This document shows, one piece after another, positions 1 through 40,504 of a stretch of 40,504 nucleotides of DNA. Origin of the DNA: a virus; IMG/VR virus record IMGVR_UViG_3300031841_004259, positions 1 through 40,504 of that record; one strand, written 5' to 3'. Numbering within the stretch: position 1 is the stretch's first letter; every line of letters begins with the position of its first letter. A program made the position numbers and the translations under genes. The notes beneath the pieces were generated by a model. That model was not told the DNA's origin. It made no database searches and was given only the letters and a program-made list of their open reading frames with translations.

Positions 1-1330
1 TTCCAGTGCCAGCTTCACTGACGACAACGTAATAGCCTTTGTTTGCTTCAGAAGCAGCAGGCAATGCCTGACCAACTACAAAGCTCAATGCAGTGCCTTC
101 AGCAGTAACAGTCGCCATCAGATTGGTGCTGGCGTTGTAAGTACCAGCAAGAACAATCTCACCGACGCTGATGCCAATTGGCTGCCAAACGTTTCCGTCC
201 CAGAGGAAATAATCTCCGGTAAGTGAGTTCAGGTGGGTTTGGCCAATAAACGCACCGCCAGCAGGTGTGGTCGTTGCAATCGTCGCCGTGGAACGATCAG
301 CAAGCTTTGCTGCTGTAATTGCATCACTTGCAATGCGAGCTGATGGGAAAGTTCCTGTTGTGATCTTCGCCGCGTCAAGATCCGGAATATCAGTCGCAAT
401 AAGCGATTCCGTACCAGTAATGTGCCCTTCAGTGTCAAACGTGACTTTTGCCGCAGTGCCGGCAGTGACTGCATTGTCGTGATTAAGTTCACCTGCAGCT
501 GTTACACCAAGGCCAGAGCCCGGTTTAACAACACCAATCGTGCTTGATGTGGCGACTGGAACGTCTGCAGCAATAATCGCTCGACCACCAGTGACCAAGC
601 CATTGGCGTCGTACTGAACAATATGGTTTTCAGTTGTTTCCGCCGTGACGGTGTTATCAATCGCGATCGTGTCCGAAGACATCGTCAAACCGTTGCCGTT
701 GACGATTACGCCACCTTTTGCGCCAGTCGTTGCAGTCGGTAAGTCAGCACCAGTAATGGCTCGATAACTAACCGCACCAGCATCACCTGATGGTCCTGCA
801 AGGAATTGAGCAGATGCACTCGTATTATCCAGCGTTGCGGTGATCGTTACGGTGTCATTGTCTGTTGTGGCGGTGATATTGACGATTCCAGTCGCGTCGC
901 CATCAACGGTGTTAATTGAACCGGCAGCACGAATATCTTTCCAATCAGACCCATCCCAGAGATAGATCTTGTCATCCCCCGAGTCATAGGCGAGCTGTCC
1001 ATCGAAAGCACCGCTATCCGGCAGCGAAGTGACAATGTCGACTGTTGACTCATTCGCCAGTTTTGCTGCAGTGACGGCATCAGCAGCAATTTGAGTCGTA
1101 TCAACAGCCCCATCAGCTAGTGCCGTTCCAGCAATATCACCTGCACTGAACAGAATCTTTGCGCCTGGGATGGTGTCGTCACTGATCAGCGTGACACCAT
1201 TGGCGATCAAGTCGCTGACCGTCAGCTTCTTGGTTTCGCTTGCGCTGTCGTCAACAACAGCTAAAACATCAGCTGCGACCAGATCAGATCCAGCAAGGGC
1301 GTTCAGTTCGCTGATTTTTAGGTCGGCCAT
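1..1330 (-). CDS. Tail fibre protein, N-terminal 443 codons (continues across the window junction)
   Basis: The frame opens with ATG at 1330-1328 and runs off the window at base 1 without a stop. The N-terminus (MADLKISELNALAGSDLVAA) is of a kind common in marine phage fibres. It is followed by low-complexity, Ala/Thr/Asp-rich repeats with recurring elements such as 'AAKLA', 'GAFxGQ' and 'LWDGxxW', typical of trimeric beta-structured fibres that bind the host surface. The frame continues exactly into the one entering at 40504, which would give a 589-residue protein. It lies at the distal end of the tail operon, after the tail tip and tail-tube-like genes. The receptor cannot be predicted. Confidence 0.8.
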   Translation of the reverse strand, partial: MADLKISELNALAGSDLVAADVLAVVDDSASETKKLTVSDLIANGVTLISDDTIPGAKILFSAGDIAGTALADGAVDTTQIAADAVTAAKLANESTVDIVTSLPDSGAFDGQLAYDSGDDKIYLWDGSDWKDIRAAGSINTVDGDATGIVNITATTDNDTVTITATLDNTSASAQFLAGPSGDAGAVSYRAITGADLPTATTGAKGGVIVNGNGLTMSSDTIAIDNTVTAETTENHIVQYDANGLVTGGRAIIAADVPVATSSTIGVVKPGSGLGVTAAGELNHDNAVTAGTAAKVTFDTEGHITGTESLIATDIPDLDAAKITTGTFPSARIASDAITAAKLADRSTATIATTTPAGGAFIGQTHLNSLTGDYFLWDGNVWQPIGISVGEIVLAGTYNASTNLMATVTAEGTALSFVVGQALPAASEANKGYYVVVSEAGTG

Positions 1331-1335
1331 GAACG

Positions 1336-1398
1336 CTACGCCCTAAACCACTGATTCACCTCATCATAATGGTAGCGCCAGCTCCGTTTCAGCGTCAA
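1336..1398 (-). CDS. Possible 20-residue peptide between two tail genes
   Basis: A TTG codon at 1398 overlaps the stop of the upstream gene (TTGA). It opens a 20-codon frame (MTLKRSWRYHYDEVNQWFRA) ending at TAG 1338-1336, just before the fibre start. It is basic and aromatic. The tight coupling is suggestive, but the size and the TTG start make it weak; it could be plain intergenic sequence. No function is proposed. Confidence 0.22.
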   Translation of the reverse strand: MTLKRSWRYHYDEVNQWFRA

Positions 1399-2258
1399 AA
1401 CTCCTGCATTAGGACATCTGTCGTGCCTTGCTCTAGCAGGATGTCATCGGAGTTCTCTTGTAGCAACTTCGGCGGTGGTGCCAGATCCATCCGGATTTGT
1501 ATCGAACCAGTCGTAATAAAATCAGCCGTAAACTGAATAGCACTAGACGGCGAAAACTGGACAGCACATGCCGTCAAAACACCAGTAAATTCGTACCAGA
1601 TCTCCTGCAATGCCGTACCACTATCCCCGCTAGGATTGTGGCTAGTCGTTTTAAGGTAAAAACGAGCCCTAAATTGACTGCCAACTCTTGTTCGAAGCTG
1701 CAGCTCTAGCAAATAATTTGGCAGCTCATTCTCTGTGTCACCCGTATATTCCCAAAAACAAGACATCCGACCCGAACCAGACATCAAGGTGCTGATTCGA
1801 TTGCGAAACTCGTCCGAAAGTGCTGTCGTATCAACGGTTTCGCGCTCAGTGTTCAACTCAAAGCCACTACATTGCGCCAAAAGTCGTCGTTGTGCATTCT
1901 CGACTTTTACTCGAATGGGGATGTCATCCCCTGGCGTTGCAAGGGCAGTAGCGTTAGCCGTTCCACCATTCACTGCATGAGCGAACGAGTCATAAAGCCT
2001 GATGCCGTCTAGCTCGTCAACGTTGATAAATTTTTTGACGCTGGTTTTGGTATAACTGCTGATGAAATCAAGTGCCGAATCATCAGTACTCGTAATTTCA
2101 ACCTGATCGCCACTTAAAAGCTGACCGTGTTCAAAATCAAAACTAAAACGCTTTTCTGTAGCGTTTACATCTGATGGGTTGATCGTGGAGCGCAGATCAC
2201 TTCCGTCAAACTGCCGCTGCAGCTCGACTTCCCCAAAAGTTCCTAAGTAGATACTCAT
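1395..2258 (-). CDS. Minor tail protein, tail-tube-like
   Basis: 287 residues. The ATG at 2258 overlaps the upstream stop (ATGA). The middle of the protein has a 'TTALSDEFR' stretch preceded by beta strands, which resembles the immunoglobulin-like or tail-tube fold of siphovirus tube proteins. The C-terminus is rich in acidic, Leu and Gln residues. It lies between a smaller tube-like gene and the fibre gene, so a role at the tail tip or baseplate is likely. No enzyme motif was seen. Assignment rests on fold-like pattern and position only. Confidence 0.55.
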   Translation of the reverse strand: MSIYLGTFGEVELQRQFDGSDLRSTINPSDVNATEKRFSFDFEHGQLLSGDQVEITSTDDSALDFISSYTKTSVKKFINVDELDGIRLYDSFAHAVNGGTANATALATPGDDIPIRVKVENAQRRLLAQCSGFELNTERETVDTTALSDEFRNRISTLMSGSGRMSCFWEYTGDTENELPNYLLELQLRTRVGSQFRARFYLKTTSHNPSGDSGTALQEIWYEFTGVLTACAVQFSPSSAIQFTADFITTGSIQIRMDLAPPPKLLQENSDDILLEQGTTDVLMQEF

Positions 2259-2689
2259 GAGATCGTAACCGTAGACAGTGCTCCCGTACCCTGGAACGCA
2301 ATCTCGGCTCGCACAATATCGCCAGTTGCCGCTCCAATAGACGCACTGGTGATATAGGCCGTCAGCTTAATGTCGTTGTTATCCGTTCCATCAACCCAGC
2401 GGAAGGTCAACTCAACAGTGTCGGAACTGCTAACGCCTGTCGTGCCAGTTTTATAGAGCTTGTTCAGAAGGTTGGTCGTGTTAATCGCACCGTCACCATC
2501 CTTGTAATAAAGCAACGTCGCACTGCCGCTATAACCCGAGATGCCAGGTGTATAGCTGCGGATGTTTTCGCTCAAAGTGGTGGTTTCGAGCGTTTCAAGA
2601 TTGGCAGACAGCGAAAAGTTCACGACCTTGGCAAGGGTCGTCCCAGCAAGCTGCATTACGCCATCTCTGCCGGTGTAAACCTTTGCCAT
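2255..2689 (-). CDS. Tail-tube-like minor tail protein
   Basis: 144 residues, start and stop overlapping both neighbours. The pattern (opening 'YTGRDGVMQLAG', then 'LETTTLSENIRSYTPG', then 'SGSATLLYYKDG') is the classic one for phage tail tube subunits: a strand, a Thr-Thr-Leu turn and a Ser-Gly-Ser strand. A separate major tail protein lies at 10664-11086, so this copy is more likely a tip or distal-tail component than the main tube. Confidence 0.6.
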   Translation of the reverse strand: MAKVYTGRDGVMQLAGTTLAKVVNFSLSANLETLETTTLSENIRSYTPGISGYSGSATLLYYKDGDGAINTTNLLNKLYKTGTTGVSSSDTVELTFRWVDGTDNNDIKLTAYITSASIGAATGDIVRAEIAFQGTGALSTVTIS

Positions 2690-3063
2690 TACGCCACCGC
2701 TCGCAATGACACTGTAACGCTGCTGATACCCGGACGCACAGCTTGCACTTGTGGCTCAGCGTCATAACGCCACTTCGTGCCTGATGGAGCGTCTAACGTC
2801 GATGCCGTTCCAGACCAGCCCTCAAAGACAGCTGATGGCAACGTAAATGTGCGGAACGTGCCCAGTTGATCGCTGTAATCGTCTAAAAACGACTCAGCGT
2901 TAGCGTCTGTCACGTTGGCGTAAGACAAACTCAGCACTGCGTTGGTACGCCGTGATCCATACAGGATCCGAACTTCCGCTCCAGATTGTGAATTGAACCG
3001 CTTACTTGGAAAGTCTCCTGGGGTGAACTGACGGCCTGTTGGCGTTAACGACGGAAAAGCCAT
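2689..3063 (-). CDS. Minor tail protein, distal-tail type
   Basis: 124 residues. I chose ATG at 3063, which shares a base with the stop of the J-like gene (TGATG); a GTG one codon earlier is possible. The sequence has a 'TDANAESFLDDYSDQLGTFRTFTLP' -like centre (a helix followed by strands) and ends in beta strands. Proteins of this length and pattern sit directly after the tail-tip gene in many marine siphoviruses. It probably forms part of the tail tip. No catalytic residues were seen. Confidence 0.55.
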   Translation of the reverse strand: MAFPSLTPTGRQFTPGDFPSKRFNSQSGAEVRILYGSRRTNAVLSLSYANVTDANAESFLDDYSDQLGTFRTFTLPSAVFEGWSGTASTLDAPSGTKWRYDAEPQVQAVRPGISSVTVSLRAVA

Positions 3064-6000
3064 CACTCAAGCACCGTAAAGTTGGATTCGGTCAGCACGT
3101 CCTTAGCCACGATGCTAACGCCAGACGCATCCGTGGGCACCTCAACAGCACTGATGGACACCAAGCCATCCTCTTCCAAATTCAAGGATTCAATTTGGTA
3201 AACGCTGTAATCAGTGCTGCCGCTAAGCAATGTGAATAATGAACCGTGGTGCTGAGAATCGCTGACCGCGTTGTCCGCAATCGTAATCGTGGTTTCAGTC
3301 ACCTCCTGAGTAGTTGGGTTGTAAAGCAAAGCCTCGTAATCACCGTCTTTGACGGTCGTAATGCTGACTAGCGTTCCAGCGTCAGTAATCGAGCCGTTTG
3401 CACTTGAGTTGTAGGTGCTTGCTTCTGTAATTACACGGATATACGAGCCAGGCTGAACACCCAAAGCGTCAGGCACTGTCTTAAAGCTGACAGTCTTAGT
3501 GATGCGACGACGGACGCTCAACAGAAAACGAGCTGTACGAAGAGCCTGCTCTCGGTTTGTGCAGAACTCGCTCAAATCAAATGACTGCTCGGTTGTATTC
3601 CTTTCGTTCACACCAAGATCCGACCAGTGCATCAACGCCGATGCCTGATACGGCAGATCGTTTTGAACGGTGACGCGCCAGGTGACAAGCGCTCTGATGC
3701 TTGAGCGCTGTGAAACGTCGATGTACTGCAGTTGCAGAGAGTTCTCAATGATGTTGCCTGCAGTAAAGATCTGCTCAACTGCAATCGGTTCTAGGCTGAT
3801 CTCATTGCTTGAATTAACAGGCAATGCAGGAATCATCCCGAATCGACCGTTTTTGATCGTGAACGAACAAAGCTGCAGTGGTGCGTTGTCGTAAATAAAT
3901 GTGCGGAAGCTTTCGCTGTCTTCGATAACGCCGTCATAAAAGATCTTGTTTGCTCTCAAAAATCTTGCGGTGGCACGTAAAGAGTCTTCGTCTACCAACT
4001 CAGCAGGCACAACATTGCCAACGCCTTGCGTTTTGCTGGTCAACAAATAATAAACAAGATCAGCAAACAAATTGCTTGGAGCGTTGTCGCCTTCAATCAG
4101 ACGGGTGACAGCAATTCCCGTTCCAGACCACAGCCGCAGCTGCTCGATTCCAGAAATTTCTCCGCTTGATTTGACGGTAAAGCCAATAGTGGACATATCG
4201 TCATACTGGGCCAGGCTTTCATTAGAGATGTATTCATTGACGTATACGATCTCATGTTCCGGCCCAGATTCGTTTGACTTCGTCAGCTGTGTGTAGTGGC
4301 TGCAATCTGAAACTTGTGAAGCTGCCTCAAAGACTCGATCGCCATCTTTAAGTCCACCAGTCCCGATAGTCGTGACAGCCGCAACTGAAAAAGCAAGATC
4401 GACTCTGCTGTAACCCGAACCAATCGCAGCGGCATAGTTGCTAAATTGATTGTCTACATCAGCAGCAATCGTAAAAGCATCGCCTACGTTCCAGTTTCCA
4501 GTTGCCTCATCAGTCGTAAATTGAACACTTGACCAACGGTCAGTATTGTTACCGTTTGCGGCGTAATATCTTGCCCCGATTGTTTGACCAATAACTCCGT
4601 TTACAGATGTTGCTGTAATGTTGACAGTTATAAACCTGTCGCCGTTTTCTTTGTAATGGCGGTGGCTAGCCGATACTGTTTGCCCTGGAAAATCTTTTGC
4701 ACTACCAAGGAAATGAGTTAACCATGCGTGATAGATCAGCTGCCTACTACCGGTATCGGAGTTGGTGTCGTAATGACTAATTGCTGTTGGAATAGTTGTT
4801 GGCTGAGACTCCGCAACAGATTTTGCGGGATTTGTAAACAGCTCGTCGTTGGTTAAAATTTCAGCAATAGTGGTCTTTTTGCCTTGAACAGTGACCCTAA
4901 AGCTTCCGTATGACGTTTCAAGATCCGTAGCAACTGTGCCGGTTTCAGGAAACGCGTAAGGGACGCCTTCCGAAGACTGCAACACGATAACTTCGTTCTC
5001 ATCAATACTGTTGATTGCAATGTCTGAACCAGTGCGCGGTATCAACCGATATTCATAAAACCCTTTAACACGGGGACGAATTCTTAAATAGTTGTTTTGC
5101 GTTATTGGTGCACTGCCTTGAACACAGAAAACTTGTGGCATCCGGTGAAACGGGGACTGAGGCTGTCCATACTCCGCCACAGGACGAACCCAAATCGAGA
5201 AACATGAGGATCGCTGGAAATACTTATCCATACGACCAGTACTCAAAGAAATATCATCTTCATCAAGCTTGAACAATCTTTCAGGAGAAGGCAGGGCGTT
5301 AAAGTTGCACAGACCTGCAGCTCGGTTGAAAACTTGGCTGCGAATACCAAGCTCAATTACTTCAGCGTCTCGTCGGACAGGACGAATTGTGGCAATGTTT
5401 AGACGGCAAACGTTGTAAAAAGCTGCGCCACAATGCTTTGTAGGATTAAAAACATCACCTTCGTACCCGCCAAGAGGTTCTCTTACTGCTCGCGTTCCAG
5501 CGATGCCAATCTCAGGCACTCCGAGAATTGCAACGCATTTCATAATTATGTGGATGCGGTCAGAACCATCTTTATGGTGAACTCGATTTTCGACGATCCA
5601 ACTGCTCGCTCCAATAATCCATCGTGAGCCAACAACCATCAAATCTGATGCACGTTGCCGCCAAGATGTTGCCTCGTTGACAAGATCCTTGAGGTTTACT
5701 TCAGTGCCGTTAAACCCTTCATCTTCTTTCCCTTCCAGCTCTTCCCAAACAGCATTGCTGTTTTCAATCTCAAAAGTAGCCGTATCTCCTTCGCTAACAG
5801 TAACAATAATTTTGTTTTCTATATCGTTTCCGTTATTTGTCCCGCTATGACGAATAAAACCCATGTGGCGTGAATAAGCCCTGCCAACTCCAGGCTGTCC
5901 AGCCTCTTCGTTTTTAATGTGCAAAACATCAGCGAGGCTGCCAGCAATTTTGCGACGTTGCGCCTGAATTTCTTCCCTAGCATCCCTGTTGTCACTGCCT

Positions 6001-6929
6001 TCAGTGGCTGAAAAGGGTGCGCTGATAATCTCCCAGTTAAAGCGATAAGCTGTACCGTTATGGATTGGCGTTCCAGTGCCAAAAGTTGTGTCACCGCTTG
6101 GCACATATGACATTGAAAATCCTTCACTAAACTGCCCATCTTCTGTAGGAGCAGTAAAAATTTCTCTACCTACCGTGCCTGTTGCACCAGGACCTTCAGT
6201 CCCTAGTAAAACTGGCGACGCTGGACGATTGTTGCCTTTTCTAGAAGACCAGTACAGAGCAAAATCACGGCTGCCAAGCGCACTCAAAGGCGACGTTCCA
6301 AGCAGGACACCTCCAAGCTCAGGCTCGTCTACTCCAAATTCACCAGCTACATAAACGCCTTCATACGCTTGATATGCGCCATACGCATAAAGTCGAGACC
6401 ACACCAACGCTGGTACAAGAATCAAACCGCCGGTCAATACGCCATCCGCTCCGGTGCCTCGCTTGCCAAACGGAATCGGGATTGGCTGATTTAATTCAGC
6501 AAGGCTTGGTGCGTTATCAAAACTGCTTGCCTGATTGAAACGACTTGGACCAATTTGGTCAGCAAGTTTTTTGCTTTTAATCTTGCTGTCTTCCAGCGAT
6601 GGCGCTTTCGGCGCTAGCAACAGGCTTGCAGCTGTAAGGGCAACACCGATTGCAAGGTTTGTAAGAAGAACTCCCGCAAGAGTTTTTGCGCCAGCAGCGG
6701 TTACAAGAACAATGGCATTGATGTCTGGAATATGCGCATACTCCGCAGGACGCACATGCGCCCTTTGCATTGCATAACGTACAAACTTTTTATAGTCTTC
6801 CTCGCTGCAATCAAGTGCAGCAATTAGCGTTTTTTCGTACGGTAAGAGCGGCGGATCATAAGATTGCCCACCGGTTTCCAGTCCACTGCGGAAATCAACG
6901 GATTGATGTAAAGGACGCCACTCTGCCAT
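3063..6929 (-). CDS. Tail tip / host-specificity protein (J-like central tip)
   Basis: 1288 residues, the largest protein of the window. It starts at ATG 6929, 106 bases inside the preceding peptidase-like gene, an unusually long overlap; no later start codon fits before residue 52. An early hydrophobic stretch (about residues 70-110, Ala/Leu/Val-rich) is followed by a long beta-rich body with fibronectin-like strands. Size, place after the L-like and C40-like genes and the downstream fibre genes match lambda gpJ-type tip proteins, which close the tail tube and contact the receptor. The exact domain order cannot be read by eye. Confidence 0.8.
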   Translation of the reverse strand: MAEWRPLHQSVDFRSGLETGGQSYDPPLLPYEKTLIAALDCSEEDYKKFVRYAMQRAHVRPAEYAHIPDINAIVLVTAAGAKTLAGVLLTNLAIGVALTAASLLLAPKAPSLEDSKIKSKKLADQIGPSRFNQASSFDNAPSLAELNQPIPIPFGKRGTGADGVLTGGLILVPALVWSRLYAYGAYQAYEGVYVAGEFGVDEPELGGVLLGTSPLSALGSRDFALYWSSRKGNNRPASPVLLGTEGPGATGTVGREIFTAPTEDGQFSEGFSMSYVPSGDTTFGTGTPIHNGTAYRFNWEIISAPFSATEGSDNRDAREEIQAQRRKIAGSLADVLHIKNEEAGQPGVGRAYSRHMGFIRHSGTNNGNDIENKIIVTVSEGDTATFEIENSNAVWEELEGKEDEGFNGTEVNLKDLVNEATSWRQRASDLMVVGSRWIIGASSWIVENRVHHKDGSDRIHIIMKCVAILGVPEIGIAGTRAVREPLGGYEGDVFNPTKHCGAAFYNVCRLNIATIRPVRRDAEVIELGIRSQVFNRAAGLCNFNALPSPERLFKLDEDDISLSTGRMDKYFQRSSCFSIWVRPVAEYGQPQSPFHRMPQVFCVQGSAPITQNNYLRIRPRVKGFYEYRLIPRTGSDIAINSIDENEVIVLQSSEGVPYAFPETGTVATDLETSYGSFRVTVQGKKTTIAEILTNDELFTNPAKSVAESQPTTIPTAISHYDTNSDTGSRQLIYHAWLTHFLGSAKDFPGQTVSASHRHYKENGDRFITVNITATSVNGVIGQTIGARYYAANGNNTDRWSSVQFTTDEATGNWNVGDAFTIAADVDNQFSNYAAAIGSGYSRVDLAFSVAAVTTIGTGGLKDGDRVFEAASQVSDCSHYTQLTKSNESGPEHEIVYVNEYISNESLAQYDDMSTIGFTVKSSGEISGIEQLRLWSGTGIAVTRLIEGDNAPSNLFADLVYYLLTSKTQGVGNVVPAELVDEDSLRATARFLRANKIFYDGVIEDSESFRTFIYDNAPLQLCSFTIKNGRFGMIPALPVNSSNEISLEPIAVEQIFTAGNIIENSLQLQYIDVSQRSSIRALVTWRVTVQNDLPYQASALMHWSDLGVNERNTTEQSFDLSEFCTNREQALRTARFLLSVRRRITKTVSFKTVPDALGVQPGSYIRVITEASTYNSSANGSITDAGTLVSITTVKDGDYEALLYNPTTQEVTETTITIADNAVSDSQHHGSLFTLLSGSTDYSVYQIESLNLEEDGLVSISAVEVPTDASGVSIVAKDVLTESNFTVLE

Positions 6930-7168
6930 AAGACTCCGAAGGCCAGCGGCCTAACGTCCAGCAATGCTATGTCGCCATCATAATTAGGACAATCAAGCCG
7001 CTCACAATAATGATTCAGCTCTTTCAACACCTGCCTCGGCGTCATTTCGTACCAAGCTTCTTTCACTCCTGGGTTGTCGATGCCTAGACGCTCCAGAGCA
7101 TCAATCACCAAATGGATGCAGTCATCCTTGCCGTAGCTGTACTTTCGCCCAATCAGATCGCTACACAC
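6824..7168 (-). CDS. NlpC/P60-like tail assembly protein (lambda K-like)
   Basis: 114 residues if started at GTG 7168, which overlaps the upstream stop by eight bases; an ATG at 7246 is possible but reads far into the upstream gene. 'YGKDDCIHLVIDALERLG' is the nucleophile motif of C40 (NlpC/P60) peptidases in tail proteins, placing Cys at about residue 17. The segment where the catalytic His is expected (about residues 75-90, 'LAFGVLWQSGVLYI') carries no His, so activity is doubtful. In lambda the equivalent K protein sits between L and J, as here. Confidence 0.65.
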   Translation of the reverse strand: MCSDLIGRKYSYGKDDCIHLVIDALERLGIDNPGVKEAWYEMTPRQVLKELNHYCERLDCPNYDGDIALLDVRPLAFGVLWQSGVLYINPLISAVDWKPVGNLMIRRSYRTKKR

Positions 7169-7613
7169 GGACTTGCGCTGTAAACGGAATGTTACCCACT
7201 TGCTGACGACGCAAGCGGCGACCTGGAATGTTTGCCTGCACCGCATCGAGCACAGAGTTCAGCTTGATTTGGATCGAAGCTTCGTCCCAGCCGCCAGAAG
7301 AGCAGGCGCCAAAATACTCATAAAGGGTCCGCTCCACCGCATAGGTGCTTGAGTTCCACAGCACCGTTGAGACCTTGGCGACATAGGTGTTGTCCAAGGC
7401 TTCGACGACGAAATTGCGAGTGATCTGGGTGTTGGCAAACTGCAGCGTTGCATCAAGGTTGTCCCCTTGGAGCGTTGCCATCGCACCACCAAAACCAAAC
7501 GGCAAAAACGAGTAGTCACCTACGTTTTGGCCGACAGCGTAGTTTTGAAATTTGAACTGGTTGAGCTGACCGCTGCGGCCAACTTCAAGCAGGTGTCCGT
7601 AAACAAATTCCAT
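7161..7613 (-). CDS. Minor tail protein, lambda L-like
   Basis: 150 residues with ATG at 7613 overlapping the last base of the tape measure stop. The start 'MEFVYGHLLEVGRSGQLNQF' and the inner 'LQGDNLDATLQFANTQITR' recall the minor tail proteins of the L/DUF1833 kind. The order tape measure - L-like - K-like - J-like matches the lambda tail-tip module. It is expected to assemble in the tail tip complex. Two neighbouring cysteine-containing positions near residue 104 could bind a metal, but this is speculation. Confidence 0.6.
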   Translation of the reverse strand: MEFVYGHLLEVGRSGQLNQFKFQNYAVGQNVGDYSFLPFGFGGAMATLQGDNLDATLQFANTQITRNFVVEALDNTYVAKVSTVLWNSSTYAVERTLYEYFGACSSGGWDEASIQIKLNSVLDAVQANIPGRRLRRQQVGNIPFTAQVRV

Positions 7614-10060
7614 CAGACGCCAATCCTCCGGCGAACAGCAGCTGAATTACGAAGTGAGCCCATGGCTCTGCGTTCACCCTCAGCAGCACCCTGTTGCGCT
7701 GCTTGTTGCAGTCCAACCTGGAACTGCTCAGCGGTGACGTAATCAACGTTGTTGATGCGCTCTACGTTAAAGCGAACGTCGATCGGCGCAGCAACTGCAG
7801 CTCCACCACCTTCACCGCTTGTGCCACTTGCACCGCTTTCCGGAATAACTGCAGCACCACGAGCGCCGCGTGAGTAGCGCGACATTGCAGTGCGCATCTT
7901 ATTTTCTGGTATGACGTACTCGCTTTGACCGCCTTCGCCGATAAGGGCATTTGTCGGACCGGAAACATATCCGCCGTCTGCGTATCCAGTAGGTATTGCA
8001 CCACCAAGAGCATTGAAAGTATTCAGGTCGGGGCTAGAAATGTCGATGGGAGAACCGCTACTCATCGTTGGAAGTCCAACACCAAGCGCCTTCATGATCG
8101 TGCCGTAAATGATCATCGCGATCTGCTGCGCAATGATCTTTGCCGCCATGTCGAGGAAGTGCTCAGCAACAGCGGACATCATGTCGGCCAGTGCTTCCTG
8201 CGCAGTTTTGCTGCCAGAAACAACGGCTTTGAATGAATTGCCAAATGCGTTGCCGATAGCAATTGCACCAGCAGCGACTTGATTCTGCACATCAAGCAAC
8301 TTTTCAAGCTGCTGTTGCATCTGATAACCAGGGTCTGCCTCTAGCGCCTTTTGCGCTTCTTCGGCTTGTTTTTTCTCTTGATCAGCCAGCTCTTTTGCCT
8401 GTTTTTTCCGTTGCTCGTTTGCTTTTACAATCGCCTCGGTTGCGTCTTGCTGGTCATAAAGAGCAAGTGTTGCTTCAAGTTCAGATTTAATTTGGTCTTC
8501 AGTCAAACCTCTTTTGTTCTCTAAAAGATTTGCAATTTCGATTTGACGTTCAAACTGCTTTTGTTCCTCTTCTGTTAACGCAGAAGCAAGCAACGTTTGC
8601 TGTTGCAATGAGCGCACCCTGTCTGCAGATTGTTCAGCAATCCGCTTTAACCGCTCCGTTTCGTCGTCATCGCCTGGGGGCTGAATAACAGGTGGCTTGT
8701 TTGGGTCGTCGTCGTCTCCGGATTGGCTTTCAGCCACTTTCAAAGCAGCTCGCAATTGATTGAGTCTTTGCTGAGATTTGAGCAACTTTGCATTGATCGC
8801 AAGCAGCGACATCTTGGCCGCTCTGTTTCGCTCAACAGATATAGTTTCCTCTTCAATCGCAATCGCGGATTTAATCATTTCGACTGAGCCACTCTCAATG
8901 GCTTCAGTCATTCGATCTTGTGCTTTTTTGGCCTCTTGCAGTCTCGAAATGAGATTACCAAATGCCACCAATGCAAGGCCAATTGGAATGGCTGTTATCG
9001 CAGCGGACAACAAACCCACTGATATTGTGGTTGCCGTGATCTTGACATTTGCGGCCGTCACAGCATTGGCCAATGCTGTTTTGCCAGCTGCCGCCGCTAA
9101 TGCTTTCTCACCCATCACGGCAAGCCCTGTGATTGCCGCTTTGAGAACAGATGCGCCAGCAAGCGTGGCAATCAAGCCATTGAGCGTGGCAATCGATGGT
9201 CCAAGGATTGCGGCTGCGCCTGCCAGGCCAAGCACAGCCACCGTGCCAGTCTGGATCGGTTCTGGCAATCTGCCAAATAGCTTGAGCAATTCCGTGGCCC
9301 CTTCGATCAGCGGCGTGACTGCTGGAAGCAACTTCTGGCCTATCGACACGCTCAGCTCGTCAGAGGCATTCTGGAAGTCTTTAAAGCGTTGTACATCTGA
9401 ATCTTTGATGATGGCGGCTATTTTGCCTGCGCCTTCCTTCTCAACACGCTTCAGCGCTCTGATCAGGATGTCAGTGGTTAGCTTGCCATCAGACGCGAAC
9501 TCTTTTAGGTCGCCGATTGCAACACCAGTCTCAAGCGACACCGCGCCAAGCAATCCAGGAATCTGCTCTGCGATGCTTCGGAATTCATCGCCTTGCAGAC
9601 GGCCTGAGCCCAGCGCTTGAGCCAACTGAGTAAATGCTGCACTCGCGCCAGCAGCGCTCACGCCACTCAATCTGGCTACGGTATTGAAGCCAATAAACGA
9701 AGACTCGATATCGGCCAGCTCGATACCAAGCGGTCGCAATCGTGTAAAAATATCAGTAACGCCTTCAGCAGCTTCCCGGTTGCTAAGGCCAAATGTCTTG
9801 GCGGCCCTAGTGACTAATTTCTGAGCTTTTTCGAACTCACCAAATTCACTTGTGACCAGTTTTAACCGTGTTTGAAGATCATTGAATGATGCTGCCGACT
9901 GAATGGCCGACTTTGCAATTAGACCTAGCCCCAAGCCCGCAGCTGCAGACTTCAATCTTCCAAACGTACCAGCAGCCGTGCCCGCAGCTCCATTCAGCCG
10001 GTTGAGCTGGGCCACTGCGTTATTCGCATTGACCCTAATCTCAACGTTGGAGATTGCCAC
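7613..10060 (-). CDS. Tape measure protein
   Basis: 815 residues. Residues about 35-210 form a clear tape-measure domain ('FNDLQTRLKLVTSEF', 'LAQALGSGRLQGDEFRS', 'IAEQIPGLLGAVS', 'EFASDGKLTTDIL'). Then come Ala/Gly/Ile-rich hydrophobic helices (about 265-370), a long charged coiled coil (about 410-570, many Gln/Glu/Lys) and a Gly/Ser-rich tail. It follows the frameshifting chaperones, the standard order. The protein sets tail length and is threaded inside the tube. Start ATG 10060 lies 24 bases after the chaperone extension stop. Confidence 0.95.
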   Translation of the reverse strand: MAISNVEIRVNANNAVAQLNRLNGAAGTAAGTFGRLKSAAAGLGLGLIAKSAIQSAASFNDLQTRLKLVTSEFGEFEKAQKLVTRAAKTFGLSNREAAEGVTDIFTRLRPLGIELADIESSFIGFNTVARLSGVSAAGASAAFTQLAQALGSGRLQGDEFRSIAEQIPGLLGAVSLETGVAIGDLKEFASDGKLTTDILIRALKRVEKEGAGKIAAIIKDSDVQRFKDFQNASDELSVSIGQKLLPAVTPLIEGATELLKLFGRLPEPIQTGTVAVLGLAGAAAILGPSIATLNGLIATLAGASVLKAAITGLAVMGEKALAAAAGKTALANAVTAANVKITATTISVGLLSAAITAIPIGLALVAFGNLISRLQEAKKAQDRMTEAIESGSVEMIKSAIAIEEETISVERNRAAKMSLLAINAKLLKSQQRLNQLRAALKVAESQSGDDDDPNKPPVIQPPGDDDETERLKRIAEQSADRVRSLQQQTLLASALTEEEQKQFERQIEIANLLENKRGLTEDQIKSELEATLALYDQQDATEAIVKANEQRKKQAKELADQEKKQAEEAQKALEADPGYQMQQQLEKLLDVQNQVAAGAIAIGNAFGNSFKAVVSGSKTAQEALADMMSAVAEHFLDMAAKIIAQQIAMIIYGTIMKALGVGLPTMSSGSPIDISSPDLNTFNALGGAIPTGYADGGYVSGPTNALIGEGGQSEYVIPENKMRTAMSRYSRGARGAAVIPESGASGTSGEGGGAAVAAPIDVRFNVERINNVDYVTAEQFQVGLQQAAQQGAAEGERRAMGSLRNSAAVRRRIGV

Positions 10061-10084
10061 GGCGGCCTAATCAGTACATCAAGT

Positions 10085-10623
10085 TTAATGACGTCTATAT
10101 TTTGCCCGTTCGGCTGCTTTGTGCTCCTCATCAGCTTTAAGGCTGAAATAGGCAGCAAAATGGGCCAACTCCGCATCGGTGAGTTCGGTGCGCAGCCGAC
10201 TTACCGTCATCCCCAATTCGCAGGCCAGAAAGAACTCAAATTTGGTCCAACTGTCCTGCTTTAGTCGTTTTTTACATCTTCGATGTCAACGTCTGCAGAG
10301 TCACCAACACCGAATAAGAATAGCTCAAGCTCATTGAGCACATTCTCAGGCAATTGCCGATGCAATTTGGCAGCATCGGCGGCCGCAAATGCTTTAGTGC
10401 CGTCTTCAAGTTCTGCCATTTGACACAGCATCTGTGTGCTGATGTCTAGAGCCTCAGTAGTGCCAGCTAGGTCCTGAGCCTTTTTGCGGTCTGCACGGGT
10501 AATAGGCTTGAAATAAAGATCGGCGATCTTACCGCCCTCGGCATTCTTGAGTTCGAATTTCCGACGCTGGTTGAGGTCAAACGCCTCAACCAATTGATCG
10601 ACTAATCGCTTAGATCCAGCCAT
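10085..10623 (-). CDS. Tail assembly chaperone, long frameshift product (GT-like)
   Basis: This is the -1 frameshift fusion of the short chaperone with a downstream frame. At heptamer 10273-10267 (A AAA AAC) the ribosome can slip back; reading then goes CGA CTA AAG from 10267 and continues for 60 sense codons to TAA 10087-10085. The extension contains 'FEFFLACELGMTVSRLR' and 'TDAELAHFAAYF', the typical signature of T-type tail chaperone extensions, and has no start codon of its own at a plausible place. Known family role: binds the tape measure protein and recruits tube subunits. Confidence 0.85.
10261..10623 (-). CDS. Tail assembly chaperone, short form (G-like)
   Basis: 120 residues, start ATG 10623, stop TAA 10263-10261. 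The N-terminus ('LVEAFDLNQRRKFELKNAEG') is lysine-rich, and the C-terminus is acidic and ends just beyond the slippery site. Length, place between major tail protein and tape measure, and the frameshift signal at its end fit the G-type chaperone. It is made in excess over the fused long form, whose ratio is set by frameshift efficiency. Confidence 0.85.
   Translation of the reverse strand: MAGSKRLVDQLVEAFDLNQRRKFELKNAEGGKIADLYFKPITRADRKKAQDLAGTTEALDISTQMLCQMAELEDGTKAFAAADAAKLHRQLPENVLNELELFLFGVGDSADVDIEDVKND
10267..10273 (-). promoter_or_regulatory. -1 programmed ribosomal frameshift site A AAA AAC
   Basis: In the chaperone frame the codons are GTA AAA AAC GAC TAA. The heptamer A AAA AAC is in the correct X XXY YYZ phase, one sense codon before the stop. 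It is one of the most efficient known slippery sequences in bacteria. Confidence 0.85.
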
Positions 10624-10663
10624 TAAGTGGGAGATTTACTCGTGCAGATTATAGCTGCCGCTA

Positions 10664-11086
10664 TCACTCAAGGTTAGAAGTGATAGTACCAGAAGTCACG
10701 AAGTCGCAAGATACAACCACCAATTCGCCGACAGTTGAGGTGATCTCCATGCTGGTGATGATGCCAGCAAAACTTACAGAATCTGTCCCCGAAGTCGTAC
10801 CTGTAGTAAACAGCTCAAAAGTTGCATCGGCTGGATCACTGGTGGTAACGATATCCTCCAAAAATCCAGCCTGGCCAGTGGCGTCAGGATCGTAGATTAG
10901 CTCAACCGTGCCAGAGCCAGACACTAGGCCACCAATAAAAGCCCGAAACGTGTCACCATGATCGGTGGTTTCGTAAGTTTCCTTGGTGATGGTCAGGCTC
11001 CAGCTGCGAGTGCCAACGATCGTGGCGTTAGTGGTGCCTGCGGCGTCAAACTGGACTGCGCCTTGTTCACCTCGAAGCGTGGCCAT
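10664..11086 (-). CDS. Major tail protein (tail tube subunit)
   Basis: 140 residues, Thr/Gly/Ser-rich and almost entirely beta. 'SWSLTITKETYETTDHGD' followed by 'GGLVSGSGTVELIYD' is the usual tail-tube pattern. It sits between the tail terminator and the tail chaperones, the canonical slot for the abundant tube protein. The inner tube surface in this family is acidic, in line with the many Asp and Glu residues. Two further tube-like proteins occur at the tip end of the operon. Confidence 0.85.
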   Translation of the reverse strand: MATLRGEQGAVQFDAAGTTNATIVGTRSWSLTITKETYETTDHGDTFRAFIGGLVSGSGTVELIYDPDATGQAGFLEDIVTTSDPADATFELFTTGTTSGTDSVSFAGIITSMEITSTVGELVVVSCDFVTSGTITSNLE

Positions 11087-11088
11087 GG

Positions 11089-11514
11089 TCAGAGTTCCTC
11101 GAAGAAGTCAAAGGTCACACGGACCTGGGTTTGGAAATAGCCCTCAGGTGATGGCGATGCCACAACTTCGGGACCGATCGGAGGATCAAAATGAACACCC
11201 GACACGTTGATTCTATTATAGAGATCTCTCACCCTCTTGCCGATCACATAATTGGCCCCAGGGCCAACACCTTTAGCTGAGAATATGTTGATCACCACTA
11301 CACCTGGTAGCTGATTCTTGGAATTAGTGGTGCCACCATGCGATAGGTATGCACTGGATCCAAAACTCAATAGACATTGCACCCATGAGCTATTAGGCGT
11401 TGGCTCATATGCCATATTATGGAATACGACCGGCACTACAGGTGAACCGGCCAGCTCAGTCGCTAATCGTTCTTCAATGGTCGCACGAACGGAATTTAGA
11501 TCTGCAGCGGCCAT
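11089..11514 (-). CDS. Tail terminator / tail completion protein
   Basis: 141 residues, start ATG 11514 overlapping the previous stop. An N-terminal helix ('LNSVRATIEERLATELAG') is followed by strands and a C-terminal 'RVTFDFFEEL'. This helix-then-sheet arrangement, and the place just before the major tail protein, match the tail terminator family (lambda U-like). These proteins cap the tail tube and join it to the head. No closer family is claimed. Confidence 0.65.
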   Translation of the reverse strand: MAAADLNSVRATIEERLATELAGSPVVPVVFHNMAYEPTPNSSWVQCLLSFGSSAYLSHGGTTNSKNQLPGVVVINIFSAKGVGPGANYVIGKRVRDLYNRINVSGVHFDPPIGPEVVASPSPEGYFQTQVRVTFDFFEEL

Positions 11515-11930
11515 TAGCTGTCACGTTTGATCTGATTGTACGTCCGGCGCACATATTCCTGCATATTTTTAGCAATCAATTCTACCCAACCAGCATCTGC
11601 CTGAGCACTCCAACCATTCGCGAGCCGATCAGCATATGGCAAATTGTTGTGTAAGTGATAGCTTCGATTGATGCGTTCATCGCCACCTCTGTAATTTGTG
11701 TGTTGCGGCGGCGGAGCTGGAATAGTTTTGCCTTTTTCAACAGGAGGATGCGGTTCTCCGGTTGATGTATTCTCGCCGATATGCCAGCTAGCACGGAATC
11801 TGCCAGTGTCTACCGGACTACCGAGCTTGAGCTGTTTATCGGTCTCTAAAACGGTGGCTTGGATCAGCTGATTGAGCTGCTCTTCCGCGAATCCGCCTAT
11901 GAACTCAATCGGGATCTCACGGCGTGCCAT
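11514..11930 (-). CDS. HK97 gp10-like head-tail connector protein
   Basis: 138 residues. 'LGSPVDTGRFRASWHIG' near residue 38 is the diagnostic motif of the gp10-like neck family ('SPVDTGxLRxS'). Further on, 'NNLPYADRLANGWSAQA' matches the 'YAxxlExG' part of the same family. Such proteins form part of the neck between portal and tail. It overlaps the next gene by one base, in a tightly packed operon. Confidence 0.85.
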   Translation of the reverse strand: MARREIPIEFIGGFAEEQLNQLIQATVLETDKQLKLGSPVDTGRFRASWHIGENTSTGEPHPPVEKGKTIPAPPPQHTNYRGGDERINRSYHLHNNLPYADRLANGWSAQADAGWVELIAKNMQEYVRRTYNQIKRDS

Positions 11931-11931
11931 G

Positions 11932-12288
11932 TCATGCCCTCAAGATCAGCTCGTAAATGATGGCGTCGTTGGCCTGCTCGATAGTCTCGACCCGAATGAT
12001 CTGATAGACGATCGAACTGATCACAACACGATCCTTAGTCTCTGGTGCAGATGGCAATTCCTTGGCCGCTACGGTCAATTTCTTGTCACCGGCTTGGATC
12101 AGCTCATTGACCTCCCGCACATTGACATCGACGACCACGCCTTTGACGTCAGAATCACTCTCAGTCTCAGCGACAGCACCTGTCGTGGTGTTGTAGCTAC
12201 CGCCCGTCACATAGCGGATCGTGACGTCGCCACCAAACTTGCTGACGACTTTATCGGCCACTTTTTCTAGCGCTTTAGCTAAAGACAT
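11932..12288 (-). CDS. Head-tail joining (neck) protein
   Basis: 118 residues from ATG 12288, which overlaps the upstream stop (TGATG); a longer frame from 12309 would run into the preceding gene. It has an N-terminal helix ('LAKALEKVADKVVSKFGGD'), then beta strands with 'VVDVNVREVNELIQAGDKK' and 'ELPSAPETKDRVV', a pattern typical of small neck or stopper-like proteins. It is placed between the DnaT-like adaptor and the gp10-like protein. The function is inferred mainly from position. Confidence 0.6.
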   Translation of the reverse strand: MSLAKALEKVADKVVSKFGGDVTIRYVTGGSYNTTTGAVAETESDSDVKGVVVDVNVREVNELIQAGDKKLTVAAKELPSAPETKDRVVISSIVYQIIRVETIEQANDAIIYELILRA

Positions 12289-12545
12289 CAGACCCGATAT
12301 GCAATACAAGCACCATTCTGAAGCGTGATACTGGTAAACACGCCAACAATGTGAAAACCGGACGGTATAGTTTCACCGTCAAGACTGTTTCCGGTATAAT
12401 TCTCACTCACTAGCGTATCGATGGTTGAATTCTCAAAAAAATCGATATGCTTAAACCTGCCTGTGTGTGCGGCAGTGTCGGTAATCACTTCAGCGCCTAC
12501 TGTGTAGTCGATACCTACATCGCCTTGGCCAAATCCTTTAGACAT
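12288..12545 (-). CDS. Small structural protein of unknown function in the head-tail region
   Basis: 85 residues, Thr/Ser/Gly-rich and beta-like, with no charged tail, motif or signal peptide. 'FFENSTIDTLVSENYTGNSL' and 'GFHIVGVFTSITLQNGACIA' suggest a compact beta protein such as a capsid or fibre decoration. It is separated by only two bases from the upstream adaptor gene and shares a base with the next. I do not recognise a family. Confidence 0.6.
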   Translation of the reverse strand: MSKGFGQGDVGIDYTVGAEVITDTAAHTGRFKHIDFFENSTIDTLVSENYTGNSLDGETIPSGFHIVGVFTSITLQNGACIAYRV

Positions 12546-12547
12546 GA

Positions 12548-13108
12548 TCAGCTCCGTTTGATGGCTACATTGCCTGGTCCACTAATTCTAAGATCTGTCA
12601 GGTATCGCTCCACCATCGGCGGTATGCGATCTGCTCCTACAGCACCAAATTTGTCAGGCGTGACGTTCAAGCTGCCGATTTGTACGTTCTTATAATCTTC
12701 AAGGCCGCTCAGACCCAAGCCATCGACGTTGTTGTGCAAATAGACGGCTAGTTCTACCTGTGCCCGTTGGATCTGATCGGGCACCTCAGCATCGGTGTAA
12801 TAGTCGGTCGTGATGCGAAATGGGAAGCCCACCGCATATGTGTTGAGGTATGTATCAGGCTTGCGGACTCCAGTGCGAGGCCACTGCAGCGCCTGCGTGT
12901 CAGTTGCCCGTGCCCCAAGGAATCTTTCGCGGTCAAGCCGCTGTGTAGCAGAAGCTAATGCCCGATTCTTTTGATCATCCGTAGCAGATGCCCATTTAGC
13001 TACATCTGTGCTGCTCACCATGGCATCCACCAAATCATCTGCATCACTCAGGGTGATGTAACTGTTGGCTGTCGCTGAGCCCACGGTCGCGACGATTGTT
13101 ACTGCCAT
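12548..13108 (-). CDS. Head-tail adaptor (DnaT-like phage protein family)
   Basis: 186 residues. The start 'SATANSYITLSDADDLVDAM', then 'ALASATQRLDRERFLGAR' and 'ALQWPRTGV', is the pattern of the phage family annotated as DnaT-like, which occupies the head-tail adaptor slot after the capsid genes. 'RAQVELAVYLHNN' further on forms the helical core. Despite the family name, its position argues for a structural connector role. The start overlaps a small basic gene by 65 bases. Confidence 0.7.
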   Translation of the reverse strand: MAVTIVATVGSATANSYITLSDADDLVDAMVSSTDVAKWASATDDQKNRALASATQRLDRERFLGARATDTQALQWPRTGVRKPDTYLNTYAVGFPFRITTDYYTDAEVPDQIQRAQVELAVYLHNNVDGLGLSGLEDYKNVQIGSLNVTPDKFGAVGADRIPPMVERYLTDLRISGPGNVAIKRS

Positions 13109-13214
13109 TGGTCTTCTTTGATGAAGGCTTGCGTTTCGCTTTTACAGGTGCGGAGGCCACCGCTTTCGCAGCAGCCTCACGTTCCTGCGCTCGCCTGAAA
13201 GCGAACAGACCCAT
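13044..13214 (-). CDS. Small basic protein (56 aa) after the decoration gene
   Basis: ATG at 13214 shares a base with the upstream stop (TGATG); stop TGA 13046-13044. The product begins 'MGLFAFRRAQEREAAAKAV' and continues with a Lys/Arg-rich 'KAKRKPSSKKTNG' stretch. Similar short basic proteins with an 'MGLFAxRR' start sit in this place in other marine phages, as far as I recall. The 65-base overlap with the adaptor gene is a caution. Function unknown; nucleic-acid or capsid contact is possible. Confidence 0.5.
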   Translation of the reverse strand: MGLFAFRRAQEREAAAKAVASAPVKAKRKPSSKKTNGSNNRRDRGLSDSQQLHHPE

Positions 13215-13579
13215 CAGGAGCTAGCGCCCTTCAGAGCCACGAAGTTGAGGACGATTGCCTCAGACAGCGAACCAGCCGACACATTGGCAACAGTGATCTT
13301 GAAAGATCCTGCAGCCAGACTGTTGGCCTGCACCAGGTAAGAACCAGCGGTTCCACCTGAGGCATGATTGACCACCACCACATCGGTGGCGGAGATTTCG
13401 CTGTTGGTCACAGTGAACGATACTTCAGCGGCAGCAGCCAATGCAGCGTTGTTCAGGGTGATCACACCAGATGCCGTGTTAGCGGTCACGCCGGTGCTTT
13501 TATCGGTCGCCTGGGTGACAGACGTGCCAATGGTCGGGCCTACAAGTTTGCCCGCTGTTGCTTCAAAGATTGATGCCAT
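13214..13579 (-). CDS. Capsid decoration-like protein
   Basis: 121 residues, rich in Ala, Val, Ser and Thr and free of Cys. It is beta-structured with 'TDVVVVNHASGGTAGSYLV' and 'AGSFKITVANVSAGSLSEA', a pattern seen in small proteins next to major capsid genes of many phages. It lies 11 bases after the major capsid gene and is probably made in similar amounts. A role as capsid cement or head-fibre subunit is inferred from position and composition. Confidence 0.6.
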   Translation of the reverse strand: MASIFEATAGKLVGPTIGTSVTQATDKSTGVTANTASGVITLNNAALAAAAEVSFTVTNSEISATDVVVVNHASGGTAGSYLVQANSLAAGSFKITVANVSAGSLSEAIVLNFVALKGASS

Positions 13580-13590
13580 CGTTAGTTACC

Positions 13591-14616
13591 TCAGTCTTGG
13601 TTGCTGACGTTGGTGGCCCGAACGATGCCAATGTTCTTGGTCTCGTACACCTTCGACCAGTTGCTCACAGTCTCAAGCTGAGAGCGAGTCGGGTTGGTGG
13701 TCGTAACACCCCACTTCAGGCCCACCGGGTGGTAGACGTAGTGAAGGTCCAAGGACATTGCGTCGGACTTCGCGAGGATGTCTCGGTCCACCTCAGTTTG
13801 CATTCCCATCTGTTCGCCAGATGCGACTGCGCCTGCAGTGAAGAAGAACGATCCGTACTCAGTAGAAGAGCCAGAACCGGTGGTCTGCACATCGTCAGAG
13901 ACGATCACGCGCAGGCCCATGAAGGTCGGCACTTCGGGGTTGCCAAAGGCATTGCTGAGGTCACCACCAGATTGGGTGGTGGTGGTACCACGTGCATCCT
14001 CAGTGGATACGTACTGAATCGCGTTGCGCTCAACGAGATCATAGTACACATTGCTATGGATGGCCACGGCGGTCAGCTTGTCGCCCTGGTCGCCCAGCAG
14101 CGCACGTGCTTTGGCCACAGTGCGAGGGCTCAGAGTGGTGGGAGTATCACCAGACTCAGAGTCGATGCACAGATCAAACAGAGCAGAGCTGCTGCTGTTT
14201 GAATTCAGGCTGCCGAAAGCGCCGGTCAGGCAGCTGACCAGATCCTTTTGACGTTGATGAGCCACGTAGTCAGCAATCTTGCTGCCAATAGCGGCCATCG
14301 GGTCGGAGCCAGCGGCCAGGGCTGCCAGATCACGAGATTCGAAAGCACGGCCACGGTGCAGGATCACGCCGATCTGCTGATCGGCAGTGATTTTGCCAGG
14401 CGTCAGTGAAGAGCTGTCAGACAGCACTTCGAAATCACCAGACAGGTTTGCCTTATAGAAAGGGACTTTGACGAAATCACCGCCCTCGGTGGCATTCAGC
14501 TCGGCCATAGGCTGCACCACACCGGAAGCCAAGAAGGCATCACGCTGTGTGGTTTGCTCAATGACGTACGGCGTAAATACCTCGGGGATGATAATGTCAG
14601 AGCGAAGAGTCGCCAT
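13591..14616 (-). CDS. Major capsid protein
   Basis: 341 residues. The N-terminus 'SDIIIPEVFTPYVIEQTTQR' and the inner 'VKVPFYKANLSGDFEVL' with 'ALAAGSDPMAAIGSKIADY' match the HK97-fold capsid group with SPP1 gp13-like relatives. C-terminal 'GLRVIVSDDVQ' and 'KNIGIVRATNVSNQD' fit the same group. It follows the scaffold gene and precedes the decoration gene. No protease domain is fused, in keeping with a separate scaffold. Confidence 0.9.
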   Translation of the reverse strand: MATLRSDIIIPEVFTPYVIEQTTQRDAFLASGVVQPMAELNATEGGDFVKVPFYKANLSGDFEVLSDSSSLTPGKITADQQIGVILHRGRAFESRDLAALAAGSDPMAAIGSKIADYVAHQRQKDLVSCLTGAFGSLNSNSSSSALFDLCIDSESGDTPTTLSPRTVAKARALLGDQGDKLTAVAIHSNVYYDLVERNAIQYVSTEDARGTTTTQSGGDLSNAFGNPEVPTFMGLRVIVSDDVQTTGSGSSTEYGSFFFTAGAVASGEQMGMQTEVDRDILAKSDAMSLDLHYVYHPVGLKWGVTTTNPTRSQLETVSNWSKVYETKNIGIVRATNVSNQD

Positions 14617-14700
14617 GACTGATCCTCAAGAATGGTTTACGGTGTGTTGGGCGCAGCCCTGGCTTGAACGGCGCAGCCGTATCAAACGTTCGTGTACACT

Positions 14701-15384
14701 TTAGCGCCCTGCAACAGCCTTCAATCGATCGTAAAGTGCCCGATCAGTCCTGAATAGCCGTGACTGTTCGGTCAGATTGAAATTAGGACCTTGCTCGAAT
14801 GGATTTTTCGTGCCTGGTGGGATCTCACCTGCTGCCCTGCCGACTGGTGCACCGCCACCTTGTGGCTGAGGCGCTTTCTGCATCCATGCAGGCAGCGTTT
14901 TAGCCCATTCAGCCACTGGTGTGCGCTGATAGCCGTCGACTACCACCACAGAACCGTCAGATTCACGCTCAATCTGGCTGCTGTTGAGCTTGGTCTTGAG
15001 AATCATGTCTGGATCATGTACCACATCCGCTAGCGCACTGACCGCAGGTGTGATCAACTCAAGCTCTCGCACACGGGCTTCTAGCTCGGCAATGCGTTGG
15101 TCCTTCTCAGCAGTGGCATCCCGGAATTGCTGCTCCAGAGCCTGCCGTGCTTCTGTATATTTGCCTTGCGATTCAAGCTCCGCCTGTTCGGTCTTGCGCT
15201 TGAATTCCAGCAGCTCATCGACATTTACGCCATCTGGCAGCTTCGGCGCTTTGGCTTTGGCAGCCCTTAGCTCGGCGATCAGCTCGCTGTTCTTTTTCTC
15301 TAGCGCTGAAACGCTATTCTTGAGCCCGTCCACGTCGGGAGTGTCACCAGTCGGCGCAGCCTCTTGGATCTGATCTTCGGCCAT
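14701..15384 (-). CDS. Capsid scaffolding protein
   Basis: 227 residues, strongly charged. A long coiled coil spans about residues 20-115 ('LKNSVSALEKKNSELIAELR', 'EKDQRIAELEARVRELE'), followed by a Pro/Gly-rich linker and a short basic C-terminus that would contact the capsid protein. The place just upstream of the major capsid gene is standard. An 84-base gap to the capsid start (14617-14700) holds no gene or clear signal. Confidence 0.85.
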   Translation of the reverse strand: MAEDQIQEAAPTGDTPDVDGLKNSVSALEKKNSELIAELRAAKAKAPKLPDGVNVDELLEFKRKTEQAELESQGKYTEARQALEQQFRDATAEKDQRIAELEARVRELELITPAVSALADVVHDPDMILKTKLNSSQIERESDGSVVVVDGYQRTPVAEWAKTLPAWMQKAPQPQGGGAPVGRAAGEIPPGTKNPFEQGPNFNLTEQSRLFRTDRALYDRLKAVAGR

Positions 15385-15421
15385 GAATAACCCGCAGGGT
15401 TGATTGCCTATCTACTTTACT

Positions 15422-15646
15422 TCACTTACGCTTTGGTGCAGCACGTAGCTCTGATTTCTTTTTAAGTACGGCATTTCCAGTAGACTCTGACTTGATGCGG
15501 ATGACCGGATCGTCATCAGAGCCCACACGGGTAACGGTGCCGCCCGATTTGGTCTTGATGCTGGCACGCTTGCCACCTGAGCCTGTTACGACACCAAAGG
15601 TGCGCTTGCCCTGGTACATCCAGCTAACTCGGGAGCCTTTTTTCAT
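15422..15646 (-). CDS. Hypervirulence-associated TUDOR-domain protein (DUF2945-like)
   Basis: 74 residues: 'KKGSRVSWMYQGKRTFGVVT' at the start, then short strands with 'VTRVGSDDDPVIRIKSES', and a Lys-rich end. This is the small SH3/Tudor-like barrel family DUF2945, found in bacteria and many phages. The ATG overlaps the stop of the upstream 25-residue gene (ATGA). Its place between minor capsid and scaffold genes suggests a virion or assembly role; the molecular role is unknown. Confidence 0.65.
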   Translation of the reverse strand: MKKGSRVSWMYQGKRTFGVVTGSGGKRASIKTKSGGTVTRVGSDDDPVIRIKSESTGNAVLKKKSELRAAPKRK

Positions 15647-15720
15647 TTTTTCTTCTTGGGCTTTTTCTTGCCACCCATCTTTGATTGAGGTGGCTTTTTA
15701 GGTCCGTGATAGCCAGGCAT
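15643..15720 (-). CDS. 25-residue Lys-rich peptide
   Basis: ATG 15720 overlaps the upstream stop (TGATG), and its stop overlaps the next ATG (ATGA). The product starts 'MPGYHGPKKPPQSKMGG' and ends in a run of lysines. 'MPGYHG'-type basic peptides occur in the capsid region of other marine phages, to my knowledge. The perfect coupling on both sides supports translation. A role in neutralising packaged DNA is possible but unproven. Confidence 0.6.
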   Translation of the reverse strand: MPGYHGPKKPPQSKMGGKKKPKKKK

Positions 15721-15833
15721 CACTCGTCCTCGGTAGTGGTTTTCTTAGCGGCCTTTTTCTTGGCTGCCGATTTGGCTGGTGGTGCCGCTGGCGCCGCCTG
15801 ACCTTGATGTGTGAATTTGTATTTTGAATGCAT
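15720..15833 (-). CDS. 37-residue Lys/Ala-rich protein
   Basis: ATG at 15833 is one base after the minor capsid stop, and the stop TGA (15722-15720) overlaps the next start. The sequence starts 'MHSKYKFTHQGQAAPAAPP' and continues as an Ala/Lys-rich histone-like tail ending 'TTTEDE'. Composition and coupling point to a real small basic protein. No family recognised. Confidence 0.55.
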   Translation of the reverse strand: MHSKYKFTHQGQAAPAAPPAKSAAKKKAAKKTTTEDE

Positions 15834-15834
15834 C

Positions 15835-17025
15835 TCAGACACTGGGATAACGCCTGCGAAGTACATCCAATGTTACTTCTGACCCGTCATCTCTTAGAAA
15901 TTTGCGCATCGCCTGGTTTGGCCCGAATTTCTTGGCCATATGCATAAAATACGGCGCTTTGGTCTTGAATGCCGCTTTGATCTCTTCCCGGCCTTCATCT
16001 GTGTTGCGCATGCTGTAAATCCACTCGCCATATGTCATATCGGCTGGCACTTGACCTTTCGCACTAGCTCGCATGCCCTCAGGCGGTCTGGGTAGCCCCA
16101 GTGCTTCAAAATCTACGACTGGCACGATGGTAGATCTGCAGTTGAAGTGTTGCGGTGGCGTCGGGCCGTCGCCATACGGGAATTCTTGGCCATCAAGTTC
16201 TCGGCAGATCGGCGACGTGCGGCTGTCTAGCGTAGCTACATACTGGTATTTGGACGTCACATTACGGTTGGCCTCGTAGGTGGCTCGGCTAGCGGCAGTA
16301 GATACCTGATTGATGGTCGTACGCACTAGCGCCATCACCTGCCGGTTTGCCAGGCTGGTCACCTGTCCACCTGCCTGTGCCAGCTGCCGCGCAGATCTCG
16401 CTCGCTGACCAAATCGCAATGTGCCAGCCAACCTCCTAACAATCTGATCAGTGGTCTCCCCGGTTAGCAGGCCATCTCGGATGATCTGCCCATACCTGGC
16501 AGCATTTTGTTCTGCTAGGCCACGAAATGCCTTCTGCACAGTGCCGCCACCAGGTAGCGTGATCACCGCACCCCTGCGTGCCGTAAGACTAAACGCAGCA
16601 GGCACATCGCCTAGCTCATCACTTAGCACCGCTACACCTGTCTCCAGCGGATCAGTTGTAACTACAGAGCGAGCGAATTGCGGGCTGATTTCTACCGTAT
16701 TGACCGCATCGCGCATGCCGCGTGGCAATACATTGCGCAGATTGGCTGCCGCTTGCGTTGACTGGATCTCGGCTAGGCCGGTTAATTCATCAGCCAGCAG
16801 GTCGAGGCTTTCAGCCGACCATCCATCAAGCGACTCTTTGAGCTGCGCCAGTATCGACCGCAGCCGCACTGCCCGGTAAGTCGGATTATCAACGCCTAAT
16901 ACGTCTAATTCGCGCAGCGATTCAAGGATGATGCGGTTGTACGACTCGACCAGTCGCCTAGATACGTTGTTGCTGTACCTATTCAGGTCGATAGCATTGC
17001 GGAACAGAACAGTCGGCGTGCTCAC
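15835..17025 (-). CDS. Minor capsid / head morphogenesis protein (SPP1 gp7 / Mu F-like)
   Basis: 396 residues. The C-terminal third carries the family signature: 'ALVRTTINQVSTAASRATYE', then 'YVATLDSRTSPICRELDGQ' and 'PPQHFNCRSTIVPV', with the conserved Cys and His residues. The N-terminal part is helical. In SPP1 the gp7 protein binds the portal and helps DNA enter the host. It lies between portal and capsid genes, as expected. Confidence 0.9.
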   Translation of the reverse strand: MSTPTVLFRNAIDLNRYSNNVSRRLVESYNRIILESLRELDVLGVDNPTYRAVRLRSILAQLKESLDGWSAESLDLLADELTGLAEIQSTQAAANLRNVLPRGMRDAVNTVEISPQFARSVVTTDPLETGVAVLSDELGDVPAAFSLTARRGAVITLPGGGTVQKAFRGLAEQNAARYGQIIRDGLLTGETTDQIVRRLAGTLRFGQRARSARQLAQAGGQVTSLANRQVMALVRTTINQVSTAASRATYEANRNVTSKYQYVATLDSRTSPICRELDGQEFPYGDGPTPPQHFNCRSTIVPVVDFEALGLPRPPEGMRASAKGQVPADMTYGEWIYSMRNTDEGREEIKAAFKTKAPYFMHMAKKFGPNQAMRKFLRDDGSEVTLDVLRRRYPSV

Positions 17026-17031
17026 TAGTCA

Positions 17032-18450
17032 TCACTCAGGCAGAACGGTTTCGTCTTGATTCGGCGTCACCTGCGGTGCATCAGGCTCTGCGGTCAGGCC
17101 ATCAAGCTGTGTGGCTTCTAGCTCTTCCTCGACTTCGAATTCATCGCCCAAGATCTCACCATCAGCCAGCCGATCCAGCAACGTTTTTTGCGTGATAGTG
17201 CCTGCTGTATACAGTTGCAGCAGTGCCGCCACGTCAGGCGCTTCAAGTCTCTGACCTAAGAAGTCGCGGTTGATGTAGCAACTGCCGGGTTGCGTGTCCT
17301 GTAGGAATTCTGCATGGAATCGCAGGCAGTTGTCGACCATGTCCTGCATCTGCTGGGCGATCGCCATCATCGTCGAGTCGCCTTGGCTGCGATCGATCCG
17401 CTTGGCTTCGGCAGTCTCAGCTGATAACTTTTGGCCTAGCACTGCCGCCAGGCCTAAATCGTTGATTTGCTGCTCAATCTGTGCTAGCCGCTTGAACTGC
17501 GCATCAAAACTATTGCCCGCAGGCTCGATATATTCGGCTCGACCTTCTGCAGGGAATGCGATTGCCTCGCCTGGTCCGGCGCTCACCTCTTCTGCAGCTG
17601 ATGGGAATCCGAAGAAAGCCAGCATCGGCACGGCCGAAATGTGCAGTTGGTTATCAAGGTCAGACTGGACCTGATACGCCTTGAGATTTAGCTCGGCGAT
17701 ATCTTCAAGCGGTGGCCGCGACTCCAGGAAATTGACCCGATTGGCATATGCCACACTAAATGGGATTTCAGTGGTGCTGGTGGTACCTTCATCCGTGATC
17801 TCGAAGTCGCCTTTTTCTTTGCGCTGGTAGATCTTGAATTCACCAGGCGTCAACACCCGGATTTGATCCACCGCCTTCTCGCCGAATTCGCCATCGGGTT
17901 TTGTGACCTTTTCAGCTAATCGCAGCATAGTTAGCCGTTGTGCGCCATCAGTCAGTTCTGACCGCCATCCAAGGATGTCACGCGGCGTGTATGTCACCCA
18001 GTATGGCCGGCCCATGGTGCCAGCCGGTGGTGCATCTACTAGCACGCCAATATGCCCATATCTGACCATCTTGCGGGCCGTTTCATAAGTCCACATATTC
18101 AGATCGTTGCCCATCAGGTCAACGTCGAATAGCTGCTCACGGATCAAATCCGACGAGTCATTCAGCCTGACAGGCTTGCGAGTAAGCATGCCGGCCAGCA
18201 TTCTTTCTAGGCGCTGTGCATACGGCGGGCACACACTGCGGGCGAGTCTCCGATCGTAGCTTTCGTCAAGCTCACGCACTTCTTGCGGCAGATACCGTCT
18301 GTGCCGCCGTCGCATTTCATAGGTGCCGCCGATCAGGTCTTCAATCAGCACCCAGTGCGGCTCTTGATTGACCCACGCACCATTAGGGTCATTAACGTGC
18401 GTGACATTGGCCGCTGCTTTGCGGTCGTAAAAGTTGTACCCTGAATACAC
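17032..18450 (-). CDS. Portal protein (DUF4055-like)
   Basis: 472 residues. The N-terminus 'GTYEMRRRHRRYLPQEVREL' and 'RLERMLAGMLTRKPVRL', and the middle 'LEDIAELNLKAYQVQSDLDN' with 'LAAVLGQKLSAETAEAKRID', match the DUF4055 type of portal proteins. It ends with an acidic tail. It is the first structural gene after the large terminase. Twelve copies form the DNA channel at one capsid vertex. Confidence 0.9.
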   Translation of the reverse strand: MYSGYNFYDRKAAANVTHVNDPNGAWVNQEPHWVLIEDLIGGTYEMRRRHRRYLPQEVRELDESYDRRLARSVCPPYAQRLERMLAGMLTRKPVRLNDSSDLIREQLFDVDLMGNDLNMWTYETARKMVRYGHIGVLVDAPPAGTMGRPYWVTYTPRDILGWRSELTDGAQRLTMLRLAEKVTKPDGEFGEKAVDQIRVLTPGEFKIYQRKEKGDFEITDEGTTSTTEIPFSVAYANRVNFLESRPPLEDIAELNLKAYQVQSDLDNQLHISAVPMLAFFGFPSAAEEVSAGPGEAIAFPAEGRAEYIEPAGNSFDAQFKRLAQIEQQINDLGLAAVLGQKLSAETAEAKRIDRSQGDSTMMAIAQQMQDMVDNCLRFHAEFLQDTQPGSCYINRDFLGQRLEAPDVAALLQLYTAGTITQKTLLDRLADGEILGDEFEVEEELEATQLDGLTAEPDAPQVTPNQDETVLPE

Positions 18451-18477
18451 GACCGCCCAAAGCCCGATAATTGCAGT

Positions 18478-19902
18478 TTAATAGAGCCTAATGCCTGTGC
18501 CCCTGCCGGCGTTGACGTAGAGCGGGTTCAGCTCACGCCAGACCAGATATCCTAGGGCATCGTTCATGTGATCATACCCGGCGTCTTTATCTGGCTCGCC
18601 TTTATCTGTGTAGCTTTGGAGCTCCAGCGATTCAATCGTGCGGATGCACTGCTGCGCGATCTGCAGCTTCACCTCGCCTTTGCCGTTCTCCAAAGCAGCT
18701 TGTACAGCAGCCACCCTGTCACGTACTGGAGGATTTGCTTTGGGAGACTGATTGCTAAAGCCATAAGATTCCAATATCTGAATATCAGTGCGTGTCGCGT
18801 TTGTGCTGCGGTTGCCGCCAGAAGCATCGGGGTAGATGTAGACCTTGCGGTGAGGATATCGCGACTTAATTTCTTTAGCAAGTGCGTCAGTATCGTGTGC
18901 ACCACTCACCTCATCGATGACATGCAGTTGCTTGTCGGTACGTATAGCAATGACAGCTGACATATTCGACACGTTGAAGTCAAGACCCACACGCAATGGT
19001 TCATCATCAAGGCCGATCGGCGGCTGGCAGACGTGCATCTCACGATTGAACCGGTCGTAGACAGCGCCGGTATTGAGATTGACGAATTGACCCTCCAGGT
19101 AAGCCTTGATCAGCTTCTCTGGGTAATTGGCCATCAGCGAGTCAATGAACCCGTCAGGCAGGTGTGGGTTGTCGGCAGTTCGTGCACGGATCAACCGGCG
19201 GTCAGGTGCCGTCTCGCGCTCAAATGTCTCCCAGGCCCAGCCGAATCCCTCAGGTGTAGTCGCTACATAGAACTGCTGCACATTGCCAGAACGCAAGCGG
19301 GCTAATGCCATGCGTGATGCCTGTTCAGCCGTTCGCTTATTTGTGGTGTCTACCTCGTCAAAGCCCACCGCGCAGAGGTTCTGGCCTCGGATCCTATTCC
19401 AAGTCTCCATCGTCCGCAGCAATATGGTGTGTTCGCCTTCTTTAAATTTCAGAACATATTCAGGTAACGGCGACACCCTGAAGTCATAGGGAAGATCAAT
19501 AGCCTCAAGTAGGTCATCCATCGACCGCACGAGGATGTCGCGCAGCATTGGTGCAACAGGCTCAAATATCGCTGACACGTAGCCAATATTGGCAGCTGCG
19601 ATATTGATGGCCTTAGCGCACAAGCCATATGTCTTACCGGCTCCAAAGCCTGACACCAGGCCGAGAATCCGATGTTCTTGATCCTCGCAGAATGCGGTCT
19701 GATGTGGCAGCAATGTGGCATTCAGTCGGTTTAAGACCTGTTCTGCAGACACGCCTTCATCATCTGGATCCGACAGGATCAAGCCATCTGTCACAGAGTC
19801 CAATATGCTCGGCACTTGATCTGATGTCCACTCATTCGCTATTTTATGCGTTGAATTCTCTGCAACTATGACGGATATCGGCGATTTCATCGCAACTGCC
19901 AC
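18478..19902 (-). CDS. Terminase large subunit
   Basis: Up to 474 residues. Walker A 'GFGAGKT' at about residues 86-92, Walker B 'GFDEVD', and the RNase H-like nuclease with 'GLDFNVSNMSAV', 'YPDASG' and a late 'DHMNDALGYLV' acidic motif. It cuts and pumps DNA into the prohead. The longest frame begins with GTG 19902 and overlaps the divergent sigma gene by 35 bases; ATG 19890 or a later GTG may be the true start, as no clear ribosome-binding site decides it. The likely small subunit is not adjacent but at 22237-22560. Confidence 0.93.
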   Translation of the reverse strand: MAVAMKSPISVIVAENSTHKIANEWTSDQVPSILDSVTDGLILSDPDDEGVSAEQVLNRLNATLLPHQTAFCEDQEHRILGLVSGFGAGKTYGLCAKAINIAAANIGYVSAIFEPVAPMLRDILVRSMDDLLEAIDLPYDFRVSPLPEYVLKFKEGEHTILLRTMETWNRIRGQNLCAVGFDEVDTTNKRTAEQASRMALARLRSGNVQQFYVATTPEGFGWAWETFERETAPDRRLIRARTADNPHLPDGFIDSLMANYPEKLIKAYLEGQFVNLNTGAVYDRFNREMHVCQPPIGLDDEPLRVGLDFNVSNMSAVIAIRTDKQLHVIDEVSGAHDTDALAKEIKSRYPHRKVYIYPDASGGNRSTNATRTDIQILESYGFSNQSPKANPPVRDRVAAVQAALENGKGEVKLQIAQQCIRTIESLELQSYTDKGEPDKDAGYDHMNDALGYLVWRELNPLYVNAGRGTGIRLY

Positions 19903-20431
19903 ACGGTATCCGCTGTTGACTCAGAATCAAGAGATCGAGCTTGGCCGGCGTATTCAAGCCTGGCTGCAGCACCCTGATCCACCGCCGTCAATCGTGCGCT
20001 CAGGCCGGCGTGCCCGTGATCAATTCGTATGTAGCAACCTGCGGCTGGTGATATCGGTAGCCAAGAAATATACATTCGCTATCAAAGGCACGCCACTCAC
20101 CTTCCAGGACTTGATCCAAGAAGGCACTCTAGGGTTACAACGTGCAGCCGAAAAATATGATCCTGAATGCGGCTACAAAATGTCAACTTATGCGTACTGG
20201 TGGATCAGGCAGGCCATCACCAGATGTATCGACACCAAGTCTTTGATGATCCACATCCCGAATGGCGCACGAAAAAAGCTGCAGGCCTACATGCAGGCAG
20301 CCGAAGAGGGTGGCAGCAAAGAAGAGATCTTGGAAAGAGCTTCCTTGCAACGGCGCGACATCCGCACAGTGCAGCAGGCAGCTATGTGCCAGAACGTAGG
20401 GGCACTCGATGCATTGGACGTGATGATCTGA
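19868..20431 (+). CDS. Short RNA polymerase sigma factor (regions 1.2-2, no region 4)
   Basis: 187 residues. Residues about 10-25 ('RYPLLTQNQEIELGRRIQAW') are region 1.2 of the cyanobacterial type. Region 2 follows ('SNLRLVISVAKKY', 'FQDLIQEGTLGLQRAAEKYD', 'STYAYWWIRQAITR'), including the -10 recognition helix. The last 50 residues look like a partial region 3, and the gene ends without the region 4 helix-turn-helix. It could recognise a -10-only promoter, as T4 gp55 does, or act as a modified or anti-competitor sigma. Divergent from the terminase gene. Confidence 0.88.
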   Translation: MTDIGDFIATATRYPLLTQNQEIELGRRIQAWLQHPDPPPSIVRSGRRARDQFVCSNLRLVISVAKKYTFAIKGTPLTFQDLIQEGTLGLQRAAEKYDPECGYKMSTYAYWWIRQAITRCIDTKSLMIHIPNGARKKLQAYMQAAEEGGSKEEILERASLQRRDIRTVQQAAMCQNVGALDALDVMI

Positions 20432-20441
20432 TACGTAACCA

Positions 20442-20471
20442 TTGACATTTTGTGAAAGTGTATGCTATACT
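20442..20471 (+). promoter_or_regulatory. Sigma-70 promoter P1
   Basis: TTGACA (20442-20447), 18-base spacer, TATACT (20466-20471). It starts 10 bases after the short sigma gene and drives the 175-residue gene. Near-consensus boxes suggest recognition by the host housekeeping polymerase, hence early expression. Confidence 0.85.
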
Positions 20472-20508
20472 TTGTATATAGAGGGCAAAGAGCCCTCCCT
20501 TTCACATC
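20466..20508 (+). promoter_or_regulatory. P1 operator and 5' hairpin leader
   Basis: TATAC-ttt-GTATA (20466-20478) is an inverted repeat over the -10 box. The predicted transcript start falls just before a perfect stem GAGGGC-AAAGA-GCCCTC (20481-20497), followed by a pyrimidine-rich stretch and ATC right before ATG 20509. No Shine-Dalgarno sequence is seen. The same design recurs at P2, P3 and P4. Confidence 0.7.
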
Positions 20509-21036
20509 ATGGCCCGCACCTTTACCGAGCAAGCTCTTCACATCGTTGAGCGTCAGCTGCAAGTCTCGAAAAAAGACGGCAGCGTTGCCCGCAATCGCGG
20601 CATCGAATTCCGTCCTAACGGCTACATCTTTGCCGGTAATAAGCGCATCAGCAAAGATGATGCAGTCATCACCCTGACCAAGCTGATTGAGATTGAAGCC
20701 CAGGCCAAAATCCTGCCCCAAGCCACCAAGAAGACCAAGAGCAGCGGCATCACCTGGGACAAGCTGAATCAGGCTACCAAGGATTTCTTCTTCGAGCTGG
20801 CAGCTGAGATTTACGCCGCCACTGATGACGTGAACTTCGAGAACGGTCATCCCCCGGCAGCACGCCTTGGCCGCGACATCCCCAAGATCAGCCTGAAAAA
20901 CGCACCCCGTCTGTCTAATCTCAAGAAAGCAGGGATGATGGAGACCACTTCCTGGAACAGCAACGCAAAGTCTGAGCGCTACATCTGCCTGACCGAGCAA
21001 GGTTTGGCCACCTATCGCGCCATGCACGCCGAATGA
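20509..21036 (+). CDS. Putative DNA-binding early protein with winged-helix-like C-terminus
   Basis: 175 residues. The N-terminal part is mixed and basic, with 'GIEFRPNGYIFAGNKRISK'. Residues about 125-172 ('NAPRLSNLKKAGMMETTSW', 'ERYICLTEQGLATYR') look like the recognition helix and wing of a winged helix-turn-helix ('LTExG' is typical). It sits directly behind promoter P1, whose inverted repeat could be its own operator; that is inference. It is the first of a row of small early genes. Confidence 0.6.
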   Translation: MARTFTEQALHIVERQLQVSKKDGSVARNRGIEFRPNGYIFAGNKRISKDDAVITLTKLIEIEAQAKILPQATKKTKSSGITWDKLNQATKDFFFELAAEIYAATDDVNFENGHPPAARLGRDIPKISLKNAPRLSNLKKAGMMETTSWNSNAKSERYICLTEQGLATYRAMHAE

Positions 21037-21176
21037 CCGGACAGACCGGCTGGGGGCATCGCCCCCAGGACGTTATTGCCGCAGCCAAAAAGAAGGCAGC
21101 TGCGGCCAAATCCACCAAAGGCCTCACTGCCCTTGAATTAGCCTTTTATCGAGTGATTCATGCTGAAAGGGATTGA
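21033..21176 (+). CDS. 47-residue basic protein
   Basis: ATG 21033 overlaps the previous stop (ATGA). The product starts 'MTGQTGWGHRPQDVIAAAKK' and ends 'ELAFYRVIHAERD'; it is Ala/Lys-rich and probably helical. Its stop codon (21174-21176) lies inside the -35 box of promoter P2. Translational coupling supports it; no family is recognised. Confidence 0.55.
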   Translation: MTGQTGWGHRPQDVIAAAKKKAAAAKSTKGLTALELAFYRVIHAERD

Positions 21177-21202
21177 CATTTTCCTTTTTAGCATGATATA
21201 CT
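21173..21202 (+). promoter_or_regulatory. Sigma-70 promoter P2
   Basis: TTGACA (21173-21178), 18-base spacer, TATACT (21197-21202), in front of the 71-residue gene. Boxes and spacing are identical to P1 and P3. Confidence 0.85.
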
Positions 21203-21240
21203 ACGTATATGGGAGGCAATGAGCCCCTTTTTCTCTGATC
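21196..21240 (+). promoter_or_regulatory. P2 operator and 5' hairpin leader
   Basis: ATATAC-tac-GTATAT (21196-21210) is a perfect 6+6 inverted repeat across the -10 box. GGC-AATGA-GCC (21215-21225), extendable by GG/CC past a mismatch, forms a hairpin at the expected 5' end. A run of C and T follows, then GATC just before ATG 21241, very like the P4 leader. Confidence 0.7.
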
Positions 21241-21456
21241 ATGACCGGCTTCGAAAAAGCACAAATCATCCGCCAGAACACCGATCTGGCCATGACCTTC
21301 GCCTACCGGGCAAAGCAGGCCAAGATCGACAAAGAGCTCGGCTGGCAGCAGGTTTATCAGCACAACATGCGCACTTTCGAGGCTTGCATGCGCAGTATTG
21401 AAGAACTGCGTAATGAGCCGACCGAAGAGGCTAGCCACTTCGACAATGTGGACTGA
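21241..21456 (+). CDS. Small early protein (71 aa), unknown function
   Basis: 71 residues, helical and charged ('TGFEKAQIIRQNTDLAMTF', 'IEELRNEPTEEASHFDNVD'), with an acidic end. The start is fixed by the upstream promoter and leader. Such small acidic early proteins often act on host enzymes, but nothing in the sequence says which. It has its own promoter and is followed five bases later by the -35 box of P3. Confidence 0.65.
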   Translation: MTGFEKAQIIRQNTDLAMTFAYRAKQAKIDKELGWQQVYQHNMRTFEACMRSIEELRNEPTEEASHFDNVD

Positions 21457-21461
21457 AAGTA

Positions 21462-21491
21462 TTGACACACCCTGATTGGGTGTGATATACT
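21462..21491 (+). promoter_or_regulatory. Sigma-70 promoter P3 with an inverted repeat in its spacer
   Basis: TTGACA (21462-21467), 18-base spacer, TATACT (21486-21491). CACACCC-tgatt-GGGTGTG (21466-21484) fills the spacer as a perfect 7+7 inverted repeat, absent from P1 and P2. Confidence 0.83.
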
Positions 21492-21584
21492 ACGTATATG
21501 GGAGGGCAAAACGGACCCTCAGGTGAGCAAAAGCGACCTAGAATCCTTCACCGCCCCTCCCACCCAATTCCACTTTCTAAGCAA
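21485..21584 (+). promoter_or_regulatory. P3 operator and longer leader
   Basis: ATATAC-tac-GTATAT (21485-21499) repeats the P2 operator exactly. GAGGG (21502-21506) pairs with CCCTC (21516-21520) across a nine-base loop at the predicted 5' end. The leader is longer than in P1 and P2, about 85 bases, and shows no strong Shine-Dalgarno sequence before ATG 21585. Confidence 0.6.
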
Positions 21585-21770
21585 ATGACCACCCTCGAAC
21601 AGTTCACCGCCAAAGCCCAGACACTCAACATTGACGAGCTGATCGTCCTGGGCCGTGAGCTGCTGAAAATCGACGCACCTCAGGCCATGCTTGATGAGCT
21701 GATCAATATCGCCTTTGTCCGTGACGGCGCAGCTGCTTCAGAGCGGATGTGCGACGGGTGGTTCGCCTGA
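21585..21770 (+). CDS. Small early protein (61 aa), unknown function
   Basis: The frame could begin at ATG 21498, but that codon lies within the P3 operator and start region, so ATG 21585 ('MTTLEQFTAKAQTLN') is preferred. The product is helical with 'IDELIVLGRELLKID' and 'QAMLDELINIAFVRDG'. Its last 33 bases overlap the convergent 48-codon gene on the other strand. No family recognised. Confidence 0.6.
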   Translation: MTTLEQFTAKAQTLNIDELIVLGRELLKIDAPQAMLDELINIAFVRDGAAASERMCDGWFA

Positions 21771-21884
21771 TTCTTTGCGGCGCTCATAAAGACGTTGCAG
21801 CATCAGATATTTTTCGTGCACTAAATGATGACTACTCACCCAAGCTTTAAGATCTTCATATTCCACCCACACGCCTTCTTCCAT
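21738..21884 (-). CDS. 48-residue protein at the end of the putative small-terminase operon
   Basis: ATG 21884 is two bases after the upstream stop (TGATAATG) and the frame ends at TGA 21740-21738. The product begins 'MEEGVWVEYEDLKAWVSSHH' and is helical and charged ('EKYLMLQRLYERRKE'). It overlaps the convergent early gene by 33 bases. Coupling to the two genes above suggests joint expression. Function unknown. Confidence 0.5.
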   Translation of the reverse strand: MEEGVWVEYEDLKAWVSSHHLVHEKYLMLQRLYERRKESGEPPVAHPL

Positions 21885-21886
21885 TA

Positions 21887-22234
21887 TCAGCGCGTCAACC
21901 CGAATTTTCGTTCTGCAGCTTTACGCGCCCGTCCCTTTTGTTGAGCAGCAGCTCTAAACGTAGCGTCTCTCTCCTTGCTAGCTTTTAGCCAGGCAGATTT
22001 ATTGGCAGCTGTCGGGTTAACTCTAAACGTAGCCGCAGCTTTAGATAAACGACTCATGGCCGCATCATCGGCGCGTCTAGCAGTGCGTGAAACGCGATTC
22101 GCGATACCAGATGCTCGTTGTTCTTGCTGAAGTTTGGCTGTAGAAGCGGTGCCATAGGCTCTAGTCGGACCACTGCTGCGACTTCCAGTACTAGCAAAGC
22201 GGCCATTTTTGTCCCTGTTGTACCTGCGGGCCAT
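21887..22234 (-). CDS. Small basic Ala/Arg-rich protein
   Basis: 115 residues from ATG 22234, two bases after the upstream stop and behind a GGAAG ribosome-binding site; a longer frame from 22282 would read into the neighbour. It begins 'MARRYNRDKNGRFASTGS' and is rich in Arg, Lys, Ala and Ser throughout ('KGRARKAAERKFGLTR' at the end). Composition suggests a DNA-binding or virion-internal protein. Its partnership with the terminase-like gene favours a packaging role. Confidence 0.6.
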   Translation of the reverse strand: MARRYNRDKNGRFASTGSRSSGPTRAYGTASTAKLQQEQRASGIANRVSRTARRADDAAMSRLSKAAATFRVNPTAANKSAWLKASKERDATFRAAAQQKGRARKAAERKFGLTR

Positions 22235-22236
22235 TG

Positions 22237-22560
22237 CTACTTCCCAGTAAGACTCGCGAGCATGTGCAGCTCCCGATAGCATCCTAGCGCCACACCCAGT
22301 TGCCCGTCTTCCTGGGCTTTAGCAGCGAGTGCCTCAAGCCTGGTCATCTGTTGTGCCAGGAACTCCGAGCGCTCCACACTCATTGAGCTCTTGTACTCGG
22401 ACCTCGCGTCTGAAATCAGCGCGTCTGTCTGGCCATTATCAAAGTCCCAGGCCTGTGCAGCAGACTCATATATACGGTGTCGTGGCCAGGACAAGTCGAG
22501 CCACTGTTTGACCACCCGGAGTTGGTCTTTGCGGATGCTTTCTGGAGTCCTTGGGGCCAT
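22237..22560 (-). CDS. Putative terminase small subunit
   Basis: 107 residues. The N-terminal 60 residues ('MAPRTPESIRKDQLRVVKQW', 'RIYESAAQAWDFDNGQTDAL') look like a helix-turn-helix, and the rest is a helical oligomerisation region with 'RSEFLAQQMTRLEALAAKAQ' and 'LGVALGCYRELHMLASL'. This arrangement is common for DNA-recognising small terminases. It is not next to the large subunit; divergent early genes lie between. The candidate origin lies immediately upstream. Confidence 0.55.
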   Translation of the reverse strand: MAPRTPESIRKDQLRVVKQWLDLSWPRHRIYESAAQAWDFDNGQTDALISDARSEYKSSMSVERSEFLAQQMTRLEALAAKAQEDGQLGVALGCYRELHMLASLTGK

Positions 22561-22573
22561 GCCTCAAATCTAA

Positions 22574-22826
22574 CGCAAATTACCTACTTACCTACTTACC
22601 TACCTACTCCTTTTTTCCCTTCCCGACAACCAACTTTTTTTTTAACCCCCCCCTATATAGGGGGTAAAGTAAGTAAACCGGACACCGGCCGCGTCCCGAT
22701 TGACGCCTTGCATTACCTACCCTTACCTGTAATACCTGCTCACCCTTGCTATCGCAGTTAAGAGATCGAACAATCATAAAAGACATGAGTAGGTAACAGA
22801 CGGTAAGGGCGGGTAATAGGTAGGTA
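22574..22826 (+). repeat. Iteron and inverted-repeat region, candidate replication origin
   Basis: This is the largest non-coding stretch of the window. The 8-base unit TACCTACT occurs at 22581, 22589 and 22601, with a TACC half unit at 22597. Further right, 22712-22741 (reading ATTACCTACCC...) and 22787-22817 (reading GAGTAGGTAAC...) form an imperfect inverted repeat about 30 bases long. AGGTAGGTA (22818-22826) follows. A T-run and a 16-base palindrome lie in the middle. It adjoins the primase-helicase gene. This organisation fits an origin; function is inferred. Confidence 0.55.
22649..22664. repeat. Perfect 16-base palindrome
   Basis: CCCCCTATATAGGGGG is fully self-complementary. The C-run is longer on the left side (eight C from 22646). 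A run of nine T precedes it at 22635-22643, on the wrong side for a plus-strand terminator, and on the minus strand it would be followed by A, not U. It sits inside the repeat region and could form a cruciform or bind a protein. Confidence 0.8.
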
Positions 22827-24743
22827 TCACTCGTCAGTGCCACAACGCCGCCAGATGTGCTTGAACGAGCCATTGAGCTTCTTGCGGCTCTTGTAGTACC
22901 CGCATGCAGTCAGGATGCGGTTGATCCGCACTAGCTCCCGTTGCGTCTGGCGTTCGATCGGCACCTCCAGCACGTGAGTCAACAGATCACTGCTGATAAC
23001 GTATTCGGTGGACCGGTACACCAGGTGCGACGAGATCTTCTCCAACCACGGGTCCTCTGCATACAGACCACGGTTGCGGTCATTGTTGATCTGGGTCTCG
23101 GCTTCATCTAGGAACCACTGCGTGCCCTTGAAATACTCGCGCTTCGCACTAGCCCAGATCCGATCGCGCAGCTGTTCGATCTTCTCGCTATTGATACGCT
23201 CCTCGACATTGAAGATCACAAAACGGCGGTTGCCGGTCTCATCACTGAAGAAACCATCCTTTTTATTGGTGGTGCCGCATAGGACGAAAGAACGCGGCCG
23301 TTCCTTGTGACCCTTGCCGTATGCCTCACGCACAAGGTCGGTCTTGCGAGTGATGAAATTCTTGAGGCCTGCACTGTCGCGGTTCTTGATGCCACCATCT
23401 AGTTCGCCCCACTCGCAGATCCACCGCATATGCAGGCCGGTAATATCGTCTGCATCTTTATTGGTCTTGATAAAACCCTCATAGAACCAGGCTTCTGATG
23501 CGAGGGTGTTGTAAAAGCGCGTCTTGTGGAGGTGCTGGTCACCAGCCAATATGTGCACAAAGCCGCATGGGCAGCCAGGTTCATAAATGCGGGCCACGCA
23601 AAAGACCAACCACTTGCGCAATGCCGAATTATCGAATTCAACAGCATGCGTGCCCAGGAGCTCACCTGCGATATTCTGCCAGACGGCATCATCTAACGGG
23701 TCATTGCACGACTCCAGGTAGTCACGGATCGGGTGGTAGGGCCGCTCACGTGCACTAAGCAGCAGAGCATCCTGCGCGACATCCTTAGAGACATCGATAT
23801 GCGCAGCCTGAAAGCTGCCATAACTCAGCTTGGCATCAATCTCCGACATCGGCGCACCATCGATCTCGATAGCCTGCTTTAGGTCGTTCCAACGCAGCGC
23901 ATCATGGAGCATCGACGAGAGTACCTTCGACAGGTCAAGCAGTTTCAGACGGCTATAACCACCCTTTTCCGTCTTGTAATCACCAATCCGCTCATACCAC
24001 GGCGCGACAGGCAATTGTGGCGCTTCCCGTCGGATGGCAAGTTCTATGCGTTCTCGGTCTGCGCCATCTACCACCCAGTCGGCCACGTCATAGCCATCAG
24101 ACGGGTCATCCCATGCATCCGCGTTCGTGCCTTCCACCCAGAGCCATGACGATCCAGGGAAGGCATCTCCGAGCCGCTGCATAAGCTCGACACCAGGCCG
24201 GTCACGATCAGGACATAACACCAGGTCATTGTCCTGCAGCTTCGGCATGTCAGGCATGCCACACTTCCAGCTGCCGCTACCGTTTGGCACACTGGTGACC
24301 CACAGGCCCAGGGCACGCAACGCCTCGGCGCAGGTCTCGCCCTCGACTACGTAGACCGTCTTGCCTGAATCCGGCAGGCTCTCATACCACAGCGGCAACA
24401 GCGTGTCTACCTTGGTGCCCTTAGACCAGGTGACATCTTTAGGGCCAACGTTGTAGTCGGTGCGGTTGTGCTGATATGACCGGCCATTGGGTGCAAAATA
24501 CTTCCACGACCGGTACTTCACCGCAGTGCGTTCTTGATGCGGCTTGAAGGTCACACATTCAGCAGTCGGGTTGATCTTCACACATGCCCACTCACCAACC
24601 ACATCACCGGTCTTGAGCTGCGGGTGCTTCTGGAATGGGCTGGTCTTGGTGCCTATGCGGCAATACAGCAAGTCTCCGTCCGTCTTACAGCCGCTAGACG
24701 TGCGACCGCATATAGGACAAGGAGTTTTTGCAGATGAATACAT
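22827..24743 (-). CDS. Replicative primase-helicase: zinc finger, TOPRIM, VirE-type helicase
   Basis: 638 residues. Residues about 9-30 hold a zinc-binding cluster ('CPICGRTSSGCK' and 'LLYC'). About 130-230 is a TOPRIM-like domain ('VYVVEGETCAEAL', 'LVLCPDRDRPGVELM'). About 340-570 matches the virulence-associated E / superfamily-3-like ATPase ('RKWLVFCVARIYEPGCPCG', 'LCGTTNKKDGFFSDETGNRR'). The P-loop position reads GDQHLHKT (about 400-407), with His where a Gly is usual. It primes and unwinds DNA for replication. No archaeo-eukaryotic PrimPol domain is visible, unlike cyanophage S-2L. Confidence 0.85.
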   Translation of the reverse strand: MYSSAKTPCPICGRTSSGCKTDGDLLYCRIGTKTSPFQKHPQLKTGDVVGEWACVKINPTAECVTFKPHQERTAVKYRSWKYFAPNGRSYQHNRTDYNVGPKDVTWSKGTKVDTLLPLWYESLPDSGKTVYVVEGETCAEALRALGLWVTSVPNGSGSWKCGMPDMPKLQDNDLVLCPDRDRPGVELMQRLGDAFPGSSWLWVEGTNADAWDDPSDGYDVADWVVDGADRERIELAIRREAPQLPVAPWYERIGDYKTEKGGYSRLKLLDLSKVLSSMLHDALRWNDLKQAIEIDGAPMSEIDAKLSYGSFQAAHIDVSKDVAQDALLLSARERPYHPIRDYLESCNDPLDDAVWQNIAGELLGTHAVEFDNSALRKWLVFCVARIYEPGCPCGFVHILAGDQHLHKTRFYNTLASEAWFYEGFIKTNKDADDITGLHMRWICEWGELDGGIKNRDSAGLKNFITRKTDLVREAYGKGHKERPRSFVLCGTTNKKDGFFSDETGNRRFVIFNVEERINSEKIEQLRDRIWASAKREYFKGTQWFLDEAETQINNDRNRGLYAEDPWLEKISSHLVYRSTEYVISSDLLTHVLEVPIERQTQRELVRINRILTACGYYKSRKKLNGSFKHIWRRCGTDE

Positions 24744-24851
24744 CTGTTACAATTTGGGTGCTTGGGATTGTGGCTCTGCCCCCTGTGCTCTCGCCGGCAT
24801 GGGGGGCATTTCCATAGGCACGCTATCACATACCCAACGTAGCCGCAATAC

Positions 24852-25202
24852 CTAGGAAAGGCAGGTAATAGCCTCGTCTTCGGAGTGCACCACACTCGCG
24901 ATGCCGCCATGCTCTTCGAGACGGTCCAGCCAGTGCTGCTGATCATCTCGTGCCTTCTCGCCAGGCACTTTGATCTCCATGCCTACAAATACTGCCAGGT
25001 CTTGGCCCACCATGTCCTCGGTGATCTGGACCCGCTTGTATCCCACCAAATCAGGGCTACCAGGTGACAGACCAAACTGCACATACTTACCCCGATTATC
25101 TCGCAACGCACCAGTGTGGTTCCGATAGAGTGTCACGCCTTCGCAGTTAGCACTGACCGCTAAGCGGATCTCATTCTGAAGGCGTGTCTCTGGCTGGACC
25201 AT
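24852..25202 (-). CDS. VRR-NUC domain endonuclease
   Basis: 116 residues. 'QPETRLQNEIRLAVSA' holds the first conserved Glu, 'LSPGSPDLVGYK' the metal-binding Asp, 'FVGMEIKVPGEKARDDQQ' the E-x-K core, and the final helix ends 'EDEAITCLS'. These are the motifs of stand-alone VRR-NUC phage nucleases of the PD-(D/E)XK class. It is probably used in processing recombination or replication intermediates. The ATG overlaps the upstream stop (TAATG). A 108-base gap before the primase gene holds no convincing gene. Confidence 0.88.
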   Translation of the reverse strand: MVQPETRLQNEIRLAVSANCEGVTLYRNHTGALRDNRGKYVQFGLSPGSPDLVGYKRVQITEDMVGQDLAVFVGMEIKVPGEKARDDQQHWLDRLEEHGGIASVVHSEDEAITCLS

Positions 25203-25378
25203 TACTTCTTGATGTTGCGTGAATCAAAGACCGTGACATAGCGGCCACTCACCAATTTAACCGTGATACTCGTATTGTGCTTTTGTATCACAGTGGCCTT
25301 AGTCCATCCGGACACGCTCATGTAGACCTTGCACGCCTCGCCAGTGCGGACGTGCGACACATCAAATTTCAACCTCAT
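25202..25378 (-). CDS. Small beta-rich protein (58 aa)
   Basis: ATG 25378 overlaps the upstream stop (ATGA); the longer frame from 25417 is not needed. The product ('MRLKFDVSHVRTGEACKVYM', ending 'TVFDSRNIKK') looks like a small SH3- or KOW-like barrel. It is coupled to the VRR-NUC gene. No enzyme motif seen; function unknown. Confidence 0.6.
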   Translation of the reverse strand: MRLKFDVSHVRTGEACKVYMSVSGWTKATVIQKHNTSITVKLVSGRYVTVFDSRNIKK

Positions 25379-25527
25379 TTGAGGGCCTCGCAAGCAGCCT
25401 GGACGCCATATTGACAATCACGGCGTGTCATATCATCAAGGGTCGATGTCAGGACGAGCCAGCCGGTAACAGCCACAAAAAAATAGCCGAACACGACAGC
25501 CCAGTTGTCAGCAGCAGAGCTTTTCAT
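25375..25527 (-). CDS. 50-residue single-span membrane protein
   Basis: Start ATG 25527 and stop TGA 25377-25375 both overlap their neighbours (ATGA on each side). Residues about 8-28 form one membrane segment ('WAVVFGYFFVAVTGWLVLT'), followed by a short charged tail with two Cys residues. Double coupling is good evidence that it is translated. Its role is unknown. Confidence 0.6.
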   Translation of the reverse strand: MKSSAADNWAVVFGYFFVAVTGWLVLTSTLDDMTRRDCQYGVQAACEALK

Positions 25528-25778
25528 TTGATCAGCTCCAGGTAGCCGTGAGCCATTTCAGCTTGTGCGGCACCATGACGCACCACGTGCTCAGGCTGGC
25601 CGGATTTCTCGCAATACGCCAGATAAACGTCAAGCTGTGCAGCAAAAGCGACGGCATCAGTGCGACGCTCTTCGCGCTCTTCACCGATAAGCACCTGGAC
25701 ATCTTCGACGGCATCACGTGTGTGCTCCATCAGAAATGTCATCTGCTGGACGAGGCCGTATGGGGTGATCTGTGGCAT
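25524..25778 (-). CDS. Early protein of unknown function (84 aa)
   Basis: I place the start at ATG 25778 ('MPQITPYGLVQQMTFLME') because ATG 25799 lies inside the predicted 5' hairpin and because the sequence in front of 25778 matches the leader of the 21241 gene. The protein is helical and acidic, with 'DAVEDVQVLIGEEREERR'. It heads an operon of small genes, a VRR-NUC nuclease and the primase-helicase, driven by P4. Confidence 0.6.
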   Translation of the reverse strand: MPQITPYGLVQQMTFLMEHTRDAVEDVQVLIGEEREERRTDAVAFAAQLDVYLAYCEKSGQPEHVVRHGAAQAEMAHGYLELIK

Positions 25779-25844
25779 GATCGGAGGGAAAGAGCTCATT
25801 GCCCTTTATATGCGTATTATATCAAAGATAAAAAGCTGTGTCAA
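25779..25844 (-). promoter_or_regulatory. Sigma-70 promoter P4 with operator-like repeat and hairpin leader
   Basis: On the minus strand TTGACA (25844-25839), 17-base spacer, TATAAT (25821-25816). Downstream reads ACGCATATAAAGGGCAATGA, then GCTCTTT, which pairs with AAAGGGC around the AATGA loop, then a CT-rich run and GATC before ATG 25778. The element lies inside the end of the helicase gene. It is the only minus-strand copy of the P1-P3 design, and its operator repeat is weaker (four of six matches). Confidence 0.75.
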
Positions 25845-27110
25845 TTATTTCCATGTACGGTGGGTGCGACTACGTAGGACGTGATCCACCCACTTTGGAT
25901 GATACCCACGCTCAATGCGGATTCTTTCGAGATCCTCAATAGTGCGTGCCCGTCCGATATCACGGCGCATCTGCTTACGCTTCTGTTCTTTCTCCTGTAG
26001 TAGGATGTCGCGTTCCTCTGGAATCCGACTATCTAATGGGTGAGTGTATCCGCAAAATGGGCACATGCGCAAATGTGGTTTGTGTACTCCGAAGCATTGC
26101 GGGCAAACTCTTACCGGCACATTTGCAACCAATCCAGCCCGCTGTTTTAGCTGGCCTTTCAGCGACCACTGCCGGCTATCATCTGGCATACCGTGGCGTT
26201 CGCTATTTCCGGCTGCGTCGAGGATGACGGCATGCTGATCTGAAGGGCGCAACGCACGACCTACCTGCTGTAGGTATAAACCGAGAGACTGCGTAGGCCG
26301 CAGCAAGAGTACGCAATCGCAGGCCGGCACATCGAAGCCCTCGGAAATCAAATCGACACTGAGCAGTACCGTGATCTCGCCATCACGGAACTGGCGCACG
26401 GCCTCATCACGGCGGTCTTTACGCATCTTGCCATCGATCGTGGCGCATCTAATGCCTGCAGCTTTGAATTTGCGCTCCACTTCCTCCATATGAGCAACAC
26501 TTGCGCAGAAGCCAATTGTCTGGCGGCCACCAGCGAGCAGTAGCCAATTCTTTACAGCAGCGGCTACCACGCGTGTCTGTGATACAGCCTCAGATAATTG
26601 CTTGCGGTTGTAGTCACCGGCAGTGCGGCGCACACCTTTCAAATCGGCTGCACCAGGCGGGCAAAACAGCTTGTATTCAGACAGCCAGCCGTCATCGATC
26701 AGCTGTGCAGAGGTGGGGCCAACCACCATCTCATCAAAGACCACATCAAGACCACCGCCATCTAGCCGTTGCGGCGTGGCAGTGAATCCGAGGACCTTAG
26801 TACATTGCTGCAGTTTGTCTTTCCAGGTGCGTGCGCAGGCATGGTGCGCCTCATCGACGATCACTAGGTCCTCACCGTCAGGCTGCCACGACTGGATCGT
26901 GCAAACGCTCTCATCTGGCGTCTGATCTACAAGCTCACGACGGTGCACCAACACCTGCACACGGGCACCTTTGGCCCGCGCAGCATTGGCGATCTCACAG
27001 AAGATGCGGGTCTTGCCACCACCTGTTGGCAACACCGTCAATACCTTGTCATGCGACCGCATCGCCACCCTGGCACGGTGCAGGAGATCTAGCTGATAAG
27101 GACGCAGCAC
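25845..27110 (-). CDS. Superfamily 2 DEAD/DEAH-type helicase
   Basis: 421 residues. Motif I 'LPTGGGKT' (about 27-34), motif II 'VIVDEAHHA', motif III 'GFTATP', then C-terminal motifs 'SVDLISEGFDVPACD' and 'YLQQVGRALRP'. A C-terminal zinc-finger-like element ('CPQCFGVHK', 'CPFCGYTHP') follows. This is the RecQ/UvsW-like phage DNA helicase class (DUF-free SF2, also like RAD25-type). It probably remodels replication forks or recombination intermediates. Its transcript may start at the divergent promoter at 27178-27205. Confidence 0.9.
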   Translation of the reverse strand: MLRPYQLDLLHRARVAMRSHDKVLTVLPTGGGKTRIFCEIANAARAKGARVQVLVHRRELVDQTPDESVCTIQSWQPDGEDLVIVDEAHHACARTWKDKLQQCTKVLGFTATPQRLDGGGLDVVFDEMVVGPTSAQLIDDGWLSEYKLFCPPGAADLKGVRRTAGDYNRKQLSEAVSQTRVVAAAVKNWLLLAGGRQTIGFCASVAHMEEVERKFKAAGIRCATIDGKMRKDRRDEAVRQFRDGEITVLLSVDLISEGFDVPACDCVLLLRPTQSLGLYLQQVGRALRPSDQHAVILDAAGNSERHGMPDDSRQWSLKGQLKQRAGLVANVPVRVCPQCFGVHKPHLRMCPFCGYTHPLDSRIPEERDILLQEKEQKRKQMRRDIGRARTIEDLERIRIERGYHPKWVDHVLRSRTHRTWK

Positions 27111-27153
27111 TGGGGTGTCGCAACAGACTCACGATAACATCACTTGCAATAGA

Positions 27154-27205
27154 TTGACATGCCTTGATATAGATGGTATTATACCTCTGTCGTTTCTTCT
27201 AGCAA
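27154..27205. promoter_or_regulatory. Back-to-back promoters sharing a palindromic -10
   Basis: Plus strand: TTGACA (27154-27159), 17-base spacer, TATTAT (27177-27182), serving the exonuclease gene with a leader of about 15 bases and no Shine-Dalgarno sequence. Minus strand: TTGCTA (27205-27200), 16-base spacer, TATAAT (27183-27178), pointing to the helicase. The palindrome GGTATTATACC (27175-27185) covers both -10 boxes. Confidence 0.65.
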
Positions 27206-28026
27206 TGAACAGCAAACCATGGCCCATCGACATGACACATGATGAATATCACAGTCTGAGTGCTATCGGCCGATCTGCGCTAATCACCTTTGGGCAGAGT
27301 CCTGCGCACTTCTGGCATCAATTCCTGAATCCTCGGGCCCAGTCCAAAGCACCGACACCAGCAATGCTATTTGGTGCTGCATTCCATGCCTACGTGCTGG
27401 AACCTCTGGAATACAAGCTCAAATATGTCGAGGCACCTAGCGCGAGCAAGGTGTCCAAGGCATATCGCCAGGCCGAGGAAAAGGCCACCGCAGAGGGGCA
27501 GACTCTGCTGCCAATGGGCACAAATGCACAATGCCACCAACTTTCGATGGCACTGCACGACCACTTGATGGCCCACAAGATCCTATCCGCTAAAGGATTT
27601 AAAGAAGCTACCTACCTCGCGACGTGCCCTGAGACAGATCTTGAGGTGAAATGCAGAGCTGACTGCATCACAGATTCGGGTTGGGTGGTCGATCTAAAGA
27701 CCACACAGAACGCGTCACCTGATGCGTTTACCAAGACCATTGCCAACTACCAGTACCACGTGCAGGCTGGCTTTTATCTGGACGTGATCGAGTGGGCAAC
27801 AGGCACCAGGCCTAAAGGCTTCTTATTCATCTGCATTGAAAAAGAAGCGCCCAATGCAGTGTCTGTTATCCGTGCATCTGACAGCATGATCGAAGCCGGT
27901 TCACGCCGCGCACGTGATCTGCTGAATCAGATGGCCGATTGCTTCAAGACGTTTGGGCCAGATCGACCCTGGCCTGCATATTCCCACGACATCGTGGAAG
28001 TGAACCTACCAGCTTGGGCATCATGA
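27205..28026 (+). CDS. PD-(D/E)XK exonuclease (RecE / exonuclease VIII type)
   Basis: 273 residues from ATG 27205; the longer frame begins upstream of the promoter and is rejected. 'MTHDEYHSLSAIGRSALITF' followed by 'MLFGAAFHAYVLEP' is the usual start of exonuclease VIII-like proteins. The catalytic core is 'CRADCITDSGWVVDLKTTQ' with Asp and D-x-K, then 'YQYHVQAGFYLDVIE'. Coupled (ATGA) to an ERF-type annealing protein, it makes a two-component recombination pair like RecE/RecT or lambda Exo/Beta. Confidence 0.9.
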   Translation: MNSKPWPIDMTHDEYHSLSAIGRSALITFGQSPAHFWHQFLNPRAQSKAPTPAMLFGAAFHAYVLEPLEYKLKYVEAPSASKVSKAYRQAEEKATAEGQTLLPMGTNAQCHQLSMALHDHLMAHKILSAKGFKEATYLATCPETDLEVKCRADCITDSGWVVDLKTTQNASPDAFTKTIANYQYHVQAGFYLDVIEWATGTRPKGFLFICIEKEAPNAVSVIRASDSMIEAGSRRARDLLNQMADCFKTFGPDRPWPAYSHDIVEVNLPAWAS

Positions 28027-28439
28027 GCAAAATCGTGGAGGCACTACTGGCATTCCATAAGAATGTCGGCCCGATCCGGGAGCTATCACAAGCTCAATAC
28101 GGACAGTATGCAGATCTACAGACCGTTCTAGCAGCTGTGACACCGCACCTGCTAGAGCAGGATCTTGTGATTTCACAGACGTTTCGCGGCAGCAATCTCG
28201 TGACCCAATTGATGCACATTTCTGGTGAGCAGATCGAGTCCGAGTCACCGCTAATGGTAGACGAGCAACGCAAAGGCAATGTCTTGCATGCTTGGGGTGG
28301 TGCCGTGACTTATCAGCGCAGGTACGCTCTGCTAGCCATACTTAACTTGGCAGCAGGTTGCCCTGATGACGATGCCGATCATGGTGATCATAAAATGACA
28401 AAGCAATCATCGAAGATCTCGGATGACGACTTCCTTTGA
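28023..28439 (+). CDS. ERF-family single-strand annealing protein
   Basis: 138 residues from ATG 28023 (ATGA overlap). The signature is 'VLHAWGGAVTYQRRYALLAI' with 'LNLAAGCPDDDADHGD' right after, the core of ERF recombinases. It has an N-terminal 'VEALLAFHKNVGPI' and 'LQTVLAAVTPHLLEQDL'. It anneals single strands made by the upstream exonuclease. It is shorter than many ERF proteins, with only a short acidic end after the core. Confidence 0.88.
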   Translation: MSKIVEALLAFHKNVGPIRELSQAQYGQYADLQTVLAAVTPHLLEQDLVISQTFRGSNLVTQLMHISGEQIESESPLMVDEQRKGNVLHAWGGAVTYQRRYALLAILNLAAGCPDDDADHGDHKMTKQSSKISDDDFL

Positions 28440-28644
28440 ATTCGACCCTGAGCAGCACTTAACGCCTGCTCAGTTGGTCGCACGTTGGGAAGATACACCA
28501 TTTCCCGTATCTCTAGTCACCCTGGCCCGGTGGCGTCGCGTCGCACGCGGACCCAAACACATCAAGGCCGGCCACTCTAGCCGCATCTATTACCCGATCG
28601 CGGCGGTCGTGGCCTACGAATCAACCCTGTCTCCTAATTTCTGA
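28423..28644 (+). CDS. Small helix-turn-helix protein (excisionase/AlpA-like)
   Basis: 73 residues. 'LTPAQLVARWEDTPFPVSLV' then 'TLARWRRVARGPKHIKAG' and 'RIYYPIAAVVAYE' is the winged-helix layout of MerR/AlpA-type DNA-binding proteins, which usually begin with 'LTPxELAxxW'. It overlaps the ERF gene by 17 bases and shares a base with the next start. A regulatory or recombination-accessory role is likely; no integrase is present for it to partner. Confidence 0.7.
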   Translation: MTTSFEFDPEQHLTPAQLVARWEDTPFPVSLVTLARWRRVARGPKHIKAGHSSRIYYPIAAVVAYESTLSPNF

Positions 28645-28940
28645 TGCCCGCTATCAACAGCAGCTTGTTCAAGAACGAACGCAAAGAACGCGACAACCAG
28701 CCTGATTTCACTGGACCTGGTCAAATCACCAAAGCCGATTTTATGGCTATGTATGACCAGGTAATCGCCAATCAATACAACGAAGACGACGAAGGCCGCA
28801 TTAAAGTGCGCGTCGCAGGCTGGAAAAAACAGTCCAAATCAGGCAAGGCATATATCAGCCTGTCGCTCAGCATCGACGATTATGGCGTGGAAGTCAAGCC
28901 CGCAGCTGCACCGTCCTCCACAGAAGGTGATCTTTTCTGA
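28644..28940 (+). CDS. SSB-like / DUF736-like protein with acidic tip
   Basis: 98 residues, start coupled by TGATG. 'SSLFKNERKERDNQPDFTGP' followed by 'IKVRVAGWKKQSKSGKAYIS' is the short OB-like strand pattern of DUF736 proteins. The end 'STEGDLF' is an acidic tip with a final Phe, as in single-strand binding proteins that recruit partners. It follows the recombination genes, in keeping with single-strand binding. It lacks the length of classic SSB. Confidence 0.6.
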   Translation: MPAINSSLFKNERKERDNQPDFTGPGQITKADFMAMYDQVIANQYNEDDEGRIKVRVAGWKKQSKSGKAYISLSLSIDDYGVEVKPAAAPSSTEGDLF

Positions 28941-29212
28941 TGTCTGACGCCACACCCCAAGCATCCCACTCTCACTGGTCAAACCAAAAACTTGTCAGTG
29001 AAGTAACTAAGCAGATCCGTCGTGATTATGGCGGCATTCACGGCGCAAGACATCTTGAGCAGCGTGCAGTCGATTTCGGGTTCAGCCCATCTATTGCTCG
29101 CCGTGTAGCTCAATTTGCATACATCGTGGCAGGCGAAGCGACCGATGGCTCACGCCGTCGCGTGCGCTCTAAATTGACTGAAATTCTTGACCGACTTGAA
29201 GCCAATGCGTAA
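28940..29212 (+). CDS. Unknown protein upstream of purZ
   Basis: 90 residues, coupled (TGATG) to the SSB-like gene. Helical and basic: 'LVSEVTKQIRRDYGGIHGAR' and 'SPSIARRVAQFAYIVAG', ending 'KLTEILDRLEANA'. The middle could be a helix-turn-helix. Its stop overlaps the purZ start by eight bases, so it is co-expressed with the Z cluster. No family recognised. Confidence 0.6.
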   Translation: MSDATPQASHSHWSNQKLVSEVTKQIRRDYGGIHGARHLEQRAVDFGFSPSIARRVAQFAYIVAGEATDGSRRRVRSKLTEILDRLEANA

Positions 29213-30287
29213 ACGTCACCTCATCATCGACGCGCAGTACGGCTCGACCGGCAAGGGCCTATACGCAGGCTTTCTGGCGCAGCACATCCAGTGCGACACG
29301 ATCGCATATGCACCGTCACCCAATGCAGGCCATACCCTGGTCTGGGACGGCAGCACGTACATCCACAAGATGCTGCCTAGCGGTATCACGTCTCCGATGT
29401 TGCAACAGATCGTGCTCGGTCCTGGCAGCCTGATCGATCTAGACCGGCTGGCTGGCGAAATCGGCGACCTATATGAACGGTTGCCTGAATTCCGCAATGT
29501 GCACATCTATGTACATCGGCATGCGGCCTGTGTCTACGACAGGCACCGCGAGGCCGAATCAGAAGGCGGCACCGCACCAGGCTCCACCAGGCAAGGTGTC
29601 GGCGCAGCTCAGATTGAGCGCATCCGGCGCAATCCGGAGCAGCTCAACACCATCAGCCAGGCAGATCACCCGGTGATGCGGTTCATCATCCCGGTTGATA
29701 CGGCCAAGATGCAACAGATCTATGCCGAGTCAGCCTCGTTGCTGATCGAGAGCTGCCAAGGCTATAGTCTGTCGATGTATCACGGGCAATATCCGTACAC
29801 CACCTGTCGTGATGTGACGGCTTCGTCGATCATGTCAGATACGGGTGTGCCCATGGCGAATGGCAGCCCCACGGTGCACGGCACATTCCGCACTTTCCCG
29901 ATCCGTGTGGCCAACAGGCCCGAGGCCGGAGAATGGAGTGGCCCCAGCTACCACGATTCAGCGGAGATTTCATTTGAGTCGATCGGCCAGCAACAGGAAC
30001 TCACCACGGTGACTAAGCTGCCACGGCGCATCTTCACCTGGAGCCAGCAGCAAGCGATGGAAGCTTGCTACCAAAGCAATATTCAGGTCGGCTTCCTGAA
30101 CTTTGCGCAATATCCAGTCCAGTACAAGCACCTGGTTGACACCTGGGAACGACTCAATGAATGCACCAATGTCCAATACCTCGGATTCGGACCGTCTCTC
30201 GCAGACATCTACCGGGTCGGCGCACCGGCTATCGAGGCTGATCGAATCAAAGCGATCTACCAGCGATATCGAGGAGCTGCAGGCTGA
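29205..30287 (+). CDS. purZ: Succinoaminodeoxyadenylate synthetase (PurZ, PurA family)
   Basis: 360 residues from ATG 29205; an earlier start at 29187 would overlap more of the upstream gene. Family reaction: dGMP + aspartate + ATP or dATP gives 2-amino-succinyl-dAMP, which host PurB converts to dZMP. The P-loop reads GSTGKG (residues 13-18), where PurA has GDEGKG, so the catalytic Asp of PurA is Ser14; this replacement marks PurZ. 'NAGHTLV' (40-46), 'PGSTRQGVG' and 'YPYTTC' match other PurA/PurZ motifs. First gene of the Z cluster. Confidence 0.93.
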   Translation: MRKRHLIIDAQYGSTGKGLYAGFLAQHIQCDTIAYAPSPNAGHTLVWDGSTYIHKMLPSGITSPMLQQIVLGPGSLIDLDRLAGEIGDLYERLPEFRNVHIYVHRHAACVYDRHREAESEGGTAPGSTRQGVGAAQIERIRRNPEQLNTISQADHPVMRFIIPVDTAKMQQIYAESASLLIESCQGYSLSMYHGQYPYTTCRDVTASSIMSDTGVPMANGSPTVHGTFRTFPIRVANRPEAGEWSGPSYHDSAEISFESIGQQQELTTVTKLPRRIFTWSQQQAMEACYQSNIQVGFLNFAQYPVQYKHLVDTWERLNECTNVQYLGFGPSLADIYRVGAPAIEADRIKAIYQRYRGAAG

Positions 30288-30549
30288 CATCGCCAGCTGG
30301 GCCGATGCCGTCAATCCAGACCGTGACGCAATGTCCACCATTGCCAAACTGTTGGAAGAGATCGGCGAGCTGATCGCATCAGAACGCATGTCAGATCCGA
30401 TGGAGCTGGCAGATGTAGCGATATTGGTGCTCGACTTATTCCACCTACAGCAGGTGGATATGCACCAAGCCGTCATGCGCAAGATGACCAAAAACCGTGC
30501 ACGCCGCTGGAAACGTCAAGACAATGGGGCCCTTTCACATGTCCAATAG
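30169..30549 (+). CDS. mazZ: MazG-family nucleotide pyrophosphohydrolase (MazZ)
   Basis: Family reaction, by analogy with S-2L: dGTP (or GTP) to dGMP (or GMP) plus pyrophosphate, feeding PurZ. The metal-binding residues fit MazG: 'LLEEIGEL' gives Glu63, Glu64 and Glu67, and 'MELADVAILVLDL' gives Glu79 and Asp82 (numbering from ATG 30169). The start is uncertain: ATG 30169 overlaps purZ by 119 bases, ATG 30157 or TTG 30103 are alternatives, and no ATG, GTG or TTG occurs in frame from 30172 to 30330. The conserved domain seems to begin near 'SDIEELQADIASWADAV'. The end overlaps datZ by 11 bases. Confidence 0.88.
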   Translation: MSNTSDSDRLSQTSTGSAHRLSRLIESKRSTSDIEELQADIASWADAVNPDRDAMSTIAKLLEEIGELIASERMSDPMELADVAILVLDLFHLQQVDMHQAVMRKMTKNRARRWKRQDNGALSHVQ

Positions 30550-31075
30550 GCATCAAGGCAAACTCGAAGGTGCCGCCACCTTCCTGCGTGCGAGCCACAT
30601 CTCTAGATGGGGCATTGTGCACACCGCCACCAGACAAAACATCGCGGAGCATATGTACCGCGTGTGGGTCCTGATCAGAGAATGGGGGCCGTCGATCCGG
30701 CTGCCTATCAATGAACAGGTACTGGCAGAAGAATGGGCATTAATCCACGATCTGCCCGAAATCCGGACAGGCGACATGCCGACACCGCACAAGACGCCAG
30801 AAGTCAAAGCCTGGCTCAATCAGCTTGAGTCTGACATCTTCCCACCGCTTGATGAGGTGCATAAGATGGAAAACGTGACAGCTGCCTTCTGCAAATTTTG
30901 CGACACCGCAGAATCGATTTTGTACCTCAAGATCAACGGCATCGGGCAGCATGCCATCGATGTGCGTGAGCTGTTAGCAGAGCAGATGTGGGATCGACTC
31001 CATAAGTCGCCCATTGATGCTGTATCGCAAGCCGCCCTGCACGGACTCTTCAACGACACTTACTGCAACACATGA
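30539..31075 (+). CDS. datZ: HD-domain dATP triphosphohydrolase (DatZ)
   Basis: 178 residues from ATG 30539; the longer frame begins with GTG 30497. Family reaction: dATP to deoxyadenosine plus triphosphate, emptying the A pool so that Z enters DNA. HD metal residues: His38 in 'AEHMYR', His70-Asp71 and Glu74 in 'LIHDLPEI', Asp122 in 'FCDTAES'. Trp24 and Ile26 ('SRWGIV') correspond, with an offset of four, to S-2L residues I recall as W20 and I22, the latter said to exclude 2-amino bases. Coupled to mazZ and to the next gene. Confidence 0.92.
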   Translation: MSNRHQGKLEGAATFLRASHISRWGIVHTATRQNIAEHMYRVWVLIREWGPSIRLPINEQVLAEEWALIHDLPEIRTGDMPTPHKTPEVKAWLNQLESDIFPPLDEVHKMENVTAAFCKFCDTAESILYLKINGIGQHAIDVRELLAEQMWDRLHKSPIDAVSQAALHGLFNDTYCNT

Positions 31076-31326
31076 CTTTCGAACAGGCCCAAGAGGCTAT
31101 CCGCCTGCGCAAGTGCGGCCACACCCCTATGTCTATTGCACGGTGTCTCACAGACGTCAGTACTGCCGACGTCATCGACTTTTTCGGTGAGCCATGGCCA
31201 AAGCACCCAGCCCACGGCGGCATGAGTCCTAACTTCTACCGCTGGCTGATGGATGACTGCGAATATACATGGCGACCCAGCAACCCCAATCCTAAGGACG
31301 CACCATGGTCACGAATTGTGAGATGA
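31072..31326 (+). CDS. Unknown 84-residue protein between datZ and a DUF1599 gene
   Basis: ATG 31072 overlaps the datZ stop and the gene's own stop overlaps the next start region. 'FEQAQEAIRLRKCGHTPMSI' suggests a short helix-turn-helix-like N-terminus; the rest is Trp/Pro-rich ('GEPWPKHPAHGG', 'EYTWRPSNPNPKD'). No family recognised. Co-expression with the Z genes is implied by the overlaps. Confidence 0.6.
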   Translation: MTFEQAQEAIRLRKCGHTPMSIARCLTDVSTADVIDFFGEPWPKHPAHGGMSPNFYRWLMDDCEYTWRPSNPNPKDAPWSRIVR

Positions 31327-31655
31327 GCACCCAGGAATTTGTCACACTTTGTGGCGATACCTGGGACGATATCACCCGTCTAACGCAAAGTAAAGGGCAT
31401 GAATATGCCAATAGCGACAACCAATTAGACAATTTCAGGCGACTCTCGAAGGCGCTTGGATTGGCTCCGGATGCCGTGTGCTTCGTCTACCTGACCAAGC
31501 ACATGGACGCGATCCAGAACCACATCCGAGAGCCAGAGAGGGCTAAATCAGAGCCCATCACCGGTCGCATTGACGACGCCATCCTCTATCTCCTTCTACT
31601 CAAAGCCATCTATTCATGCCAAAGTCCGCGGAAGACAGCTACTACGCAGCAATAA
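31323..31655 (+). CDS. DUF1599-like 'nucleotide modification associated' protein
   Basis: 110 residues from ATG 31323 (ATGA overlap); ATG 31305 is also possible. 'KGHEYANSDNQLDNFRRLSK' and 'VYLTKHMDAIQNHIRE', then 'EPITGRIDDAILYLLLLKAI', match the DUF1599 pattern (K-x(n)-Y, N-F, K-H and an Asp in the last helix). That domain family is named for its link to phage base modification and has an all-helical MazG-like look. It follows the Z cluster directly, so a part in nucleotide pools is plausible but not shown. Confidence 0.7.
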   Translation: MSTQEFVTLCGDTWDDITRLTQSKGHEYANSDNQLDNFRRLSKALGLAPDAVCFVYLTKHMDAIQNHIREPERAKSEPITGRIDDAILYLLLLKAIYSCQSPRKTATTQQ

Positions 31656-32500
31656 ATCGCGTACCGCTGCTGACAGCTACAGAGGAGATCCTGTGCGGCC
31701 GCAGAGTCCAAGCGATGATGCGGCTGCTAGAGGACAAGCCCAAAGGACCATACACTGCGCAAGAACAGCGCACGTTGCGATTCGGCAGGCGTGCTAAAGA
31801 GCGCATGATCTCAGCCAACTTGCGCCTGGTAGCCCATGTAGCCAAACGCAGCGCCCACCTTGCACAGACCATGACATTTATGGATATTGTGCAGGAGGGC
31901 AGCATTGGGCTGATCCGTGGGGTCGAGAAATTCGATCCAGAACGCGGCTACAAATTCAGCACTTATGCATACTGGTGGATCCGTCAAGGCATCAGTCGAT
32001 CGATACAAAAGCAGGACCGCGTAATGCGGCTGCCTGTTAATCATCTTGACAGCTTGACCAAACTGCGCAAATGGGCAGCACAGTTTCATGAAGCCAATGA
32101 CAGGGCTCCTACGACACAAGAGTCAGCCGAGTATCTGGGCATGGAGCCTGAGCAGCTGGCGTTGCTGCTTGAGCGATATCCCAGGATGGCCAGCCTGCAC
32201 ACGCAAATGAGTGATGACGGCGGCGCACAACTTATCGACATCATCCCAGATCACGAGCAGAAAGACGCACTCGAAGAATCTGCTGAACGGCAGCTAATCG
32301 ACAAGGCGTGCAGAGTCATTGAGAAGCTGCCTGAAAAAGAACGCGTGGTGGCATCTATGGCTTACGGCTTAGATGGCTACGCTTTAAGTACGTTGCAAGA
32401 GATAGCTACGGCAGAATCTGTCTCTAGAGAGGCAGTGCGGCAACGTCTACTGCGTATCAACAACAAGATGCGCCGTCAACTGAACTTCGTGGCAAGCTGA
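31616..32500 (+). CDS. Complete RNA polymerase sigma-70-type factor
   Basis: 294 residues. Region 1.2 ('RVPLLTATEEILCGRRVQAM'), region 2 ('SANLRLVAHVAKRS', 'FMDIVQEGSIGLIRGVEKFD', 'STYAYWWIRQGISRSIQ'), region 3 ('LRKWAAQFHEANDRAPTTQE'), and region 4 with helix-turn-helix ('LQEIATAESVSREAVRQRLL'). This is the group 2 or 3 cyanobacterial layout. It probably redirects host polymerase to middle or late phage promoters. The start ATG 31616 overlaps the DUF1599 gene by 40 bases. Confidence 0.93.
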   Translation: MPKSAEDSYYAAINRVPLLTATEEILCGRRVQAMMRLLEDKPKGPYTAQEQRTLRFGRRAKERMISANLRLVAHVAKRSAHLAQTMTFMDIVQEGSIGLIRGVEKFDPERGYKFSTYAYWWIRQGISRSIQKQDRVMRLPVNHLDSLTKLRKWAAQFHEANDRAPTTQESAEYLGMEPEQLALLLERYPRMASLHTQMSDDGGAQLIDIIPDHEQKDALEESAERQLIDKACRVIEKLPEKERVVASMAYGLDGYALSTLQEIATAESVSREAVRQRLLRINNKMRRQLNFVAS

Positions 32501-32676
32501 TGACACCGCCCCCAGAGCTGGTCCAGATCAACACACCATCCGGGCCACTCTGGCGGATCACATACGCGGGTATGACCCGCGAGCACGGGCAGGAATGGCA
32601 GGCCAAATGGATCTATGAGCAGGCGCTATCGATGTATCAATCGACGGTCAATCCTGCTTCTAGTTCCATGACATGA
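32500..32676 (+). CDS. 58-residue protein coupled to the sigma gene
   Basis: ATG 32500 shares a base with the sigma stop (TGATG); stop TGA 32674-32676. The product begins 'MTPPPELVQINTPSGPLWR' and contains 'HGQEWQAKWIYEQALSMYQ'. It overlaps the convergent 70-residue gene by 40 bases. No family is recognised; coupling and even codon use support translation. Confidence 0.5.
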   Translation: MTPPPELVQINTPSGPLWRITYAGMTREHGQEWQAKWIYEQALSMYQSTVNPASSSMT

Positions 32677-32849
32677 TATACAGCTTGCTTGAGCAGAATT
32701 GATTGATGCCAATTCTGTCTTGTTAATTGGATGCAGAGCTCAGTCAACTCCGCTATATCGGTAGTGTGGTTTATCTCACGCACTGTTGCCTCTAAATGCA
32801 GCTCATCTTCTAGAGATTGCTTCACCACCATCCAATCAGCCCAGCCCAT
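32637..32849 (-). CDS. Small helical protein of unknown function (70 aa)
   Basis: 70 residues, two helices: 'EDELHLEATVREINHTTDIA' and 'LTELCIQLTRQNWHQSILLK'. Size and helical character are like small regulators of cyanobacteria and their phages, including NblA, but the NblA sequence signature is not present. It lies downstream of the dCTP deaminase gene on the same strand, 22 bases away, and may share its transcript. Confidence 0.6.
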   Translation of the reverse strand: MGWADWMVVKQSLEDELHLEATVREINHTTDIAELTELCIQLTRQNWHQSILLKQAVYHVMELEAGLTVD

Positions 32850-32871
32850 GATGTGAGATCGGTTATTTCAT

Positions 32872-33390
32872 TCAAGCTACTGATGGCATTACTGTCGAGT
32901 GGTTGTTGTAATGTCCTACATTTGCATAGCTTTTAAGCGGCGTACTGGACATGGTGTGGAACACCATCTGGCCGATCTTGAGGCCTGGAAACAGCGGCAA
33001 CGGATGATGCAATCGCACATTTTTTAGCTCCAGTGTCAGACGGCTGCCGTGCCACCCAGGATCGCACCATCCGGCGAGCATATGCTGATAACCTGCTCTG
33101 GCTCGGCTGGATTTAAGGACGAATTGTGCTGACAGATCTTCTGGCAAATTGAATGTCTCTTTGGTTTCTGCTAAGCAGAATTCACCAGGCTGCAGCAAAT
33201 ATGGATCAGTCTCGCTGTTGTGTGAAATATTGATCCGCACAAATTCAGGTTGATAAATGCTTTCGATCATCAGCTGGTCTCCTAGAAGAACGTCTAGGGA
33301 TGCTGGGTTAATCAATTCTTCATCAAAAGGAGTAACCATTTGACTTTTTTGGCATCTTGCCTTGATCTCCCAATCACTCAATACCGGCAT
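32872..33390 (-). CDS. dcd: dCTP deaminase (Dcd/dUTPase superfamily)
   Basis: 172 residues. 'LINPASLDVLLGD' (substrate loop), 'VLKSSRARAG' (the S-R-x-R catalytic site), 'GWCDPGWHGSRLTLELKNV' (with the catalytic Glu) and 'PLFPGLKIGQMVFH' are the family motifs in the right order. Known role: dCTP to dUTP, a step toward thymidylate. It would help the phage rebalance pyrimidine pools while the Z cluster reshapes purine pools. Bifunctional dCTP deaminase/dUTPase cannot be excluded. Confidence 0.9.
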   Translation of the reverse strand: MPVLSDWEIKARCQKSQMVTPFDEELINPASLDVLLGDQLMIESIYQPEFVRINISHNSETDPYLLQPGEFCLAETKETFNLPEDLSAQFVLKSSRARAGYQHMLAGWCDPGWHGSRLTLELKNVRLHHPLPLFPGLKIGQMVFHTMSSTPLKSYANVGHYNNHSTVMPSVA

Positions 33391-33412
33391 GCGTCAAGCG
33401 CAAAATGTCATT

Positions 33413-33610
33413 TTACTTAATACTCTCAAGAACACGTTTTTCAGCGGCATAAGCACCTTGTTGATACATCTCAGCAGCATCCCGCATCCAGGGTACAAGC
33501 CAGTCATTGACTTGCGAACACTGATCCCAATTCACAGGCTTAGCGCACTGCACAACAACAGTCATCCAAAAAGCACTGATAAAAGCCCAGACCGAATAGA
33601 CCTCACTCAT
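33413..33610 (-). CDS. Small protein with N-terminal membrane segment (65 aa)
   Basis: 65 residues, starting eight bases inside the upstream peptidase gene. Residues about 6-22 are hydrophobic ('YSVWAFISAFWMTVVVQC'), so it is exported or membrane-anchored, with a charged helical tail containing a second Cys. Placed after a peptidase and holin-like genes, it may belong to the lysis set, for example as a spanin-like part, but there is no clear lipobox. Function unproven. Confidence 0.55.
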   Translation of the reverse strand: MSEVYSVWAFISAFWMTVVVQCAKPVNWDQCSQVNDWLVPWMRDAAEMYQQGAYAAEKRVLESIK

Positions 33611-34349
33611 TGACGAGAATCATCCATCCCGTTCCAGACCCTTCAGCTTGCCAACGCTGGTAAAACGCAGCCTGTCTCACCCGGACGTTGCGTCCACGGT
33701 GCGGGTTTGAATGCCCGCCTTTTTCCATTTCGGGATAGCCGCGAGGGTCCTGCATGATCCATTCTGGATCGCTGCTGTTCTTCCCTGCATAACCACTAAT
33801 CACACTCCAGTGACCGCATCCCAAGCCATTGCACATCGGTGGTTCACCTAGCAGCATATTGCCAGCATGAAGCCAACCCACTAGTACGGGTCTGCCGTTT
33901 TCAATTTCCAGTTCCACCATTTCAGCGGTTCCGTCCTTGTGAAATTCAGCCTGCAGACCAAGACTCTGCAGTGCTGCTAGATGTGCTTCTACTGACGTGG
34001 TGTCTCCAAACTTTGCGCGGATCTCGTTGTATTCATCATCCGTCGTAACTTTTTTGTAATAGGCTGCCACCATGGCTGCGGCTGAACTAAAACACTCCCT
34101 GTATCCGGTGCCGGTCTTGTTGTCAAGCTGGGTGAAGTAGGGCATGTAGATCTGTTGATCAAACCCACTTTCCTTCCAAGCCTGGAACCAGTCTGCATCC
34201 TCCGCCAATAATTCCTGCGGCACAGACTGTTCAAGCTCCTTAATCGCAGCCAGCTGATGGGGCGTACCACGGAAAAATTGGAAGAATGGAAGAAGAGCAA
34301 AGGCCATGCCAATTGATAGCAGAATCAGTTGGATAATGCCAGACGCCAC
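33603..34349 (-). CDS. Membrane-anchored C39-like cysteine peptidase
   Basis: 248 residues, GTG start at 34349 directly after the upstream stop. Residues about 4-26 are a membrane anchor ('IIQLILLSIGMAFALLPFF'). The papain-like domain follows: Cys in 'GYRECFSSAAAMVAAYY' (about residue 86), His in 'GCGHWSVISGY', and Asp in 'WIMQDPRGYPEM'. Substrate unknown; a role in lysis (signal-anchor type peptidase) or in trimming envelope proteins is possible. It sits between holin-like and small exported genes. Confidence 0.75.
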   Translation of the reverse strand: MASGIIQLILLSIGMAFALLPFFQFFRGTPHQLAAIKELEQSVPQELLAEDADWFQAWKESGFDQQIYMPYFTQLDNKTGTGYRECFSSAAAMVAAYYKKVTTDDEYNEIRAKFGDTTSVEAHLAALQSLGLQAEFHKDGTAEMVELEIENGRPVLVGWLHAGNMLLGEPPMCNGLGCGHWSVISGYAGKNSSDPEWIMQDPRGYPEMEKGGHSNPHRGRNVRVRQAAFYQRWQAEGSGTGWMILVNE

Positions 34350-34592
34350 TTATTTTTCAACCCGCATATCCGGCAGTAAAAGATCTTTTAGATGTTTCAC
34401 CGCCAGATCATCCAGATCATTGTCGGTGCGCGTTACGATCTTTTCCAACATTGCCACGATCAGCTCTTTAAACGCACGTGATTTCCATGCGGTCATGACG
34501 ATAGGCTTCAAAACGAGCAGCATGACAAGATTGATCGCTACCGTAAAGCGTAGCTCAACTTCATCATGGCAAACACCCCTGATGAGCAGCAT
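34350..34592 (-). CDS. Holin-like membrane protein (LLH-type)
   Basis: 80 residues, one membrane segment at about 16-36 ('FTVAINLVMLLVLKPIVMTA') and a charged helical end with 'TDNDLDDLAVKHLKDLLLPD', a pattern seen in LLH-type phage holins. It begins 26 bases inside the divergent gene at 34566, and its stop directly precedes the peptidase start. The start codon is uncertain. Role in forming the lysis pore is inferred from pattern and neighbours. Confidence 0.55.
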   Translation of the reverse strand: MLLIRGVCHDEVELRFTVAINLVMLLVLKPIVMTAWKSRAFKELIVAMLEKIVTRTDNDLDDLAVKHLKDLLLPDMRVEK

Positions 34593-34832
34593 GAAAAAGA
34601 AGGCGTCTCGATGGCAGACATTGTCAAGGCATTGGTCTTGGCTTGGAGCGCTGCACTACTGACCGTTTCTTATCTGGGAATTTTTCCTCAGATGAAGATG
34701 GATAATACGTTTGTCGCTTCACTGCTCACTGGTGCGATGGCGTCGTTCGGCATCGAACGTAAAACCAATGGAAATGGCAATAAGAAGCCGACTATCGTGG
34801 ATAGTAAAGACACCAAAGCTGGCATCAAATGA
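34566..34832 (+). CDS. Two-span membrane protein, holin-like, cyanophage type
   Basis: 88 residues (or 73 from ATG 34611). Two hydrophobic segments, 'IVKALVLAWSAALLTVSYLG' and 'NTFVASLLTGAMASFGI', separated by 'IFPQMKMD', then a basic tail. Proteins of this layout are common in marine cyanophages near lysis genes, to my knowledge. It overlaps the divergent holin-like gene at its start and is coupled (ATGA) to the secreted protein gene. Confidence 0.6.
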   Translation: MANTPDEQHEKEGVSMADIVKALVLAWSAALLTVSYLGIFPQMKMDNTFVASLLTGAMASFGIERKTNGNGNKKPTIVDSKDTKAGIK

Positions 34833-35323
34833 ATCGCTCACTCTTGGTATTGGGCATCACATTGGCAGCTGCTTTGCCTGCCAAGGCTGATCTAACCCAC
34901 AAAATCCAAAGCTCAGTTCAACTGGAGGTTGGTGGTGCTTCTACTCGCGCTGTCCGTGTCGGCAATAGTTACAGCATCAGCGGTTCAGGCGTCAGCACCA
35001 CTGACGGCACTACTGCTGATGTTGTTGGCGGTCTGGGTGCTCACACTAATGGCGTTGGTGCGTTGACCACTGTCACCGCCTCCCAAGCAACCAGCGGTAA
35101 CACCTTCAGCTTTGCAAACAGCTACACCATCGGTGACACCATTCCAACGTCCGCTCCAACCGTCGGTGAAGTCCCTGCTTTTGGCGATGTCACCTCAACT
35201 GCTGCTGGCACAGCAGGAGATCTTGCCGGTACGATTTCGACTTCAGGTGCTGTCACTGTCACCGCTGGTGGCGCCAATACCGGTGCAATCGGTCAAGTCA
35301 TCAGCGAGCTGACAGTTCGGTAA
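34829..35323 (+). CDS. Secreted Gly/Ser/Thr-rich protein
   Basis: 164 residues. A clear signal peptide ('NRSLLVLGITLAAALPAKAD', cleavage after AKA) leads into a beta-rich, Gly/Thr/Ser-rich mature part with 'GNSYSISGSGVSTTDGTTA'. Such proteins occur in groups in marine cyanophages, close to tail genes. It may be a periplasmic or virion-surface protein. The next gene shares a base with it (TAATG). Confidence 0.65.
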   Translation: MNRSLLVLGITLAAALPAKADLTHKIQSSVQLEVGGASTRAVRVGNSYSISGSGVSTTDGTTADVVGGLGAHTNGVGALTTVTASQATSGNTFSFANSYTIGDTIPTSAPTVGEVPAFGDVTSTAAGTAGDLAGTISTSGAVTVTAGGANTGAIGQVISELTVR

Positions 35324-35706
35324 TGCGGCTTCTTTTTCTACTGCTGTTGGCCTCTCCAGCAGCAGCAGTTCCAGTCGTGCCAAACTTTAGCCAAGGCATA
35401 GTTTCGTCTCATACTGAGTCCAAGACGGTTGTCAAAGAGTCGATCGTCTCCGAGTCGTATCGCGCAGGTTTTGAGTACAGCGTGAGCGGAACTGGTGTCC
35501 AACCAACCAGCGGTATCGTTAGCCCGCCAGCAAACGCCAAATCACTGAATTTATCCAGTCGATCAACCTGGAAGCAAACCGTTCCAGGGGCAGTGTTTCA
35601 GTTCGCAGAGACTTATAGCGGTCCGGGTTTGATTGAAAAAGTCGTAATTGATCGCGAGACAATCATTGAAAGCGTTACTGAATCAACCAGCACGTTCAGT
35701 CAATGA
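35323..35706 (+). CDS. Secreted beta-rich protein
   Basis: 127 residues with a short signal peptide ('MRLLFLLLLASPAAAV'). The mature part has 'SYRAGFEYSVSGTGVQPTSG', the same 'YSxSGxGV' element as in the upstream gene, so the two are probably paralogues. It ends 'ESVTESTSTFSQ'. Coupled to both neighbours. Exported or virion-associated; no enzyme motif. Confidence 0.65.
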   Translation: MRLLFLLLLASPAAAVPVVPNFSQGIVSSHTESKTVVKESIVSESYRAGFEYSVSGTGVQPTSGIVSPPANAKSLNLSSRSTWKQTVPGAVFQFAETYSGPGLIEKVVIDRETIIESVTESTSTFSQ

Positions 35707-36473
35707 AAACAGCTGTTGCAGCCCTTTCGCTGAGTTTTTTGTATTGCTTACCTGCCGCAAGTCAGATAAGTGCAACTGCATCGCCTGTAAGTAACAGCAG
35801 TGGTTCAGTGGTCAATCAAGCCGTGCAAATTACGCCTGGGCAGTACATGAAATATTCAGTAGGAAGCGGCATTCAATGTGATGGAGCGACACTAAACATC
35901 TCGCCCTTTATTTCGTCGACGCATTCTTTTGGCAAGCCAGATAATCAGTATTATCAAGAGCCGGTCTACGACAACAGTGATAACTTTGGCCTAGTCGATC
36001 CAGAGACAGGCATCGATGGACCTGATGGCGTTCCAGACAACCCTGGCAAAGTCCTTTACTACAAACCACAACGCACAGGCTACCGCCAAAACTTCAGCAA
36101 CAACTTCGGCATCACTGCAACTTTCTCTGTCCCACTGGACTGGGGACCGATCAACCTCTGCAAGGATGCCCAGCGAAAACAAGTCGCTCTCTACGAGCAA
36201 GCTCTAGCGGACAAACGCCTCAACTATGAAATGGGGCGGCTCAAAGCTTGTGCCGAAGCCATTAGAGAAGGTTATGGCTTTGCCAAAAACTCGCCCTTTG
36301 CTGCCATCTGCGCTGATGTTGTCCTAAAGCCTAAACCCGTAGAAGGCCACACGCACCAAATCATTTACCCAGAGCGCGCCTCAGATCGCGAATGGCTTGA
36401 TTCCGGTGATGCTGGGCAGAGCGCCGCTCCTGTAAGGATTCCAGTTTCTCCGTACGGCCAAGCTTCTGATTGA
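35703..36473 (+). CDS. Secreted cyanophage-type protein of unknown function
   Basis: 256 residues. Signal peptide ('TAVAALSLSFLYCLPAASQ'), then 'SVVNQAVQITPGQYMKYSVG', 'GIQCDGATLNISPFISSTHS' and a Cys-containing helical end ('RLKACAEAIREGYGF', 'SPFAAICADVVLKP'). I recall close relatives in Synechococcus and Prochlorococcus myoviruses, where the function is also unknown. Its last 113 bases overlap the convergent gene at 36361. Confidence 0.75.
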   Translation: MKTAVAALSLSFLYCLPAASQISATASPVSNSSGSVVNQAVQITPGQYMKYSVGSGIQCDGATLNISPFISSTHSFGKPDNQYYQEPVYDNSDNFGLVDPETGIDGPDGVPDNPGKVLYYKPQRTGYRQNFSNNFGITATFSVPLDWGPINLCKDAQRKQVALYEQALADKRLNYEMGRLKACAEAIREGYGFAKNSPFAAICADVVLKPKPVEGHTHQIIYPERASDREWLDSGDAGQSAAPVRIPVSPYGQASD

Positions 36474-37137
36474 TCTTTTTCACCACTTTCTTTGTCACAG
36501 GCTTGGCAAGCTTCTGCAACACTGATGCGATTGGCTTGGCGAAAATCGCCACAGACGTGGCAATTGCAGCAGTCAACGCAACCGAAACCGTTGGACCCGC
36601 ATCAGGCACATAGTTTTCAATCACCTGTCCAACAGGCACCGAATCCCAAATCTTGATGCACTTGCCATCTTGCAGTTCATAACCCGCCAGAATCTTTGTT
36701 CCCAATTTGTTAAACGATCCGATTTCTTTCGCGCCAAATGGCGGACAAGGTGGATCTTGCGGCATATTTGAATCGCCGGAAGCAAAGACCGGTGCTACAC
36801 CAAGAGGGGGCTGGGTCGGAGCAACTACCTCCGGCCTTTTTATTGGCACTTCAGGTGGCTTAACCCACGTAAAATCACGTGGCCTATAGTCTGGCGCCTC
36901 ATAAACAGGCACCGCTCCATCACACAAGGTCACTGTGCCTCGTGGATCATCCTGAAATGTCTCGACGCCTTTGCCTTTGGTCAGCCTGGCGCGAACACAT
37001 CCAGGCATATCAATAACTGGAAACGCCGCAGACGTTACTGGCGGCGCCAATGGTAAAGCTGGTGGTGGTATCCGTTGACCAGCAGAGATTGTTGGCACGT
37101 TGATAATGCCCACCCCAATCTCTGGGATTTCCGCCAT
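36361..37137 (-). CDS. Pro-rich membrane protein, cyanophage type
   Basis: 258 residues. Pro-rich N-terminal half with 'DMPGCVRARL', 'DDPRGTVTLCDGAVPVYEAP' and 'GYELQDGKCIKIWDSVPVG'; then a hydrophobic Ala/Val segment (about residues 182-200) and a very basic end ('KPVTKKVVKKINQKLG'). I know similar proteins from marine cyanomyoviruses, next to the preceding secreted protein. Function unknown, perhaps virion or envelope. Confidence 0.7.
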   Translation of the reverse strand: MAEIPEIGVGIINVPTISAGQRIPPPALPLAPPVTSAAFPVIDMPGCVRARLTKGKGVETFQDDPRGTVTLCDGAVPVYEAPDYRPRDFTWVKPPEVPIKRPEVVAPTQPPLGVAPVFASGDSNMPQDPPCPPFGAKEIGSFNKLGTKILAGYELQDGKCIKIWDSVPVGQVIENYVPDAGPTVSVALTAAIATSVAIFAKPIASVLQKLAKPVTKKVVKKINQKLGRTEKLESLQERRSAQHHRNQAIRDLRRALGK

Positions 37138-37373
37138 CAGAAGGTCGGTTTGATCGGCAAGGCTGGCCCAGTCTGCGTTGGCAGCTCTGGCATAGCCTGA
37201 TCAATCTGCCTAGGTACCATCTCTGAAATCGCTTGAGTCAATTCCAGCTTTATCTCGCCGATATAATGCTTAGTGATTGACGGGATCCGCGTATAGATCA
37301 CAACCGTTCCGACCACAAAACCTGCTGACATCACAAATGATGCAACGGATAGCGTGTTGAAGAATCTTTGCAT
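37137..37373 (-). CDS. Small membrane protein, cyanophage type
   Basis: 78 residues. One membrane segment at about 7-28 ('TLSVASFVMSAGFVVGTVVI'), a 'YTRIPSITKHYIGEIK' helix and a Pro-rich end 'MPELPTQTGPALP'. I recall this pattern in marine cyanophages, next to the Pro-rich membrane gene, as here. The start shares a base with nothing upstream; a terminator precedes it, so it needs its own promoter or read-through. Confidence 0.65.
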   Translation of the reverse strand: MQRFFNTLSVASFVMSAGFVVGTVVIYTRIPSITKHYIGEIKLELTQAISEMVPRQIDQAMPELPTQTGPALPIKPTF

Positions 37374-37375
37374 TA

Positions 37376-37414
37376 GAAGAAAACCCCTCCTGTTGTGTGA
37401 GGACCAGAAGGGGT
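37376..37414 (-). terminator. Intrinsic terminator of the late minus-strand operon
   Basis: On the minus strand ACCCCTTCT (37414-37406) pairs with AGGAGGGGT (37391-37383) in nine base pairs with one G-U, around a 14-base loop, followed by TTTTCTTCT. It lies downstream of the small beta-barrel gene and 10 bases before the next gene on that strand. Confidence 0.8.
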
Positions 37415-37440
37415 GCAGCTCTACGCAGCCTTAGTATAGC

Positions 37441-37794
37441 TCAAAAGCTGTACTTAGCACCAAGCTTTGTCCCAATCGCAGGGTCATCCTCTGCAGTGAT
37501 GAAGCTCAGCTCGCCATAGATGCTGAAGCTATCGCTGGCTTGAACGCTTGCTCCGATCTTACCGGACAGCTCGACTTCAGAGTCTTCACCATCAGGAGCC
37601 ACGATTGCAGGGCCGCCTTGCAGGTAGAACGCATAAGGACCACTTGTGCCCTCATACCCAATATGGACATCTGTGGTCGAGCCGAGGTATTCGTCCTGAT
37701 AGCCACCATTGATTTCAACGTTGGCATAAGGGCCTGCCCAAGCAGCTGAACCAGCGAGAACACCAGAAGCAGCGATCACGAGTGGTTTGATCAT
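37441..37794 (-). CDS. Small outer-membrane beta-barrel-like protein
   Basis: 117 residues. Signal peptide 'MIKPLVIAASGVLAGSAAWA' (cleaved after AWA), then alternating strands: 'YANVEINGGYQDEYLGSTTD', 'YAFYLQGGPAIVAPDGEDSE', and an end 'GTKLGAKYSF' with the terminal Phe that outer membrane proteins use for assembly. Marine cyanophages encode such barrels, probably altering the host surface, for example by excluding other phages. It is the last gene before the terminator. Confidence 0.75.
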   Translation of the reverse strand: MIKPLVIAASGVLAGSAAWAGPYANVEINGGYQDEYLGSTTDVHIGYEGTSGPYAFYLQGGPAIVAPDGEDSEVELSGKIGASVQASDSFSIYGELSFITAEDDPAIGTKLGAKYSF

Positions 37795-37805
37795 TGGAAG
37801 AAGAA

Positions 37806-37931
37806 TTAACGTTTTCCTTGTCCACGATACCTTTTCCGGCCATGAGATGGCTTGGAATGTGATCCATTTCCTTGCCTGGTTTTTTTGGGCTTACCCGATA
37901 TGAAGCCTTGTCCATTTGGCGGTTTGGCCAT
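37806..37931 (-). CDS. 41-residue basic protein
   Basis: ATG 37931 and stop TAA 37808-37806. The product begins 'MAKPPNGQGFISGKPKKTRQ' and ends 'HGRKRYRGQGKR'; it is strongly basic with no hydrophobic part. It sits two bases after the upstream 25-residue membrane peptide and 11 before the barrel gene. A longer competing frame exists but begins elsewhere. Probably virion or nucleic-acid associated; function unknown. Confidence 0.5.
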   Translation of the reverse strand: MAKPPNGQGFISGKPKKTRQGNGSHSKPSHGRKRYRGQGKR

Positions 37932-37933
37932 TA

Positions 37934-38011
37934 CTACTTAGCAGACATAGAAAGAAGCGCCCAGCCCATCACGAGCAAAACGCCAGTTGCGACACCAACC
38001 AAAAAGGTCAT
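37934..38011 (-). CDS. 25-residue single-span membrane peptide
   Basis: ATG 38011 shares a base with the stop of the fibre chaperone gene (TGATG), and the stop TAG (37936-37934) is two bases before the next ATG. The peptide 'MTFLVGVATGVLLVMGWALL' is almost wholly a membrane span. Coupling supports it. Function unknown. Confidence 0.5.
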   Translation of the reverse strand: MTFLVGVATGVLLVMGWALLSMSAK

Positions 38012-38445
38012 CAGGACGGTTCAGTCGGCCAAGTCACTGTAAAAGGAAATCCGTCTTGCGCTGGAATGTCACGCAGAGCTTGACGATAAGTTGCCCATGC
38101 AGCGGTATCACCTGGAGCGTCTGCCAGCTGCGTGTAATCAGTGTCAGCAAGCAGTTGATCTCGCAATCCACGGATGTTTTCGCTTGCGCTCTCCTCCGAA
38201 AGCTCTTCCACTGTCCACGATTGGGTCCAATCAGCACCAATGCGCCTGACACTTTGCGTAACGCGATGCGTTTTGCTGTCGTAATCAGGAACTGCAGTTG
38301 CCACTACAGGAAAAACACGATGCGCGGCAAGTGTTTCATCACTGATAACAGCAGGAAAAGACGTTCCAGGATTTTCATCCCGAAACCTAGACACTGAGTA
38401 AGGGAAGCTGACAGGCTGGTTGTCGCTGTTGAGTTTGACGTACAT
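38011..38445 (-). CDS. Tail fibre assembly chaperone-like protein (gp31/XkdW type)
   Basis: 144 residues. The N-terminus ('MYVKLNSDNQPVSFPYSVSR') is a short strand pair; the C-terminal half has 'IRGLRDQLLADTDYTQLADA' followed by 'WATYRQALRDIPAQDGFP' and 'VTWPTEPS'. This is the 'R-dxLLaxtDwtQlpDa...YRqaLRdiP' pattern of phage tail fibre assembly proteins. It follows the propeller and fibre genes, which it probably helps fold. Confidence 0.8.
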   Translation of the reverse strand: MYVKLNSDNQPVSFPYSVSRFRDENPGTSFPAVISDETLAAHRVFPVVATAVPDYDSKTHRVTQSVRRIGADWTQSWTVEELSEESASENIRGLRDQLLADTDYTQLADAPGDTAAWATYRQALRDIPAQDGFPFTVTWPTEPS

Positions 38446-38448
38446 GGC

Positions 38449-40065
38449 TTAGGAAATGTTGAAAGCCCAGACTATATCGTTGCCGCTACCAACAATAAAG
38501 AATTTTGTGCCGTCAGGCTTAAAATCAATGCCCTCTACGTTCCCCTCGTAAACGTTGATCGGGAAAGTGTTTGTTGTGAGAATAGCGGTCGAGATGTCCC
38601 ATGCTGTAGACAAATCATATGATCTAATTCTATCGTTAAACCTTCCAGCCATAAACATTCTGGTTCCGTCTGACTTAAAAACCACCTTGCGCGGGTCACT
38701 GTCTCCAATGCCTAAATTGTAGGATTGGTTGTAACTAGCAGTCGATATATCCCATGCGGTAGATAAATCGTACTCATACAAATTAGCATTTTGATCCCCT
38801 GTCACATACATTTTTGTCCCATCCGTTTTAAAAGCAAGTCCTCGCGGAGTGTTGTCCTGACTTAGTACTGAAAAGTTTTGATTGTAGCTAGCAGTTGATA
38901 CATCCCATGCGGTGGATAAGTCGTATTCGTTTACATCATTACCAGCGTTGCCCAGTATATACATCTTACTTCCATCACTTTTAAAGGCTATGCTTTGTGG
39001 CGCAATTTCCTGCGCTGCTACCGAAAAGTTTTGAGAATAACTTGCTGTATCTACGTCCCAATCAGTAGATAAATCGTATTCGTTGACATCATCTCCGTCG
39101 TTTCCTACGACGTACATTTTTGATCCGTCACTTTTGAAAGCTACATCAACTGGCGCAGTATCTTGACTTGATACGTCGAAAATGTCTGACGTTGGCTCTG
39201 TGTAAGAAGCGGTCGAAAGGTTCCAATTAGTAGAAAGATCGTATTGATACACAGCGTCATGACTGTTGCTAACTATGAAAAACCTAGATCCATCAGATTT
39301 AAAAAACACACCTTTGGGCTGTGGCTTAAGGCTTGTTGATCGCGAATAGCTGGCAGTCGAAACGTCCCAAGACGTTGACAATGCGTATTCATACAAATCA
39401 TCTCCCTGTTCTCCCACGACATACATTATTGATCCATCACTTTTGAAAAACACGTCTTCCGGCGTTGAATCTTGGCTACTCACGGAAAAGCTTTGAGAAA
39501 AAGAAGCAGTTGAAACGTCCCAAGCCGTTGACAGGTCGTATTCATGTACCGAGTCGCTGCTAGTTCCAGTCACATACATTTGTTTCCCGTCGTCAGCGCC
39601 GCCATCGTTTCTAAAAAACACACCCGTTGGCGCTGTATCTTTTGCTGACACGGAAAAATCTTGCGAATAAGAAGCAGTGCTTACGTCCCAGGCTGTTGAA
39701 AGCGTGTATTCTTTAACGGCGTCAGAACTAGTGCCGACAATATACATTTTTGTGCCATCGCTCTTAAAGGTTACCGCTCTTACATTAGTATCTTCACTTA
39801 CGATATTTTTTGATTGAGTAAAAACGGCAGTAGATACGTCCCATGCGGTAGATAAACTGTATTCCTCTATATCATTTGCACCGCCATCATTGGCAAGAAA
39901 CATTTTTGTTCCGTCAGTCTTAAAAGCGATTCCGTGCAAACTTACATTTAGCAGTGCAAGAAAATTTTTAGGCGTACCGTCAAACGACGCGTTTGCCACA
40001 TTCCATTCAATATCGGGTTCTGCTGCATTTCCAGCAGCCGCCTGAATAAGGTTACGTCCCAACAT
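38449..40065 (-). CDS. Ten-repeat beta-propeller protein, likely tail-fibre tip or receptor binding
   Basis: 538 residues. Ten copies of a unit of about 45 residues with the core 'FKSDGTKMYVVG', then 'EYDLSTAWDVSTASY'. The last copy (from 'IDFKPDGTKFFIVGSGND') stops before the 'TAWDVSTASY' half, while the N-terminus carries 'IEWNVANASF', which could complete it: a velcro-type ring closure. No signal peptide. The start shares a base with the stop of the fibre gene. It probably forms the host-contacting end of the tail. Confidence 0.8.
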   Translation of the reverse strand: MLGRNLIQAAAGNAAEPDIEWNVANASFDGTPKNFLALLNVSLHGIAFKTDGTKMFLANDGGANDIEEYSLSTAWDVSTAVFTQSKNIVSEDTNVRAVTFKSDGTKMYIVGTSSDAVKEYTLSTAWDVSTASYSQDFSVSAKDTAPTGVFFRNDGGADDGKQMYVTGTSSDSVHEYDLSTAWDVSTASFSQSFSVSSQDSTPEDVFFKSDGSIMYVVGEQGDDLYEYALSTSWDVSTASYSRSTSLKPQPKGVFFKSDGSRFFIVSNSHDAVYQYDLSTNWNLSTASYTEPTSDIFDVSSQDTAPVDVAFKSDGSKMYVVGNDGDDVNEYDLSTDWDVDTASYSQNFSVAAQEIAPQSIAFKSDGSKMYILGNAGNDVNEYDLSTAWDVSTASYNQNFSVLSQDNTPRGLAFKTDGTKMYVTGDQNANLYEYDLSTAWDISTASYNQSYNLGIGDSDPRKVVFKSDGTRMFMAGRFNDRIRSYDLSTAWDISTAILTTNTFPINVYEGNVEGIDFKPDGTKFFIVGSGNDIVWAFNIS

Positions 40066-40504
40066 CAGGCTGCACTCCCAACATAAGCTCCGTACAGCGT
40101 AGTTGAGAGCTGCCAGAACACAAGGACGTCATTTGCGGTCAATGTTGGAGCGGTGTTGCCGTCCGATGTGACCCAAGTAATTGTCGGCCACGTCACTGTG
40201 TAGCTGGCTCCGTTAATCAAATGCAGGACAAGTGATTGCCCGTCTTCCAGTGATTCTGTGAACGTAGTGTTGGCAGCCAGCGTTTTGATTTGTACTGAGC
40301 CAGCATCTGGGTCGAGATCAGTACCCGTCAGCGTTGACGTTGCTTCCTTGATTTCAGCAAGCGTTGTTTGACCCGTAATCGCAAGAGTCGAATCAAGCGT
40401 TGTCGCTCCAGTAACGTCCAGCGTTCCAGGGACATCAATGTTGCTCGCAAACTCGACGCCCGTTCCAGCAGAATCTGTTTGCAGCAGTTGACGTGCTGTG
40501 CCGT
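40065..40504 (-). CDS. Tail fibre protein, C-terminal 146 codons (continues from base 1)
   Basis: The frame enters at 40504 and ends with TGA 40067-40065. Joined to base 1 it gives AAC (Asn) across the junction and then 'GTARQLLQTDSAGTGVEF', with 'NIDVPGTLDVTGATTLDSTL' soon after: a well-known fibre pattern. The end ('LTANDVLVFWQLSTTLYGAY') is a compact beta domain. Together with 1-1330 this would be one 589-residue fibre. Its stop overlaps the propeller start. Confidence 0.8.
   Translation of the reverse strand, partial: GTARQLLQTDSAGTGVEFASNIDVPGTLDVTGATTLDSTLAITGQTTLAEIKEATSTLTGTDLDPDAGSVQIKTLAANTTFTESLEDGQSLVLHLINGASYTVTWPTITWVTSDGNTAPTLTANDVLVFWQLSTTLYGAYVGSAA

Follow-up and report, generated by a model that had tools for sequence, protein, structure and literature searches.

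Cyanophage S-2L, in which 2-aminoadenine (Z) takes the place of adenine, was described in 2021 as the sole representative of its clade of Z phages (PMC8342488, PMC8065100), and no later report of a second member was found in the literature searched. The triad of PurZ, MazZ and DatZ lets S-2L reach full replacement of A with a polymerase lacking selectivity for Z, DatZ removing the dATP (PMC8065100). The only possible polymerase of S-2L is its PrimPol, in which an AEP domain is fused to a helicase domain (PMC8065100). When the S-2L triad alone was placed in E. coli, host enzymes put Z into DNA, at 12% of plasmid A and 4% of chromosomal A, and Klenow polymerase did not discriminate between A and Z (PMC8342488). 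The Z phages phiVC8 and SH-Ab 15497 also have PurZ, a MazG-like enzyme and DatZ in one linked cluster, accompanied by a PolA (DpoZ); the MazG-like enzyme is of the MazZ-2 type in phiVC8 and SH-Ab has a longer fused protein. PurZ0 phages (Wayne, Ghobes) likewise use a PurA-derived enzyme for dZ synthesis, with DutZ/DmtZ/DUF5664 standing in for DatZ and MazZ (PMC12884076).

The window analysed here is a stretch of viral DNA of 40,504 nucleotides, the whole of IMG/VR record IMGVR_UViG_3300031841_004259. Between positions 29205 and 31075 it carries purZ, mazZ and datZ on the plus strand, in the S-2L order with mazZ in the centre, and the initial annotation was correct in describing three consecutive, overlapping genes. 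Very probably this is an S-2L-type Z cluster, by which dZTP would be made and dATP destroyed, and with which a polymerase of the host would most likely synthesize the Z-DNA. The gene set had also been called complete. This holds for the S-2L triad only, as neither a Z-selective DpoZ nor the S-2L PrimPol is present in the window. The Z genes and their neighbours are listed in Table 1.

Table 1. Predicted genes of the Z block and surrounding regions of the window. Percentages are protein identities to S-2L.
Feature	Position	Strand	Evidence and remarks
Second sigma-like protein, short, regions 1.2 and 2 only	19868-20431	+	Oriented divergently to the terminase gene; a relative of the S-2L short sigma gene
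Zinc-finger/Toprim-type primase fused to VapE-type SF3 helicase	22827-24743	-	PF05272, E 2.9e-53; stands in place of S-2L PrimPol
VRR-NUC nuclease	24852-25202	-	PF08774, E 8.1e-9; 51%
SF2 helicase (RadD-like)	25845-27110	-	PF00271, PF04851; 46%
Exonuclease VIII-like (PD-(D/E)XK)	27205-28026	+	PF12684, E 3.4e-30; 34%
Erf-like single-strand annealing protein	28020-28439	+	PF04404, E 2.7e-15; 32%
Possible SSB, related to S2L_25	28644-28940	+	phrog_7364, E 4.3e-5; 39-40% to S2L_25
purZ, putative 2-amino-succinoadenylate synthase	29205-30287	+	360 aa; ATG 29205; NF038379; PDB 7odx; S-2L clade; active-site residues
mazZ, putative MazZ-1 type (d)GTP diphosphohydrolase	30238-30549	+	PF04447; PDB 7ody; metal ligands; start codon uncertain
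datZ, putative HD-domain dATP triphosphohydrolase	30539-31075	+	178 aa; phrog_7076; PDB 6zpa; 15 positions
Small gene	31072-31326	+	Adjoins datZ in all of the window's branch; not present in S-2L
Small all-alpha protein	31305-31655	+	phrog_6802, E 6.9e-15; near the Z cluster in all of the window's branch; not present in S-2L
Sigma-70 factor, cyanobacterial RpoD type	31616-32500	+	TIGR02997; PF04542, PF04539, PF04545; end of the overlapping run
dCTP deaminase	32872-33390	-	In the window's closest relatives, not in other clade branches
Papain-like C70/C39 peptidase domain, in a phage endolysin family protein	33603-34349	-	

The window PurZ was matched by the NCBIfam PurZ model NF038379 with an E-value of 1.1e-87 and a score of 294 bits, which lies just below the curated cut-off of 300 (S-2L PurZ scores 350 bits), and PurA models reached 148 bits at best. 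Its best solved structure was the S-2L enzyme (PDB 7odx, E 7e-103), and among annotated phages S-2L was by far the nearest, with 50% identity. The positions singled out by the crystal-structure studies (PMC8342488, PMC8065100) were checked in an alignment with E. coli PurA and the S-2L, phiVC8, SH-Ab 15497 and Wayne enzymes. The S-2L residue was found at 32 of the 33 positions, the exception being C204, which is replaced by Thr. The catalytic Asp of PurA is a Ser in the window (S14, corresponding to S23 in S-2L) and the residues of the dGMP pocket are kept. Also retained are the valine excluding a ribose 2'-OH, the TTVT loop, and the Gln that, being polar, makes G and Z unfavourable in the ATP site; the GSTGKG motif is present. 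In a maximum-likelihood PurZ tree, the window fell inside a 25-row S-2L clade with support of 100/100, separate and far from a PurA outgroup made up of two sequences, none of them archaeal. The PurZ0 phages formed a separate branch, and the S-2L clade itself was divided between S-2L with two further loci (L049 and L050) and a larger branch that holds the window. The PurZ identity proposed from the P-loop motif is supported by the structure match, the clade and the active-site residues.

The other two identities, also proposed from motifs, were upheld by profile and structure matches. MazZ was matched by PF04447, the dATP/dGTP pyrophosphohydrolase family, with an E-value of 9.5e-7, and its best solved structure was S-2L MazZ (PDB 7ody, E 2.5e-29), to which it is 57-60% identical. 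The EExxE and ExxD motifs are present, the MazZ-1 metal ligands E34, E35, E38, E50 and D53 are identical, and I56, D60 and R83 are retained, together with N20, which contacts the guanine. No ATG, GTG or TTG was found near the expected start, where S-2L MazZ begins, in the window or its closest relatives. Translation may begin at CTG 30238, a site occupied by TTG in L008 and L011-L013, or at an ATG further upstream, where the frame overlaps purZ. Throughout the subgroup, the mazZ frame extends without a stop codon well upstream into purZ (30100-30300 on the plus strand of the window). In the case of DatZ, the match was to phrog_7076 (phage dATP triphosphohydrolase, E 1.9e-19), with the protein also belonging to the YfbR and HD families. 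S-2L DatZ was its best solved structure (PDB 6zpa, E 2.3e-48) and, at 53% identity, by far its nearest counterpart among annotated phages. The S-2L residue was present at all 15 published positions checked; the metal ligands H34, H66, D67, E70, D75 and D119 are kept, and so are the specificity residues W20, I22 and P79, which include the Trp/Ile pair noted initially alongside the HD residues. The datZ start is more likely ATG 30539 than GTG 30497.

The Z genes overlap one another and both flanking genes, within a plus-strand run of overlapping genes that extends from about 27205 to 32500. This run encodes, in order, the exonuclease, Erf, three small proteins (one of them SSB-like), PurZ, MazZ, DatZ, the products of two small genes and the sigma factor. 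The exonuclease, Erf and the SSB-like protein are shared with S-2L, as are the VRR-NUC nuclease, the SF2 helicase and the helicase half of the VapE-type protein; the two genes after datZ are additional to the S-2L arrangement. The sigma factor was matched by TIGR02997 with an E-value of 1.5e-74 and 251 bits, not reaching the curated cut-off of 384.5. The product of the gene at 31305 displays the signature KGxEYA...GRIDDAILYL and is weakly related to proteins of Microcystis phage Mel-JY34 and Rhodothermus phage RM378. A MazG-like identity was considered for it and set aside, as its predicted model had no significant PDB match and no Pfam hit was obtained; the gene is a candidate for an accessory enzyme. 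Overlapping divergent promoter-like sites (TTGACA-17-TATTAT on the plus strand and TTGCTA-16-TATAAT on the minus strand) lie at 27154-27205, before the run from exonuclease to sigma factor, at a frequency not above chance over the region. No tRNA genes or Rfam families were found in the window.

The Z block recurs in about 25 further IMG/VR contigs of the S-2L clade and is therefore no assembly accident. PurZ, MazZ and DatZ are adjacent and in the same order in those clade contigs with enough sequence. Two scans of bacterial genome contigs, one with PurZ and one with an S-2L-clade alignment, gave no cellular or prophage copies, and megablast of window positions 18001-40504 against phage records gave no match.

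In its replication module the window differs from S-2L (MW334946), with a Toprim-type primase in place of the AEP PrimPol. The C-terminal half of the protein at 22827-24743 is 46-50% identical to the helicase half of S-2L PrimPol. Its N-terminal half contains a cysteine cluster and the Toprim-type motifs EGE and DRDRPG, and the N-terminus was matched by phrog_239 (DNA primase/helicase, E 2.5e-12); no AEP similarity was found in the protein. The Toprim assignment is drawn from motifs and profiles, the predicted model of the VapE protein having a pLDDT of only 35, and the match of Pfam Toprim_2, in the relative L031, reached an E-value of only 0.066. On the same PurZ branch, L041 has an S-2L-like AEP and L040 and L044 have a PF09250 Prim-Pol. 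The primase module is therefore exchanged next to a constant Z cluster, and all three kinds, S-2L-like AEP, PF09250 Prim-Pol and Toprim type, occur joined to VapE-like helicases.

Searches of the window and of the related contigs G002, G007 and G008 for PolA, Prim-Pol, RepB-type primase and Pol III alpha gave no match in any of them. As controls, PolA and Prim-Pol were both detected in phiVC8, and PolA (PF00476) was found in the L017 contig as well. The remaining larger ORFs of the window gave no match to a polymerase family. Like S-2L, the window has no DpoZ, and as judged from these searches the genome appears to encode no DNA polymerase.

The S-2L-like Z and replication block is joined to a different, marine virion module. 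The major capsid protein is 84% identical to that of Cyanophage KBS-S-2A (of Synechococcus WH7803) and 71% to those of Prochlorococcus phages, and the portal 76% and 59%, respectively; identity of both proteins to S-2L is only 25-30%. A cyanophage outer-membrane-like domain (PF24653) and the cyanobacterial RpoD-type sigma factor agree with a cyanophage placement, and the virion relatives point to marine Synechococcus/Prochlorococcus as the probable host. KBS-S-2A, S-H1 and P-HS2/MED4-117 share these virion proteins (major capsid 71-84%, portal 59-76%) and, like the window, have no PolA. Unlike the window, they have no PurZ and no match to the VapE-type primase-helicase, and they avoid A-containing palindromes. 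The high G+C content attributed to S-2L was correct (69.4%, compared to 51.7% in the window), and with virion genes of marine Synechococcus/Prochlorococcus siphoviruses the window does represent the clearly different Z phage of cyanobacteria that had been proposed. Its Z proteins are only 50-60% identical to those of S-2L and 28-39% to those of phiVC8 and SH-Ab 15497. Window positions 1-1330 and 40068-40504, both on the minus strand, come from a single tail-fibre gene, of which they hold the N-terminal and C-terminal portions; L125 and L126 have both portions in the same frame, separated by about 600 nt. Because both ends belong to one gene, the record is a nearly complete genome, lacking about 0.6 kb within that gene.

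If Z protects A sites, restriction would no longer select against A-containing palindromes and would still select against those of G+C only. Observed/expected ratios of 6-base palindromes in the window were 0.88 for the A-containing class and 0.52 for the G+C-only class. In this comparison, which was devised after the data had been seen and uses few controls, ratios for A-containing palindromes ranged from 0.80 to 0.96 in eight Z-cluster cyanophage sequences as compared to 0.50-0.78 in nine ordinary cyanosiphoviruses (Mann-Whitney p 4e-5; p 0.003 when each lineage is represented once). PolA-bearing Z phages, represented by partial genomes, mostly displayed the same contrast between classes (SH-Ab 15497, 0.97 vs 0.44; phiVC8, 0.85 vs 0.15), and S-2L showed little avoidance of either class. 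Weak avoidance of A-containing palindromes provides indirect support, not proof, for Z in the virion DNA, and the contrast is a possible sequence fingerprint of Z-DNA. Across Z-cluster loci L015-L104, from many hosts, G+C-only palindromes were avoided much more than A-containing ones.

In the mechanism we propose, MazZ would convert dGTP to dGMP, and PurZ would join dGMP to aspartate, with ATP or dATP, to give the succino intermediate from which host PurB and nucleotide kinases would complete dZTP. DatZ would degrade dATP to deoxyadenosine, and any polymerase copying T would therefore meet dZTP and not dATP. Because the phage appears to be without a polymerase and has a Toprim-type primase-helicase, it is most likely the host cyanobacterial polymerase that would make the 2-aminoadenine DNA, the choice of Z coming entirely from control of the nucleotide pool. 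The enzyme activities, the use of a host polymerase and the replacement of A in virion DNA, whether full or partial, are what we infer from the genes described above. By analogy with the E. coli experiment, the phage would be a natural case of the design that combines the triad with host enzymes.

Points against the proposed reading are the PurZ score just short of its cut-off, the missing piece of the tail-fibre gene, the ORFs without an assigned function and the post hoc design of the palindrome comparison. Since the triad alone gave only 12% and 4% in E. coli, synthesis by the host alone may also be incomplete. It is conceivable, if rather unlikely, that the triad works and that host polymerases use leftover dATP, giving virion DNA of variable A/Z content. 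The figure of 22.7% of new plasmid A obtained with the S-2L triad alone in E. coli after correction (PMC8342488) agrees with such a mixture, as does the lack of a Z-selective DpoZ in the window. However, S-2L is fully replaced with a non-selecting polymerase since DatZ removes dATP (PMC8065100), the window DatZ is intact, and A-containing palindromes are avoided as weakly as in known Z-bearing phages. It is improbable that the phage has an unrecognised polymerase of its own, in an unassigned ORF or in the N-terminal half of the protein encoded at 22827-24743. The primase-polymerases found at the same place in L040, L044 and L041 lend this some plausibility, and several ORFs are without assignment, but that N-terminus has Toprim-type motifs and a primase profile rather than an AEP, the large ORFs are otherwise assigned, the searches described above gave no match to a polymerase family, and the virion relatives KBS-S-2A, S-H1 and P-HS2 also do without PolA.

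All three families have ordinary cellular members, and the genes could in principle tune host purine pools in PurA-, MazG- and YfbR-like roles, leaving the virion DNA ordinary. We regard this as very unlikely given the Ser in place of the catalytic Asp and the dGMP-specific residues of PurZ, W20, I22 and P79 of DatZ, I56 and D60 of MazZ, the position of the window within PurZ in the tree and the way purZ, mazZ and datZ stay together throughout the clade. An assembly chimera, in which an S-2L-like block was joined to a KBS-S-2A-like virion block, is suggested by the different nearest relatives of the two halves and is refuted by independent contigs. The L006 contig G002 (43.9 kb) has both halves, with 94-99% protein identity over most genes, G007 and G008 carry both at 40-82% identity, L009 runs from terminase into purZ, and many others share the arrangement; the chance of a chimera is negligible.

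The reading of a Z cluster served by a host polymerase can be extended, with only modest confidence, to a marine picocyanobacterial lineage with wholly ZTGC-DNA and no polymerase of its own. Here an unmodified host replisome would be steered by the nucleotide pool, and the Z cluster would travel intact among virion and primase modules of unrelated kinds. With the window and its relatives the clade becomes broad and takes in the marine Synechococcus/Prochlorococcus phage type, with the phage polymerase apparently removed. Such phages would offer a natural test of whether the replication machinery of a cell is able to produce an entire Z genome once its dATP has been degraded, a question that bears on building organisms with Z-DNA.
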